From an uncultured Brachyspira sp. (lineage in GTDB: Bacteria > Spirochaetota > Brachyspiria > Brachyspirales > Brachyspiraceae), in assembly GCF_944390845.1 (NCBI RefSeq), contig NZ_CALXRM010000015.1, positions 1 to 55,018 of the forward strand: a stretch of DNA of 55,018 bases, read 5' to 3'. Shown here in pieces: positions 1 to 55,018 of this stretch. How positions within the stretch are numbered: position 1 is the stretch's first letter; the number at the start of each line of letters is the position of its first letter. The notes under the pieces are model-generated. The model had not been told where the DNA came from. It searched no databases and worked only from the letters and a program-made list of their open reading frames with translations. A program made the translations under genes and the position numbers.

Positions 1-181
1 AAATTATGATACACCTATGTTATACTTTAAAAAACTAAGGAATACTTAATGCAATATGTCTGGCTCCTGTGCAAAATTTCAAAGATGATATATAATAAAT
101 AATTGTAAAATAAACACTTGATTTTTTTATGTTTAATTATTATAATTGATTATTCATTATTTATAAATTAAGAGGATTTTT
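1..181. other. Left-edge intergenic region
   Basis: No convincing gene lies here. A 17-codon frame at 49-102 follows an AAGGAA sequence but has no recognisable product. A promoter for the next gene is visible at 118-146. Confidence 0.5.
118..146 (+). promoter_or_regulatory. Sigma-70-type promoter of the TPR gene
   Basis: TTGATT at 118-123 and TATAAT at 141-146 are separated by 17 bp. The start codon follows 35 bp later at 182, after an AGAGGA ribosome-binding site. This is a prediction from sequence alone. Confidence 0.6.
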
Positions 182-874
182 ATGTCTGAAAACACAAACA
201 AACTACAAAAAAATGCTGAATTAATATTTACATATATTTATAATAATAGAATAATATTCATATCTGGATTTGTACTTATAGTAGTAATTATCGCAGGTAT
301 TTTAGTATATAAAGCTAATATAGAAAGCCAAGATAAAGATAATAATATACAATTTGAATCTGCATTGGCATTATATAATGTGTATCAAAATGCACAATTA
401 CCAAAAGAACAATTAAATGATCCTGCTTTAATAATAGATATTACTTCAAGATTCCAAAAAGTATATTCTGCTGCTAAAGGTAAAACTTTGAAATTAAGAA
501 CAGCTTATGCTTTAGGCTCTGTTTATTATGATATAGAAAACTTCACTGAAGCTGAAAAATATTATCAGGAAGTTGCTAATTCAAGAGGTTTTTATCTACA
601 AGAAACAGCTATCTACAATTTAGCTAATACTCAAATAGAATTAACTAATTATACTAAAGCTGCAGCAACTTTGGAAAACTTTACTAAAGCATATCCAAAA
701 AGTTATTTAAATCCGCAAGCAACTTTAAGTTTATCAGATGTTTATTTAGCTCAAAATGATAAAACTAAAGCTTTAAATATATTAAAATCATGGATCACTC
801 AAAATACTAATAATGTTGAATATTTAAATATATTTAGAGAAACTATTTCATTAATAGAAAATAATGTTTATTAA
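182..874 (+). CDS. Membrane-anchored TPR protein (YfgM-like)
   Basis: A 230-residue protein with one hydrophobic segment at about residues 24-44. A helical tetratricopeptide-type region follows, with repeated A-x-x-x-L-x-x-Y patterns from about residue 95 to 215. The architecture, a short cytoplasmic N-terminus plus one membrane anchor plus extracytoplasmic TPRs, resembles YfgM/ancillary SecYEG translocon proteins. That resemblance is by layout only, so a chaperone or envelope-scaffold role is an inference. The ATG follows AGAGGA at 172-177. The gene has its own promoter and is 52 bp upstream of the XPB helicase, so the two may be co-transcribed. No catalytic residues were seen. Confidence 0.7.
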   Translation: MSENTNKLQKNAELIFTYIYNNRIIFISGFVLIVVIIAGILVYKANIESQDKDNNIQFESALALYNVYQNAQLPKEQLNDPALIIDITSRFQKVYSAAKGKTLKLRTAYALGSVYYDIENFTEAEKYYQEVANSRGFYLQETAIYNLANTQIELTNYTKAAATLENFTKAYPKSYLNPQATLSLSDVYLAQNDKTKALNILKSWITQNTNNVEYLNIFRETISLIENNVY

Positions 875-926
875 TTAAATAACTAATATATAAATCATTA
901 TCCAATTATAATGTAAGGAAAAAAAA

Positions 927-2621
927 TTGAATAAGAATGCTCCTATCATAGTTCAGGGCGATGGTACAATTCTTTTAGATGTTAGTACAAAACATTTTGA
1001 AGAAATAAGAAATTTTATGCTTGTATTCGCCGAACTTGTAAAAAGTCCAGAATATATACATACATATAGAATAACATTAGTATCTTTATGGAATGCTGCA
1101 AGTTTAAATTATACTTCAGAACAAATAATCAGTTTCTTAAAAAAATACACTTCTTATGAAATACCAAAAAATATTGTAAAGCAAATAGAAACAAGCATTG
1201 AAAAATACGGCAGAATAAAAATAATTAAAGAAGATGAAAAATACTATCTTATAAGCGAAGATAAAAATATTATAGATGAAATTTTACATTATAAATTAAT
1301 GACTAAATATATAAAAGCAGAAGTTAATCCTAATAAATTAGAAATAGATGCTACATATAGAGGCCATATAAAATTGGCTCTTATAAATATAGGATATCCT
1401 GTTCAGGATTTAGCCGGTTATAAAACTGGAGAGCCATATCATTTTAATATGAGAACAAAACTCCCATCAAGCGGAGATGATTTTGCTTTAAGGGATTATC
1501 AAAGAAATTCTGTAGAAGCTTTTTATGCTGACGGCAAACCTGAAGGCGGTGCTGGCGTTATAGCTTTGCCTTGCGGTACTGGAAAAACTGTTGTTGGTAT
1601 AGCAACAATGTATAAAACACAAACTAAAACTCTTATTATAGTTACTGGTGTTACAGCCTGCAGACAATGGAGAGATGAAATATTAGATAAAACAGACATT
1701 CCTCCAGAAGATATAGGCGAATATAATGGTTTGAATAAAGAAATTAAACCTATAACAATAGCAACTTATAAAATACTAACTTATAGAAAAAATAAAGAAT
1801 CCCCTTTTGTACACTTTGAATTATTCTTCCAACATAATTGGGGACTCATTATATACGATGAAGTGCATTTACTTCCAGCTCCTATAATAAAATTAACAAG
1901 TGAAATTCAAAGTATGAGAAGATTAGGCTTAACAGCTACACTTGTACGTGAAGATGGACTTGAAAAAGACGTATTTTGTTTAATAGGGCCTAAGAAATTT
2001 GATATACCTTGGCGTGAATTGGAGGAGAAAAAATTTATTGCTGAGGCTTATTGTTATGATATAAGAATACCTTTAGATGACAGTCATAGATCTGATTACG
2101 TTGTATCAAGCGATAAAGTAAAATTCAGAATAGCCAGTGAAAATGTATTTAAATATACAATAGTTAAAAAAATTATAGAGAAACTTAAAGGTAAAAACAT
2201 TCTTATAATAGGTCAATATCTTGATCAATTAAACGAAATGAAAAAAAGAACTGGATATACCATAATCACTGGAAAAACTCCTCAAAGCGAAAGAGATATA
2301 ATATACAAAAAATTTAAAACTGGAGAAATTACTACTTTAATAGTTAGTAAAGTAGCTAACTTGGCTGTAGATTTGCCTGATGCCAATGTATTAATACAGA
2401 TTTCCGGTACTTTCGGTTCAAGACAAGAGGAAGCTCAAAGATTAGGAAGAGTATTACGTCCAAAAAAAGGTGAAAATAAAAGTTACTTCTTTTCTATAAT
2501 TACAACTGATACTAAAGAAGAAGATTTCGCTCATAAAAGACAATTATTCTTAACAGAACAGGGATATCATTACGAATTACTCGATAAAGATTCATTTGAA
2601 GAATTGGAATTTGAAAACTAA
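927..2621 (+). CDS. Bacterial XPB/Rad25-type DNA helicase
   Basis: This is a 564-residue superfamily 2 helicase of the XPB family. Residues 1-130 look like the N-terminal domain found in bacterial XPB proteins. Walker A is PCGTGKT at about 215-221, motif II is DEVH at 311-314, motif III is TAT at 336-338, and motif VI is QRLGR near residue 505. Members unwind DNA by ATP-driven translocation, and in eukaryotes XPB opens DNA in TFIIH. Spirochaetes are known to carry XPB homologues whose cellular role is poorly defined. The start is TTG at 927, supported by AAGGA at 915-919 and the absence of an in-frame ATG before the conserved domain. The stop codon lies inside the stem of a strong terminator. 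Confidence 0.92.
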   Translation: MNKNAPIIVQGDGTILLDVSTKHFEEIRNFMLVFAELVKSPEYIHTYRITLVSLWNAASLNYTSEQIISFLKKYTSYEIPKNIVKQIETSIEKYGRIKIIKEDEKYYLISEDKNIIDEILHYKLMTKYIKAEVNPNKLEIDATYRGHIKLALINIGYPVQDLAGYKTGEPYHFNMRTKLPSSGDDFALRDYQRNSVEAFYADGKPEGGAGVIALPCGTGKTVVGIATMYKTQTKTLIIVTGVTACRQWRDEILDKTDIPPEDIGEYNGLNKEIKPITIATYKILTYRKNKESPFVHFELFFQHNWGLIIYDEVHLLPAPIIKLTSEIQSMRRLGLTATLVREDGLEKDVFCLIGPKKFDIPWRELEEKKFIAEAYCYDIRIPLDDSHRSDYVVSSDKVKFRIASENVFKYTIVKKIIEKLKGKNILIIGQYLDQLNEMKKRTGYTIITGKTPQSERDIIYKKFKTGEITTLIVSKVANLAVDLPDANVLIQISGTFGSRQEEAQRLGRVLRPKKGENKSYFFSIITTDTKEEDFAHKRQLFLTEQGYHYELLDKDSFEELEFEN

Positions 2622-2664
2622 AGTTTAACAATCTTTTTATTTTAATAATTGTTAAACTTTAGTT
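2616..2664. terminator. Bidirectional terminator after the XPB gene
   Basis: A perfect 17-bp inverted repeat (2616-2632 and 2648-2664) encloses a T-rich 15-nt loop. It lies between the convergent helicase and PTS IIB genes and includes the helicase stop codon. Confidence 0.8.
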
Positions 2665-2700
2665 ATTAGATACATTTCATTAATTAGATAGATAATATAA

Positions 2701-2958
2701 TTATAGAGCTGTAACACCTAAATTTATAACTTCATCATAAACTTTTTTAACTTCTTTACCTAAAACTATTTGGTATTGTCCAGCATTATAAAAAACACCA
2801 GTTACACCTTCTATACTTTCTACTTCAGAATCATTGATTTTCTCTCTATCATTTACCATTAATCTTAATCTAGTAGCACAAAAGCTAGCTGAACTAATAT
2901 TATCTTTTCCAACTTTAGAAACTATATCTTCTGCAATTTTTTTGTAATTTAGTTCCAT
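2701..2958 (-). CDS. Stand-alone PTS EIIB domain (glucose/sucrose type)
   Basis: This 85-residue protein consists only of the IIB domain of a glucose-family phosphotransferase transporter. The signature C-A-T-R-L-R starts at Cys27, the residue that accepts phosphate from IIA and passes it to the sugar. Normally IIB is fused to a IIC permease. No IIC, IIA, HPr or EI gene is present in the window, so the protein either partners with a distant permease or serves as a regulatory phospho-carrier. The ATG is preceded by an AGAGGT ribosome-binding site on the minus strand. Family assignment is firm; the substrate cannot be told. Confidence 0.88.
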   Translation of the reverse strand: MELNYKKIAEDIVSKVGKDNISSASFCATRLRLMVNDREKINDSEVESIEGVTGVFYNAGQYQIVLGKEVKKVYDEVINLGVTAL

Positions 2959-3134
2959 AATAACCTCTTTAATTAAAAATCGTTTGATAGATTATATATT
3001 TTTATAAATATTTTTCAATAAAAATAATATAAAAATATTTTTATTAAATTTGAATATTTATAATTATTTTTAATTATAATAATACAAATACTACCAATAA
3101 AAACAATTTATTTAATGATAAATTATCATAAAAA

Positions 3135-3167
3135 AATAGACTGCATACAAGAAATATACAGTCTATT
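3135..3167 (-). terminator. Terminator of the pyrH-floA operon
   Basis: The arms AATAGACTG and CAGTCTATT (3135-3143 and 3159-3167) are followed on the minus strand by a run of T residues. It sits just beyond the floA stop. Confidence 0.75.
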
Positions 3168-3191
3168 AATAATTATTTATTATAAAATTAT

Positions 3192-4214
3192 TTATTGTTT
3201 TGCATTTGAAGATGAAGAATTATTATTCTTACTCATTGAATCCATACCAGATATACTGTAACGCATTTCAGTATCAGCCATAACATTTTTCATATTATAA
3301 TAATCTAATACGCCGATATTACCTTTTTTAAGAGCTTCAGCAATTGCAAGAGGTAATTGAGATTCAGCTTCAACAACTTTAGCTTTCATTTCCTCAACCT
3401 GAGCACGCATTTCCTGTTCTCTAGCTATAGCCATAACTCTTCTTTCTTCTGCTTTAGCCTGAGCAATCTTTTTATCAGCTTCAGCTTGGTCAATCTGTAA
3501 GAAAGCACCAATATTACTTCCAACATCAACATCAGCTATATCAATAGAAAGAATTTCAAAAGCAGTACCAGAATCCAAACCTTTAGCAAGAACAACTTGT
3601 GAAATTCTGTCTGGATTTTCTAAAACTTCTTTGTGTGAAGCAGCACTACCTATAGTAGTAACAATACCCTCTCCTACTCTAGCAATAATAGTTTCTTCAC
3701 CAGCTCCGCCTACAAGTCTGTTAATATTAGTTCTAACAGTAACTCTTGCTGTAGCTTTAACTTGTATACCATCTTTAGCAACAGCAGCAATTAAAGGTGT
3801 AGCAATAACTCTAGGAGAAACAGAAGTTCTTATGGCATCAACTAAATCTCTTCCAGCTAAATCTATAGCAGCAGCACGCTCAAAACTTAAATCTAAAGAA
3901 GCTTTATCAGCAGCTATTAAAGCATCAGCAACTGCAGTAGGATTTCCTCCTGCTAAATAATGTGCTTCAAGTTCATTGCTTCCTATTTTTAAACCAGCTT
4001 TCCATAATTTAATTTGATTTAATACTATAAGTGAAGGATTAACTCTCCTTAAACGCATAGTTATTAATGTTATCATATTTATTCTTACACCAGAAAATAA
4101 AGCAGTTACCCATAAACCTATAGGGAAAAAGCGTAAGAAAATAAATAAAAATATTAATATTATAATAATACCAATAAACATTGGAATAATTGGAAGATAT
4201 CCATAATCGAACAT
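3192..4214 (-). CDS. floA: Flotillin-like protein FloA
   Basis: A 340-residue bacterial flotillin, close to the usual length of about 330. It has a hydrophobic hairpin or helix at residues 7-29. An SPFH/band-7 domain follows, including the characteristic region around residues 75-145 ([18 protein letters not shown] and [17 protein letters not shown]). A charged coiled-coil runs at about 240-290, ending in an Ala-Glu-rich oligomerisation region. FloA proteins organise functional membrane microdomains and influence membrane fluidity and secretion. The Ser/Asn-rich C-terminal tail is short and variable. The gene lies 25 bp downstream of pyrH on the same strand and ends in a terminator, so it is probably the second gene of a two-gene operon. 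Confidence 0.93.
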
Positions 4215-4239
4215 ACAAACCTCCTAAAATAAACTATTA

Positions 4240-4944
4240 TTAATTATGCACATAAGTTCCTATATTTTCGCCTGAAATAGCTTTAGTAATGTTGCCAGGT
4301 TTATTCATATTAAATACTCTTATAGGCATATCATTGTCATTAGCCATAGCGAAAGCAGTCATATCCATAACACGTAAATTTTGATTCATAACTTCTCTAA
4401 AAGTAATATCATTATACATTTTTGCATCTTCATTCTTTTTTGGATCTTTATCATATACACCATCAACATTAGTACCTTTCAATACTATAGAAGCACCTAT
4501 TTCTAAAGCTCTTAATATTGCAGTACTGTCAGTTGTAAAGTATGGATTAGAAGTACCGCCAGCTATAATTAAAACATTTCCTCTTTCTAAGATACGAATA
4601 GCTTTATCTCTTTCAAATCCTTCTATCATGCCTTCAATATTAAAAGCAGAAAGTATTTGAGTTGGAGTACCAGCTGCCATAAATCTGTCTTTTAATGCTA
4701 TAGCGTTCATAATAGTTGCAAGCATACCCATAGAATCAGCTGTAGCTCTTACCATTCCTGTTTTATTAGATAATTGCATTCCTCTAAAAATGTTTCCGCC
4801 GCCTACTACAACTGCTATTTGTGTATCATGTCCAGCTTCTCTCATTTCTAATGCTATTCTATCAACTACACTATTATCAATACCATATTCTTTTTGTCCA
4901 AGCAATGCTTCACCTGATATTTTAAGCAATACTCTTTTTTCCAT
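4240..4944 (-). CDS. pyrH: Uridylate (UMP) kinase
   Basis: A 234-residue bacterial-type UMP kinase of the amino-acid-kinase fold, which phosphorylates UMP to UDP in pyrimidine nucleotide synthesis. Visible signatures are KISGEALLG near the N-terminus, the glycine-rich VVVGGGNIFRG, the nucleotide-binding stretch GGTSNPYFTTDSTAILRA and the C-terminal VFNMNKPGNI. Length and motifs are complete. In many bacteria pyrH lies between tsf and frr. Here it is instead followed by floA, and neither tsf nor frr is in the window. The ATG at 4942-4944 is preceded by a GAGAGGT ribosome-binding site. Confidence 0.97.
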   Translation of the reverse strand: MEKRVLLKISGEALLGQKEYGIDNSVVDRIALEMREAGHDTQIAVVVGGGNIFRGMQLSNKTGMVRATADSMGMLATIMNAIALKDRFMAAGTPTQILSAFNIEGMIEGFERDKAIRILERGNVLIIAGGTSNPYFTTDSTAILRALEIGASIVLKGTNVDGVYDKDPKKNEDAKMYNDITFREVMNQNLRVMDMTAFAMANDNDMPIRVFNMNKPGNITKAISGENIGTYVHN

Positions 4945-5113
4945 TAATTAACCTCTCAAGTTTTCATAATAAATTTTTTGTATTATACTATCTTTTTTAT
5001 ATATTATCAAGATAATAGAATATACAATCATTAGTATTTTCTATTTCTTGATATAAATATTATAAAAAACAAATATTAGTGTTTATATATTAGACTTTAA
5101 TATATGAAAATAT

Positions 5114-5599
5114 TTAAGATTTTAAAAATTTACCTAAAGCATCATTAGTTAATCTATATACTCTTGCATCTTTTACCATTTCTGCACCGGTAGAAAGATA
5201 AAAATCAATACTAGATTTATTCCAATCCAAACATTGCCATTCAAGTCTGCCGCAATTACGCTCATAAGCTATTTTGGCAACTTCCTCAAACAATTTCTTT
5301 CCGTATCCTAAACCTCTATATTGATCATTAACATATAAATCATCTAAATATAATCCATGCCTTCCAACGAATGTAGAAAAAGTTTCAAAGAATACCGCAT
5401 GTCCAACTGGAACATTATCTTCAAAAGCAATAACAACCTCTGCTTTTTTCTTATCAAAAATATTTTCTTTTAAACTTTCCTCTGTAAGATTAAGCTCATG
5501 CTCCAAATGCTCATAAACTGCAAGTTCTTTTATAAATCTTAATATAGTAGGTATATCACTTTCTTTAGCAAATCTTATAGTAAATTCTTTATTATTCAT
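5114..5599 (-). CDS. GNAT N-acetyltransferase (diamine type), copy 2
   Basis: A 161-residue GCN5-related acetyltransferase. The acetyl-CoA pyrophosphate loop is at about residues 92-100 (YRGLGYGKK), preceded by the LDDLYV beta strand. The EWQCLDWNKSSIDFY motif is typical of the diamine/thialysine acetyltransferase (SSAT-like) branch, which acetylates small primary amines using acetyl-CoA. I chose the ATG at 5597-5599 rather than a TTG two codons upstream because AAGG lies at the right distance and the length then equals the neighbouring paralogue. It is the last gene of an apparent three-gene minus-strand unit with the aminopeptidase. The natural substrate is not deducible. Confidence 0.85.
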   Translation of the reverse strand: MNNKEFTIRFAKESDIPTILRFIKELAVYEHLEHELNLTEESLKENIFDKKKAEVVIAFEDNVPVGHAVFFETFSTFVGRHGLYLDDLYVNDQYRGLGYGKKLFEEVAKIAYERNCGRLEWQCLDWNKSSIDFYLSTGAEMVKDARVYRLTNDALGKFLKS

Positions 5600-5616
5600 A
5601 AACAAAACCTTATAAA

Positions 5617-6102
5617 TTATTCATTAGCAAATTTTTTTAGATTATTATGGCTTAATCTATATGTAGTCCATTCTTCCATAGCTGAAGCATTGAGTGATAA
5701 ATAAAAATCAATACTAGGTTTATTCCAGTCCAAACACTGCCAATCCAACCTTTCACATCCTCTATCAACTGCTATTTTAGCCAATTCCTTTAATAGAGAT
5801 TTACCGTATCCCAATCCTCTGTAATTTGGACTTATATATAAATCTTCTAAATATATTCCTGCTTTTCCTAAAAAAGTTGAAAAATTATGAAAGAATAAAG
5901 CATAACCTATTTCAATATCATTCTCAAAAGCTATTAAAACTTCTGCTTTATTCTTTTCAAATATCCATTCTTTTAATATTTCTTCAGTTGCTGTAACTTC
6001 ATGTTCTAATTTTTCATAAGCAGCAAGCTCTTTTATAAATCTTAAAATAGTAGGAATATCTTTAACTTCTGCAAATCTAATACTAAATTTCTTATCACTC
6101 AT
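5617..6102 (-). CDS. GNAT N-acetyltransferase (diamine type), copy 1
   Basis: A 161-residue acetyltransferase clearly paralogous to its downstream neighbour. Both share the same N-terminal IRFAE-x-KDIPTILRFIKELA pattern, the YRGLGYGKSLL acetyl-CoA loop and the WQCLDWNKPSIDFYL motif. The pair arose by tandem duplication. The sequences have diverged at many positions, especially around residues 30-75 and the C-terminus, so substrate preference may have split. The gene starts 18 bp after the aminopeptidase stop and ends 17 bp before copy 2, which suggests co-transcription. An AGGAT ribosome-binding site precedes the ATG. Confidence 0.87.
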   Translation of the reverse strand: MSDKKFSIRFAEVKDIPTILRFIKELAAYEKLEHEVTATEEILKEWIFEKNKAEVLIAFENDIEIGYALFFHNFSTFLGKAGIYLEDLYISPNYRGLGYGKSLLKELAKIAVDRGCERLDWQCLDWNKPSIDFYLSLNASAMEEWTTYRLSHNNLKKFANE

Positions 6103-6120
6103 AAAACTTTATCCTAAATA

Positions 6121-7245
6121 TTATTTTAATTTGTCTGGATTTAAACATTTTAAACTATCAATAACAAATAAACCATCTTTTCTAATTAATTTATCATCAA
6201 AATAAATTTCACCGCCTCCGTATTTTTTAGTCTGTATACATACTAAATCCCAGTGTATAGAAGATTTATTTCCATTAGGAGCCTCATCATAACAATTACC
6301 AGGAGTAAAATGGAAACTGCCCATAATTTTTTCATCGAATAATATATCTTTCATAGGCTCAGTTATATACGGATTTACTCCTATAGCAAATTCTCCTACA
6401 TATCTAGCTCCTGAATCAGTATCTAATACTTCATTTATTCTTTTTGTATCATTACAAGAAGCATCAATAATTTTTCCATTTTTAAATTCAAATCTAATAT
6501 TTTCATAAGTGAAACCATCACTATATAAAGAAGGTGTATTATAAGTTAAAACACCATTAATAGAATTTTTAACAGGTGCAGTAAATACTTCTCCGTCTGG
6601 AATATTAATTTCACCGGCACATTTTATAGCAGGTATATCTTTTATAGAAAAAGTTAAATCTGTACCATTGCCCACTATTCTAACTTTATCAGTTTTATTC
6701 ATAAGATCAACTAAATTATCCATAGCCTTAGACATCTTTGAATAATCTAAATTACAAACTTTGAAATAAAAATCTTCAAATTCATCTGTGCTCATAGAAG
6801 CTCTTTGTGCCATAGCAGCTGTAGGATAATTCATAACAACCCATTTTGTATTTTTAACTCTTTCTTTCATATGTACTGGAGTAAGATAAAACTTCTCATA
6901 TATTTTATTATTCTCCATATTTACAGAAGAATTTTCAGCATTATTCAAGCCGCCCCATATACCAACATAAGCGTCCATTTCTTTCATAAGCATTAAATCT
7001 GATTTAGCCCAAAGTTTTATCTGTTCTTCATTACAATTTTTTAATAGCTCTCTAAGTATTTGAGGATCATGATTCCAAACAAATGGACTTGCTCCCACTT
7101 TATAAGCTTCATTTATTACTGCTGTAACTAAATTACGTTCTTCTCCTTCTCCATAAACTTTTATAAGTACTTTCTCGCCTTCTTTTAATTTACAAGAATA
7201 ATTAACTATATTTTTTGCCAATTTTTCTATTCTTGGATCTCTCAT
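6121..7245 (-). CDS. M29-family aminopeptidase (AmpS/aminopeptidase T)
   Basis: A 374-residue cytosolic metallo-aminopeptidase of peptidase family M29. The N-terminal half carries the KLAKNIVNYSCKLKEGEKVLI pattern of this family. The C-terminal half has the conserved metal-site region, including E-F-A-I-G-V-N near residue 285, the histidine in GSFHFTPGNCY and the H-W-D motif near residue 331. Family enzymes remove N-terminal residues from peptides using a two-metal centre. Length agrees with the usual 365-410 residues. It heads a minus-strand unit with the two GNAT genes and is divergent from the DUF2147 gene across about 175 bp of AT-rich DNA. Confidence 0.9.
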   Translation of the reverse strand: MRDPRIEKLAKNIVNYSCKLKEGEKVLIKVYGEGEERNLVTAVINEAYKVGASPFVWNHDPQILRELLKNCNEEQIKLWAKSDLMLMKEMDAYVGIWGGLNNAENSSVNMENNKIYEKFYLTPVHMKERVKNTKWVVMNYPTAAMAQRASMSTDEFEDFYFKVCNLDYSKMSKAMDNLVDLMNKTDKVRIVGNGTDLTFSIKDIPAIKCAGEINIPDGEVFTAPVKNSINGVLTYNTPSLYSDGFTYENIRFEFKNGKIIDASCNDTKRINEVLDTDSGARYVGEFAIGVNPYITEPMKDILFDEKIMGSFHFTPGNCYDEAPNGNKSSIHWDLVCIQTKKYGGGEIYFDDKLIRKDGLFVIDSLKCLNPDKLK

Positions 7246-7421
7246 CTATAAACTCCATTTTTTAATTGTTAAAATAATTTATTTTAATGCATCAATTTTA
7301 CACAATTAATAAATAATAATCAATATATAATTAATTAAAACATATATAAAACAAATAATTCATATAGTAAAAATATTATTTAGATGTATAATAATTAAAA
7401 ATAATAAATTAGGTAATAATT

Positions 7422-7937
7422 ATGAAACAAAAAATAATACTTCTTATATTTACAATTTTATTCAGTTCTATGCTATATGGTGCCAATAATGCAAAAGATG
7501 TTGAAGGTTTCTGGGCTATGCCGGAAAAACCAAAAGGAAGAATGAAAGTTGCAAAAATAATTGTAATAGGAAATAAAGTTTATGCTTATGGCATAGCATT
7601 GCATGATAATGTAAAAAGCACATTAGATGATCATAATCCAGATAAAAGCCTTAGAAATAAAGATTTAAAAGGACTAATATTCATATATGATATAGTTTTT
7701 GAAAATGATGAATGGTCCACTGTCAGAATATATCATACAGATCAAGGAAGTTCATACTATGTAAAAATAAGCTTGTCTGAAGATAAAAATACATTATTTG
7801 TAAGAGCTTCTTTAGATAAAGGCGGTGTAGTTGAAGCCACTGTAGAATGGAAAAGATTATCAAAAGAAGAATCAAGCAAATATTCTGATATAGCTGTTAA
7901 TCAATTAAGAACAATAGAAGGAAAAAGTATACAATAA
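7422..7937 (+). CDS. Exported DUF2147 protein
   Basis: A 171-residue protein with a Sec signal peptide (residues 1-20, ending around YGA). The mature part starts with VEGFWAMPEKPKGRMKVAKI and has the LRNKDLKGLIFIYDI segment, both typical of DUF2147. That family of exported beta-rich lipocalin-like proteins has no established enzyme activity. It would be periplasmic or outer-membrane associated. The gene stands alone, and a perfect-looking stem-loop separates it from the convergent OppA gene. Family assignment is confident; function is unknown. Confidence 0.8.
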   Translation: MKQKIILLIFTILFSSMLYGANNAKDVEGFWAMPEKPKGRMKVAKIIVIGNKVYAYGIALHDNVKSTLDDHNPDKSLRNKDLKGLIFIYDIVFENDEWSTVRIYHTDQGSSYYVKISLSEDKNTLFVRASLDKGGVVEATVEWKRLSKEESSKYSDIAVNQLRTIEGKSIQ

Positions 7938-7980
7938 AAAATTATAAGTCTAAACATAAAAGTTTAAACTTATAATTTTT
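7936..7980. terminator. Bidirectional terminator, DUF2147/oppA
   Basis: Two 19-nt arms (7936-7954 and 7962-7980) match with one mismatch around a 7-nt loop. They are flanked by A and T runs on both sides, between convergent genes. Confidence 0.8.
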
Positions 7981-7993
7981 CATTATTATTTAT

Positions 7994-9619
7994 TTAATTA
8001 TTTTCTTCTATATAATCAGATTTACTGAAATTATAAATACCAAATACATCATAAATAACATTGGTAAGGTTTTTATTTTGCATTACAGTACCAGCATAAT
8101 AGAATATAGGTATAATAGCGGTATCATCCATAGCTATATTTTCCGCCTTATGTAAGTATAAACTTCTGTCAGCATCACTTTCTGCAATAGAAGCATCTGA
8201 CAAAGCTTTATCAAATTCAGGATTGCTGTATCTTCCTTCATTAAGAACATATCCAGTTTTTACTAATGATAAAAATGCAACAGGACTGTTATATCCTCCT
8301 ATCCAGCCTTGTCTAGCCATATCGAAATTTCCATCTCTTCTAGTTTGTAAAAGTACAGCCCATTCCTCTTGTCTTATTACCATATCTATATTTAATGCTG
8401 ATTTAAGCATAGATTGTATACTTTCAGCAATAGTAACATGGAAACCCGGATTTGTTAAAAATTCAAATACTGGAAAACCTTCGCCATTAGGATATCCTGC
8501 TTCAGCAAGTAATGCTCTAGCTTCCTCAACATTTTTCTCATAATCTTCGCTCTTTGTAGGGAAATATCCTTCTTTATAATTTCTAAAATCTCCATTATTA
8601 TTAACATCTTTTATATTGTAAGGTACAATAGCAGCAGCTGGTCTCTCTCCGCCTTTCATTATATTATTTACAATATATTCTCTGTCTATAGCAAGAGAAA
8701 TTGCCTTTCTTACTCTAGCATCATTAAAAGGTTTCTTATTATGATTTACTTCATAAAAGTAAAGTGATATATTAGGCACAGATTTTGCTATACCTTCTGC
8801 AAGTAATTTTTCTCTATCATTTATAGGTGTGTTATGATAAAAATATATTTCATCATTTAAAATAGCTGACATAGCAGTATTGTCATTATCTATAAATTCA
8901 AAATTAATAATATCTGGCTTTATCTCTTTATAATTCCAATAATCAGTATTTTTGCGTACTACTAATCTTGAATTATGATCCCAGCGTACAATTTGAAATG
9001 CTCCATTACCAACCATAGTTTCTGTTTTTAAAGTCCAGCCGTCTTCATCTTTACTTACAACATCTTCACGCAAAGGTGTATAAGCTGTATGAGCTACCAT
9101 TTCCAAAAAATAAGGTACAGGATATTCTAATTCCACATATAAAGTTTTATCATCTAAAGCCTTAACTCCTAATGTGTCTTTATCCTTATTACCCATCATA
9201 ATATCACTCGCATTCTTAATAACATCTAGAAGTATAGAATAAGATGCTCCGTTTTTAGGATCAACTATACGTTTCCAAGCATATACAAAATCTTGAGCTT
9301 TAACATCTACACCATCTGACCATTTTGCATTGCTTCTGATATTAAATACATATATTGTATTATTATTCGATGATACCCAGCTTTCTGCCGCACCAGGAAT
9401 AATATTATTATTTTCATCTTTTATAGTTAAATTTTCAAACAGATGTGTTGTATATATCATGGCATCTACTGCAGAATTTATAGTAGGGTCTATAGTTTGA
9501 GGTTCAGGACCAACTGAAACTGTTAGTTCATTTAAAATGACTTTTGGTTCTTTATGACAAGAAACAAAAACTATTGCAATAAAAATAAAAACTAATTTAA
9601 TTAATATATTGTTTTTCAT
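7994..9619 (-). CDS. Oligopeptide ABC transporter substrate-binding lipoprotein (OppA-like)
   Basis: A family-5 extracellular solute-binding protein of about 541 residues. The start at 9619 follows AGGAAA at good spacing, so I prefer it to an ATG six codons upstream. From that start the signal ends in a lipobox, F-V-S-C with Cys21. The mature protein has the LTVSVGPEPQTIDPTINSA start, the W-x-x-x-NNTIYVFNIRSNAKWSDG segment and the DARVRKAISLAIDRE motif, all typical of OppA. It binds peptides outside the cytoplasmic membrane for import. No permease or ATPase gene is nearby, so it is an orphan component. A promoter embedded in the repeat island upstream (9796-9824, minus strand) points at it. 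Confidence 0.93.
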   Translation of the reverse strand: MKNNILIKLVFIFIAIVFVSCHKEPKVILNELTVSVGPEPQTIDPTINSAVDAMIYTTHLFENLTIKDENNNIIPGAAESWVSSNNNTIYVFNIRSNAKWSDGVDVKAQDFVYAWKRIVDPKNGASYSILLDVIKNASDIMMGNKDKDTLGVKALDDKTLYVELEYPVPYFLEMVAHTAYTPLREDVVSKDEDGWTLKTETMVGNGAFQIVRWDHNSRLVVRKNTDYWNYKEIKPDIINFEFIDNDNTAMSAILNDEIYFYHNTPINDREKLLAEGIAKSVPNISLYFYEVNHNKKPFNDARVRKAISLAIDREYIVNNIMKGGERPAAAIVPYNIKDVNNNGDFRNYKEGYFPTKSEDYEKNVEEARALLAEAGYPNGEGFPVFEFLTNPGFHVTIAESIQSMLKSALNIDMVIRQEEWAVLLQTRRDGNFDMARQGWIGGYNSPVAFLSLVKTGYVLNEGRYSNPEFDKALSDASIAESDADRSLYLHKAENIAMDDTAIIPIFYYAGTVMQNKNLTNVIYDVFGIYNFSKSDYIEENN

Positions 9620-9795
9620 AAGAATATTTCCTAGCATATTATTTATTATTTATAGTATCGAAAAAAAATATAATTAACTAATTAAAATATTTACTATATA
9701 ATAAGTATTTTATATGTTTTTATAGTTATAATTTTTTATAATATTAAAATATAATTAAAACAACATTATTTTTTAATAAATCATACATTATTTAA

Positions 9796-9824
9796 TATAT
9801 ACTGAAATTTTTTAACTTTGTCAA
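9796..9824 (-). promoter_or_regulatory. Promoter-like edge of repeat island A, toward oppA
   Basis: Read on the minus strand, TTGACA (9819-9824) is followed by a 17-bp spacer and TATATA (9796-9801). The core around AACTTTGTCAA also occurs in island D at 44928-44938. It points at the oppA gene, whose start is about 175 bp downstream. Confidence 0.5.
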
Positions 9825-9852
9825 AATTAGTTTTTATATTGTTATTATTTTC

Positions 9853-10147
9853 GTGGACTAGTCCCCGAACCCCTACTTCTTTTGCCGACGCTCTGCATGC
9901 CGTAGGCAAGGCACCTACTCGGTGGTGACCCAAAGAAGCTATATCCTCGACAGGCTCGGATACGCTTCGCGAAGGACTACATTTTTTACTAAAATTTAAG
10001 GCATTAAACTACTTTTAATATATATTTTTAAAATATAAGGCTGTAGTATATGCGTTTTTCGCTCTGCGTGCGTAGGCAGCAACTTTGACGAAGTCCGCAG
10101 AGCGTGAGCGACAAAAAAGTTGATAATATATTTAAAAAATATAAAAA
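9853..10147. repeat. G+C-rich mosaic repeat island A
   Basis: Most of the 557-bp gap between oppA and the MMPL gene is AT-rich, but 9853-9990 and 10050-10115 are conspicuously G+C-rich. The first block (GTCCCCGAACCCC through the GAAGCTATATCC stretch to about 9990) matches the reverse complement of 45070-45207 and 44723-44870, and the + strand of 21481-21565. The second block is a hairpin with arms CGCTCTGCG (10060-10068) and CGCAGAGCG (10096-10104). Short reading frames inside it look spurious. Confidence 0.75.
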
Positions 10148-10176
10148 TTGACAAAATATAGTTGTTTAGGTATATT
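10148..10176 (+). promoter_or_regulatory. 28-bp conserved promoter-like element, copy A
   Basis: Positions 10148-10175 are identical to three other copies in the window (32581-32608, 45237-45264, and 44601-44628 on the minus strand). TTGACA is followed by a 17-bp spacer and TATATT. It directly abuts the stop codon of the minus-strand MMPL gene, so any transcript would be antisense to that operon. Confidence 0.6.
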
Positions 10177-12456
10177 CTAATTTTTATCAATCAATTTATT
10201 AAACTTGAAAAGTACAGGGGAAAGAATAAATGATGATAAAACCCCTATAAATAAAAATAAACCGAATGATTTAACTGGTATAAATCCGCTGAATGCCAAG
10301 GTACCAAAGGATAATACTGTTGTCATCATAGATAAAAATACTGCTAAAAATGTAATCTCTTTATCTGCCGCACTGTTTGAGAAAAATATTGCATAGTCAA
10401 TTGATATTCCTATAGAAAGTATCAAAGCAAATATTGAAAATATATTTATATTCATTCCAAATATTGAATGTAATGATAAATTAATCAATATTGACATTAA
10501 TTGAACTAATATTATAGCCAAAGCTTGTTTTTTATTAAAGAATATCATCACAGCTATGAATATTATTATATATGCAATAACAGCCATTTTTATAGCAGTT
10601 TTTGCAGTACTGTCTAATGCATCATTAATTTCTTGATTTAAATTAAATATCTTAACATCATTATTAGTAACTTTCATAACATCGTTAGTATTGTAATCAC
10701 TTGTTGCTATAAGAAAATATTTATTATTATTTGTAGTAATAATCTTTTTTAAATCACTAAAATCTGGTTCTTCAATTATTTTATTTATATCAAGAATTTT
10801 ATTTTTAGTATTTTCAAATTCTAATTTTATTTTATTATATGAAGCTTCATTTAAATCAAGTGCATTAATTTGATCTTTTAAAAGAGGCATTAATTTTTCT
10901 TCTACAAGTTTTATATTATCTCTTTGTCTTTCATCTGAATAAAGTACTCTTGATATAGCCATATAGTTATTAGTGAAATTATCTCCTATACTTTCTTCTG
11001 CCAATAATGCCTTTGAAAGAGTATCTCCTCTCGATATTATTATATTTTTTGTCAAAGATGTATTCAATCTTTTATAAACTTCTGTTTCACTCTTTAATAA
11101 AAAGTCTGGTGTATTATAAAGCTGATTGGCTGAAAAATTAACTTTTATCCTTGGTATTGATATTACAGAAATTAAAACTAAAATTATAAAAAGTATGGAT
11201 ACTGTTTTTATATTAATTATTTTAACATAACTATTTAATATATTTTTACTTCCATTTAATATAGAACTCTTTATTTCTCTTTTATCATTTTTAAATACTA
11301 TAGGATATATTATGTTTACTGTCAAAAATGAACTTACAAGTCCGAATATAGAAAATAAAGCTATTTGTTTTAATAATGTAAGAGAAGTTAAAGATAATGA
11401 TAAATAACTTATTATAGTAGTTAAAAAACCTAAAAGCATACTAGGAAATATTTTTTTTAATACTTCCTTTTTATCTTTTTCATTATACCATTCTGTTATA
11501 AAATGTATTGAATGGTCTATCGATATACCTATTAAACTTGTACCAAATACGAATGTAAATATATGCAAAGAATTAAAAAATATAGATGATAATAAAAATG
11601 CCGTACCGCCAGCCAAAAATATTGTACACATTGATACAATATAAGGCTTTATAGATTTAAATATAAAGATAAATATTATAGAAATAACTATCAATGAAAC
11701 AATAGATATAATAGTAATTTCACTCTTTGCACTCTTTTGGCTGTAATAAGTATGTATTGGAACACCAGATATATATACATTTATATCTTCATTACTTTCT
11801 AAATCATTTAAATAAGATGTAAGATTATCAAAAAAATCTTCACTGTCTATTTTTTTAGGCATGTCTATATTAATTAGAACATTGTATTTATTTTCATAAT
11901 TTATAAATTGTATTCCATCTCTTGATTCCACATTATTTTCTGAAACTAGAATTTCATTTATTTTAGAATTAACAACAAAGAAAGGATCATCTTCAACATT
12001 ATCAACTATAGGTATAAAGAATGGAGAATAAAAATTAGCAAGAGAATTTTCAGCAACAATATCTGCCTCATCATTCAATAAATAATCTCTTATCTCTTTT
12101 GAAAGAAGTTGATATTTATATTTAATCATCATTTCCAATATATTATCATAACTTTTAGAACGTAAATTCACAGCAACATTAGTATTTAAATCTTTTATAT
12201 AACTTTCTAATTTTAATGCATTATCTTTTGCTGCATCAAAATTTTCACTTTCTATGAATATCTTTACGCTGCTTGAATTTTTTAGAAAGAAATCTTCTAA
12301 TGGTTTTTGAAAATCTTTATCTTCAAGAAATTTAGGTGTTATGGATAAAAAATTTGTATCTATCTTTGCTATTTTATCATGTCTTATTATGAATACAGCA
12401 ACTGCAAATAAATGAAAAAATATCCATAAACCTATTAAAAATTTTCTCTTACTCAA
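10177..12456 (-). CDS. MMPL/RND-type exporter of an aryl-polyene-like cluster (ApeM-like)
   Basis: A 759-residue polytopic membrane protein with two repeated halves. Each half has one N-terminal helix, a large extracytoplasmic domain (about residues 30-235 and 440-620) and a five-helix bundle. This is the MMPL pattern seen in exporters of lipids and polyene pigments. The ISIDHSIHF and ISIDYAIFF segments in the two halves carry the conserved membrane acidic residues expected for proton-driven transport. Its start overlaps the end of the LolA-like gene by 8 bp, indicating translational coupling. In aryl polyene clusters the LolA-like and MMPL genes are paired for export of the product to the outer membrane. 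That role here is inferred from context. Confidence 0.85.
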   Translation of the reverse strand: MSKRKFLIGLWIFFHLFAVAVFIIRHDKIAKIDTNFLSITPKFLEDKDFQKPLEDFFLKNSSSVKIFIESENFDAAKDNALKLESYIKDLNTNVAVNLRSKSYDNILEMMIKYKYQLLSKEIRDYLLNDEADIVAENSLANFYSPFFIPIVDNVEDDPFFVVNSKINEILVSENNVESRDGIQFINYENKYNVLINIDMPKKIDSEDFFDNLTSYLNDLESNEDINVYISGVPIHTYYSQKSAKSEITIISIVSLIVISIIFIFIFKSIKPYIVSMCTIFLAGGTAFLLSSIFFNSLHIFTFVFGTSLIGISIDHSIHFITEWYNEKDKKEVLKKIFPSMLLGFLTTIISYLSLSLTSLTLLKQIALFSIFGLVSSFLTVNIIYPIVFKNDKREIKSSILNGSKNILNSYVKIINIKTVSILFIILVLISVISIPRIKVNFSANQLYNTPDFLLKSETEVYKRLNTSLTKNIIISRGDTLSKALLAEESIGDNFTNNYMAISRVLYSDERQRDNIKLVEEKLMPLLKDQINALDLNEASYNKIKLEFENTKNKILDINKIIEEPDFSDLKKIITTNNNKYFLIATSDYNTNDVMKVTNNDVKIFNLNQEINDALDSTAKTAIKMAVIAYIIIFIAVMIFFNKKQALAIILVQLMSILINLSLHSIFGMNINIFSIFALILSIGISIDYAIFFSNSAADKEITFLAVFLSMMTTVLSFGTLAFSGFIPVKSFGLFLFIGVLSSFILSPVLFKFNKLIDKN

Positions 12457-13018
12457 AATATTTTGTCTCCTCAGGAGTTAAAGAATTAGATTTTGATAAA
12501 ACTTTCATTATATATTCAGTTGTACTATTATTTGAAGAATACATTTTTATTTTTTCTATATAACCGGCAGAAGCAAAACTAACTTCTATTTTGTCTATTA
12601 CTTTTTTTAATTCCTCAGTTTTAGGAGTATAAACAGTAACTCCATTTTCAGAAGTATGATTAAAAGAATCTTTTATAGTTTTTTCATCATAAGTAAATAT
12701 TGATTTTATTATATTAGCTATTTGAGAAAACATAGCATTACTTGAATCTGCCATAACTTTCTTTTTACCGTTTGGAAGTATCTGAGTAACATTTTTATCT
12801 CCCATAACAGTGATTGATTCTTTAGGGCTTTTAGTAAACCAACATATACCATAACCGCTTGCAACAATGAAATCCCCTGAAGATTCAAAACTTCTTCCTT
12901 TCTGTGTAACTATTTGTGTATAAGTACCTTTTAAAAGTTTAGCGTTCTTGTATTCGTCTTTAACTTGGCATAATAAAATAGAAGCCATTGCAATAAATAT
13001 TATAAAAATTTTTCTCAT
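12449..13018 (-). CDS. LolA-like outer-membrane carrier (ApeL-like)
   Basis: A 189-residue exported protein from the ATG at 13016-13018, which is preceded by AGGAAG. A longer frame starting at 13072 lacks a sensible signal peptide. Residues 1-17 form a hydrophobic signal. The mature region has the LKGTYTQIVTQKGRSFESSGDFIV stretch and the G-x-x-W-F-T-K-S-P pattern of the LolA/DUF1571 fold, a half beta barrel that binds acyl chains. It overlaps the MMPL exporter gene by 8 bp. In aryl-polyene operons this protein is thought to help carry the lipidated polyene across the periplasm. A general lipoprotein chaperone role is less likely given the neighbours. Confidence 0.8.
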   Translation of the reverse strand: MRKIFIIFIAMASILLCQVKDEYKNAKLLKGTYTQIVTQKGRSFESSGDFIVASGYGICWFTKSPKESITVMGDKNVTQILPNGKKKVMADSSNAMFSQIANIIKSIFTYDEKTIKDSFNHTSENGVTVYTPKTEELKKVIDKIEVSFASAGYIEKIKMYSSNNSTTEYIMKVLSKSNSLTPEETKYFE

Positions 13019-13095
13019 TTTACACTTCCTAATATTATTTATATAGTATGATATATAATACAATAAAAACAAAAATTGTAAAAAAAATTTTATAT

Positions 13096-13530
13096 TTAAT
13101 TATTAATTCTTTCTATTCTTTCAATAAAATCTTTTGGACTATTTAAAAAACCTTTTCTAGTTTCTGAATCTATAGGCATTTGCAATGTAGATGATCTTGA
13201 TATTACCTTATTATCTTCATCATAAAAAGTATATTCTATTTTCATACCATTTAAATACTCTATTAAAGCAGTATGAATTCTCACTTTTTGATTTAATTTA
13301 ATAGAATTAATATATTTTACTTCCAATTTTACTATAGGCCACATTACACCTTTAGCAGTCATAATATCATAATTATAATCTATAATTTCAAGCATAGCCT
13401 CCCTAGCCTGCTCCATAAACTTTATATAATTGCCATGCCAAACAACTCCCATAGGATCTAAATCATAGAAAGAAGGTTTTATATAATAATCATTCTCTAA
13501 ATAAATCTTTTTATTTGTATTTTTACCCAT
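13096..13530 (-). CDS. Acyl-CoA thioesterase, 4HBT hot-dog family (ApeK-like)
   Basis: A 144-residue YbgC/FadM-type hot-dog thioesterase. The signature FYDLDPMGVVWHGNYIKF places the catalytic Asp at residue 25 and the conserved His at 32, followed by the E-Q-A-R helix. Family enzymes hydrolyse acyl-CoA or acyl-ACP thioesters. The gene starts 3 bp after the acyltransferase gene and is followed by LolA/MMPL, the order seen in aryl polyene clusters, where a thioesterase is expected to release or proofread the chain. The physiological substrate is inferred from context. Confidence 0.87.
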   Translation of the reverse strand: MGKNTNKKIYLENDYYIKPSFYDLDPMGVVWHGNYIKFMEQAREAMLEIIDYNYDIMTAKGVMWPIVKLEVKYINSIKLNQKVRIHTALIEYLNGMKIEYTFYDEDNKVISRSSTLQMPIDSETRKGFLNSPKDFIERIERINN

Positions 13531-13533
13531 AAA

Positions 13534-14496
13534 TTAATTCCCCTTATACCAAAAATCATGGAAATTATACCATTGATAAGGATATTCTATAGCTTTTTGT
13601 TCTATAATGGAAGCAAATTCTTTAGTTAATTCTAATATAAGTTCATTTTTTCTTTTTCTGTTCTTTGATTCTTCACTATCCAACTTTATTTTTGAAGAAT
13701 GTATATAAAAATTATATTTCTTTGAAAGTATTTTATCATTCTCTCTTAAAGCGAAGAAATAATAAACAGGATATTTAAGAAGTATAGGAATCAAAAAAGC
13801 ACCGCATGGAAAAGGAGCATCTTCCCCTAAAAAATTTATATAATTTACTCTGTCTGTTTTATTAGAAGTTCTATCACCTGCTATAGCTACTATTTCACCA
13901 TTATTTAATTTATTTTCAATACTTATAATAGTTTCAGGTCCTATATTGGAAGCATCAATAAAATCTATAAATGAATTATTTTTACCTTCACCCATTAATA
14001 TATTAACATTTTTATTTACTCTAGAATCTATTATTATATTTATCTTATAATTTTTAATAGGATTGCCTTCATTAATAACAGCCAATGCCTTTAAAAGCTC
14101 AACATTTCCTATATGAGAAAATAATATTATCATACCGTTTTTATTATTAAGCAATTCAATAACTTTCTCATAATCATCTTTAGTTTTTATTATCAAATCT
14201 TTTATAGGTATATCTCCATTCCAAGCTGCTATTTTTTCTGAAATAGAAACTACAAATGAAAGTAAATGCTTATATGAACAAATAAAATTAGACTTTATTT
14301 TTTTATTATATTTTGACATTCTTCTAAGATAATCTCTTGAAGCCTGCATTCTGGTTTTAGAATAGAAAAAATAAACAATACTTATAGGTATTAGGTATAT
14401 TATTATGAACATTCTTCCTAATATTTTATAAACAAAAGCAGAAAATACTGCCTTCCACCTATTGCCTATTTCTTTTTCCTCACTCCAATGACTCAT
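13534..14496 (-). CDS. LpxL/HtrB-like acyltransferase (ApeJ-like)
   Basis: A 320-residue lysophospholipid-acyltransferase-superfamily protein with a membrane helix at about residues 27-46. The catalytic H-x4-E motif appears as SHIGNVE at about residues 127-133. The later G-D-R segment and the P-x-GAFLIPILLKYPV segment match the LpxL/HtrB branch. Such enzymes transfer acyl chains from acyl-ACP to membrane lipids or glycolipids. In aryl polyene operons an acyltransferase of this type attaches the polyene to its lipid anchor. It lies 12 bp after the dehydratase gene and 3 bp before the thioesterase gene, all on the minus strand. Confidence 0.85.
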   Translation of the reverse strand: MSHWSEEKEIGNRWKAVFSAFVYKILGRMFIIIYLIPISIVYFFYSKTRMQASRDYLRRMSKYNKKIKSNFICSYKHLLSFVVSISEKIAAWNGDIPIKDLIIKTKDDYEKVIELLNNKNGMIILFSHIGNVELLKALAVINEGNPIKNYKINIIIDSRVNKNVNILMGEGKNNSFIDFIDASNIGPETIISIENKLNNGEIVAIAGDRTSNKTDRVNYINFLGEDAPFPCGAFLIPILLKYPVYYFFALRENDKILSKKYNFYIHSSKIKLDSEESKNRKRKNELILELTKEFASIIEQKAIEYPYQWYNFHDFWYKGN

Positions 14497-14508
14497 AAGA
14501 TAAAACCT

Positions 14509-14847
14509 CTAAGCAAAATACAATTTGCCGTCTGAATATTTTTTATCTTCATCATATATCTTAAAAGAAAGTATATTATTCAAACAATGACATTCTATGG
14601 TAACATTTGTATTTGGAAAAATCATATTTACGAATTTTAATTTTAAAAGTCTATTGATATCAAAATCTCTATTAAAAAGATTTTTAGATATATCAACAGC
14701 AATCTTTACTTGAGCTATAGCAGGCAAAAGTTTAAAATTCTCAAAATGCCCGTCAAAATAAGGCAAATTTTCACTTATAAAAAGCTTAACTTTAAACATA
14801 TCTTGAGTATGTTCATCTATAGTATAATTAGCAATATCACTATACAA
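14509..14847 (-). CDS. FabA/FabZ-type hot-dog dehydratase (ApeI/ApeP-like)
   Basis: A 112-residue single-domain hot-dog protein. The key motif is YFDGHFENFKLLPAIAQV, corresponding to the F-x-GHFPG-x-PLLPG signature of 3-hydroxyacyl-ACP dehydratases, with His34 as the catalytic histidine. The second glycine and proline of the classical motif are changed to Glu-Asn and Ala. The protein is short for FabZ (about 145 residues) but fits the small dehydratases of aryl polyene clusters, which form the conjugated double bonds. It starts 1 bp after the ligase gene, a sign of tight coupling. Confidence 0.78.
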   Translation of the reverse strand: MYSDIANYTIDEHTQDMFKVKLFISENLPYFDGHFENFKLLPAIAQVKIAVDISKNLFNRDFDINRLLKLKFVNMIFPNTNVTIECHCLNNILSFKIYDEDKKYSDGKLYFA

Positions 14848-14848
14848 T

Positions 14849-16195
14849 TTAATTTCCTTGCATTATAGCATCAAGTGCTTTTCTGTCTACCTTTCCAATC
14901 TCGCTTCTTGGAATACTGTCTACAAAATATATTTTTTTAGGTAAAACAACAGTTTCAAAATATCCTTTTAAATACTCAATAGTATATTTTTTCATCTCTT
15001 CAATATTATTATTGCTTCCATTAAGAACTACAAAAGAAACAACATATTCTCTTTTTTCAGATTTACAATATATAGTATAACTGTCTTTAAAATGCTTATC
15101 CTGTAAAATTTGTCTGTCTATTTGCTGAACACTTATTCTTTTACCTTCAATTTTTACAATAGAGTCTTCCCTTCCTAAAAGTTCAAACTCATTTTCATTT
15201 TTCATATTAACAACATCGCCGACATGTATCCAGATATTATCACCTGTATAACCTGAACAGCATTCTATACTTCCATTCTCATCAACTTTCAAACTTACAA
15301 CGCTTAATCTTGTCCATAATTCATTTTCGCTTCTTCTTCTAAAAGCCATTGCACCAGCTTCAGTACTTCCGTAAATCTCTGTAGCATCTGTATTAAACAC
15401 CTCTTTACAAAGATCATTAACACTTTTATCAAGTACTCCTGTAGATGAAAATAAATACCATTTGGATTTTATTTTCAATGAAGATTTATCTATTCTCTTT
15501 AAGAATGCTGGTGTTGTTACTACTGTAATCTTATCGTACTGTGCAAAATTATTCATAGTTTCTAAATAATTTATTCTGTTATTAATACATTTTAATTCCA
15601 ACATATATGGAACTAACACAGCAAATACAAAACCATAACTATGATAATGAGGAACTGTATATAAAAATACAGAATCTTTTATTTCATCAGTAAATTGATT
15701 AACTATTTTAGTAGCTTCTGCCTCAAATTGCTTTAAAGTCTTTTCTATAAGTTTAGGGTGACCTGTTGAACCTGATGTATAAAAATTGATAAATACATTT
15801 TCATCAATAATAGTTTCTTTAAGCAAATCAAACCATTTATCATTAGTACTGCTGTTAAATACTTCGTCTAAATTAAAAGCAGATTTTTCAGTATCGGATA
15901 TATAAACCATAGTATTGTCTACTATGCTTTCAACATATTTAGGGCTATTATTATTCAAAACATTAACCCTTTTTTTAAGTATAAATCCTGCTGTAATAAT
16001 AGAAATAAATCTATAAGTATCTTCAATAAATACTGTAATAGTATCTTCTTTATATTTAGAAATATATTCCAAACATTTTACTATATCATTTACATATTCT
16101 TTATACTTTATAAAACTTTTATTTTCCTTATGAATAAGAAAAATATCCTCTGAATCTTTTAATAAATAAAAATTTGTATTGCTTAATTTTCTCAT
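14849..16195 (-). CDS. AMP-dependent acyl/aryl-ACP ligase (ApeH-like)
   Basis: A 448-residue ANL-superfamily adenylation enzyme. The phosphate-binding loop FYTSGSTGHPKLIEKT is at about residues 138-153 and the A5-type motif EIYGSTEAGAMAFRR near residue 275. The HVGDVV and GREDSIVKIEGKRI motifs follow, ending with the catalytic lysine in S-E-I-G-K-V-D-R-K. It activates a carboxylic acid as an acyl-AMP and loads it on a thiol carrier. The immediate upstream ACP gene (10 bp away) suggests it primes that ACP. In characterised aryl polyene systems the primer is an aromatic acid; that is an inference here, as no ammonia-lyase gene is present. Confidence 0.9.
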   Translation of the reverse strand: MRKLSNTNFYLLKDSEDIFLIHKENKSFIKYKEYVNDIVKCLEYISKYKEDTITVFIEDTYRFISIITAGFILKKRVNVLNNNSPKYVESIVDNTMVYISDTEKSAFNLDEVFNSSTNDKWFDLLKETIIDENVFINFYTSGSTGHPKLIEKTLKQFEAEATKIVNQFTDEIKDSVFLYTVPHYHSYGFVFAVLVPYMLELKCINNRINYLETMNNFAQYDKITVVTTPAFLKRIDKSSLKIKSKWYLFSSTGVLDKSVNDLCKEVFNTDATEIYGSTEAGAMAFRRRSENELWTRLSVVSLKVDENGSIECCSGYTGDNIWIHVGDVVNMKNENEFELLGREDSIVKIEGKRISVQQIDRQILQDKHFKDSYTIYCKSEKREYVVSFVVLNGSNNNIEEMKKYTIEYLKGYFETVVLPKKIYFVDSIPRSEIGKVDRKALDAIMQGN

Positions 16196-16205
16196 AATAT
16201 TGTTT

Positions 16206-16466
16206 TTATTTGTTATCTGAATTTTCTCTTATATATTTAGCTAAAGTTGCAACAGAATAGAAATGTTTTTTATTGTTTTCTTCTATATCAGAAAAACTTA
16301 TATTAAATTTCTTTCTAATAGCAACACCTATCTCTAATGCATCTATAGAATCAAGACCTAATTCATCTCCAAATAATGGAGCATCAGTATCTATATCATC
16401 TATTGTCATACCTTCTAAATTTGCTGCTTCTATCACTATTTGTTTTATTTGGTCTTCAATACTCAT
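16206..16466 (-). CDS. Acyl carrier protein (ApeE/F-like)
   Basis: An 86-residue ACP. The phosphopantetheine attachment site is Ser40 in the DELGLDSIDALE motif. The rest is acidic and helical, as expected. It sits between the ketosynthase-like gene and the AMP ligase in a biosynthetic operon, not beside fabF or plsX, so it is likely dedicated to this pathway. The start follows an AGGAG ribosome-binding site. Aryl polyene clusters usually encode two ACPs; only one was found here. Confidence 0.92.
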   Translation of the reverse strand: MSIEDQIKQIVIEAANLEGMTIDDIDTDAPLFGDELGLDSIDALEIGVAIRKKFNISFSDIEENNKKHFYSVATLAKYIRENSDNK

Positions 16467-16511
16467 TTTATAATTCTCCTTAAAATAATTATTATCTAAA
16501 AATATAGAAAA

Positions 16512-17216
16512 TCATCTTTTTGTTAATTCGATTTTACCCAATTTCAAATTAGTACTGTCTGTTGATATAAATTTTATAAAATCTATAATAGAATTTTCAT
16601 CTTTTTTAGTGTCATTTTCTAACATATCAATACAAATATTAGGATTGTCTTTAGATATAAGAAAAGAACATGCAAAAGAATAATTAATGTCTTTAGATAT
16701 TTCTTCATAACTTTCCGGTAATCTTTCATCAGCTATGATTATAAGGGCTTCATTATGATTAGAAGTTTTTAAAAAAGCCATAGCTTGAACAAGTGCTGTA
16801 TCTATAAAATTATCATAACAAGTAACAGCAATAGCTCTTTCATGATTTTGATAAAATATAGTAAGCTGTGCTACCGCAGTATTAAAAACAGAAAAACTGA
16901 AAAGAGCCGGAGAAACCTCATGTTCTGTAACTATCTTCTTTGAAATATTATATTGCTGCTTTATTTCTCCATATTTTGATACAAAAAATATAGGCATTTG
17001 TTCATTTTCTTTTATTATATTTTTTACAGATTCAAATGATAATTTAGTTATTTGACTAAGCCTTCTTTTTTGTGCCCTTGGTATAAAGTCTAAATCTGGA
17101 TTAGTATCGCCATAAGTAATTTTTATATCATTATTTATATTGTCTAATATAAACTTTTTATCCATATCTGGAGCAAAAAAGTCCCAATCCAGCACTCTAA
17201 AACATAAATCCGACAT
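16512..17216 (-). CDS. Beta-ketoacyl synthase-like protein without active cysteine (ApeC-like)
   Basis: A 234-residue protein resembling the N-terminal domain of beta-ketoacyl synthases, in the short ketosynthase-like branch found in aryl polyene clusters. The segment SPALFSFSVFNTAVAQLTIFY (about 140-160) aligns with S-P-x-x-FS-x-SVHNA of that branch. No nucleophilic Cys in a ketosynthase context is present. At about half the length of a real ketosynthase, it is unlikely to catalyse condensation alone and may be a chain-length or partner subunit. It is the first gene of the eight-gene operon, driven by the promoter at 17256-17283. Confidence 0.75.
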   Translation of the reverse strand: MSDLCFRVLDWDFFAPDMDKKFILDNINNDIKITYGDTNPDLDFIPRAQKRRLSQITKLSFESVKNIIKENEQMPIFFVSKYGEIKQQYNISKKIVTEHEVSPALFSFSVFNTAVAQLTIFYQNHERAIAVTCYDNFIDTALVQAMAFLKTSNHNEALIIIADERLPESYEEISKDINYSFACSFLISKDNPNICIDMLENDTKKDENSIIDFIKFISTDSTNLKLGKIELTKR

Positions 17217-17255
17217 AACTTTCCTAATATAAAAATCATAATTTTACTTTTAGAA

Positions 17256-17283
17256 ATTATACTAAATTATAGTATAAAGTCAA
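17256..17283 (-). promoter_or_regulatory. Promoter of the aryl-polyene-like operon
   Basis: On the minus strand TTGACT (17278-17283) and TATAAT (17256-17261) are separated by 16 bp. It is back-to-back with the MerR-type promoter starting at 17337. Confidence 0.6.
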
Positions 17284-17336
17284 CTATTAATAATAAATCA
17301 GTACAAAATAAAAAAAGTAAAAAATATAAAAAAATG

Positions 17337-17367
17337 TTGACATTGGAGTGCACTCCAATGTTATAAT
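17337..17367 (+). promoter_or_regulatory. MerR-type promoter/operator 1 (merR1)
   Basis: TTGACA (17337-17342) and TATAAT (17362-17367) have a 19-bp spacer, the hallmark of MerR-activated promoters. The spacer region is occupied by a perfect 20-bp palindrome at 17341-17360 (CATTGGAGTG/CACTCCAATG). It precedes the merR1 gene, implying autoregulation. Confidence 0.85.
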
Positions 17368-17434
17368 TTCGCTATAAATTAACAATAATGAACAATTTTA
17401 TAACATTATTAGTTTCCATAAAGGGGATAAAATT

Positions 17435-17818
17435 ATGACAATAGCAGAAGTCAGCAAAAAAATGGAATTATCCACTGATACATTAAGGTATTATGAAAGA
17501 ATAGGAATAATTCCTGAGGTAGAAAGAAGCGAAAGCGGAATAAGAAATTATACTGATCATGATTTAGCTTGGATAGAATTTGCTAAATATATGAGAAGTG
17601 CCGGAATGGGTATAGAATCATTGATAGAATATATAAAACTATACAATAAAGGAGATGCCACATTAGAAGCAAGAAAACAATTACTAATAGATCAAAGAGA
17701 AACAATAGTAAATAGAATAAATGAACTTAAAGAAACATTAGAAAAATTAGACTTTAAAATACAAAATTATGATACAAAAATGAGAGAATGTGAAAACAGA
17801 CTATCTAAAAATAATTAA
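17435..17818 (+). CDS. MerR-family transcriptional regulator 1
   Basis: A 127-residue MerR regulator of the AdhR/NmlR-like type. The winged helix-turn-helix occupies residues 1-70 (MTIAEVSKKMELSTDTLRYYER then GIRNYTDHDL), followed by a long dimerisation coiled coil at about 80-120. Such proteins bind the over-long spacer of target promoters and untwist it to activate transcription. The only cysteine is near the C-terminus (C-E-N-R-L), so a classical metal or thiol site near the hinge is not evident and the inducer is unknown. The gene lies behind its own 19-bp-spacer promoter and is followed after 19 bp by a cyclophilin-like lipoprotein gene. Confidence 0.92.
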   Translation: MTIAEVSKKMELSTDTLRYYERIGIIPEVERSESGIRNYTDHDLAWIEFAKYMRSAGMGIESLIEYIKLYNKGDATLEARKQLLIDQRETIVNRINELKETLEKLDFKIQNYDTKMRECENRLSKNN

Positions 17819-17837
17819 TATAATTAAAGGATTAAAT

Positions 17838-18275
17838 ATGAAAATACTATTAACTTTTTTTCTTTTTATAATGACAGCCTGCAATTCAGTATATGGAGAT
17901 AATACATATATGAAAACATTAAATACATCTATTAATTTAAAAATCAATAACAAAGAGTACAAATTAATACTTTATGATAATCAAACAGCAAAAGATTTTT
18001 TAGCTATGATGCCATTAACAATAACTATGAATGATTTAAATGCTAATGAAAAATATCATAATTTGAGTAAAAACCTTACAACACAATCATCAAGAGTTGG
18101 AAGCATAAAAACAGGCGACTTTATGCTATACGGCAGTAATTGTTTAGTTCTTTTTTATGAAAACTTCTCAACATCTTATAGTTATACAAAAATAGGATAT
18201 ATAGAAAATACATCTGGACTTAAAGATACACTCGGCAGAGGAAGTGTACAAATAACTTTTAGTATTAATAATTAA
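17838..18275 (+). CDS. Cyclophilin-like-fold lipoprotein
   Basis: A 145-residue protein from the ATG at 17838 with AAAGG at 17826-17830. An upstream in-frame ATG inside merR1 would destroy the signal peptide. The N-terminus is a lipoprotein signal ending in M-T-A-C. The mature domain has the hallmarks of the bacterial cyclophilin-like family: AKDFLAMMPLTITMNDLNANEKYHNL, then GDFMLYGSNCLVLFYENFSTSYSYTKIG, then a terminal GRGSVQITF. These proteins lack clear isomerase residues and have no established function. They often accompany flavodoxin/AKR genes in anaerobes. A related exported copy lies at 25000-25428. Confidence 0.82.
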   Translation: MKILLTFFLFIMTACNSVYGDNTYMKTLNTSINLKINNKEYKLILYDNQTAKDFLAMMPLTITMNDLNANEKYHNLSKNLTTQSSRVGSIKTGDFMLYGSNCLVLFYENFSTSYSYTKIGYIENTSGLKDTLGRGSVQITFSINN

Positions 18276-18294
18276 AAAATTATTAAAATGACTA

Positions 18295-18325
18295 TTGACA
18301 TTGGAGTGCACTCTAATGCTATAAT
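18295..18325 (+). promoter_or_regulatory. MerR-type promoter/operator 2 (AKR operon)
   Basis: TTGACA (18295-18300) and TATAAT (18320-18325) are 19 bp apart. The dyad at 18299-18318 (CATTGGAGTG/CACTCTAATG) differs from operator 1 by one base. It precedes the three-AKR operon. Confidence 0.85.
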
Positions 18326-18361
18326 TTGAAAATAATTGATATTAAACTTGATAAATTGAAT

Positions 18362-18530
18362 AAGCGAGTTTATTGATAGCAACAACAGAAATAAACGAGC
18401 AGCTAATAACTTTAGTTATTAGCTAGTTTTAAGCGAGTTTATTGATAGCAACAATAGAAATAAACGAGCAGCTAATAACTTTAGTTATTAGCTAGTTTTA
18501 AGCGAGTTTATTGATAGCAACAATAGGAGT
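18362..18530 (+). repeat. 69-bp tandem leader repeat with strong hairpins
   Basis: Two full units (18362-18430 and 18431-18499) differ by a single base and are followed by a partial third unit (18500-18530). Each full unit contains an 11-bp perfect stem with a TT loop (18401-18424 and 18470-18493, arms AGCTAATAACT/AGTTATTAGCT). The third partial unit runs straight into the AGGAG site of the AKR gene. A single copy lies ahead of the flavodoxin gene at 21870-21950. Confidence 0.9.
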
Positions 18531-18536
18531 TATAGT

Positions 18537-19382
18537 ATGAAACAAGTAAAATTAAATAATGGACTTGAAATGCCTATATTAGGATTCGGAGTTTTTCAAA
18601 TACCTGATTATGAAGAATGTAAAAAATCTGTACTAAATGCCATTGAAGCAGGATACAGATTAATAGATACAGCTTCTGCATATAATAATGAAAAAGCTGT
18701 TGGTGATGCTATAAAAGAAAGCGGAATAGATAGAAAAGAATTATTTATTACTACTAAATTATGGATAAGCGATGCTGGATATGATAATGCTAAAAAGGCT
18801 TTTGAAGTTTCTATGAATAAGTTAGGTTTAGATTATTTGGATTTATATTTAATACATCAGCCTTTCGGTGATTATTACGGATCTTGGAGAGCTATGGAAG
18901 ATTTATATAATGAAGGAAAAATTAAAGCTATAGGTGTATGCAATTTTTATCCTGACAGATTATTGGATTTTGTTATGCATAATAAAATAGCTCCTATGGT
19001 AAATCAGATTGAAACTCACCCATTTTTCCAAAGGGAAGAAGATAACAAACTTATGAAAGAGTACAATATTCAAATAGAATCTTGGGGACCATTTGCTGAA
19101 GGCAGAAATAATATGTTTACTAATGAAGTATTACAGTCTATAGCAAAGAAACATAATAAAACAGCGGCACAAGTTATATTGAATTGGCTTATAAAAAGAA
19201 ATGTTGTTGTTATACCAAAGAGCGTACACAAAGAAAGAATAATAGAAAATTTCAATGTATTTGATTTTGAATTAGATGATAATGATATGAAAGAAATTTA
19301 TAAACTTGATACTAAACAAAGTTTATTCTTATCTCATACTGATATTGAAACAGTAAAATATTTATGTAATTATAAAATATAA
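18537..19382 (+). CDS. Aldo-keto reductase (cytoplasmic), AKR-1
   Basis: A 281-residue NADPH-dependent aldo-keto reductase of the 2,5-diketogluconate-reductase/AKR5-like group. The catalytic tetrad is Asp44, Tyr49, Lys74 and His107. The C-terminal cofactor-binding [19 protein letters not shown] motif is intact. Such enzymes reduce aldehydes, ketones and dicarbonyls. There is no signal peptide. It is the first gene after MerR-type promoter 2 and the 69-bp hairpin repeats, and is followed by two more AKR genes in the same direction. It is closely related to the copies at 26142 and 29710. Confidence 0.93.
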
Positions 19383-19475
19383 TAGCTTATAATTTTGTTA
19401 TATAAATTTCATCTTTGAAAAGTTACTGCATTATTTTGATAATACATGATAGGTTTAAATTTTATAAAAGGATAA

Positions 19476-20378
19476 ATGATGAAAAATATTTTTATAAGTT
19501 TTTTATTGATTTTTATGACAGTACTAATTTTTAATAATAAAGCAGAGGCAAATAATATGAAAGGCAATTTTAATTTCAATACAAAAACTGTTAAACTAAA
19601 TAACGGATATGAAATACCTTTAAATGGAATCGGTACCTATAGTTTATTAAATGATGTTTGCTATAATTCTATTCTTTATGCCTTACAAAACGGTGTAAGA
19701 TTGATAGACACTGCATACATATACAATAATGAGGAAGAAGTTGGAAAGGCTGTAAGAGATTCTAAAATTGATAGAAAAGATATTTTTATCATTACAAAAT
19801 TATATCCTAATCAATATAATAATGCAGAAAAAGCTATCAATGATGCATTAAAAAAATTAAATGTAGAATATATTGACATGATGCTTCTTCATCACCCTGG
19901 AAATAATGATGTTGAGGCATATAAGGCTATAGAAAAAGCTATAAAAGAAGGAAAAATTCGTTCTGTTGGACTTTCTAATTGGTATATAAAGGAATTAAAA
20001 GATTTTATTCCAAAGATAAATATAATTCCTGCTTTAGTACAAAATGAAATACACCCATACTATCAGGATACTGAAGTAATAGAATATATTCAAAGTTTGG
20101 GTATAGCTGTTCAAGGCTGGTATCCATTGGGAGGCAGAGGACATCAAAAAGAACTTTTAAATGATAAAGTATTAAAAGATATAGCAGCAAAATATAATAA
20201 ATCAGTTGCTCAAATAATATTAAGATGGAATTTACAAAGAGGCGTAATTGTAATACCTGGATCAAGCAACAGACAACATATAATAGAAAATACAGAAATA
20301 TACGATTTTGAATTAAGTGATGATGATATGAAAAGAATATCAGAATTGAACCGCGATGAAAAACATGATTGGTATTAA
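19476..20378 (+). CDS. Exported aldo-keto reductase, AKR-2
   Basis: A 300-residue aldo-keto reductase with an N-terminal Sec signal peptide (about residues 1-25, ending K-A-E-A). The catalytic residues Asp78, Tyr83, Lys108 and His139 are present, as is the C-terminal IPGSSNRQHIIENTEIYDF cofactor segment. It therefore looks like an active NAD(P)H-dependent reductase sent out of the cytoplasm. That is unusual, because free NADPH is not expected there unless the protein is folded and exported with cofactor or uses another donor. A Sec signal would not allow folded export. ATG codons at 19476 and 19479 are both possible. It is the second gene of the MerR-controlled AKR operon. Confidence 0.87.
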   Translation: MMKNIFISFLLIFMTVLIFNNKAEANNMKGNFNFNTKTVKLNNGYEIPLNGIGTYSLLNDVCYNSILYALQNGVRLIDTAYIYNNEEEVGKAVRDSKIDRKDIFIITKLYPNQYNNAEKAINDALKKLNVEYIDMMLLHHPGNNDVEAYKAIEKAIKEGKIRSVGLSNWYIKELKDFIPKINIIPALVQNEIHPYYQDTEVIEYIQSLGIAVQGWYPLGGRGHQKELLNDKVLKDIAAKYNKSVAQIILRWNLQRGVIVIPGSSNRQHIIENTEIYDFELSDDDMKRISELNRDEKHDWY

Positions 20379-20417
20379 AGATTTAAAATTATTCAATTTA
20401 AAATAGTTTATTAATAA

Positions 20418-21413
<996 letters not shown>

Positions 21414-21480
21414 TATTTTTTGTATTTATAATATTATACTTGTTTCAAAACAAACTAAGGAGTATTTTATAATTTATAAT

Positions 21481-21720
21481 TGGGGCTTTGCCCCATACCC
21501 CACTTCTTTTGCGACCGCAGGGAGTGCCTGTGGTATTGCCACAAAGAAGCAAAAAGGCTATATTTGCCAAAGTCCACCTTCACTCTGCGTGCCTTTGGAA
21601 AGGTGTACTTAAACTTAATAGTTTATATCACATGTAAAAAAACTTAGTATTATTTAGTACTAAGTTTATACTTGCACTTTTTGGTTCTTTTTGCGGCGGG
21701 AAAAAGAACAACAAAAAATT
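21481..21720. repeat. G+C-rich mosaic repeat island B
   Basis: This occupies most of the 545-bp gap after AKR-3. Block 1 (21481-21565) starts with the hairpin GGGGCTTTGCCCC and matches islands A and D. Block 2 (about 21626-21720) contains ACATGTAA, an inverted TTAGTAnTATTTAGTACTAA and the GCACTTTTTGGTTCTTTTTG segment. It is the reverse complement of the island D segment at 44943-45050. Block 2 ends in a broken AT-rich stretch resembling the 28-bp edge element. No gene is supported here. Confidence 0.75.
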
Positions 21721-21869
21721 TATAAACTTAATTTTTTTAGTATAACATAAAAAACTATATTTTATAAAAAATTTGTTTATTATTTTAATTATTTGTAATG
21801 ACTAGTATAAATTATAAAATATAGTAAATACTTATTAATTTGTTAAAAAATAATTATATTAAATAAAAT

Positions 21870-21950
21870 AAGCAATAATAAAAATAAACGAGCAGCTAAT
21901 AACTTTAGTTATTAGCTAATTTAAAGCGAGTTTATGATAACAATAATAGG
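21870..21950 (+). repeat. Single copy of the hairpin leader element before the flavodoxin gene
   Basis: Homologous to the 69-bp units at 18362-18530. It keeps the 11-bp stem with TT loop (21894-21917) and the AAGCGAGTTTAT segment, and ends at the AGGAA ribosome-binding site. Its repetition in the same place ahead of two different genes suggests a leader function. Confidence 0.8.
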
Positions 21951-21958
21951 AATTTAAA

Positions 21959-22462
21959 ATGAAAGCATTGATAGCATATTATTCACATTCATCAAACACT
22001 AAAAAACTTGCTGAGTTTATAGGAAAAGTTATAAAATCAGAATTTTCAAATGCTGAAATAGATTTTTTCTATACAGAACCAGAAAAAGCATATTCCCCAA
22101 GTTATAACACAGTTTTAAACGAAGCCAAAAGAGATATAAACAGTAATATAAAGCCGAAATTAAAAAACAATATAAAAAGCATAGATGATTACGATGTTAT
22201 ATTTATAGGAAGCCCAAATTGGTGGAATACTATGGCGCCTCCGGTAAATACATTCTTGAATAGTTTTGATTTCTCTAATAAAATAATAATGCCTTTCTGT
22301 ACTCATGGAGGCGGAGGGTCAGGAAGCATTAAAAGAGATATAGAAAAAGAATCAAAATCTAAACAAGTGGCTAAAATATTAAGCGTATACGGAAGTTCTG
22401 CATCAAGTGCTGAAAATGAAATAAAGAAATGGATTAAAGATATATTTATAAAAATAAAATAA
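21959..22462 (+). CDS. Flavodoxin, cytoplasmic
   Basis: A 167-residue flavodoxin-fold protein with an FMN phosphate loop, YYSHSSNTKKLAE (residues 7-19), the aromatic isoalloxazine-binding SPNWWNTMAPPV segment and the FCTHGGGGSGS loop. It belongs to the flavodoxin_4-like group found next to AKR and cupin genes, rather than the classic electron-transfer flavodoxins. It has no signal peptide, whereas the two paralogues at 27980 and 31459 are exported. It is preceded by the hairpin leader element and followed after 27 bp by the cytoplasmic cupin. It probably donates electrons or acts as an FMN-dependent reductase. Confidence 0.9.
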   Translation: MKALIAYYSHSSNTKKLAEFIGKVIKSEFSNAEIDFFYTEPEKAYSPSYNTVLNEAKRDINSNIKPKLKNNIKSIDDYDVIFIGSPNWWNTMAPPVNTFLNSFDFSNKIIMPFCTHGGGGSGSIKRDIEKESKSKQVAKILSVYGSSASSAENEIKKWIKDIFIKIK

Positions 22463-22489
22463 TTAATAATATCAAAAAGGAGAAATAAA

Positions 22490-22936
22490 ATGTCAGATTA
22501 TGAATATCCAAAATCACCAGAAAAAACTATATTTATAAAAAATGGAGAAGGTAAAAAATTCAAAGGAGCAAAAGAATATTTTACAGGAGATGTTGAAGTA
22601 GAAATTCTTACAGAGCCTAATGAAGATTCACATTTCTCTGTAGCTTATGTAACATTTGAAGCAGGTGCAAGAACAGCATGGCATACTCACCCTTGCGGAC
22701 AGCATTTAGTAGTAGTTGAAGGCATAGGACTTACTCAAGAAGAAGGCGGAGAAGTTTTAGAGTTTCATGCTGGAGAGGCTCTTTACTGTCCAAAAGATAA
22801 AAAACATTGGCATGGTGCTTCGCCTGAATGCAGAATGAAACATATTGCTATCACTGGAGATAAAGACGGCAACAATGTTACTTGGATGGAACATGTTACT
22901 GATGAAGAATATAATGCTTATAAAAAGAATAAATAA
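22490..22936 (+). CDS. Cupin-domain protein, cytoplasmic
   Basis: A 148-residue single cupin. Probable metal ligands are His65 and His67 in AWHTHPCGQH, with His72, and His106/His108 in KHWHGASP. The G(X)5HXH(X)3,4E(X)6G pattern is present in the QHLVVVEGIG form common in the carboxymuconolactone-decarboxylase-associated cupins. It has no signal peptide. Its closest relative in the window is the lipoprotein cupin at 24464, with near-identical core motifs. It is co-oriented with the flavodoxin 27 bp upstream and ends at a terminator shared with the LysR gene. The reaction is unknown. Confidence 0.9.
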   Translation: MSDYEYPKSPEKTIFIKNGEGKKFKGAKEYFTGDVEVEILTEPNEDSHFSVAYVTFEAGARTAWHTHPCGQHLVVVEGIGLTQEEGGEVLEFHAGEALYCPKDKKHWHGASPECRMKHIAITGDKDGNNVTWMEHVTDEEYNAYKKNK

Positions 22937-22953
22937 TTAATAAAAGTGATAAA

Positions 22954-23002
22954 AAATTATGAGTGCCTTTTATAATTATTATAAATAAGACGCTCATAAT
23001 TT
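22954..23002. terminator. Terminator between cupin and LysR genes
   Basis: The arms AAATTATGAG (22954-22963) and CTCATAATTT (22993-23002) pair across a 29-nt AT-rich loop. It overlaps the LysR stop codon and is followed by T runs. Confidence 0.65.
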
Positions 23003-23881
23003 ATTTTTTAATTCTTCTAAAAATATTTTTGAAGCTTCTGAAAATACTTGATTCTTTTTCCAAACTACTCTCAATTCTATTTCTAATCTTGGATTTAATT
23101 GTATAAACTGTAAATCGCTTGTATTAGTTGTATTAACTAATTTATCTATAGTTAAAGCATATCCTATACCTTCCTCAACCATTAATGCTGCATTATAAAT
23201 CAAATTATAACTTAATATAATATTCAATTTATCAAAATCATTTCCTATCCATTCACTAAATTTTGAAGTCTGTATTTTATTATTAAAAAATATTTTTGGA
23301 CACATTATAGGTATATCAAATAAATCATGTTTTTCTATGAATTTATTTTTAGATAAATGGGAATCTTTTCTCATTAATAAACCATAAACTTCTTTATAAG
23401 GAATATCTATATAATCATATTTAGATAAATCTATATCGCCTATAAGTATTCCAAAATCCAAAAGTCCTTTATCAAGTTTCTCTGTTATTTCAGAATATGC
23501 TCCGCTATGAATATGATATATTATTTTAGGATAAGACTGTCTAAGACCTTTTATCACATCTGCAATTAATTTTATATAATAAGTTTCGGCACAACCTATG
23601 TAAATATCGCCTGCTATAACATCGTCAGAAGATTTAAACTCCATTCTAGTTTTTTCTATCATATCAATAATTTCTTCTGCTCTCTTTTTAAGTAAAACAC
23701 CATCGGAAGTAAGTTTTATACTATAGTTGCTTCTTATAAATAATTTTTTTCCAATTTCCTTTTCTAAATTATTTATTTGTCTTGATAAATTAGGCTGTGT
23801 TAAATTAAGAGAATTCGCTGCTTTAGTAATACTTCCCTCTCTGGCAGCAGTTAAAAAATATGTTAAAGACTTTATATCCAT
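22994..23881 (-). CDS. LysR-family transcriptional regulator
   Basis: A 295-residue LysR-type regulator. The winged helix-turn-helix is at residues 1-60 (LTYFLTAAREGSITKAANSLNLTQPNLSRQINNLE), followed by the effector domain from about residue 88 (GDIYIGCAET). Length is standard. It is transcribed away from merR2, with about 150 bp between the two starts, the usual layout for a LysR protein controlling a divergent target and itself. The effector is unknown. It could link merR2 expression to a small-molecule signal; that is inference from gene order. Confidence 0.93.
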   Translation of the reverse strand: MDIKSLTYFLTAAREGSITKAANSLNLTQPNLSRQINNLEKEIGKKLFIRSNYSIKLTSDGVLLKKRAEEIIDMIEKTRMEFKSSDDVIAGDIYIGCAETYYIKLIADVIKGLRQSYPKIIYHIHSGAYSEITEKLDKGLLDFGILIGDIDLSKYDYIDIPYKEVYGLLMRKDSHLSKNKFIEKHDLFDIPIMCPKIFFNNKIQTSKFSEWIGNDFDKLNIILSYNLIYNAALMVEEGIGYALTIDKLVNTTNTSDLQFIQLNPRLEIELRVVWKKNQVFSEASKIFLEELKNKL

Positions 23882-24034
23882 TTTTTATACCAATTAATTT
23901 TTATTTTATAATATCATATTAAGCATTATATAGCAATACCTTTTTAGTATAACTAATTATAAGATATAAGTATTTGATATATTTCAATAATAACTTAAAA
24001 TTACTACATAAAGCAAAGAAAAAAGGAGAATATT

Positions 24035-24385
24035 ATGACTATATCAGAAGTAAGCGAATTAACAGGTTTATCAAAAGACACTTTAAGATATTATGAAAAA
24101 ATAGGAATAATACCTGAAATAAGCAGAAATAAAAGCGGTATAAGAAATTACAATGATTATAATTTACAATGCATAAAATTCTCAAAATCAATGCGTGATC
24201 TAGGAATATCATTAGATTCAATAATTAAATATATAAAATTATACAAAAAAGGAAAAAACACTTTAAACGAAAGAAGATCAATACTAATAAATGAAAGAGA
24301 TATTATGCAAAGACATATTAATGAAATGAAAATGAAATTAGAAATGTTAAACAAAAAGCTAGAAGAAAAAGACTTTTTTAATTGA
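24035..24385 (+). CDS. MerR-family transcriptional regulator 2
   Basis: A 116-residue MerR regulator paralogous to merR1. The two match closely in the DNA-binding domain (MTISEVSELTGLSKDTLRYYEKIGIIPEISR, then GIRNYNDYNL) and differ more in the coiled coil. It has one cysteine, Cys46, where merR1 has Trp46. Loss of the last 11 residues relative to merR1 is at the C-terminal tail. It follows a GGAG ribosome-binding site. The two genes downstream are driven by an operator at 24395-24425 whose centre differs from those near merR1, so merR2 probably recognises that class. Confidence 0.92.
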   Translation: MTISEVSELTGLSKDTLRYYEKIGIIPEISRNKSGIRNYNDYNLQCIKFSKSMRDLGISLDSIIKYIKLYKKGKNTLNERRSILINERDIMQRHINEMKMKLEMLNKKLEEKDFFN

Positions 24386-24394
24386 TCATAAAAT

Positions 24395-24425
24395 TTTACA
24401 TTGGAATTAATTTCAATAATACAAT
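24395..24425 (+). promoter_or_regulatory. MerR-type promoter/operator 3 (lipoprotein cupin)
   Basis: TTTACA (24395-24400) and TACAAT (24420-24425) have a 19-bp spacer containing ATTGGAATT/AATTTCAAT, a dyad with one mismatch. The centre is TTAA rather than TGCA. It lies between merR2 and the cupin lipoprotein gene. Confidence 0.75.
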
Positions 24426-24463
24426 CATAAAAACAATTTATTAATACACAAAAAGGAGAAAAA

Positions 24464-24982
24464 ATGAAAAACATTTTATTAATTTTATTTGTTTTGATTG
24501 CAGTAATATCATGCAATTCAAATAATACAAATAATGCTGCTAATACATATGCATATACTGCATCACCTACAAATACAATTTTAATGAAAAATGGAGAAGG
24601 ACAAAAATCAAAAGGTTCATCTGACTATTTTACAGGAGATGTTGAAGTAGAATCTATAACTTCCCCAAATGAAACTTCAAAATTTTCTGTAGCTTATGTT
24701 ACATTTCAGGCGGGAGCAAGAAGTGCTTGGCATACCCACCCTGCAGGACAGCATTTAATAGTTATTGAAGGCATAGGACTTACTCAAGAAGAAGGAAAGC
24801 CTATACAAGAATTTAGAGCCGGAGATACTTTATATTGTCCTTCTAATATAAAGCATTGGCATGGTGCTTCTCCTAATTCACCTATGAAACATATTGCTAT
24901 AACAGGAGATTCAAATGGAAACAGTGTTACTTGGATGAAACATGTTACTGATGAAGAATATTACAGCTATACAAATCAATAA
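24464..24982 (+). CDS. Cupin-domain lipoprotein
   Basis: A 172-residue lipoprotein. The signal ends in the lipobox V-I-S-C with Cys17, followed by an Asn-rich linker to about residue 35 and then a cupin domain. Metal-binding histidines are His90, His92, His97, His131 and His133. Outside the signal and linker it is highly similar to the cytoplasmic cupin at 22490, so it is an exported paralogue of that protein. It is followed after 17 bp by the exported cyclophilin-like gene and is controlled by MerR-type promoter 3. Function is unknown. Confidence 0.9.
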   Translation: MKNILLILFVLIAVISCNSNNTNNAANTYAYTASPTNTILMKNGEGQKSKGSSDYFTGDVEVESITSPNETSKFSVAYVTFQAGARSAWHTHPAGQHLIVIEGIGLTQEEGKPIQEFRAGDTLYCPSNIKHWHGASPNSPMKHIAITGDSNGNSVTWMKHVTDEEYYSYTNQ

Positions 24983-24999
24983 TAAAGGATTTTAAGTTT

Positions 25000-25428
25000 A
25001 TGAAAAAAATTATTATAACTTTTATATTATTTACAGGATTATTCACTATGAATGCATTTGCTCAAAACACAAGAATAAAATTAACTTTTGGCAGCAATGA
25101 AATCTATGCTGTAATAACAAATTCAAAAGCAGGAAATGATTTTTTATCGTTACTTCCTTTAAATATTAAGGCAGAAGATTATAACAGCACAGAAAAAATA
25201 TTTTATTTAAGTAAAAAACTAAATACTCAAAATGAACCTGACGGAATAAATCCTAAAGCAGGAGATATAACTTATTATGCTCCTTGGGGTAACATTGCTA
25301 TATTTTATAAAAATTTTAGATATTCAAATAATTTAATTTATTTAGGAAAATTTGAAAATGCATCAGATATATCAAAACTTTCAAATATGAAAGGAGATTT
25401 TGATATACGTATTGAAAAAGTAAATTAA
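25000..25428 (+). CDS. Exported cyclophilin-like-fold protein
   Basis: A 142-residue protein with a cleavable Sec signal (about residues 1-21, N-A-F-A/Q). The mature domain has the same layout as the lipoprotein at 17838: GNDFLSLLPLNIKAEDYNSTEKIFYLSKKL, then AGDITYYAPWGNIAIFYKNFRYSNNLIYLGKF. The C-terminal glycine-serine segment is changed. Each MerR gene is therefore followed by one exported cyclophilin-like protein. No active-site residues of peptidyl-prolyl isomerases can be recognised. Role unknown; a periplasmic ligand-binding or redox partner role is a guess. Confidence 0.8.
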   Translation: MKKIIITFILFTGLFTMNAFAQNTRIKLTFGSNEIYAVITNSKAGNDFLSLLPLNIKAEDYNSTEKIFYLSKKLNTQNEPDGINPKAGDITYYAPWGNIAIFYKNFRYSNNLIYLGKFENASDISKLSNMKGDFDIRIEKVN

Positions 25429-25481
25429 AAATACCAAGTTTGTAAAAAATGTAATGAGATAAGAAAATTATAATTTTACTA

Positions 25482-25512
25482 TTGACATTGGAGTTAACTT
25501 CAATGCTAAAAT
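25482..25512 (+). promoter_or_regulatory. MerR-type promoter/operator 4 (acetyltransferase-AKR-CMD operon)
   Basis: TTGACA (25482-25487) and TAAAAT (25507-25512) are 19 bp apart. The dyad CATTGGAGTT/AACTTCAATG (25486-25505) has one mismatch and a TTAA centre like operator 3. Confidence 0.8.
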
Positions 25513-25549
25513 TAACAAATAATTAATAAACAATAGGAGTGATAATTTT

Positions 25550-26107
25550 ATGAGTATAAAAGAATTTTTAAAAGATTATAAATCAGGAAAAACTATAGAT
25601 ATGTTCTCTGCAGAATTTGTAAACATAGGGAATAAAATGCAGGAAACAGAAAAATTATTATGGCAGTATAACAATACTTTTCAAGCATATAAAAATAACA
25701 GAGATATTCTAAATCAAATTTTTGAAACCAATTTAGATGAATCTGTAATTATAATGCAAAACTTTCATATAGATATAGGAAATGTGGAATTTGGAAAAAA
25801 TATATTTATAAATAAAAACTGCACTATAATGGATATTGGAGGAGTTCTTATAGAAGACAATGTACAAATAGCACATAATGTAAGCATAATAACACCAAAT
25901 CATGATTTTAATAATAGAAATATATTAATTCCAAAACAAATAACAATAAAGAAAAATGTATGGATAGGAACAGGAGCCATAATACTTCCAGGCGTTACTA
26001 TAGGAGAAAACTCAATAGTTGCTGCCGGTGCTGTTGTAAATAAAGATGTACCAAGCAATACTATAGTTGGAGGTAATCCTGCCAAAGTTATAAAAGAATT
26101 AAAATAA
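25550..26107 (+). CDS. Hexapeptide-repeat acetyltransferase (maltose/galactoside acetyltransferase-like)
   Basis: A 185-residue left-handed beta-helix acetyltransferase. The helical N-terminal cap (about residues 1-60) and the hexapeptide repeats (about 75-180) match the LacA/Maa family, including the conserved His in TPNHDF near residue 122. The C-terminal IGENSIVAAGAVVNKDVPSNTIVGGNPAKVIKEL segment also fits. These enzymes acetylate sugars and related hydroxyls from acetyl-CoA. It is the first gene after MerR-type promoter 4. The N-terminal cap is divergent from standard Maa, so the substrate is uncertain. Confidence 0.88.
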   Translation: MSIKEFLKDYKSGKTIDMFSAEFVNIGNKMQETEKLLWQYNNTFQAYKNNRDILNQIFETNLDESVIIMQNFHIDIGNVEFGKNIFINKNCTIMDIGGVLIEDNVQIAHNVSIITPNHDFNNRNILIPKQITIKKNVWIGTGAIILPGVTIGENSIVAAGAVVNKDVPSNTIVGGNPAKVIKELK

Positions 26108-26141
26108 TAACACAATAATATTTATAAAAAACGGAGACATT

Positions 26142-26987
26142 ATGAATACTATAAAATTAAATAATAATGTTGAAATGCCTATTCTAGGATTTGGAGTATA
26201 CAGAGTAGAAGATTATGAGGAATGCAAAAAAGCATGTCTTTATGCCATTGAAGCAGGATACAGACATATAGACACAGCATCAATATATCTTAATGAAAAA
26301 GCTGTTGGAGATGCCATAAAAGAAAGCGGAATTAACAGAAAAGAAATGTTTATCACTACTAAATTATGGATACAGGATGCTGATTATGATAAGGCAAAGA
26401 AAGCATTTCAAATATCTATGGAAAAATTAGGATTGGACTATTTAGATTTATATTTACTTCACATGCCTTTCGGTAATTATTATGCAGCTTGGAAAGCAAT
26501 GGAAGAATTATATGAGTCTGGATATATAAGAGCTATAGGATGCTGCAACTTTTATAAAGATAGATTAATTGATTTTGCAGCACATAATAAAATAATGCCT
26601 GCAATTAATCAAATAGAAACTCATCCATTTTTTCAAAGATGGGAAGATCAGGATTTAATGAAAGAATATAATATCACATTAGAATCTTGGGGACCTTTGG
26701 CTGAAGGAAAAAATAATATTTTCAATAATGAAATATTAAAAAGTATAGGCAAAAAATACAATAAAACTGTAGCTCAAGTTATTTTAAGATGGCTCACCCA
26801 AAGAAATATACCTATTATTCCAAAGAGTATACACAAAGAAAGAATAATAGAAAACTCTAAAATATTCGATTTCACATTAGATGATAATGATATGAATATT
26901 ATAAAAACTTTGGATAATAATAAAAACATAATATTTCTTAATGATGATGCTGACTTTATAAAGCAATTATTAAAATTAAAATATTAA
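26142..26987 (+). CDS. Aldo-keto reductase (cytoplasmic), AKR-4
   Basis: A 281-residue aldo-keto reductase very similar to AKR-1 and AKR-5. The tetrad is Asp44, Tyr49, Lys74 and His107, with the cofactor segment [19 protein letters not shown]. It differs in the substrate-loop region (LHMPFGNYYAAWKAMEELYES) and the C-terminus, hinting at a different substrate range. It is second in the operon behind MerR-type promoter 4 and 30 bp upstream of the CMD lipoprotein gene. No signal peptide. Confidence 0.93.
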   Translation: MNTIKLNNNVEMPILGFGVYRVEDYEECKKACLYAIEAGYRHIDTASIYLNEKAVGDAIKESGINRKEMFITTKLWIQDADYDKAKKAFQISMEKLGLDYLDLYLLHMPFGNYYAAWKAMEELYESGYIRAIGCCNFYKDRLIDFAAHNKIMPAINQIETHPFFQRWEDQDLMKEYNITLESWGPLAEGKNNIFNNEILKSIGKKYNKTVAQVILRWLTQRNIPIIPKSIHKERIIENSKIFDFTLDDNDMNIIKTLDNNKNIIFLNDDADFIKQLLKLKY

Positions 26988-27017
26988 AAAATTAATACAA
27001 AATTAAGGAGGTTATTA

Positions 27018-27854
27018 ATGAAAAAAACATTAAAAATCATTTTATCTTTATCTATCCTAGTGATAGTATTTTCATGCATAGCAAATTCACAAAATAAAGG
27101 AGAAAGTTTAACTATGACAGAAAAAGCAAAAAACAAATATAATGAATTATTAAAAAGAGAAGCATCTATAACTAAAACTAATGATGCAGATTTAGAAAGC
27201 ATATTCAATAATTTCTTGTATGCCGATGTTTATAATCATGGAACATTAGAACCTAAATTAAGGGAACTTGTAACATTAGTTTCTTTAACTGCTTCACAAG
27301 GTACTGATATGATAAAAGATCATGTGGAAATAGCTTTGAATGTTGGAGCCAGCCCTATAGAGATAAAAGAAGCATTATATCAATGTTCGCCTTATGTTGG
27401 ATTTCCTAGAGTATTTGCAGCATTAGAAAAAGCAAATGAAGTATTCAAAGAAAAAAATATTTCGCTTCCTATAGAATCTCAATCAACAGTTACAGAACAA
27501 ACTAGATTCGATAAAGGATTAGAAACTCAGGTAAGCATATTTGGAGATGCGATACATGCTGCACATTCAAATGCCGCACCTAATCAGAAGCATATACAGA
27601 ATTTCTTATCAGCTAACTGTTTCGGAGATTTTTATACAAGAACAGGTTTAGATTTGAAAACTAGAGAGCTTTTAACATTCATAATGCTTATTTCATTAGG
27701 AGGAGCAGAACCTCAGGCAACAGCACATGCGAATGCTAATATATCAATGGGTAATACTAAAGATATGATGCTTGAAGCAGTAACTCAGTGTCTTCCTTTT
27801 ATAGGCTATCCAAGAACATTGAATGCTATAACAATAATTAACAATCTAAAATAA
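27018..27854 (+). CDS. Double carboxymuconolactone-decarboxylase-fold lipoprotein
   Basis: A 278-residue protein with a lipoprotein signal (V-F-S-C, Cys20) and two CMD/AhpD-fold domains. The first covers about residues 60-155 (PKLRELVTLVSL, then YQCSPYVGFPRVFAAL). The second covers about 170-275 (KTRELLTFIMLISLGG, then TQCLPFIGYPRTLNAI). The AhpD peroxidase C-x-x-C is absent, but each domain keeps one Cys in the Q-C-x-P-Y/F-x-G-x-PR motif. Simple peroxidase activity is therefore unlikely. Proteins of this type commonly accompany cupins and AKRs; here the CMD protein is exported. It has an AGGAGG ribosome-binding site. Confidence 0.87.
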   Translation: MKKTLKIILSLSILVIVFSCIANSQNKGESLTMTEKAKNKYNELLKREASITKTNDADLESIFNNFLYADVYNHGTLEPKLRELVTLVSLTASQGTDMIKDHVEIALNVGASPIEIKEALYQCSPYVGFPRVFAALEKANEVFKEKNISLPIESQSTVTEQTRFDKGLETQVSIFGDAIHAAHSNAAPNQKHIQNFLSANCFGDFYTRTGLDLKTRELLTFIMLISLGGAEPQATAHANANISMGNTKDMMLEAVTQCLPFIGYPRTLNAITIINNLK

Positions 27855-27979
27855 TTAAGATTATAAAACAACATTAATTATACTCTATCATAATAACAAT
27901 ATAATAAAAATTAAAAATGCAAGATAGGTGTATATTTAAAAAAATAAAACTTTAAGAATAATAAAATAGGAGGATCAAA

Positions 27980-28537
27980 ATGAAAAAAATAATAAAAACA
28001 ATATTAATGTCATTGCTTATTTCAAGCACATTATTAATAGGAGGTTTAAACGCTCAAAGTTCTAAAACATTAATCGTATATTTTTCTTGGGGCGGAAATA
28101 CTAGAACAGCTGCCAATATGATAAAAAATCTTACTCAGGCAGATATATTTGAAGTAAAAACCCTTGAAGCATATCCAAGTTCTTATAATGATACTGTAAA
28201 TCAGGCAAGAAAAGAACAAAATGATGATTTTTTACCAAAGTTAAGTGCTAATATAAATAATTTAGCTAACTATGACACTATAATATTATGTTACCCTAAT
28301 TGGTGGGGAACTATTCCGCAGGCAGTAAAACAATTATTATTAACTCATGATTTCAGCGGTAAAAAAATTGCTCCTTTATGTACTCATGGTGGAAGCAGAA
28401 TGGGAAGAAGTGTTACCGATATAACTTCATTATGTCCTAATTCAACTATATTAGAAAGTTTAAGCATATCTGGAGGAAGCGTTAATAGTTCAGAAAATAA
28501 TATAAAAACATGGCTTCAAAATATAAACATATTATAA
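27980..28537 (+). CDS. Exported flavodoxin (Sec signal)
   Basis: A 185-residue flavodoxin-like protein with an N-terminal signal peptide (about residues 1-25, ending L-N-A-Q). The FMN-binding loop YFSWGGNTRTAANM, the YPNWWGTIPQAV aromatic segment and the CTHGGSRMGRSV loop are all present, so FMN binding is expected. It is a close relative of the cytoplasmic flavodoxin at 21959. An exported flavodoxin is unusual, because FMN must be loaded or obtained outside. It is separated from the CMD gene by 125 bp without an obvious MerR dyad and has an AGGAGG ribosome-binding site. Confidence 0.88.
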   Translation: MKKIIKTILMSLLISSTLLIGGLNAQSSKTLIVYFSWGGNTRTAANMIKNLTQADIFEVKTLEAYPSSYNDTVNQARKEQNDDFLPKLSANINNLANYDTIILCYPNWWGTIPQAVKQLLLTHDFSGKKIAPLCTHGGSRMGRSVTDITSLCPNSTILESLSISGGSVNSSENNIKTWLQNINIL

Positions 28538-28544
28538 AACTTTT

Positions 28545-28587
28545 ATTCTCCTGCTGCTTATTATAATTTAATAGGCAGTAGGAAATA
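28545..28587 (+). terminator. Possible hairpin/attenuator after the exported flavodoxin
   Basis: The arms CCTGCTGCTTATT and AATAGGCAGTAGG pair with two wobble positions. No clear T tract follows, so it may be an mRNA-processing or partial-termination site between two operon genes. Confidence 0.35.
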
Positions 28588-28610
28588 AAAAATATTTTAA
28601 GGATTATATA

Positions 28611-29681
28611 ATGAAAAAATTATTATTAGTGTTTTTAACAATATTATTAAGTATATCATGCAGCAATATATCTAATAATACACAAAATAAAATTATTATA
28701 GATAAACAAGGAAGTTTTACATTTGGCGGTAAAGTATCATCGGCAAATGGAGAATTTGAAAAAGATACTTTATTTCCAAGTTCAAACGGACAAACATATC
28801 ATAGCGACCATGGATATACATTTTATCAAATACCTGTTAATGCTAAAAAATACCCTATAGTATTTTTGCATGGAGGCGGACAATCTGCTAAAAGCTTTGA
28901 AACTACTCCAGACGGCAGAGAAGGTTTTCAAAATATTTTCTTAAAAAAAGGATATAGTGTATATTTGGTAGATCAGCCAAGGAGAGGAAGAGCTGGAAGA
29001 AGTTCTGTGCCTATAACTATTAACCCTACTCCTGACGAACAATCTTTATTTAATTGGTTTAGAATAGGTTCTTGGCCTGATTTTTTTGAAAATGTGCAAT
29101 TTAAAAATGATGAAGAAACTTTAACTCAATACTTTCAGCAAGTTACTCCTAATACTGGTAATTTTGATGAGGAAGTAGTATCTGATAGTTTATCTGCATT
29201 ATTTGATAGAATAGGAGAAGGAATTTTAGTAGCACATTCACAAGGAGCCGGTCCTGCATTTTTTACAGCAATAAAAAATAAAAATGTTAAGGCATTAGTT
29301 TTATATGAGCCTGGCGGATGCAGTTTGCCTTTTCCTGAAAATACTTCACCTACTAATATTACTATGCCTGCATATTTTCCTATAAAAGAAATTCCTGAAA
29401 ATGATTTCAAAAAATTAGCAAGCATACCTATAGTAATTTATTATGGAGATAATATACCAAAAGAAAAATCTGATAATCCTTATTTGGAAGAATGGAGATT
29501 AAGAGTTGAATTAGTAAAAAAATGGGAAGAAACTTTAAAATCTTATAATGCTGATGTTAATGTTGTAATTCTTCCAGAAATTGGAATATATGGAAATACT
29601 CATTTTCCTTTTTCAGATTTAAACAACTTAGAAATAGCAGATTTGCTTGAAAAATATTTAAAAGAAAAAAATTTAGAATAA
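28611..29681 (+). CDS. Alpha/beta-hydrolase lipoprotein
   Basis: A 356-residue lipoprotein with a signal ending S-I-S-C (Cys17), then an alpha/beta hydrolase domain. The oxyanion motif HGGG is at residues 87-90. The nucleophile elbow is A-H-S-Q-G with Ser210. A probable catalytic His lies in N-T-H-F-P-F near residue 337, and an acidic residue follows the YEPGG segment. The family includes esterases and hydrolases of the lipase type; substrate unknown. It is co-oriented with the flavodoxin upstream and AKR-5 downstream (28 bp gap). Confidence 0.87.
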   Translation: MKKLLLVFLTILLSISCSNISNNTQNKIIIDKQGSFTFGGKVSSANGEFEKDTLFPSSNGQTYHSDHGYTFYQIPVNAKKYPIVFLHGGGQSAKSFETTPDGREGFQNIFLKKGYSVYLVDQPRRGRAGRSSVPITINPTPDEQSLFNWFRIGSWPDFFENVQFKNDEETLTQYFQQVTPNTGNFDEEVVSDSLSALFDRIGEGILVAHSQGAGPAFFTAIKNKNVKALVLYEPGGCSLPFPENTSPTNITMPAYFPIKEIPENDFKKLASIPIVIYYGDNIPKEKSDNPYLEEWRLRVELVKKWEETLKSYNADVNVVILPEIGIYGNTHFPFSDLNNLEIADLLEKYLKEKNLE

Positions 29682-29709
29682 TATAAAAAATATTTAAAAG
29701 GATTTATAA

Positions 29710-30558
29710 ATGAAATACGTAAAATTAAATAATGGTTTAGAAATGCCTATTTTAGGTTTTGGAGTTTATCAAATTCAAGATTATAATGAATGTAAAAAAG
29801 CAGTACTAAATGCTATTGAAACAGGATACAGACTAATAGACACTGCAGCCTCATATAAAAATGAAAAAGCAGTTGGAGATGCTATAAAAGAAAGCGGTAT
29901 AAACAGAAAAGAATTATTTATAACAACAAAATTATGGATACAAAAAAATGGCTATGAAGATACTAAAAAAGCATTTAATAATTCTCTTGAAAAACTTCAA
30001 TTAGATTATTTGGATTTGTATTTAATACATCAGCCTTTCGGTGATTATTACGGAGAATGGAGATGCATGGAAGAATTATACAAAAATGGAAAAATTAAAG
30101 CCATTGGAGTATGCAATTTCTTTGCTGATAGATTGGTTGATTTAATAATGCACAATAAAATAGTACCTGCAGTAAATCAAGTGGAAGTAAATCCATTTTA
30201 TCAAAAAAATGATTATCAAACTATTATGCAGGAATATAATGTACAAATGCAGTCTTGGGCTCCTTTTGCTGAAGGAAGAAACAATATGTTTGATAACGAA
30301 ATATTATTAAGTATAGCTAAAAAATATAATAAATCAGCAGCTCAAATAATTTTAAATTGGCTTGTAAAAAGAAACATAGTAGTAATACCTAAAACTGTTA
30401 GAAAAGAAAGAATGGAAGAAAATTTCAATATTTTTGATTTTGAATTAGATGACAGCGACATAAAGTTAATTTCATCTCTTGATAAAAATGAAAGTTCTTT
30501 CTTCTCTCATCAGGATCATAAAATGGTAAAACTCTTATCAGAAAGGGTTCTTGAATAA
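29710..30558 (+). CDS. Aldo-keto reductase (cytoplasmic), AKR-5
   Basis: A 282-residue aldo-keto reductase, the third member of the AKR-1/AKR-4 group. The tetrad is Asp44, Tyr49, Lys74 and His107, and the C-terminal cofactor motif is IPKTVRKERMEENFNIFDF. It shares the [24 protein letters not shown] segment with AKR-1 and is likely the result of intra-island duplication. It lies 28 bp after the hydrolase gene and 25 bp before the SDR gene in a continuous + strand run. Substrate unknown. Confidence 0.93.
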   Translation: MKYVKLNNGLEMPILGFGVYQIQDYNECKKAVLNAIETGYRLIDTAASYKNEKAVGDAIKESGINRKELFITTKLWIQKNGYEDTKKAFNNSLEKLQLDYLDLYLIHQPFGDYYGEWRCMEELYKNGKIKAIGVCNFFADRLVDLIMHNKIVPAVNQVEVNPFYQKNDYQTIMQEYNVQMQSWAPFAEGRNNMFDNEILLSIAKKYNKSAAQIILNWLVKRNIVVIPKTVRKERMEENFNIFDFELDDSDIKLISSLDKNESSFFSHQDHKMVKLLSERVLE

Positions 30559-30583
30559 TTTAATAAATATAAGGATAATATAA

Positions 30584-31411
30584 ATGAAAAAAGATGTTCT
30601 AGTTTTAACAGGAGCCGGATCTATAGGTATTGCTATAGCAAGAAGAATGGGTATAGGAAAACATATAGTACTTGCTGATTTCAATATAAAAAATGCTGAA
30701 AGAGAAGCTAAAACATTATACAATTCAGGATTTCAAACATCTGTATGTGAAACTGATATTTCTTCGAGAGAATCAATTTTAAAACTTATAGATTTTTCAA
30801 AAAGCTTAGGAAAAATAAAATATTTTGTTAATGCTGCAGGAGTTTCACCTTCTCAGGCACCTATTGAAGATATTTTAAAAGTTGATTTATATGGAACAGC
30901 TGTACTTCTTGAGGAATTCGGCAAAGTAATAGAAGAAGGCGGAAGCGGAGTAATAATATCTTCTCAATCGGGATATCGTTTAGGATCTTTGACTGATGAA
31001 GAAAATAAAATACTGGCAACCACTCCAACAGAAGAATTATTATCTATGCCTATACTAGAAAAAGCTTCTGATACATTAAAAGCTTATCAATTATCAAAAA
31101 GATGCAATTGTCTTAGAGTAATGTATGAATCTGGTAATTGGGGTAAAAGAGGGGCAAGATTAAATTCAATAAGTCCAGGAATAATAATCACTCCATTAGC
31201 TAATGATGAATTGAACGGCCCAAGAGGAGCAATGTATAAAAGAATGCTGGATCTTTGTCCTTCTAAAAGAGCAGGAACACCAGACGATGTGGCAAATGTT
31301 GCTGAACTATTAATGACTGACAGAGGATCATTTATTTCAGGAAGCGATTTTCTTATGGACGGCGGAGTAACAGCATCTTGGTGGTACGGAGAATTATCAA
31401 ACAATAAATAA
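30584..31411 (+). CDS. Short-chain dehydrogenase/reductase
   Basis: A 275-residue SDR. The cofactor-binding glycine motif TGAGSIGIAIARR is at residues 9-21, NAAG is at 83-86, and the catalytic Tyr168/Lys172 pair sits in A-Y-Q-L-S-K-R with Ser127-129 upstream. An insertion of about 20 residues between the serine and the tyrosine resembles the SDR subgroup that lacks strict family assignment. The C-terminal SGSDFLMDGGVTASWWYG is typical of classical SDRs. Oxidation or reduction of an alcohol/ketone is expected. It precedes the lipoprotein flavodoxin by 47 bp. Confidence 0.9.
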   Translation: MKKDVLVLTGAGSIGIAIARRMGIGKHIVLADFNIKNAEREAKTLYNSGFQTSVCETDISSRESILKLIDFSKSLGKIKYFVNAAGVSPSQAPIEDILKVDLYGTAVLLEEFGKVIEEGGSGVIISSQSGYRLGSLTDEENKILATTPTEELLSMPILEKASDTLKAYQLSKRCNCLRVMYESGNWGKRGARLNSISPGIIITPLANDELNGPRGAMYKRMLDLCPSKRAGTPDDVANVAELLMTDRGSFISGSDFLMDGGVTASWWYGELSNNK

Positions 31412-31458
31412 AACTTTAATACTAATCATAAATTATAAAATCTATTTAAGGAGGATTT

Positions 31459-32163
31459 ATGAAAAATTTAATATTTATACTTTTATCAATAATTATATTA
31501 TCATCATGCAGTAATAAAAATAATTCTGAAAAAACAATAAAAACTGATTACATAGTTTCTAATATTGAAAATTCAGAAAATAAAATAGTAAATATAAATT
31601 ATACTCAAAGCGGTTCAAAAATATTAATAGCATATTTCACTTGGTCAGATAACACAGTAGTAGAAAATCCTGCCTCTATTGATGTAAACGCTGAAACTTC
31701 TGCAAGCGTACTTTCTCCGGGTAATGCTGAATTAATAGCTACTTGGATACAGGAAGAAACAGGAGGAGATTTATTCAGCATAAAAACTCAAAATAAATAT
31801 TCAAGCGATTATGATGAATGTTTGAATCAGGCTAGAAAAGAAAGGGATAATAATGAAAGACCAGTACTTACTGACAAAGTTAATAATATAGATGATTATG
31901 ATATTATCTTTTTAGGCTTTCCAAATTGGTGGTATACATGTCCTATGGCAGTATTCACATTCGTTGAAAGCTATGATTTATCAGGAAAAACTATAATACC
32001 ATTTTGTACTCACGGAACAGGAGGACTTTCAAGAACAATAAGAGATTTAAAAAAATTACTTCCATCTAACTGCAAAGTATTAGAGCCTATAGGAGTATAC
32101 AGACCAGAAGTAAAAAATTCAAAAAGTAAAGTTGTGGATTGGGTGAGAAAATTGGATTATTAA
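31459..32163 (+). CDS. Flavodoxin-like lipoprotein
   Basis: A 234-residue protein with a lipoprotein signal (L-S-S-C, Cys17), a linker to about residue 50, and a flavodoxin domain. The phosphate loop is YFTWSDNT. An insert of about 25 residues separates the loop from the helix that normally follows, as seen in the flavodoxin_4-type proteins. The FPNWWYTCPMAV and CTHGTGGLSRTI segments are kept. It is the third flavodoxin of the island and the second exported one. It closes the run of genes starting at promoter 4 and is followed by repeat island C. Confidence 0.87.
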   Translation: MKNLIFILLSIIILSSCSNKNNSEKTIKTDYIVSNIENSENKIVNINYTQSGSKILIAYFTWSDNTVVENPASIDVNAETSASVLSPGNAELIATWIQEETGGDLFSIKTQNKYSSDYDECLNQARKERDNNERPVLTDKVNNIDDYDIIFLGFPNWWYTCPMAVFTFVESYDLSGKTIIPFCTHGTGGLSRTIRDLKKLLPSNCKVLEPIGVYRPEVKNSKSKVVDWVRKLDY

Positions 32164-32169
32164 AATTGA

Positions 32170-32580
32170 TAAAATGTTTTTGTAAAAGTAAAATGCTATA
32201 TTTTTATTTTATTCAACTTTTTCCCGTAGCAAAAAGTTGCAAAAAGTACAAATGTTTTGACTTTATATATTAGGAATATGTATTAAATAAAGCCTAAAAT
32301 CAAAATTTTAGTAAAAAAATGCAGCTGTTTTGCTTCTCGCCTTCCAACACCGTATGTGGACTTCGTCGGCATGTTTCGAGAGGCGGACAGCGTCAAAGAA
32401 CCATACGAAGTACGCCTGCGGCGAAAGTGCAAGTGTCAAATTAGTACTAAATAATACAAACTTTATTTTATATGTAAGATAAATCATTAATTTTTGTGAA
32501 TAATAAATAATCAGCCGCACGTATAGTTGACATTTGATAAGATGGAATAGTACCGTGCGGGAAGGTGCCACAGCTAGCGG
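32170..32580. repeat. G+C-rich mosaic repeat island C
   Basis: The 490-bp gap between the flavodoxin lipoprotein and the DUF4405-like gene holds pieces shared with islands B and D. The CCCGTAGCAAAAAGTTG segment lies near 32223, G+C-rich GTACGAAGTACG-like words near 32401-32420, and a TAGTACTAAATAATAC...TATGTAAGATAAAT block at 32440-32485 resembles 45013-45055. A further G+C block at 32511-32580, with AGCCGCAC and GTGCGG arms, is seen only here. A frame of 87 codons on the minus strand inside it is judged spurious. Confidence 0.65.
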
Positions 32581-32609
32581 TTGACAAAATATAGTTGTTT
32601 AGGTATATG
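32581..32609 (+). promoter_or_regulatory. 28-bp conserved promoter-like element, copy C
   Basis: Identical over 28 bp to copies A, D1 and D2. TTGACA and a TATATG or TATGCT -10 lie 45-73 bp upstream of the next start codon, so it is the likely promoter of the DUF4405-like gene. Confidence 0.65.
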
Positions 32610-32653
32610 CTAAAATTAATCAATTATATTATATAAAAAGGAGGAACTTATTT

Positions 32654-33310
32654 ATGAAGAAAATAATTAAAATAATAGTAGATATAATAATGACTTTGCT
32701 TTTTTTCACTCTAATGGCATATCATTTTACGGGCGATGCTATACATGAATATTTAGGTTTCTCACTTTTTATATTTTTTATACTGCATCATATACTAAAT
32801 TTTCATTGGTATAAAAACTTACCTAGAGGAAAATACAGTTTTAACAGAGCATTGAATACATTTATTAATACTATGCTTTTTATATGTATGGCAGGACTAA
32901 TGATAAGCGGTATACTATTCTCTCAAAGGGTATTAGGTTTTCTCAATATTCATAATAGCGGAATGTTCACAAGAAGACTTCATATGATTTCAAACTCTTG
33001 GGGATTTATATTTATGTCCGCACATTTGGGAATGCATTGGGGTATGTTCATAAATATGAGTAAAAAATTCATTAATATAAAGAAACAATTATCTATAGCA
33101 ATAGCTTCATTAATAGCATTATATGGAATTATTTCATTTATTAAAAGAGGCTTATATAATAAAATGTTTTTACTTGTGGAGTTTGCTTTCTTTGATTATG
33201 AAGAACCTGTAATATTATTCTTTACTGATTATATATCTATTATGGGTTTATTCATATTTATACCATACTATATTCAAAAATTAAATAATTATATAAACAA
33301 TAAAAAATAA
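32654..33310 (+). CDS. DUF4405-like membrane protein, possible haem-binding
   Basis: A 218-residue polytopic membrane protein with about five to six hydrophobic helices. Conserved histidines lie in membrane segments: YHFTGDAIHEY (about residues 24-34), F-I-L-H-H-I-L-N-F-H-W (44-56), R-R-L-H-M-I-S (113-119) and SAHLGMHWG (127-136). This arrangement matches DUF4405 or cytochrome b561/FixN-like small membrane proteins in which paired histidines ligate haem. It could move electrons across the membrane toward exported flavodoxins; that is a hypothesis. It has a strong AGGAGG ribosome-binding site. Confidence 0.75.
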   Translation: MKKIIKIIVDIIMTLLFFTLMAYHFTGDAIHEYLGFSLFIFFILHHILNFHWYKNLPRGKYSFNRALNTFINTMLFICMAGLMISGILFSQRVLGFLNIHNSGMFTRRLHMISNSWGFIFMSAHLGMHWGMFINMSKKFINIKKQLSIAIASLIALYGIISFIKRGLYNKMFLLVEFAFFDYEEPVILFFTDYISIMGLFIFIPYYIQKLNNYINNKK

Positions 33311-33339
33311 ATAATATCAAAACTATAATAAATATAAAT

Positions 33340-33375
33340 AAAGCGGCTAAATTTATATATTTAAGTCGCTTTTTT
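33340..33375 (+). terminator. Terminator after the DUF4405-like gene
   Basis: AAAGCG and CGCTTTT arms with an AT-rich inner stem are followed by a T run. Confidence 0.7.
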
Positions 33376-33554
33376 ATATTCAAATTTTATGTAAAATATT
33401 GTATTATTTTAGTAAACATTAATTAACATAATATTTAACATGCACTCAATAATATGATATAAAATACCGTTATTTATAGTATTGATAAAATTTTTTTGTT
33501 AATATAATATTAGTATATTAATAATGATTCTTAAAAAGGTAAAAGGTTTATTAA

Positions 33555-35570
33555 ATGAATTTTTTAGAAATAGAATTAAACAAAGATAAAAAAATAATAA
33601 GTGAAGATTTTAAATATAGGAAGAAATTAATAGTTGTATTCATAATATCAATATTGGTAACAACTTTGCTTCTGCTAAGGCTATTTTATTTACAGATAAT
33701 AGAAAATGAACATTATGATAGCTTAGCTAGAAACAATAAAGAACAAATTATTCCTATAGATGCATACAGGGGTGAAATTTACGATAGAAACGGCATTATA
33801 GTTGCTGAAAACATCAAAACCTACACAATGTATATGATACCTGTTTATTTACCTAAGAATTATTTTGAAAGAGAAGAATTACTATACAGAGTATCAAAAG
33901 TATTCAATATAGATTTAGGACATATAAAATCAAGTTTGGAAAAAGTTTCAAAAAACAGCTATGAATCTGTAGAGATATCAGAAAATATATCAATGTCTCA
34001 AATGAGTTATTTGGCTGAAAGATCAGAAGAATATCCCGGAGTATATTATGGAAGTAAATCTATAAGACACTATCCTCTTGGCGAAACTATGACGCATGTA
34101 CTTGGATATATAGGAAATATATCTCAGGAAGAATTTGAAAGCAAACAGGCTGAAGGCTACAGAAGAAACAGCGTAATAGGTAAAGAAGGTGTAGAACAAT
34201 TCTATGATAAAGAGCTTAGAGGAATAGACGGATATGTACAATGGATAGTAGATTCAAGAAACAGAGTAAAAGAAACAATAAGTCCTGCAATAGGAAAGCC
34301 TATACCGGGAAAAAAACTTATATTAAGTATAGATTCTAAAATACAAAAAGATGCTGAAGACTTAATAAAAGGTCAAGTTGGTACTGTAATAGTATCAAAA
34401 CCTACTACAGGTGAAATATTAGCTATGGTAAGTTCTCCTTGGTATGACCCTAACATATTTATAGGTAAAATAGACAGACAAAAGTATGCAGAACTTATCA
34501 ATAACCCAGCAAACCCATTCTGGAATAAAGCTATAAGAGGTAGATATCCTCCAGGTTCTACATTTAAACTTGTAACTGCTGTTGGAGCATTGGCTGAAAA
34601 AAGAATAGGAGTTAATACTACAAGATTCTGCGGCGGCGGTATGCTTCTTGAAAACAGATTCTACAGATGTACAGGTCAGCATGGATATGTCAATATGTAC
34701 AGAGCTATTCAGTATTCTTGCAACACATATTTCTATAACTTGGCTTATGAATTAGGACCTAACTTCATTAAAAGATATGCTGAAATGTTAGGATTCGGCG
34801 ATGTTACAGGCATAGATTTACCGGGTGAAAAAGTTGGTGTTGTTCCTAGTGCTGATTGGAAAAGAAGAAAAATCGGTGAATATTGGTGGGACGGTGACAC
34901 TATTCAATACGTTATGGGTCAAGGTTATATGTCTGCTACACCTATAGCCGTACACATGGCAACTTCTGCTATAATTAATGATGGTGTAATGTACAAACCT
35001 CACGTTGTTAAAGAAATAAGAAGTTCTCAAACTGATGAGGTTATATACAATAATGATAAAATAGTAATTAAAAAATTAGATATAGATAAGAACATATTTA
35101 CAGTAGTTAAAGAAGGTATGAGAATGGCTGTAACAGGCGGTACTGCTAGAAACGGTGCTTGGTCTCCTAATATAAAATTAGCAGCAAAAACAGGTACAGC
35201 ACAAAACGCTCAAGGTAAAGACCATACTTGGGTTACAATATTCGGACCTTACAATTCAAGACCTACTGATGATATGGTAGCCGTTACTGTTATGTTAGAG
35301 CATAGTGGTGGCGGTGGCGGTACTACTGCTGGACCTATTGCTACTGCAATGCTTCGTTCTATACTTGGCGGTGAAGATGCTGTAGAAGCTAGAAATGTAA
35401 TTTATGCTAGAATGCAGTATATATATCAGCAAATAAGACTTGCTAGAGAAAAAATGAAAGCAGAAGCTCAGCAAAATGGAGAAACTTTAGAAAATATTGA
35501 CGGAGAACAGCAAAAAGAAGAAGAAAAAGAAAAGAAAGAAGATGATGACGAAAGGATAAAATATGAATGA
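33555..35570 (+). CDS. mrdA: Penicillin-binding protein 2 (MrdA)
   Basis: A 671-residue class B transpeptidase that cross-links peptidoglycan for cell elongation. A membrane anchor lies at about residues 24-46. The dimerisation domain includes Y-R-G-E-I-Y-D-R-N-G. The penicillin-binding domain has Ser335 in S-T-F-K, the SCN motif at 388-390 and the K-T-G-T-A-Q motif at 545-550. The C-terminus has an unusual highly charged tail of about 40 residues, rich in Glu and Lys. It overlaps mrdB by 8 bp, so translation is coupled. A possible promoter with a short spacer is at 33482-33508. Confidence 0.96.
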   Translation: MNFLEIELNKDKKIISEDFKYRKKLIVVFIISILVTTLLLLRLFYLQIIENEHYDSLARNNKEQIIPIDAYRGEIYDRNGIIVAENIKTYTMYMIPVYLPKNYFEREELLYRVSKVFNIDLGHIKSSLEKVSKNSYESVEISENISMSQMSYLAERSEEYPGVYYGSKSIRHYPLGETMTHVLGYIGNISQEEFESKQAEGYRRNSVIGKEGVEQFYDKELRGIDGYVQWIVDSRNRVKETISPAIGKPIPGKKLILSIDSKIQKDAEDLIKGQVGTVIVSKPTTGEILAMVSSPWYDPNIFIGKIDRQKYAELINNPANPFWNKAIRGRYPPGSTFKLVTAVGALAEKRIGVNTTRFCGGGMLLENRFYRCTGQHGYVNMYRAIQYSCNTYFYNLAYELGPNFIKRYAEMLGFGDVTGIDLPGEKVGVVPSADWKRRKIGEYWWDGDTIQYVMGQGYMSATPIAVHMATSAIINDGVMYKPHVVKEIRSSQTDEVIYNNDKIVIKKLDIDKNIFTVVKEGMRMAVTGGTARNGAWSPNIKLAAKTGTAQNAQGKDHTWVTIFGPYNSRPTDDMVAVTVMLEHSGGGGGTTAGPIATAMLRSILGGEDAVEARNVIYARMQYIYQQIRLAREKMKAEAQQNGETLENIDGEQQKEEEKEKKEDDDERIKYE

Positions 35571-36885
35571 TAAAAAAGAATTAAAAAAATTATTTGTCTT
35601 CGATTGGAAAATATTAGCAGCTGTTATATTTTTAATGGTTGCTGGAGCTATAGCGGTATATTCTTCTACATACTCTCCGGAATCAGGAAAAACTAGCTGG
35701 ATGTTCTTGAAATTCATATTTTTCTGTGCTACTGGGCTTGTTTTGGTGTTTATAAGTATGTTTATAAATTACACAAAATTAGCTGAACATAGAATGTCTT
35801 TATATATACCTATGCTTGGGGTTCTTGTTCTAGTTTTAATACCTGGAGTAGGAACTACAGTAAATGGCAGCAGCAGCTGGTTATTTGGTATGCAGCCTTC
35901 TGAATTTGGTAAAATAGTTGTTATTATCTTCTTGGCTGGTTATTTGGATCAAATAGGTGATAAGATAAAAGAGATTAAATATTTTGCTTTGGCTGGTCTT
36001 TTTATATCAATACCAATAGGTTTAGTATTGCTTCAGCCTGACTTAGGTACTGTACTTGTATACTGTTTTATAGTATTTATAATGCTTTTTGTCGGCGGAG
36101 TTCCTACAAGATATATTATAGCATTAATAAGTATTGGTGTTGTAGGGCTTTCAATACCTATGTTCCTAGAATATAAAAGAATGTCTGATGATATAGATAA
36201 TATACTTTTTAACTTCTTATCTCAAAGAATATATATAGGTTATTTGGCAGGAATATTCCTTTTTGTATCTGCCCTACTCCTAACATTAAATTTCTATATG
36301 AACAGTAAATATGTAGGTTTATTATCATTTACATTCTTTGTATTATTCTTATGTACGGTAGCAGCTTTAACTTTCGATATAGGATTAAAAGAATATCAGA
36401 AACAAAGATTATTAGTATTCATGAACCCTCAATTAACAAGGCTAAGTTCAGGGTATAATATCATACAGTCACTTATAGCTGTAGGAAGCGGAGGTTTATT
36501 TGGTGAAGGATTTTTAAATGGAAGCCAATCGCAATTAAATTTCATACCTCAGCAGGTAAATGACTTCATATTCTCAAATATATGTGAGGAATGGGGATTT
36601 ATAGGAAGTGCATTAGTAGTTCTTGCCTATGCTGTTATCTTTATAAGAGGAACTATGGTAGCATATTTTGCCAAAGACAGATTAGGTGCTTTAATTGTAT
36701 CAGGTGTTGTTGCTATGTTTTTATGCCATGTTATAATTAATATTGGTATGGTTGTGGGAATGATGCCTATAACCGGTTTAACTTTGCCTTTTATAAGCAG
36801 CGGAGGATCATCTATTTGGACTTTTTCAATATCTATAGGTTTGATCTTCAATGTTGAGGCAAGAAGATATGTACATCAAGTTTAA
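35563..36885 (+). CDS. mrdB: Rod-shape SEDS glycosyltransferase RodA (MrdB)
   Basis: A 440-residue SEDS polymerase with ten or so membrane helices. Motifs seen are the PSEFGKIVVIIFLAGYL segment, the QPDLGTVLVY segment containing the catalytic aspartate, and the C-terminal TGLTLPFISSGGSSIW motif. It polymerises lipid II into glycan strands in partnership with PBP2. It is slightly longer than RodA of E. coli (370) because of extra sequence around residues 200-265, which adds hydrophobic segments. It starts within the end of mrdA and is followed after 11 bp by the PP2C phosphatase gene. Confidence 0.96.
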   Translation: MNDKKELKKLFVFDWKILAAVIFLMVAGAIAVYSSTYSPESGKTSWMFLKFIFFCATGLVLVFISMFINYTKLAEHRMSLYIPMLGVLVLVLIPGVGTTVNGSSSWLFGMQPSEFGKIVVIIFLAGYLDQIGDKIKEIKYFALAGLFISIPIGLVLLQPDLGTVLVYCFIVFIMLFVGGVPTRYIIALISIGVVGLSIPMFLEYKRMSDDIDNILFNFLSQRIYIGYLAGIFLFVSALLLTLNFYMNSKYVGLLSFTFFVLFLCTVAALTFDIGLKEYQKQRLLVFMNPQLTRLSSGYNIIQSLIAVGSGGLFGEGFLNGSQSQLNFIPQQVNDFIFSNICEEWGFIGSALVVLAYAVIFIRGTMVAYFAKDRLGALIVSGVVAMFLCHVIINIGMVVGMMPITGLTLPFISSGGSSIWTFSISIGLIFNVEARRYVHQV

Positions 36886-36896
36886 GAAGTTATAAA

Positions 36897-38051
36897 ATGA
36901 AAAGCAGTAATATTTTAACAGAAAAGGTTTTAATAGTTGATTCCAATATAGACTATGCAAATTTTTTACAAAGATTTCTAAAAGAATCAGGATATTTAGC
37001 TTATATAGCTTTATCCTGCGAAGAAGCTATAAATATGGCTTATGATAAAATACCGGATTGTATACTTGTAGATTATATGCTTCCTAATGCAGGTGCCGGA
37101 CGTATATCTCAGCATATAAAAAATGATAACATATTAAAAAACATAGCTATACTATTTTTAACAGCAACTGACAATAAAACCGAATGTTTAAAATCTTACG
37201 AATGCGGTGCTGACGGATTTTTCTTAAAATCTATGGACACAGATATTTTATTATTAAAAATGAAATCATATATAAGATTAAAAAAAGCAATAGAATCAAA
37301 TCTTATGTATATGAACATATTAAAACAAGATATTGAATATGCTTCAAAACTTCAAAAAACTATACTTTCTTATGGAAATACATCAATTCCCAAAAATGAC
37401 ATATCTATATACCATTATGCTCCTAATGAGGTTTCAGGCGATTATATTGGAATAAAATCTATTAATGATGGTTGGTATGCTATATTACTTGTAGACGTTT
37501 CAGGTCATGGAGTTGCTGCAAGTATGCTCACTATATTAATAAAGTCTTTTTTTGATTCGCATGCTGTAATTGATTCAAAAAATACTCAGCCGGCAGAATT
37601 TATAAAAACTTTGAATAGTTTCTTTATAGAAGAAAATTTTGATAAAAGTTTATTTGCTTCAGTGTTTTATGCTATATACAACAATGATACAGGCGATTTT
37701 ATATGTTCATCTGGCGGTGCTCCAAAGCCAATATACCATTCAAAAGATTCAACTGTTGATATTGACACAGAAGGCCCATTAGTTGGCATGGTGGAAGACA
37801 GCAGCTATTCTGATATAACAACTAAACTCAATCATAATGATTTATTATTTATATTTACTGACGGAGCTTATGAAATATTTGGAAATGATGGAAAAATGCT
37901 TGGAGATGACTGCTTAAAGAAGATATTCGTTAAACATTGTCATAAAAATGTAAATATAATGCAAGACTGTATTATCAAAGAATTAAAAACTTATTCTAAT
38001 AATATGCTTCCTGATGATATAAGCATGATTATATTAAGAAGAACTATATAA
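36897..38051 (+). CDS. Response regulator with PP2C/SpoIIE phosphatase domain
   Basis: A 384-residue fusion. Residues 1-125 form a receiver domain with phospho-acceptor Asp59, Thr89 and Lys111. A short helical linker precedes a PP2C/SpoIIE-type serine phosphatase (about 165-384). Its metal-binding motifs are S-G-D-Y, LLVDVSGHG, FTDGAYE and D-D-I-S-M. Such proteins usually reverse phosphorylation of anti-sigma-factor antagonists under two-component control. The gene is 11 bp after mrdB and likely co-transcribed, which links a signalling phosphatase to cell-wall elongation. The cognate kinase and the phosphoprotein target are not in the window. Confidence 0.92.
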   Translation: MKSSNILTEKVLIVDSNIDYANFLQRFLKESGYLAYIALSCEEAINMAYDKIPDCILVDYMLPNAGAGRISQHIKNDNILKNIAILFLTATDNKTECLKSYECGADGFFLKSMDTDILLLKMKSYIRLKKAIESNLMYMNILKQDIEYASKLQKTILSYGNTSIPKNDISIYHYAPNEVSGDYIGIKSINDGWYAILLVDVSGHGVAASMLTILIKSFFDSHAVIDSKNTQPAEFIKTLNSFFIEENFDKSLFASVFYAIYNNDTGDFICSSGGAPKPIYHSKDSTVDIDTEGPLVGMVEDSSYSDITTKLNHNDLLFIFTDGAYEIFGNDGKMLGDDCLKKIFVKHCHKNVNIMQDCIIKELKTYSNNMLPDDISMIILRRTI

Positions 38052-38140
38052 ATTTACATTAAATTTTATTTCCTATATCAAAAAAATATGATAACTAAAT
38101 ATTTTATTATTACGATAATAATTATGATAACAAAATCTAG

Positions 38141-38169
38141 TTGACATATTATTGTTTTATCTATATTAT
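38141..38169 (+). promoter_or_regulatory. Promoter of the FlbB-like gene
   Basis: TTGACA (38141-38146), a 17-bp spacer and TATTAT (38164-38169) lie 34 bp upstream of the start codon. Confidence 0.65.
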
Positions 38170-38202
38170 TGTTAGCAAATATTATTAAGGTGAACAAAGG
38201 TT

Positions 38203-38928
38203 ATGAGATTAAAAATAGCGATTTTAACTATAGTCAATTTAATAGCATTTATAGCATTACTTTATATGTTTGATATCTTTGGAGTTGTAAACTATTATAC
38301 TTTAATGCGTAATAAAATAGCCCCTAATGTTCCGGGTTTTTTAACTAAATTTACACAAAAACAAAGAGTAGAAGATATGACACTACTTGCAAGAGAAGAT
38401 TTAAATAAAATGAGAGAATCTTTCAATTTAAGAGAAAAAGATTTACAGGCTCAGGAATCTTTAATAGCAAGCAGAGCATTAGAATTAAATACTCAATCTG
38501 AATTAATAGAACAAGACAGACAGAACCTATTAAATGCTTGGTCTAATTATCAAGCAACTATGGACGAATCTTCTCAATATCAATTGGTATTGACAGATTT
38601 GGCTAATAAAATCAACAGTATGCCTCCTCAAAATTCTGTAGCATTACTTAATCAGTTGGCTGCTAATGGTTCTGATGACTTAATCATAGACGTATTATTA
38701 GAAATGGATTCTATAGCTGCAGCTGAAGGAAGAAACAGTACTACTTCTTACCTTTTAAGTTTGATGGATCCAAATGTTGCTGCTAGAATATTAGAAAAAT
38801 ATGAAGCTAGATCTAATCCTGGCAACAATACAGTACCTTCTTCACCTAATGATTTCCCAAATTATTTACCTGATCAAATGAATAATGATGCTATGTTAAA
38901 TGAAGGCATCATGGATATGGGTGCGTAA
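38203..38928 (+). CDS. flbB: FlbB/MotE-like flagellar collar protein
   Basis: A 241-residue protein with one N-terminal membrane helix (about residues 5-27). A long coiled coil follows (about 55-115), then a C-terminal module (about 130-205) with the MDPNVAARILEKY motif found in MgtE-N/MotE-type domains. A Pro/Asn-rich tail ends the protein. This matches FlbB, the inner protein of the spirochaete periplasmic-flagellar collar that organises stators. Alternative: another MotE-like chaperone. It stands alone behind a good promoter and ahead of a terminator, outside the usual flagellar operon. Assignment is by architecture and short motifs. Confidence 0.65.
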   Translation: MRLKIAILTIVNLIAFIALLYMFDIFGVVNYYTLMRNKIAPNVPGFLTKFTQKQRVEDMTLLAREDLNKMRESFNLREKDLQAQESLIASRALELNTQSELIEQDRQNLLNAWSNYQATMDESSQYQLVLTDLANKINSMPPQNSVALLNQLAANGSDDLIIDVLLEMDSIAAAEGRNSTTSYLLSLMDPNVAARILEKYEARSNPGNNTVPSSPNDFPNYLPDQMNNDAMLNEGIMDMGA

Positions 38929-38952
38929 AAAATAATATATTAAGTATAAAAT

Positions 38953-38988
38953 AAAGCCCTTCTTAAATATTTAAGTTGGGCTTTTTTA
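38953..38988 (+). terminator. Terminator after the FlbB-like gene
   Basis: AAAGCCC and GGGCTTT arms enclose a second short palindrome and are followed by a T run. Confidence 0.85.
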
Positions 38989-39009
38989 TTTAACCTAATT
39001 AAATAAATA

Positions 39010-39038
39010 TTGACAAATAGACTCTTATAAGATATAAA
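39010..39038 (+). promoter_or_regulatory. Promoter of the tandem unknown exported genes
   Basis: TTGACA (39010-39015), a 17-bp spacer and TATAAA (39033-39038) lie 32 bp upstream of the next start codon. Confidence 0.6.
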
Positions 39039-39070
39039 TATTTCATTATAATTTGGGAGGATTATAACAT

Positions 39071-39646
39071 ATGAAAAAAATCGTATTAATATTAACTATT
39101 TTATTTTATTTTAACCTTTATTCACAAAATATTAATGAAAAGCCAATGAAGGTAAATGAAAAGTATTTTACTGAAAATGGAAACTTAAAGGATAACAGAA
39201 AATTATCAACTTATGCTATTAGAAAAATAAGATTCACAGATAATTCGTCTTATGAAATGCTAATATCAAAAAATAATAATTGGTACTATTATACTCTTTT
39301 TCAAATAGAACAAAGCAATAAATATAAATATATTGGTACTATTGCTTTAAAAAGTTTTAATCAGAATATAGAAGGACTTATTGGCAGCATAGTATATAAA
39401 GATAATTATTTTACTATAGAGCATAGTATTATGTCAACTTTAAAAATGTATATAACATTCAAATATAACGATGATAAAAAAATATACTTAGATAAAGCCA
39501 GCATGATTATAGAAGTTATTGAGAACAATGCAGACGAAATGAAAAAAACCGCTAAACAAGTTGATGGTAATGTAGTACCAAACAAAATTTTATATAAAGA
39601 TGTTACAATGGATATGATAAACAAATTATTGAGTCTTGATATATAA
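39071..39646 (+). CDS. Exported protein of unknown function, copy 1
   Basis: A 191-residue protein with a Sec signal (about residues 1-19, Y-S-Q). I do not recognise a family. The mature sequence is beta-strand rich with many Tyr and Lys. Conserved stretches shared with the next gene are YFTENGNLKDN, IRKIRF, DNSSYEM, NNWYYYTLFQI, KYIGTIAL, KDNYFTIEHSIM, MYITFKYN and NKILYKDVT near the C-terminus. It lacks cysteine and lipobox. It is the first gene of a two-gene tandem pair behind a good promoter, with a GGGAGG ribosome-binding site. A periplasmic beta-barrel-like or lipocalin-like fold is a guess. Confidence 0.7.
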   Translation: MKKIVLILTILFYFNLYSQNINEKPMKVNEKYFTENGNLKDNRKLSTYAIRKIRFTDNSSYEMLISKNNNWYYYTLFQIEQSNKYKYIGTIALKSFNQNIEGLIGSIVYKDNYFTIEHSIMSTLKMYITFKYNDDKKIYLDKASMIIEVIENNADEMKKTAKQVDGNVVPNKILYKDVTMDMINKLLSLDI

Positions 39647-39680
39647 AAAGTTATAAATATATTTATGGAAATCATCAGCT

Positions 39681-40241
39681 ATGAAAAAAATTGTATTAAT
39701 ATTAACTATACTATTTTCTTTTAATATATATGCTCAAGATTCTAATCCTATAAAAATAGATGAAAGTTATTTCACTGATAATGGTAATTTAAAAGAAGAT
39801 AGTGATTTAAAAATCAATGTGATAAGAAAAATGAGATTCAAAGATAATAGTACCTATGAAATGATAATATTAAAAAATAAATATTGGTATTATTATACTT
39901 TATTTCAAATAGTAAAAAATAATCAATATAAATATATTGGCAGTATTCCATTAAATACTGAAATATTCAATATAGACGGGTTTACTGCTAATGTAGTTTA
40001 TAAAAATAATTATTTTACTCTTGAACATCATATAATGAATAACAGAAAATTATATATAACATTTAAATATAATAATGATGATAAAAAAATATATTTAGAT
40101 AAAGTTACTATGCTTGAAATAAGCAATACAGCAAATAAAATAGCCACAAATCAATATAACGGTAATGTAACACAGAACAAAATTCTATACAAAGATGTTA
40201 CAAAAGAAATAATATCTAAATCATTAAACATAGAGTTATAA
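39681..40241 (+). CDS. Exported protein of unknown function, copy 2
   Basis: A 186-residue paralogue of the preceding gene, with a signal peptide ending in Y-A-Q. The two align along their whole length, with the same order of YFTDNGNLKED, IRKMRF, YWYYYTLFQI, YKNNYFTLEHHIM and NKILYKDVT blocks. The segment between the YITFKYN and C-terminal NKILYKDVT blocks is more divergent. It starts 34 bp after copy 1 and ends 4 bp before the phosphodiesterase gene. No enzymatic motif was recognised. Confidence 0.7.
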   Translation: MKKIVLILTILFSFNIYAQDSNPIKIDESYFTDNGNLKEDSDLKINVIRKMRFKDNSTYEMIILKNKYWYYYTLFQIVKNNQYKYIGSIPLNTEIFNIDGFTANVVYKNNYFTLEHHIMNNRKLYITFKYNNDDKKIYLDKVTMLEISNTANKIATNQYNGNVTQNKILYKDVTKEIISKSLNIEL

Positions 40242-40245
40242 TAGT

Positions 40246-40776
40246 ATGAGAGCATTTTTAGCATTAAACTTAAACGAAGAAATTAAAAATAAATATTCTA
40301 ATATACTTAGAATAAATGAAAAAACAGCAGAATTAAAAAAAGTATCAAAAGATAAAATGCATATAACATTAGTATTTTTTGATAATATAAAAGAAGAACA
40401 AATAGAGTTAATAAAAAAAGAAGTGATAAATTCCTCACCTACCCCATTTAATATAAACTTTGAAAATATTTCTTACTTCACAAATAAATTCAAAGATATC
40501 AATGTTATATTTGTAAAAGCTGTAAGTGAAGAATTAGAAAACTATGTAAAAACTTTAAAAAATAAATTAGATAATATAGAAAATCTAAAATATGACAGAA
40601 AGGATTTTAAATCTCATTTAACTTTAGCAAGACTAAAAAGAGTATATAACAATCAAAAATTAAAAGAAAACATTGAAGAAATAGAATTTACAGCATCATC
40701 TTTTTTAGCTAATTCTATAACTTTATATAAAAGCGACTTTGTAAATTACACAGAAATTTTCACTGTTAATTTCTAA
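40246..40776 (+). CDS. thpR: RNA 2',3'-cyclic phosphodiesterase (LigT/ThpR family)
   Basis: A 176-residue 2H phosphoesterase. The two catalytic H-x-T motifs are His39-Ile-Thr41 in KMHITLVF and His124-Leu-Thr126 in SHLTLAR. The N-terminal MRAFLALNLNEEIK is typical for the family. It opens 2',3'-cyclic phosphate ends of RNA, and can join or cleave 2'-5' linkages in vitro. It is 4 bp from the end of the second unknown exported gene and ends at a strong terminator, so it is probably the last gene of that operon. No shared pathway with those genes is apparent. Confidence 0.92.
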   Translation: MRAFLALNLNEEIKNKYSNILRINEKTAELKKVSKDKMHITLVFFDNIKEEQIELIKKEVINSSPTPFNINFENISYFTNKFKDINVIFVKAVSEELENYVKTLKNKLDNIENLKYDRKDFKSHLTLARLKRVYNNQKLKENIEEIEFTASSFLANSITLYKSDFVNYTEIFTVNF

Positions 40777-40800
40777 TAGTATTACAAAATTATAAAAAAT

Positions 40801-40834
40801 AAACAATGGAATTATTTTATTAATTCCATTGTTT
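40801..40834. terminator. Bidirectional terminator, thpR/nitroreductase
   Basis: A perfect 14-bp stem (AAACAATGGAATTA and TAATTCCATTGTTT) with a 6-nt loop lies between convergent genes. Confidence 0.85.
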
Positions 40835-40857
40835 AAATAATATTTAGTTATAAATAA

Positions 40858-41397
40858 TTATAACTTTTTAAAACCATTAAACCAAGCTCTTTCATTAAAA
40901 GTTTTTTTATCGGTATTCAATTTTACTTCTTCATCTGCATATCCAACAGGCAATATACAAACTAATTTATACTCTTTATCGACATTAAGTTTTTCGGCAA
41001 TCTTTGAAGCTATATCATCATTATCTGTAATATGACCTTCATACCAGCAGCTTTCATAACCTAATGCCTTAATAGCTAAAAGCATATTTTCAATAGCAGC
41101 AGAATAATCTTGAACACTATAACATCTATCTCTGTATGCATATATTTTCTGACTCAATACACATATTAATGCAGGAGCAGTTTCACATATTGGAGGATCA
41201 ATCAAATTCTTTATTTCGGATAATAGTTGTTCATCATCTACAGCAATTAATGATACAGTTTGTTTATTGCATCCTGAAGGAGCAGCAAGTCCGGCTTCCA
41301 TGATTTTTACTAAATCATCTTTAGAAACTTTTATATCTTTATATTTTCCTCTATAACTAGAACGGTTCATAATAATATTTAATAAATTATTTTCCAT
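40858..41397 (-). CDS. Nitroreductase-family protein
   Basis: A 179-residue FMN-dependent nitroreductase. The start at 41395-41397 follows AGGAA. A longer frame begins 24 codons upstream but adds only a hydrophobic non-conserved stretch. The family signatures are N-R-S-S-Y-R-G-K-Y near residue 10, AGLAAPSGCNKQTVSLI (FMN site) and the EGHITDNDDIASKIAEKLNV region. Such enzymes use NAD(P)H to reduce nitro compounds or quinones, and some act as flavin reductases or dehydropteridine reductases. It is convergent with thpR and divergent from the flavin reductase. A single gene, no operon partner. Confidence 0.88.
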   Translation of the reverse strand: MENNLLNIIMNRSSYRGKYKDIKVSKDDLVKIMEAGLAAPSGCNKQTVSLIAVDDEQLLSEIKNLIDPPICETAPALICVLSQKIYAYRDRCYSVQDYSAAIENMLLAIKALGYESCWYEGHITDNDDIASKIAEKLNVDKEYKLVCILPVGYADEEVKLNTDKKTFNERAWFNGFKKL

Positions 41398-41577
41398 AAA
41401 AACATTCCTAAAAAATAAATTTGATAATAAAAATATAATGATTTTTTTTAATTTTTCAATATATGCCAATTAATAGCTTTACTAAAAGTTAGTTTCTTAC
41501 TTTTTTGTTCGTACTTGTTTTTTATTATCAATTAATTATCATGTAGAATATTTTTTAATATTAAGGAGTATTTAATC

Positions 41578-42081
41578 ATGGAAAAAATAAATTTAGCAAA
41601 AGCATCAAAAATTACTTCTCCAAATCCTGTTGCATTAGTATGCACTAAAAAGCCTGACGGAAGTACTAATCTTGCTGCAGTATCTTGGTACACTTATTTA
41701 TCTTACAATCCAAATATGATAGCTTATGCAATGGCTAAAACTTCATATAGCGGTGAAATGGTTCGTGAGAATAAAAAAGTTATAATTACAATTCCAAGTG
41801 AAAATATCAAGGGAATAGTTATGGGATGCGGTATGTGCAGTGGAAGAGATACTAATAAAATAGAAGAATTAGGAATAAAAATGCAGGAACTACCTACAAG
41901 CGATATACAAATTCCAGTTCACAGTACCGCTGCTATACAATGTAATTTAAAAGAATTTATTGAAACAGGAGATCATTATTTATATATATGCAATGTTGAA
42001 GAAGTATATGCAGACTATAAAGAAAAGGCCGTATTTTCTTGGGAAGGTTATAGTAAAATAGCATCAGCTAAAGAGGAATAA
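41578..42081 (+). CDS. Flavin reductase family protein (flavoredoxin-like)
   Basis: A 167-residue FMN-binding split-barrel protein. The N-terminal NPVALVCTKKPDGSTNLAAVSWYTYLSYNP segment and the YSGEMVRENKKVIITIPSE segment are the FMN-binding signatures of the flavin reductase/flavoredoxin family. Cys82-Cys85 (G-C-G-M-C-S-G) form a C-x2-C that may be redox active or bind metal. These proteins supply reduced flavin or transfer electrons. It lies divergent from the nitroreductase with a GGAG ribosome-binding site, and terminates before the convergent DUF285 gene. Confidence 0.88.
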   Translation: MEKINLAKASKITSPNPVALVCTKKPDGSTNLAAVSWYTYLSYNPNMIAYAMAKTSYSGEMVRENKKVIITIPSENIKGIVMGCGMCSGRDTNKIEELGIKMQELPTSDIQIPVHSTAAIQCNLKEFIETGDHYLYICNVEEVYADYKEKAVFSWEGYSKIASAKEE

Positions 42082-42101
42082 TTATTAGTTTATCAATTTT
42101 A

Positions 42102-42142
42102 GGCTTTGTCTTATAAATATTGCATTTTAATAAGGCAAAGCC
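42102..42142. terminator. Terminator between flavin reductase and DUF285 genes
   Basis: GGCTTTGTCTTAT and ATAAGGCAAAGCC arms pair with one wobble. It lies between convergent genes. Confidence 0.75.
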
Positions 42143-42157
42143 AAATTATTTTAATTA

Positions 42158-44527
42158 TTAAAACTTTTCTGTCAATCTTAAATCCCATATTAAAAGTATA
42201 AGCCAAGTATATATGAATCTATTACTTGCATTATTAAACTCTATATTAATTTTTATTTTTTCATCATAGTTAGTTTCGTTATTTATAATTTTTGTTCTTA
42301 TATAAAATTCTTGATTATTATATGAATCTTTAAAAGAATAACCATTAATTTCGTAATAACTTTTATGTTCTGTATTCATATCATATCTTTGAGAAAATGC
42401 TTTTATTGTACCGTAGTTTATTTCTATATTTTGTAATTTGTTTAATGCTTCTTCTAAATTATTTATTTTTATATTTGTAAACTGCATTATAGGCTGTGAT
42501 AATTCATAATCTTCAAGCTGTTTTTTCCATTTTGATATAATTTCTTCATCCATTTCTATAGGACTTGATAAACTTACAAAATAATTATTATTTATATTCA
42601 CTGTATTATCATCGCAGTTGGTATAACTTCCATCGCCTGAATATCTGAATGTTGTTATAAAATTATTATTTTCATCAAACAAATTCCAAACTAAATTAAT
42701 TGCAAATTTATTCATTATTGTATTATCAATAAATATTTCTTTGAAAAAATTGAAATCGTACTTTTTACCTGTTAATAAAATTTTTATTAAATTTCTGCTT
42801 TGATTTTTTATAATATTCGGAATTTCTTTCTTTATGTATTTAATTTCTTCTTTTGTACTATCATCAAAATCTTTAGGTATTTGTTTTAATATTTTATTTT
42901 CTTTGATATCAAAAAACTCTATAGTATAATCGTTTTTCAAAATTATTTTATATTGATTATTATTTATTATTTTCTCACCGTTTTTATCAAAATCAAAATT
43001 TGGTATAGCTTTTAATCCGAATTCATAAACACTCAAATTATTTTCTTCTGCTATATCCTGAATTATTCTTTCTGCCATCTCTTTTACTTCAGATTTTTTA
43101 CTTTTCTTAAACACATTATAAAGCATATTAACAGCATATTTACTGTTTTTATTGATAGAACATACAAGTAAACATAATTTAGAATCTTTTTCTTTTTTAT
43201 AAATTTCTCTTAATGCTTCATCGCCTCCATATATTCCATACATAATGAGAGAAGTTTCTTTATTAGTGATTGTGTATATTGTTTTAATTGCATTTATAAA
43301 TGATTTTTTATCAAGCAAATTTATAATATAATCTATTTGTTTTATTCTGTAGGCTTCTCTTTTTAATTCTAAATATGATAAGTAAATATATTTTATTATT
43401 CTTTTATCTATATTTTCTATTTTTATATCATCTATAAATTTTACTTTTTTATCATCTTTTTTATTATAGTTTTTATCTATATAATTATAAACTTCTTCTA
43501 TACTATTAAAACTTTCAATATAATTTGGTATTAACTCTTTTAATTCATTATAAAAATTATTTATTAAATATCTTTTAAGCAGATTAAGTTTTTTATTTTT
43601 ATGGTTTTCTATAATTTTGTATATTTCTTTGACATTGTTTTTTATAAAATCATATAAATTATTTTTTTCTTCTTTATCTAAAGTTAAAGCATATAAATAA
43701 ATTTTGAATTTAAAAGTTAATTCTAATGCAGAATCTTTATTAAAATTACTCATATCCGTAATATTATCAATATTCCAATCATCTAAATTCTGATTGAATG
43801 ATGATGTATTTGAAAACATACTTCCTACATCTTTTAATTTTTTTGTATTCCAATTATTAATAGGGCGATTAAAATCTATTGCAAACATAAACATGCATCT
43901 CATATTAGTAACATTGCTTACATTCCAATTATTAAGAGACTGATTAAATGCATAAGCTAATGAAAACATACCAGACATCTCTTTTACTTTAGAAGTATCC
44001 CATTTAAATAAAGGCTGATTGAATCTATATGCAGATGAAAACATACCAGCCATATTTTCTACATTACTTACATTCCAATCATTTATATTTTGATTAAAAC
44101 TCTCAGCACGATTAAACATATCGCTCATACTTTGAACTTTACTTACATTCCAATTATTAAGAGGCTGATTAAAACTTTTAGCATTCATAAACATGCTATT
44201 CATATTTGTAACATTGCTTACGTCCCAATCATTCAAAGGCTGATTAAATTTTTCAGCCAAGAAAAACATATAGGCTGTATTTTTCACTTTAGATACATTC
44301 CATTTACTAATATCTTTATTAAAATTCCTATTAGCAGAAAACATACCAGCCATATTTTCTACATTAGAAGTATCCCAATTTTCTATACCATCATAATTAT
44401 CTCTATTAAAAAAATCAAATAAGTTTGACATGTCAGTTATTAAGCTTGTATCTATATCGCCCAAGTAAATACTTTCATCTGTTACTAAATCTCTTAATTC
44501 TTTCCTGCTTGTAGGTTTATATTTCAT
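42158..44527 (-). CDS. DUF285 (BspA-type) repeat protein fused to DUF4132-like domain
   Basis: A 789-residue protein with no signal peptide. Residues about 36-262 contain seven or so tandem 33-residue repeats with the W-N-V-S-N-V-x-N-M-x-x-M-F-x-x-A-x-x-FNQ-x-L pattern of DUF285/BspA leucine-rich-type repeats. The middle (about 270-555) is lysine-rich and mostly helical. Residues about 575-690 resemble DUF4132: SRNLIKILLTGKKYDFN, the INLVWNLFDENNN block and the WKKQLEDYELSQPIMQF segment. DUF285 repeats are common in surface proteins of host-associated bacteria, but without a signal this protein would be cytoplasmic. A 28-bp repeat-borne promoter (44601-44628) points at it. Confidence 0.82.
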   Translation of the reverse strand: MKYKPTSRKELRDLVTDESIYLGDIDTSLITDMSNLFDFFNRDNYDGIENWDTSNVENMAGMFSANRNFNKDISKWNVSKVKNTAYMFFLAEKFNQPLNDWDVSNVTNMNSMFMNAKSFNQPLNNWNVSKVQSMSDMFNRAESFNQNINDWNVSNVENMAGMFSSAYRFNQPLFKWDTSKVKEMSGMFSLAYAFNQSLNNWNVSNVTNMRCMFMFAIDFNRPINNWNTKKLKDVGSMFSNTSSFNQNLDDWNIDNITDMSNFNKDSALELTFKFKIYLYALTLDKEEKNNLYDFIKNNVKEIYKIIENHKNKKLNLLKRYLINNFYNELKELIPNYIESFNSIEEVYNYIDKNYNKKDDKKVKFIDDIKIENIDKRIIKYIYLSYLELKREAYRIKQIDYIINLLDKKSFINAIKTIYTITNKETSLIMYGIYGGDEALREIYKKEKDSKLCLLVCSINKNSKYAVNMLYNVFKKSKKSEVKEMAERIIQDIAEENNLSVYEFGLKAIPNFDFDKNGEKIINNNQYKIILKNDYTIEFFDIKENKILKQIPKDFDDSTKEEIKYIKKEIPNIIKNQSRNLIKILLTGKKYDFNFFKEIFIDNTIMNKFAINLVWNLFDENNNFITTFRYSGDGSYTNCDDNTVNINNNYFVSLSSPIEMDEEIISKWKKQLEDYELSQPIMQFTNIKINNLEEALNKLQNIEINYGTIKAFSQRYDMNTEHKSYYEINGYSFKDSYNNQEFYIRTKIINNETNYDEKIKINIEFNNASNRFIYTWLILLIWDLRLTEKF

Positions 44528-44600
44528 TTTTATTCCTATTTCTTGTGAATATAGTATTTATGATTTTATATTATGTATTAATTATTACAATACTTTGTTT

Positions 44601-44628
44601 ATATACCTAAACAACTATATTTTGTCAA
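44601..44628 (-). promoter_or_regulatory. 28-bp conserved promoter-like element, copy D1
   Basis: The reverse complement is identical to copies A, C and D2. TTGACA and TATATA with 17-bp spacing lie about 75 bp upstream of the DUF285 start, pointing at it. Confidence 0.65.
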
Positions 44629-44629
44629 T

Positions 44630-45236
44630 TTTTACTTTTTTGTAAATGGAATTTTTGTTTATTAATAGTATAAAATATTATTAAGTTTTGTTTAAAATGC
44701 GAAGTAAAACCAAGATTTGTGTCAAAAATGCAGTCTTTCGCGAAGCGTATCTGAGCCAGCCGAGGATATAGGTTCTTTGTGCCACGCCACAGGCACTCCT
44801 TTCAGTCGCAAAAGAACTGGGGGTACGAAGTACGCAGAGCGGTGGGGCTAGTCCCCACAAATAACCTAAATTTAAAATTGTATTTTTTGACAAACTCTAA
44901 AATTTTCAGTATATACTAAAAATTTTTAACTTTGTCAATTTTTTGTTGTTCTTTTTCCCGCCGCATACGCTCTGCGGACTTCGTCAAAGAACCAAAAAGT
45001 GCAAATATAAAATTAGTATTAAATCATACTAATTATGTTTTACATGTAAGATAAATTACTAAATTTAAGTCGAAATGTAGCCTTTCGCAAAGCGTATCCG
45101 AGCCTGTCGAGGATATAGCTTCTTTGTGGCAATACTTACAGTACTTCCTTCGGTCGCAAAAGAAGCGGGGTGTTGCGTAAGCACGCAGAGCGGTGGGCAA
45201 AGCCCCATATATTAAAAAGAAAATATAATTTTAATT
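44630..45236. repeat. G+C-rich mosaic repeat island D (double)
   Basis: An 809-bp gap between the DUF285 and ackA genes. It contains two related units on the minus strand, D1 (44723-44870) and D2 (45070-45207), each homologous to island A and the first block of island B. Between them lie the symmetric double promoter 44887-44938 and a block (44940-45055) related to the second block of island B. Words such as CGCTCTGCG/GCAGAGCG and ACTTCGTC recur. The 70-codon frame on the minus strand at 44681-44893 is judged spurious. Confidence 0.8.
44887..44938. promoter_or_regulatory. Symmetric double promoter with shared -10
   Basis: TTGACA (44887-44892), 17 bp, TATATA (44910-44915), 17 bp, then TGTCAA (44933-44938). 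Each -35 lies 17 bp from the same self-complementary TATATA, giving two convergent promoter-like sequences on opposite strands. Confidence 0.5.
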
Positions 45237-45264
45237 TTGACAAAATATAGTTGTTTAGGTATAT
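45237..45264 (+). promoter_or_regulatory. 28-bp conserved promoter-like element, copy D2
   Basis: Identical over 28 bp to copies A, C and D1. It points toward the 3' end of ackA and the ackA terminator, so any transcript would be short or antisense. Confidence 0.55.
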
Positions 45265-45271
45265 ATAAAAA

Positions 45272-45306
45272 AATAGAGTGCCTTAAATAAATTAAGACAC
45301 CCTATT
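45272..45306 (-). terminator. Terminator of ackA
   Basis: Two 15-nt arms (45272-45286 and 45292-45306) pair with two mismatches and are followed on the minus strand by T residues. Confidence 0.7.
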
Positions 45307-45336
45307 ATAAATAAATATTAATAGATATTTAAATTA

Positions 45337-46527
45337 TTATTTTAAAGCAATATTATAAGTATCCATAGCTATAGCTTTTTCTTCATCAGTAGCTATAACA
45401 TAAAGTTTAATAGGAGCACCGTCTTTTTCAAAATTAGCACATCCTCTAGCTTTAGCATTCTTATCAGCATCGCATTTAATACCAAGTTCATCTAAACCTT
45501 CAAGTATTCTTCCTCTGATATAAGCACTATTTTCACCTATACCGCCTGTAAATACTATACCGTCAACATGACCAAGTACAGCCATATAAGAACCTATATA
45601 TTTTTTAACTCTGTAGCAGAACATTTGTATAGCAAGTTCAGCTTTAGGGTTAGATTTAGCAGCTTCTTCTAAGTTTCTCATATCATTACTAACACCAGAA
45701 ACACCTAAAAGACCGCTTTTTTTATTTATAATATTATCAATTTCTTTAGCAGATAAATTTTCTTTGCCCATCATGAAAGTAATAACAGCAGGATCCATAT
45801 CTCCAGATCTAGTACCCATTACTAAACCTTCTAATGGAGTTAAACCCATACTTGTATCTACTGATTCGCCATTTTTAACAGCAGTAACACTAGCACCATT
45901 ACCTAAGTGACAAACTATAACATTAGCATTAGGTTTGTTATTTACTTTACAGAATTCACCATAAACATATTTATGAGAAGTACCATGGAAACCATAACGG
46001 CGTACTTTATATTTGTCATACCATTCATGTGGAACAGCATACATATAAGCATATTCTGGAATTGTTTGATGGAAGCTAGTATCAAATACAGCAACCATTT
46101 TAACGTCTTTTAATATTTCCTGACAAGCTCTTATACCTTGTAAACCTGCTGGGTTATGTAAAGGAGCAATATCGCAGCAAGCTTCTATAGCTTTTATAGT
46201 CTCGTCTGTTATTAAAGTACTTTTGCTGAATGCTTCTCCGCCATGTACTACTCTGTGTCCTACACCAGATATTTCGCTCATATCAGATATAACACCAACT
46301 TCTTTATCAGTTAATAAAGAGAAAATTAAAGCCATACCAGCTTTATGATCCGGTACTTTTTGTTCTATCTTTTTTTCTTTGCCTTTTTCTACAGCAGTGT
46401 GTTTTAAAGCACTTGTTTCTTCACCGATCTTTTCTAAAAGACCTTTAGCTAAAACTTTTGCTTCTGGCATAGCAAATAATTGATATTTAATACTAGAACT
46501 GCCAGAATTGATTACCAATACGTTCAT
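45337..46527 (-). CDS. ackA: Acetate kinase
   Basis: A 396-residue acetate kinase that converts acetyl phosphate plus ADP to acetate plus ATP, the last step of mixed-acid fermentation. Signatures are VINSGSSSIKYQLF at the N-terminus, FDTSFHQTIP with the catalytic site, YGFHGTSHKYV, HLGNGASV and FTGGIGENSAYIR. Length is normal (about 400). The promoter at 46573-46600 and terminator at 45272-45306 define a single-gene unit; pta is not in the window. Confidence 0.98.
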   Translation of the reverse strand: MNVLVINSGSSSIKYQLFAMPEAKVLAKGLLEKIGEETSALKHTAVEKGKEKKIEQKVPDHKAGMALIFSLLTDKEVGVISDMSEISGVGHRVVHGGEAFSKSTLITDETIKAIEACCDIAPLHNPAGLQGIRACQEILKDVKMVAVFDTSFHQTIPEYAYMYAVPHEWYDKYKVRRYGFHGTSHKYVYGEFCKVNNKPNANVIVCHLGNGASVTAVKNGESVDTSMGLTPLEGLVMGTRSGDMDPAVITFMMGKENLSAKEIDNIINKKSGLLGVSGVSNDMRNLEEAAKSNPKAELAIQMFCYRVKKYIGSYMAVLGHVDGIVFTGGIGENSAYIRGRILEGLDELGIKCDADKNAKARGCANFEKDGAPIKLYVIATDEEKAIAMDTYNIALK

Positions 46528-46572
46528 AAAATGACTCCATAGTTTTTAGTTTTTAATAATTATAATTGAAGT

Positions 46573-46600
46573 ATTATATCATAATATGTATATTTATCAA
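46573..46600 (-). promoter_or_regulatory. Promoter of ackA
   Basis: On the minus strand, TTGATA (46595-46600) and TATAAT (46573-46578) are 16 bp apart. Confidence 0.6.
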
Positions 46601-46638
46601 TGAATTTTTATTTTAATACAAATTATGTATATACAAAA

Positions 46639-46674
46639 AAGAGGATTAAAACATTTACATGAATTAATCCTCTT
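46639..46674 (-). terminator. Terminator after the small exported gene
   Basis: An 11-bp perfect stem (AAGAGGATTAA and TTAATCCTCTT) is followed on the minus strand by TTTTTTG. Confidence 0.8.
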
Positions 46675-46686
46675 ACTATTTTACTT

Positions 46687-47001
46687 TTATTCTTTCTTTT
46701 TTACCCACATAATAGTATATCTGTCAAATGATCTGCTTTTATCAGCAAGCCATAAAGTTTCCTTTTTTACTTTAGCTTCTATAGTTATTATTTGTCCTTG
46801 ATATTTAGCATATTCTTCAAAAAACTTTTTATCAAAATAATAATCTATTTCTTCTGTAGATATTACTGCATCTGGAAACATAGCCGTACCAACTATTCTA
46901 ACTCTGCCTGTAATATTTTCCTTTTTAGCAAATAACAAGAAGAAAAATACAAATAAAAATACTTGTGAATATTTTAATATAATTCTATACATTCTTTTCA
47001 T
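46687..47001 (-). CDS. Small membrane-anchored or exported protein, unknown
   Basis: A 104-residue protein with a hydrophobic N-terminal segment (about residues 10-25), then a beta-rich region (NITGRVRIVGTAMFPDAVI, then the YQGQIITIEAKVKKETLWL segment). The repeated beta pattern resembles an OB-like or DUF-type domain, but I do not recognise a family. It starts 12 bp after the stop of the M30-like lipoprotein gene and is probably co-transcribed with it, ahead of a clear terminator. A partner role for the protease is inference from gene order only. Confidence 0.6.
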   Translation of the reverse strand: MKRMYRIILKYSQVFLFVFFFLLFAKKENITGRVRIVGTAMFPDAVISTEEIDYYFDKKFFEEYAKYQGQIITIEAKVKKETLWLADKSRSFDRYTIMWVKKKE

Positions 47002-47013
47002 AATTAATACAAA

Positions 47014-48246
47014 TTAATATTTCTTTATTTCGCCATTAGTACCAAATAATATATTTCTATATTTTGGTGTATAAGGTTTCTGACTAGCAAAACTATAATT
47101 CATATTTCTTACAGTACTATTTGGAATCTGTATATTTATAGCTGTAGGACTCTCTCCAACAAATGTATCTTTATTCAAAGCTATTTCAATATTAGAATTA
47201 AACTTTCTTGTTACTAAATTAATATTAGGAGTACTTCCTAAAGAACCATAATAAGCTACCAAAGCACCGGGATATAAAGAAATATTTTCACCAGGATTTC
47301 TAAATTTTGGACTAATGCCTGTAACTTGATAATTTAATAATCCGTCTATCCAATTTAATAGTAAACTGTCCCAAGTAGTAGCAATACCTCTGCTTGAAGC
47401 AACACTAAGAACTCTATCATAACTATTATTATAAGTTGATTTTGCTATATCTCTAAATACAGTTTTATCATTACCGCTTGTTTTGTAAAGCCAATTCATA
47501 AATACTGAAGCTGAAGGATAATTAGCAAATATATTTAAAGGCAGATCCCAAGTATAAAAACAATAATATCCGCCCATATTATTAAATTCTTCTATTCTTG
47601 ATTGAGCTGTTTCAGGACTATATAGTATTGATGTTGATTCAGAAAGAGATTCATTAAGCCATAAGTCTATATTTTTACCTAAGTTCACATTATAATTAAT
47701 TAAATGCTGAAGTTCATGCAATATAGTTCCAGACATAACATCAGGAATTCTATCCATTAAATCCACATCCATATATAATATTTCTGCATCATTAAAACTT
47801 CCTAATATTAAATCTCCGGGATAAAAATAACCCAATGTATATGTTGTAGAACCAGCAGGATTCATAGAAAATAATAAAATATTTATTTTACCATTTCCAT
47901 CAACATCTGTATGACTGCCGTATATACTAACTAAATCTGCATAATTTTTATGGAAAATACTTCCCATTTGTGATATAGAACTTCTTGATACATTTTTACC
48001 ATCTTCTATATAAACAATTAAATTATCAGATTCAGCATAAACTCTGAATCTTTTTCTTTCAGCTTTATTATATTCATTTATAACATAAAATACCTTTGAT
48101 GCAGAAGAATATTCATCATAATAAGTAAATATACCATCATCATAACCAATATTATTGCCAGAACCTAAAATTCCGTCAAGTACTCCGCATGAATTTATAA
48201 ACAATAAAGAAAACAGCAATAGAACTAATAATTGATATTTTTTCAT
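47014..48246 (-). CDS. M30-like zinc metalloprotease lipoprotein
   Basis: A 410-residue lipoprotein with signal ending I-N-S-C (Cys20). The catalytic domain has the zinc motif H-E-L-Q-H at residues 177-181 and a likely third ligand, Glu199, in W-L-N-E-S. This spacing and the surrounding ILHELQHLINYN sequence match family M30 (hyicolysin). The DTDVDGNGK-like region near residue 113 (HTDVDGNGKINIL) also fits that family. It would be a surface- or periplasm-facing protease. The small protein at 46687 follows after 12 bp. Substrate unknown; a role in host interaction is speculative. Confidence 0.82.
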   Translation of the reverse strand: MKKYQLLVLLLFSLLFINSCGVLDGILGSGNNIGYDDGIFTYYDEYSSASKVFYVINEYNKAERKRFRVYAESDNLIVYIEDGKNVSRSSISQMGSIFHKNYADLVSIYGSHTDVDGNGKINILLFSMNPAGSTTYTLGYFYPGDLILGSFNDAEILYMDVDLMDRIPDVMSGTILHELQHLINYNVNLGKNIDLWLNESLSESTSILYSPETAQSRIEEFNNMGGYYCFYTWDLPLNIFANYPSASVFMNWLYKTSGNDKTVFRDIAKSTYNNSYDRVLSVASSRGIATTWDSLLLNWIDGLLNYQVTGISPKFRNPGENISLYPGALVAYYGSLGSTPNINLVTRKFNSNIEIALNKDTFVGESPTAINIQIPNSTVRNMNYSFASQKPYTPKYRNILFGTNGEIKKY

Positions 48247-48424
48247 AATATCCCCCTTTAAGTAATAGAACTGTTATAACATAAAAATGTAAAATAAAAA
48301 TCACATTTATTTAAAGTAATTTAATCATTTTATAAAATAAACACTAATTTATATCTTTTATTTTTTACAATATTATTATAAAATATGGTTCATATATATA
48401 GACAAAAAATATCGGAGAACTAAA

Positions 48425-49198
48425 ATGAAGAAATTAAATTTAATAATGATCTTCTTATTTTTATCAACATTGATATTGAGTGCTAATACTATTGAAGATG
48501 AAGTATTTAGATTGATTAATTTAGAAAGAAGTAAACAATCACTTCCGCCTCTTCCAAATAATCAAAGACTTCATTCTTTAGCTTTATATCATGCTGATAA
48601 TATGGCTAAAAATAAATTTTTCAGCAATACTGATTTAGATGGTTTGGATTCTAAAGCAAGACAAGTTAAACTATACCCTGAAATGGTTGGAAATATTAGT
48701 GAAAGTTTAGGAAAATTAGATGTTATTCCTTTTACAGATAAAAAAGCTGCTGAAAGTATAGTTAAAAATTTAATGGCTACACCTGACAGTAAGAAAAACA
48801 TATTAAATAAAAATTTCAATGCTATAGGTGTTGGTGCTGTAAAAAGAGGTGTTGGGGTATATGTTACAGTAACATTTGCTGATATAGTAGCTGAATCAGT
48901 AGACTTTGTTCCTCAAGCTAAATATGGTGATGAAATAACTGTAAAATACAGAATATTAAATAAAGCTGCTTTTACTGACTTCAAAATTGCTGTTGAAATG
49001 GCTGATAAAGAAGCTAGAATTACTGGAGATGACGATAAAACTTATATAGGTAATATAATCTATGATGTAAAAGATATGGGTAATAGTATATTAGGAAGAA
49101 CTTTCAAAGCTGAATATGGAAAAGGCGATTATAAAATATCTATACTATATAAAGGCCAGCATTTCCTAAGTAATGTAAGAACAATAACAGTAGAATAA
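48425..49198 (+). CDS. Exported CAP-domain (SCP/PR1-type) protein
   Basis: A 257-residue exported protein with a Sec signal (about residues 1-20). A CAP domain (about 25-160) has EVFRLINLERSKQSLPPLPNNQRL and HADNMAKNKFFSNTD at its start. An extra beta-rich C-terminal domain (about 165-257) resembles an immunoglobulin-like module. The domain's usual H-x-G-H catalytic histidines are not all present, so enzymatic activity is doubtful. It is 6 bp from the following ExbD gene, indicating co-transcription. CAP proteins occur in secreted and envelope proteins of many bacteria with mixed functions. Confidence 0.83.
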   Translation: MKKLNLIMIFLFLSTLILSANTIEDEVFRLINLERSKQSLPPLPNNQRLHSLALYHADNMAKNKFFSNTDLDGLDSKARQVKLYPEMVGNISESLGKLDVIPFTDKKAAESIVKNLMATPDSKKNILNKNFNAIGVGAVKRGVGVYVTVTFADIVAESVDFVPQAKYGDEITVKYRILNKAAFTDFKIAVEMADKEARITGDDDKTYIGNIIYDVKDMGNSILGRTFKAEYGKGDYKISILYKGQHFLSNVRTITVE

Positions 49199-49204
49199 TA
49201 ATAT

Positions 49205-49615
49205 ATGAAATTTAGAAGAAGATTCAATATAAAAAGCGGAATTGATCTAACCCCCATGATAGATATAGTATTTAATTTACTTATATTCTTCATGGTGGGT
49301 TCTACTATTGTAGAAACTCCTCAAATAGAAATAAGCCTGCCTAAATCTACATCTGCAGTAGGTTCTGAAAAAAATGAAACTATAGTTATAAGTATAGCTA
49401 AAGACGGAAAACAATATATAAATGGTTATGAAGTAGAAAATCTTGATAATAACCTAAAAGAATTAGCTAATACTGAAGGTGAATTAGAAAAACCTGTAGA
49501 AATAAGATCCGATGAAGATGTTAGAACTCAAATATTAATATCTGTTATAGACAGTGTAAAAAATGCTGGATTTACAAAGCTTAGTATAGCAACAGATACA
49601 AAAGAAGAAAATTAG
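49205..49615 (+). CDS. ExbD/TolR-family energy-transducing protein
   Basis: A 136-residue ExbD/TolR protein. The N-terminal SGIDLTPMIDIVFNLLIFFMV contains the single membrane helix, with its essential aspartate at residue 20. The periplasmic part (about 45-136) has the VVISIAKDGKQYINGYEV and VEIRSDEDVRTQILISVIDSVKNAG segments that fold into the dimeric peptidoglycan-facing domain. In known systems it works with ExbB/TolQ, forming a proton-driven complex. No ExbB gene is adjacent. Its coupling to a CAP-domain gene 6 bp upstream is unusual. Confidence 0.9.
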   Translation: MKFRRRFNIKSGIDLTPMIDIVFNLLIFFMVGSTIVETPQIEISLPKSTSAVGSEKNETIVISIAKDGKQYINGYEVENLDNNLKELANTEGELEKPVEIRSDEDVRTQILISVIDSVKNAGFTKLSIATDTKEEN

Positions 49616-49625
49616 AAAAATAAAA

Positions 49626-50696
49626 TTAAATATATTTATATTTATAACCTATCCATTTTTGGTATTCTCCATTTTGAATACTCTCTATCCACTCACTATT
49701 ATTTAAATACCAATCTATAGTGTAATCTATTGCTTCATTAAAATTTCTGCTTGCCTTCCAATGCAGTTCATTTTTTATTTTATCGCAATTAACAGCATAT
49801 CTTTTATCATGTCCTGCCCTATCTTCTACAAATGTAATAAGGTTCTTATAATAATTTTTGTCCTTATTCATTTTCAATGCTATTTTCTCGCATAAAATAT
49901 TTACCATATCTATATTACTGATTTCATTTTCTCCGCCAATATTATATGTTTCTCCTACTTTTCCATTATGTATTATTGTAAATACTGCACTATTATGATC
50001 ATCAACATAAATCCAGTCTCTAACATTCTTACCATCACCATAAACAGGAAGTTTCTTTTCATTAATAATATTTAATATCATAAGAGGAATTAATTTTTCA
50101 GGAAATTGATAAGGTCCATAATTATTACTGCAATTAGATATTGTTACAGGTAAATTATAAGTATAAAAATATGCTCTAACTAAATGATCGCTAGATGCCT
50201 TTGAAGCAGAATATGGACTTCTAGGATTATATGCTGTTGTTTCATAAAAATAACCATTTTCATCAAGAGAACCATAAACTTCATCTGTACTTATATGATG
50301 AAAAAGTTTATTATCAAAATCATTGCTCCATAATCTTTTACAAACTTCCAAAAGATTAAATGTTCCTATGATATTAGTTTGTATAAAATCTTTAGGCCCG
50401 AAAATAGATCTATCAACATGACTTTCTGCTGCAAAATGAACTACACAATCAGGTTTATATTTTTCAAATACTTCATTTAATGCATCTATATTACAAATAT
50501 TTATTTTCTCAAAAAAATATCTGTCTTTATATTTATTTTCAATATCTTTTAAATTTAAATAATTGCCGGCATAAGTGAGCATATCAGCATTTATTATACT
50601 GCCGCAATAGTTAGTATTTTCAAAAATATATCTAATAAAATTACTGCCTATAAAACCGCATCCGCCTGTAACTAAAATATTTGAAAACTTTCTCAT
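49626..50696 (-). CDS. rfbB: dTDP-glucose 4,6-dehydratase
   Basis: A 356-residue extended-SDR enzyme that converts dTDP-glucose to the 4-keto-6-deoxy intermediate used for rhamnose and other deoxysugars. The NAD-binding motif GGCGFIGSNF, the STDEVYG motif with catalytic Asp-Glu, the Y-S-A-S-K motif and the NNYGPYQFPEKLIPLMI segment are all present. The usual partners rfbA, rfbC and rfbD are not in the window. The gene is convergent with ExbD and 70 bp from the MsbA-like gene on the same strand. Confidence 0.95.
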   Translation of the reverse strand: MRKFSNILVTGGCGFIGSNFIRYIFENTNYCGSIINADMLTYAGNYLNLKDIENKYKDRYFFEKINICNIDALNEVFEKYKPDCVVHFAAESHVDRSIFGPKDFIQTNIIGTFNLLEVCKRLWSNDFDNKLFHHISTDEVYGSLDENGYFYETTAYNPRSPYSASKASSDHLVRAYFYTYNLPVTISNCSNNYGPYQFPEKLIPLMILNIINEKKLPVYGDGKNVRDWIYVDDHNSAVFTIIHNGKVGETYNIGGENEISNIDMVNILCEKIALKMNKDKNYYKNLITFVEDRAGHDKRYAVNCDKIKNELHWKASRNFNEAIDYTIDWYLNNSEWIESIQNGEYQKWIGYKYKYI

Positions 50697-50766
50697 ATAA
50701 ATGATTTCCTATATTTACAAATATATACAAAATTAGTTTTAAGCAGTAATTTATTAAATAATTATA

Positions 50767-52722
50767 TTACTCTCTAAATTGTAAAGAATATAAATATTGA
50801 TATTTACCGCCTCTTTTCATCAATTCTTCATGAGTACCAGATTCAATTATTTTACCGTTCTCAACTACACATATATATGTTGCATTTTTAATAGTAGAAA
50901 GTCTATGTGCTATAACAAATGTAGTTTGAAGATTAATAATTTCATTCAAAGCTTTTTGAACATACATTTCACTTTCTGTATCTAATGCACTGGTTGCTTC
51001 ATCAAGTATCAATATAGAAGGTCTTTTTACAACAGCCCTAGCCAATGCTATTCTTTGACGCTGACCTCCTGAAAGCATTACACCTCTAGGTCCTATATGT
51101 GTATCATAACCATTAGGTAATTTCAATATAAACTCATCAGCATGTGCTATTTTTGCTGCTCTAATCAAATCATCATCTGTAGCATCTGGCTTAGCATATA
51201 AAATATTCTCCCTTACAGTTCCGTAAAATAAAATATTTTCCTGAGATACTACACCTATTTGATTTCTTACACTTCTTGTGTTTAATTCATTTATATCAAT
51301 ACCATCAAATCTTATAACACCTTTGCTTGGTGTAAATAATTTAGGTATTAAGCTGATCAAAGTGGTTTTACCGCCTCCGGAATTACCAACAAAAGCAACA
51401 ACATCGCCTTTTTTAACATTGAAGCTTACAGGTCCTAAATGAAAAGGAGTTTCTTTTCCTCTTTTGCTATATTCAAAATGTACATCTTCAAAAGTAATAG
51501 AATGCTCTATAGGCTTCATTTCCTTTTTAGTAGGGTCATCAACATTCTCGCTTGGTAAATCCATTATTTGAAATACCCTTTTAGCTATACCCATAGTTCT
51601 TTGCAAGTTAATTACAATACCAGATAAATCTCTTACTGGAGTAGATATATTTAACATATAAAGCAAAAATCCCCATAAAAACTCAAAAGGCATTTCTCCT
51701 TTAAATATTAAAAATCCGCCATAAGCAAGTATTATAAGCATAGCAACTATCATTACAAGCTCTGTCATAGGTCTATTTAAAGAAGTTAATAAAGAAATTT
51801 TTCTCATGAATTTTATTAATTCTGAATATACAGTTCTATATCTAGTTACTTCCTGATCTTCTTTAGAAAATATTTTAATAACTTCTATTCCTCTTATATC
51901 TTCTTGTATAACAGAAGTTGTAGCCCCTAATAAATTTTGTTCAGCTGTAACTCTAGTTCTTATTAATTTTGATACTTTATCTATACCCAAAGCTATTAAT
52001 GGGGCAGCAATAAAACAAGCTAAAGTTAATTTAACATTTAATATTAAAAGCATACATAATGTTAATATTAAAGTTAAAGGCACTGTAACCATATTAGGCA
52101 ATGTAGAAGACAAGAAATTTTCTATTGATCCAGACTCATTAATAACCCTACTCATTAAATCACCTTCTTTTTCCTGTTTGAAATATGCAATATCAGTATT
52201 AAGAAGACCTTTCATCATATCTGCACGTACATCTTTACCTATTTCCTGAGCAGTAAATGCAAAAAGAAATGTTTTAGTATAGTCAAAACCTACACGGAAT
52301 ATTACATATATAAAGCCGATTATTATAATGAAAGCAAATTGGGCCATTATAACAGGGTTTCCAATATAATCTACATTTAAAAATTGCTGAGCTAAACTCT
52401 TTGTATTCAAATTGCTAAATTTGGCAGTCAAATCCGCTACAAAAGGAATTTTATCCAATAAATCAACCCTTTTACCGCCAGTTATAGCTATTGCCATCTG
52501 TCCAAAAAACGGAGGAAGTATATTTATTATTGTATATCCAACACTTAAAATAAAAGATGGTATAAATAATTTCTTATGCCTCATAGCATAAGAAAACATT
52601 CTTCTATATGGATGTTTTTCAGGATGAGAATAATATTTTTTTCTATGTTCTTCTGTAACAGCTCCATAATCAAACGGTCTTTCATCTTTTTTAAAAAACT
52701 CTTTTATCTTTTTTATAACCAT
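50767..52722 (-). CDS. MsbA-like ABC exporter (half transporter)
   Basis: A 651-residue fused membrane-ATPase half-exporter. Six membrane helices occupy about residues 50-370. The nucleotide-binding domain (about 410-651) has Walker A GNSGGGKTT, signature LSGGQRQRIALARA and Walker B ILILDEATSALD. Such proteins form homodimers or heterodimers exporting lipids, peptides or drugs; MsbA-like lipid export is a plausible but unproved role. A longer-than-usual N-terminal extension (about 45 residues), rich in charged residues, precedes the first helix. It lies upstream of rfbB on the same strand and downstream of lolD, but with 59 bp from the latter. Confidence 0.9.
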   Translation of the reverse strand: MVIKKIKEFFKKDERPFDYGAVTEEHRKKYYSHPEKHPYRRMFSYAMRHKKLFIPSFILSVGYTIINILPPFFGQMAIAITGGKRVDLLDKIPFVADLTAKFSNLNTKSLAQQFLNVDYIGNPVIMAQFAFIIIIGFIYVIFRVGFDYTKTFLFAFTAQEIGKDVRADMMKGLLNTDIAYFKQEKEGDLMSRVINESGSIENFLSSTLPNMVTVPLTLILTLCMLLILNVKLTLACFIAAPLIALGIDKVSKLIRTRVTAEQNLLGATTSVIQEDIRGIEVIKIFSKEDQEVTRYRTVYSELIKFMRKISLLTSLNRPMTELVMIVAMLIILAYGGFLIFKGEMPFEFLWGFLLYMLNISTPVRDLSGIVINLQRTMGIAKRVFQIMDLPSENVDDPTKKEMKPIEHSITFEDVHFEYSKRGKETPFHLGPVSFNVKKGDVVAFVGNSGGGKTTLISLIPKLFTPSKGVIRFDGIDINELNTRSVRNQIGVVSQENILFYGTVRENILYAKPDATDDDLIRAAKIAHADEFILKLPNGYDTHIGPRGVMLSGGQRQRIALARAVVKRPSILILDEATSALDTESEMYVQKALNEIINLQTTFVIAHRLSTIKNATYICVVENGKIIESGTHEELMKRGGKYQYLYSLQFRE

Positions 52723-52781
52723 AAATTAATATTCCTATATGTATATTTATTTTATAATTTTATATTATAATATTTTATATT

Positions 52782-53474
52782 TCAATATTCTATTAAATTT
52801 TCACCATACTCTAAACGTAATTTCCTATCAGCCATATTTGCAATAGATGAAGAATGTGTAACTATTATTAAAGCAGCATTAGTTTGTTTAGTCATATTCC
52901 ATAATAGCTCCCTAACTAACTCAGCATTCTTTTTATCCAAATTACCAGTAGGTTCATCAGCCAATACAACACTAGGCCTATTTATCAAAGCACGTGCTAT
53001 AGCTACTCTTTGTGCCTCACCTCCAGAAAGTTCCCCTATTCTATGCTCCATACGGTCTTTCAATCCAACTGTTTCAAGTAAAATTTCAGCTTTTTGTCTA
53101 GCTTCCTTTTTATTATATTTAAGCATTAAAGAAGGAATCATTACATTTTCTATTGCACTAAATTCACCAAGTAAATTATGAAATTGAAATACATAACCAA
53201 GAGAACTATTTCTAAAATGAGCTAATTGACCTTCATTCATTTTACCAATATTATTTCCTGATATATTTATACTCCCTTCTGTAATATCATCTATTCCGCC
53301 AATCAAATTCAAAAGAGTAGTTTTTCCGCTTCCAGATTCTCCTGTTATAGCTAGAATCTCATTCCTATAAACCTCTAAACTTAATGACTTCAAAACTTCA
53401 ACTTTTGGAGGCCCAACATAAGTCTTTTTTAAATTTTCTATCTTTATTAAAACTTCTTTAACATTATCACTCAT
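52782..53474 (-). CDS. lolD: Lipoprotein-releasing ATPase LolD
   Basis: A 230-residue ABC ATPase of the LolD/MacB group. Walker A is GESGSGKTTLL, the signature is LSGGEAQRVAIARAL, Walker B is VVLADEPTG and the H-loop is VTHSSS. It energises extraction of lipoproteins from the cytoplasmic membrane for transfer by LolA. It overlaps the end of the LolC/E gene by 8 bp on the same strand, the expected arrangement. The many lipoproteins in this window would rely on it. Alternative, MacB-type, is less likely because the partner is LolC/E-like. Confidence 0.92.
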   Translation of the reverse strand: MSDNVKEVLIKIENLKKTYVGPPKVEVLKSLSLEVYRNEILAITGESGSGKTTLLNLIGGIDDITEGSINISGNNIGKMNEGQLAHFRNSSLGYVFQFHNLLGEFSAIENVMIPSLMLKYNKKEARQKAEILLETVGLKDRMEHRIGELSGGEAQRVAIARALINRPSVVLADEPTGNLDKKNAELVRELLWNMTKQTNAALIIVTHSSSIANMADRKLRLEYGENLIEY

Positions 53475-54774
53475 ATCTCAATACCTCCGCAGGCTTGTAT
53501 CTGCTTGCAATATAAGCTGGTATTATAGCAAATAAAACAGAAAGTAAAAATGAAATACTAGCCACCATTACAACTTGAGAAATATGTATTATAGATGGGA
53601 GTCCTCCGCTTACATAATATATATCTGATGGGAAGAAATCAGGAACTATTGGTATTGATAATCCGCCTATTTTGGCAGGTATAAACCATATAATATTAAC
53701 TATTACTTGAAGTATTATTCTAATGCCTTCCAATGCTTCATTAACATAATTAGCAAGAAGTATTCCAAATATTACCCCTAGTACAGTACCTATTACACCA
53801 ATTATAGCACCTTCCAAAAAGAAAACTTTAGCAACATTTGAAGGTCTAAGTCCTAAAGTCTTTATTATAGCAATATCACGTCTTTTATCTTTAACGAATA
53901 TTATTTGGCTTGAAGCTATATTTAAAGCTGCTATTAATATTATAAATGAAAGTATCAAAGCAAGCATCAATTTTTCAGTATGCAAAGCCTGAAAGAAATT
54001 TCTATCAAACAACATCCAAGGCATAACACTATAATAATCTTTTAAATCTTCATTGATTTTATTTGCCACCTTATCAGCATCAAAGAAATTCTTTACCTTT
54101 ACAGCAACACCAGTAACAGCATTATCATATCCAACCATTTTTTGACCAGTAGCAATAGGAACTATAACCATTTTACTGTCATATTCATAATATCCGGTTT
54201 TATAAATACCTTTAATAGTAAAAGTAGTTTTTTGAGGTCTGAACCCTTTATCAAAACTTCCAGCAGCAGAAATTATATCAATAGTATCTCCAACTGATAA
54301 AGCATAATCTTTTGCCATTTCTGAACCTATTAAAGCTTCATTAGTTTTCATATCTTTATTATTGCCCTCTACAAAATTAAAGTATTTTATAAAATCTTTA
54401 TCTGTAGTGAATATATTATCTTCAAAAGAACGTACAGTTATAAGCGTAGTAAAATTATATGAACGCATTATACAAGGAATAACTATATAAGGATATGCAC
54501 TTGTTATTTCCTTATTATCCATTATATTATCAACTACAAATTTATAATCTGTAAGAGGCTGATCACTATAAGCACTGATATTTATATGTGCCCTCATTCC
54601 AAGAATTTTATCTCTTATATCGTCCTGAAAACCATTCATTACTGAAAGAACGGTTATCATTACCATATCACCAACTAATATTCCAAGTACACATATAATT
54701 GTAATAATTGAAACAAATGAAAATTTCTTTTTGGCTCTTAAATATCTTACGCCAAGCATTAATTCTAATCGCAA
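53467..54774 (-). CDS. Lipoprotein-releasing permease LolC/LolE
   Basis: A 435-residue membrane subunit. One helix lies at the N-terminus (about residues 20-45, in the RAKKKFSFVSIITIICVLGILVG segment typical of LolC/E). A large periplasmic domain follows (about 50-260), then three C-terminal helices. Only one permease gene is present, so it likely forms a homodimer, unlike LolCE of E. coli. It is followed with 8-bp overlap by lolD. The start is the ATG at 54772-54774, preceded by an AGGAGA site (minus strand) at about 54778-54783. Confidence 0.92.
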   Translation of the reverse strand: MRLELMLGVRYLRAKKKFSFVSIITIICVLGILVGDMVMITVLSVMNGFQDDIRDKILGMRAHINISAYSDQPLTDYKFVVDNIMDNKEITSAYPYIVIPCIMRSYNFTTLITVRSFEDNIFTTDKDFIKYFNFVEGNNKDMKTNEALIGSEMAKDYALSVGDTIDIISAAGSFDKGFRPQKTTFTIKGIYKTGYYEYDSKMVIVPIATGQKMVGYDNAVTGVAVKVKNFFDADKVANKINEDLKDYYSVMPWMLFDRNFFQALHTEKLMLALILSFIILIAALNIASSQIIFVKDKRRDIAIIKTLGLRPSNVAKVFFLEGAIIGVIGTVLGVIFGILLANYVNEALEGIRIILQVIVNIIWFIPAKIGGLSIPIVPDFFPSDIYYVSGGLPSIIHISQVVMVASISFLLSVLFAIIPAYIASRYKPAEVLRYE

Positions 54775-54905
54775 AATATCTCCTTAGCATTGAGAATTGA
54801 CAATGCTGAATATTATATATTATATTTAATAAATTTAAACCTATTTTGTACTGATATGTCTGTTTAAGAGCCATAGATATTGCACACTTTTAGTTTAAAA
54901 AAAGA

Positions 54906-54955
54906 AGGTATTCCTTATAATTTAAATTACTAGAAATAAACCCAAAGGAATACCT
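54906..54955. repeat. Inverted repeat before right-edge frame
   Basis: AGGTATTCCTT (54906-54916) and AAGGAATACCT (54945-54955) are perfect 11-bp arms 28 nt apart, ending 1 nt before an ATG. It hides the AAGGA ribosome-binding site in a stem. Confidence 0.7.
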
Positions 54956-54956
54956 A

Positions 54957-55018
54957 TGAAACAGTATAATGCACAACAGAAAAAAAAGATAGTATTAATT
55001 ATTAATAAAGTAAAAAAT
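54957..55018 (+). CDS. Truncated frame at the right edge (unrecognised)
   Basis: An open frame starts at ATG 54957 and runs off the end of the window after 20 codons. It encodes a lysine- and glutamine-rich start (MKQYNAQQKKK). It is too short for a family call. The start resembles those of some transposase or helix-turn-helix proteins, but that is a guess. The AAGGA site lies inside the right arm of an 11-bp inverted repeat. Confidence 0.35.

Follow-up and report, generated by a model that had tools for sequence, protein, structure and literature searches.

The DNA analysed here (the window, 55,018 nucleotides) comes from Brachyspira, in agreement with the spirochaete host assumed in a preliminary description of the locus. 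Eight genes on the same strand, at 10177-17216 (-), form one operon. In the order of transcription they are separated by gaps of 45, 10, 1, 12, 3 and 23 nt, and the last two overlap by 8 nt. The genes and the elements flanking them are as follows.

17435..17818, plus strand: divergent neighbour gene, NmlR-type MerR regulator (NF041849 NmlR, 146 bits, below the cut-off of 175)
17256..17283, minus strand: predicted sigma-70 promoter of the operon, TTGACT-16-TATAAT (11/12, among the top-scoring sites of the scan)
16512..17216, minus strand: ApeC-like chain-length factor, a half-size ketosynthase without the catalytic Cys motif, 234 aa (PF13723, E=3e-36; best match E. coli ApeC)
16206..16466, minus strand: ApeE-like acyl carrier protein (ACP), 86 aa, GLDSIDAL with Ser40 (PF00550)
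14849..16195, minus strand: ApeH-like AMP-forming acyl-ACP synthetase, 448 aa (PF00501; best match E. coli ApeH, E=2e-35)
14509..14847, minus strand: ApeI-like hot-dog dehydratase subunit, 112 aa, GHF motif with His34 (PF22818 ApeI-like, E=3e-7, above cut-off)
13534..14496, minus strand: acyltransferase half of ApeJ, LpxL-like, 320 aa, HX4E motif (PF03279)
13096..13530, minus strand: ApeK-like 4HBT thioesterase, 144 aa (PF13279; 37% identity to E. coli ApeK)
12449..13072, minus strand: ApeL, LolA-like periplasmic carrier (PF03548, E=2e-11; E. coli ApeL, E=5e-11)
10177..12456, minus strand: ApeM, MMPL/RND lipid exporter, 759 aa (PF03176/PF00873; E. coli ApeM, E=2e-37, nearly full length)
9845..10125, minus strand: dispersed GC-rich repeat element directly behind apeM, with 61 matching stretches in the genome

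The operon follows the gene order of aryl polyene clusters

The accessory gene order of aryl polyene (APE) clusters, proposed earlier from the sequence, is borne out. Compared with the ape cluster of E. coli CFT073, each protein has its colinear counterpart (C, E, H, I, J, K, L, M) as best match, which is far beyond chance, and the Pfam domains agree (Ketoacyl-synt_2, PP-binding, AMP-binding, ApeI-like, Lip_A_acyltrans, 4HBT_2, LolA and MMPL/ACR_tran). The chain-length factor matches only ApeC chains in the PDB (7f28_A and 6qsp_B). The ACP is the only one in the operon and, at 54% identity, is clearly closer to ApeE of E. coli than to ApeF. The ApeI-like protein, whose start codon is uncertain, matches E. 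coli ApeI (E=2e-10) and, weakly, 6qsr_A. The ApeJ-like protein aligns to no more than residues 248-549 of E. coli ApeJ and so lacks the glycosyltransferase half. The true start of ApeL is probably located downstream of the listed TTG; the protein measures about 190-192 aa in several relatives.

Dedicated apeO, apeP and apeQ are encoded on a second contig

Ketosynthase, ketoreductase and aromatic ammonia-lyase had been described as missing. This holds for the window, and for the ammonia-lyase it holds throughout the genus. The organism, however, does encode the first two: positions 4560-6992 of contig C112 of the same genome carry an intact ketosynthase (394 aa), an ApeP-like dehydratase (167 aa) and a ketoreductase (244 aa), that is apeO-P-Q. 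The best E. coli matches of this trio are the colinear ApeO, ApeP and ApeQ, so that, with the eight of the operon, all 11 proteins are matched. The second locus, one of the options considered previously, is hence found. As the supposedly missing enzymes are encoded elsewhere in the same genome, the pathway looks complete. The proposed genome search for ApeO, ApeQ and ApeR homologues recovers ApeO and ApeQ on C112 and fails to recover the second ketosynthase ApeR; apart from thiolases, PF00109 finds only FabF and ApeO.

The top PDB match of the C112 ketosynthase is ApeO (6qsp_A, 212 bits; best FabF 119 bits). The phylogenetic tree places it, on a long branch, among the ApeO proteins (clade support 0.968) and separate from both FabF and ApeR. 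It is distinct from the genome's own FabF (about 30% identity) and is not of the FabF/FabB type. The ApeO-ApeC pair of ketosynthase and half-size chain-length factor is therefore present, encoded at two loci here and at a single locus in most relatives. ApeQ is 49% identical to E. coli ApeQ. The sequence match of ApeP is weak (22 bits versus a cut-off of 27; PDB E=0.024; E. coli ApeP E=3e-8). The ApeI-ApeP dehydratase pair is present, the assignment of ApeP resting partly on synteny, together with P-H and E-Y-x-A-Q motifs and the match to E. coli ApeP.

Catalytic residues are kept in the ketosynthase (C155/H285/H319), the ACP (S40), ApeI (H34), ApeP (E62), ApeJ (HX4E), the ketoreductase (S143/Y156/K160) and the ligase (P-loop and K435). 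Across all 11 genes, including the relocated apeO-P-Q, dN/dS values of 0.03-0.39 indicate purifying selection.

The operon is found in 17 of 26 Brachyspira genomes, and chain-length factor and ligase in the same 17. ApeO occurs in 16 of these 17 and in none of the nine others. Borrowing of FabF and FabG from fatty-acid synthesis by an operon without dedicated ketosynthase and ketoreductase would fit the window alone; FabF and FabG are present on contig C25, and the locus of the deep-branching species G034 has neither apeQ nor apeK. Yet the genome has dedicated apeO-P-Q genes, which evolve under purifying selection and whose distribution follows that of the operon, so FabF and FabG are not needed. 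We consider such borrowing contradicted and extremely improbable. The picture of an operon without its own condensing and reducing enzymes gives way to that of an ape-type operon with dedicated copies on C112, adjacent in most relatives, whose ketosynthase groups with ApeO and not with FabF.

A repeat element occupies the site of apeO-P-Q

Most related Brachyspira have a contiguous cluster, C-E-H-I-J-K-L-M-O-P-Q. As apeO-P-Q directly follows apeM there, the block was moved in the present genome and not lost. Homology to the relatives stops at the end of apeM, and the repeat occupies the site of apeO-P-Q. An assembly error that hides the relatives' contiguous arrangement is conceivable, the assembly being a draft of 133 contigs with a dispersed repeat right behind apeM, where assemblies break. 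Against this, the junction on C112 (4377-4488) is unique sequence with no strong second copy, and the window continues across the repeat into a neighbour gene that in one relative is located downstream of the apeO-P-Q block. We regard an error as unlikely. Whether or not it occurred, apeO-P-Q is present and intact.

The gene set is reduced

Compared at the cluster with E. coli, ApeA, B, D, F, G, N, R and the glycosyltransferase half of ApeJ are absent. There is a single ACP in the cluster, and no second one (ApeF). Of the genes for envelope attachment and export, the cluster has K, L, M and the acyltransferase half of J, but not D, G and N. To make the full lipid, E. coli requires most of the set ApeR, ApeD, ApeG, ApeN and second ACP, and their absence from the cluster counts against the pathway proposed below. 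In E. coli, apeR and apeF are not strictly required, and the ApeR/ApeF pair is not universal, the second ACP being absent from xanthomonadin clusters (PMC8253772). Moreover, full-length polyene is made by ApeO-ApeC alone (PMC8358021). The Brachyspira pathway is a reduced APE-type pathway.

Starter ligase and starter acid

The acyl-ACP synthetase ApeH, with intact P-loop and K435, and its carrier ApeE are present. ApeH of Brachyspira is altered at motif positions 184, 186, 252, 280 and 282, which are invariant across nearly all the other ApeH in the comparison. Gly252 is replaced by Thr in 10/10 Brachyspira ApeH, Thr280Ala and Gly282Ala are likewise found in all Brachyspira, and Tyr187 of the HxYG motif is kept. 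The AlphaFold2 model of ApeH is an ordinary ANL ligase (mean pLDDT 85.6). Foldseek of this model against the PDB retrieves aryl, fatty acid and acetate ligases alike and does not separate specificities. Searching solved structures with the ApeH family profile gave NRPS adenylation domains as best hits, aligned too poorly in the pocket region for residue-level mapping.

Searches for a source of an aromatic starter (PF00221, PF04345, PF01947, TIGR04444) were negative in all 26 Brachyspira: no UbiC, ammonia-lyase, Rv2949c-like protein or FkbO/Hyg5 chorismatase is found in the genus, and thus no known source of 4-hydroxybenzoate or cinnamate. Chorismate synthase is encoded in 26/26 genomes. An aromatic ammonia-lyase, earlier counted among the expected APE genes, is not required; the E. 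coli cluster itself contains no starter-making enzyme, and E. coli obtains 4-hydroxybenzoate from UbiC (PMC8253772).

The starter may be an exogenous aryl acid or a different acid; both are possible. In a classical aryl polyene pathway, ApeH would use an aromatic acid such as 4-hydroxybenzoate, derived from the gut or from an unrecognised enzyme, and loss of the tailoring genes would simplify only head group and lipid anchor. ApeH, ApeE, ApeO and ApeC are orthologous to aryl-polyene enzymes, and Tyr187, the ubiquitous chorismate synthase and the E. coli cluster, likewise devoid of a starter-making enzyme, fit this narrower version of our interpretation. The genus-wide lack of aromatic starter enzymes, the three ligase substitutions common to all Brachyspira and the absence of ApeB, the methyltransferase for the aryl head in E. 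coli, speak against it. We give it slightly less than even odds.

Alternatively, the altered ligase would load some other acid, whether short, aliphatic or branched, and the remaining steps would be as in APE, yielding a non-aryl polyene or an unsaturated acyl lipid. This would agree with the fixed ligase changes, the loss of aryl tailoring and supply genes, the long ketosynthase branch and, relative to the other ApeO sampled, a Thr317Phe exchange in the Brachyspira ketosynthase beside a catalytic His. However, drift along a long branch could account for these changes, and the ligase model resembles aryl and fatty acid ligases alike. We hold this alternative tentatively, at well under an even chance. 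The starter acid may not be aromatic, an aryl head is putative, and a different lipid-linked product, as suggested in the preliminary description, is possible. That Brachyspira re-tooled the aryl polyene machinery for a non-aromatic starter, so that these gut spirochaetes make polyene envelope lipids of a new class, is in our view less likely than not.

Promoter and neighbouring redox genes

The operon promoter is conserved in five Brachyspira species. A predicted NmlR-type operator dyad is located at 17343-17358, and such dyads are found at the regulator's promoter and at those of the aldo-keto reductases. At promoter level, the antioxidant connection with the adjacent redox genes that the preliminary description suggested is not supported, as the operon has its own conserved sigma-70 promoter.

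Proposed pathway and its implications

We propose, with a probability of roughly three in four, that the operon encodes the greater part of a type II polyketide pathway of the aryl polyene type, with apeO-P-Q on C112 as the smaller part and a conjugated envelope lipid as product. What is observed is the identity and order of the genes, their co-occurrence, the intactness of the catalytic motifs and purifying selection. The enzymatic steps and the polyene are drawn by analogy with APE of E. coli and Xenorhabdus. ApeH would adenylate the starter acid and load it onto the carrier protein ApeE. The ApeO-ApeC pair would extend it with malonyl units; each beta-keto unit would be reduced by ApeQ and dehydrated by ApeI-ApeP, leaving conjugated double bonds as no enoyl reduction follows. 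ApeK may be a thioesterase or a proofreading enzyme. An acyltransferase of the ApeJ type would join the chain to an envelope lipid, and ApeM and ApeL would carry the lipid to the outer membrane.

Brachyspira are intestinal spirochaetes that include animal pathogens. Among the papers searched, none connects Brachyspira with aryl polyene or arylpolyene, and no title or abstract retrieved by wider searches pointed to a cluster of this kind. The findings extend APE-type lipid biosynthesis to a genus for which the literature searched makes no mention of it. Some species, among them B. innocens and B. alvinipulli, carry the cluster and others do not, a natural split that allows its role to be tested by comparing lipid profiles. 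The reduced set offers a naturally occurring test of the APE genes that a pathway can do without, and the diverged starter ligase is a direct handle on the head-group determinant. Other bacterial polyene lipids affect interaction with host membranes; if the starter were non-aromatic, a new polyene lipid could, speculatively, affect the interaction of the cell with host membranes.

Comparison with known systems

In flexirubin clusters of Bacteroidota (NCBIfam FlxB, LolA2_flexi), LolA and ketoreductase match weakly. A flexirubin cluster was rejected, the scores being far below the curated cut-offs (42.8 versus 125 and 221.8 versus 340) and an aromatic ammonia-lyase being absent.

With apeA-R of E. 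coli CFT073, Brachyspira shares eleven orthologues, the order C-E-H-I-J-K-L-M-O-P-Q and the catalytic motifs. It differs by the lack of A, B, D, F, G, N, R, the glycosyltransferase half of J and UbiC, by the altered ligase motif positions and, in this genome, by the unlinked O-P-Q. The APE systems of Xenorhabdus doucetiae and Acinetobacter baumannii (PDB 6qsp, 6qsr, 7f28) share the ApeO-ApeC pair with its half-size chain-length factor and homologues of ApeI-ApeP. Unlike Brachyspira, their clusters have ApeR and two ACPs, and Phe317 of the Brachyspira ketosynthase contrasts with Thr in the other ApeO sampled.

Treponema and arylpolyene clusters are mentioned together in some metagenome papers. 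In Treponema/Spirochaetales and Fibrobacter, APE-type clusters (loci L075-L087 and L110-L179) usually have, in contrast to Brachyspira, ApeB, ApeD, a second ACP and the glycosyltransferase half of ApeJ, and often ApeR. ApeH in these clusters is often fused to ApeI, and an aromatic lyase is found in the Fibrobacter and some Spirochaetales loci. Core and gene order are the same as in Brachyspira, whose ketosynthase groups with spirochaete ApeO in the tree (support 0.866).

Results

The operon in the window

The window, which is contig C15 in full, belongs to a draft genome of 3.43 Mb and carries an operon of eight genes:

10177-17216, minus strand: eight-gene operon, apeC-E-H-I-J-K-L-M, with intergenic gaps of 1-45 nt and one overlap of 8 nt
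17283-17256, minus strand: operon promoter TTGACT-16-TATAAT, kept in five species

The domains that a preliminary description had assigned to these genes were found as named. Its view of the operon as aryl polyene (APE)-like is borne out by BLAST: among the 18 proteins encoded by the aryl polyene cluster of E. coli CFT073 (L181), the best matches follow the series ApeC, E, H, I, J, K, L, M; the ApeJ-like protein aligns with the acyltransferase half of E. coli ApeJ only. PDB matches of the chain-length factor (ApeC) were exclusively ApeC chains. The closest named relatives of the cluster are those of Brachyspira alvinipulli, B. innocens, B. hampsonii, B. catarrhinii and B. sp. G79.

Ketosynthase and ketoreductase are encoded on another contig

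The ketosynthase (KS) and ketoreductase (KR), previously described as missing, are both encoded in the same genome. Searching it for the KS family recovered FabF on contig C25, thiolases and one more KS on C112, a contig of 7967 bases:

C112:4560-6992, plus strand: apeO-P-Q block, encoding a KS (394 aa), an ApeP-like dehydratase (167 aa) and a FabG2-like KR (244 aa)

Best matches of these proteins in the E. coli cluster are ApeO, ApeP and ApeQ. The KS scores 212 bits against the solved ApeO 6qsp_A, as compared to 119 bits at best against any FabF, and falls within the ApeO clade of a KS tree (support 0.968), close to other spirochaete ApeO proteins and on a long branch. The apparent absence of KS and KR results from the limits of the window and from the relocated block; as a whole, the original observation is partly confirmed.

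Linkage across Brachyspira and probable relocation of apeO-P-Q

For comparison of gene order, seven Brachyspira regions were fetched around the chain-length factor gene. In five of them (G171, G022, G113, G072, G065) apeO-P-Q comes immediately after apeM in the same orientation, with a broken apeP frame in G022, and the named loci L100-L102, L104-L107 and L109 agree in this order. At the G034 locus apeO is divergent and adjoins apeC, while apeK and apeQ are absent; the apeP frame of this deep-branching species continues into chromate-transporter-like sequence (L071, 11385-12365). Broken frames in apeP of B. alvinipulli (L069, 15583-16076) and apeM of B. sp. G79 (L101) reflect either decay or draft sequencing errors. 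Chain-length factor and ligase (ApeH) occur in an identical set of 17 of the 26 Brachyspira genomes. An ape-type KS (at least 676 bits) is present in 16 of these 17 and in none of the nine others, which hold FabF only (about 90 bits). The single exception, B. catarrhinii G147, is an assembly of 990 contigs that is 88% complete.

On C112, homology to the fliS region of relatives stops at about 4377 and homology to their apeM-apeO spacer starts at about 4488, the junction being unique sequence. In the window, homology to relatives breaks off where apeM ends, and a repeat comes next:

9845-10125: GC-rich dispersed repeat, matched by 61 stretches on the contigs of the genome, one of them (on C18) at 98% identity

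This repeat lies in an AT-rich genome and occupies the position of apeO-P-Q in relatives. Judged from these sequence boundaries, the likeliest explanation is a rearrangement that moved apeO-P-Q and the following ankyrin-repeat gene beside the fliS-lipoprotein locus. The split could possibly be an assembly error; both explanations imply identical gene content.

Signs of function

All eleven genes, including the relocated three, are under purifying selection (dN/dS 0.03-0.39 against three relatives). The catalytic residues that other APE clusters have in common are retained in the KS (Cys155/His285/His319), the ApeE-like carrier protein (Ser40), the dehydratases (ApeI His34, ApeP Glu62), the acyltransferase (HX4E motif), the KR (Ser143/Tyr156/Lys160) and the ligase (P-loop and Lys435). 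From selection, kept residues and promoter conservation we infer that the cluster is probably functional.

Starter acid and ligase

The 26 Brachyspira genomes were searched for four known pathways that supply an aromatic starter, and neither ammonia-lyase (PF00221), chorismate lyase (PF04345), Rv2949c-like (PF01947) nor FkbO/Hyg5 chorismatase (TIGR04444) genes were found. The E. coli cluster likewise has no starter-making enzyme of its own, its 4-hydroxybenzoate coming from UbiC (PMC8253772). Chorismate synthase is present in 26/26 genomes, and this stands despite the B. hyodysenteriae genome paper, according to which the pentose phosphate pathway is not used for aromatic amino acid synthesis (PMC2650404).

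The ligase was aligned from 10 Brachyspira and 46 other sequences, mostly ApeH with a few likely general acyl-CoA ligases. Gly252, Gly in 45 of the 46 others, is Thr in all ten Brachyspira proteins, which also share Thr280 to Ala, Gly282 to Ala, Ile186 to Ser and His184 to Tyr; the five positions are nearly invariant among the 46. A motif-based comparison to characterised ANL ligases would place them around the acid-binding pocket. In the KS, Phe317 replaces Thr beside a catalytic His. Because of these changes in both enzymes, ApeH may take a different starter acid. Drift along the long branch is an alternative explanation for them, and the structure model of the ligase is compatible with either.

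Redox neighbourhood

The preliminary description had linked the operon to a neighbouring redox island. The features concerned are:

From 17435, divergent to the operon: NmlR-type MerR regulator gene (146 bits, below the curated cut-off of 175), followed by aldo-keto reductase genes
17343-17358: 16-bp dyad TTGGAGTGCACTCCAA in a MerR-type promoter with 19-bp spacing, before the NmlR-like regulator
18301-18316: second dyad, TTGGAGTGCACTCCAA with one mismatch, in a MerR-type promoter with 19-bp spacing, before an aldo-keto reductase

The spacing was read directly off the sequence, and the chance expectation for the dyads is 0.01 in the window. The operon promoter shows ordinary spacing and is separated from the dyad by over 50 bp; this gives no support for its co-regulation with the redox genes, although some could still exist. 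Elsewhere in the window (42158-44527), a protein joins DUF285 repeats (Mycoplasma-type, function unknown) to a DUF4132 domain.

Discussion

By homology, ApeH would put the starter acid onto ApeE and ApeO-ApeC would elongate the chain; reduction by ApeQ and dehydration by ApeI-ApeP, with no enoyl reduction, would leave conjugated double bonds. An ApeJ-type acyltransferase would join the chain to an envelope lipid for export via ApeM and ApeL. The absence of ApeR is no obstacle, since ApeO-ApeC made full-length polyene in vitro without it (PMC8358021) and an E. coli apeR deletion still formed the main APE lipid (PMC8253772). As an aromatic starter source was sought and not found, we class the cluster, from its gene content, as APE-type machinery in a new reduced version, rather than as that of a proven producer of aryl polyenes.

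Two Treponema-type loci (L084, L138) are reduced in a different way, having C, E, H-I, K, O, P and Q with no J, L or M within the compared stretch, so their chain may remain unexported or rely on other genes. Loci of Treponema, other Spirochaetales and Fibrobacter usually have ApeB, ApeD, the GT half of ApeJ and a second ACP. ApeR is present in many of them, and an aromatic lyase, recognised by its ASGDL motif, in those of Fibrobacter and some Spirochaetales. In contrast, the Brachyspira cluster consists of the eleven-gene core only, and xanthomonadin clusters provide a precedent for a single ACP.
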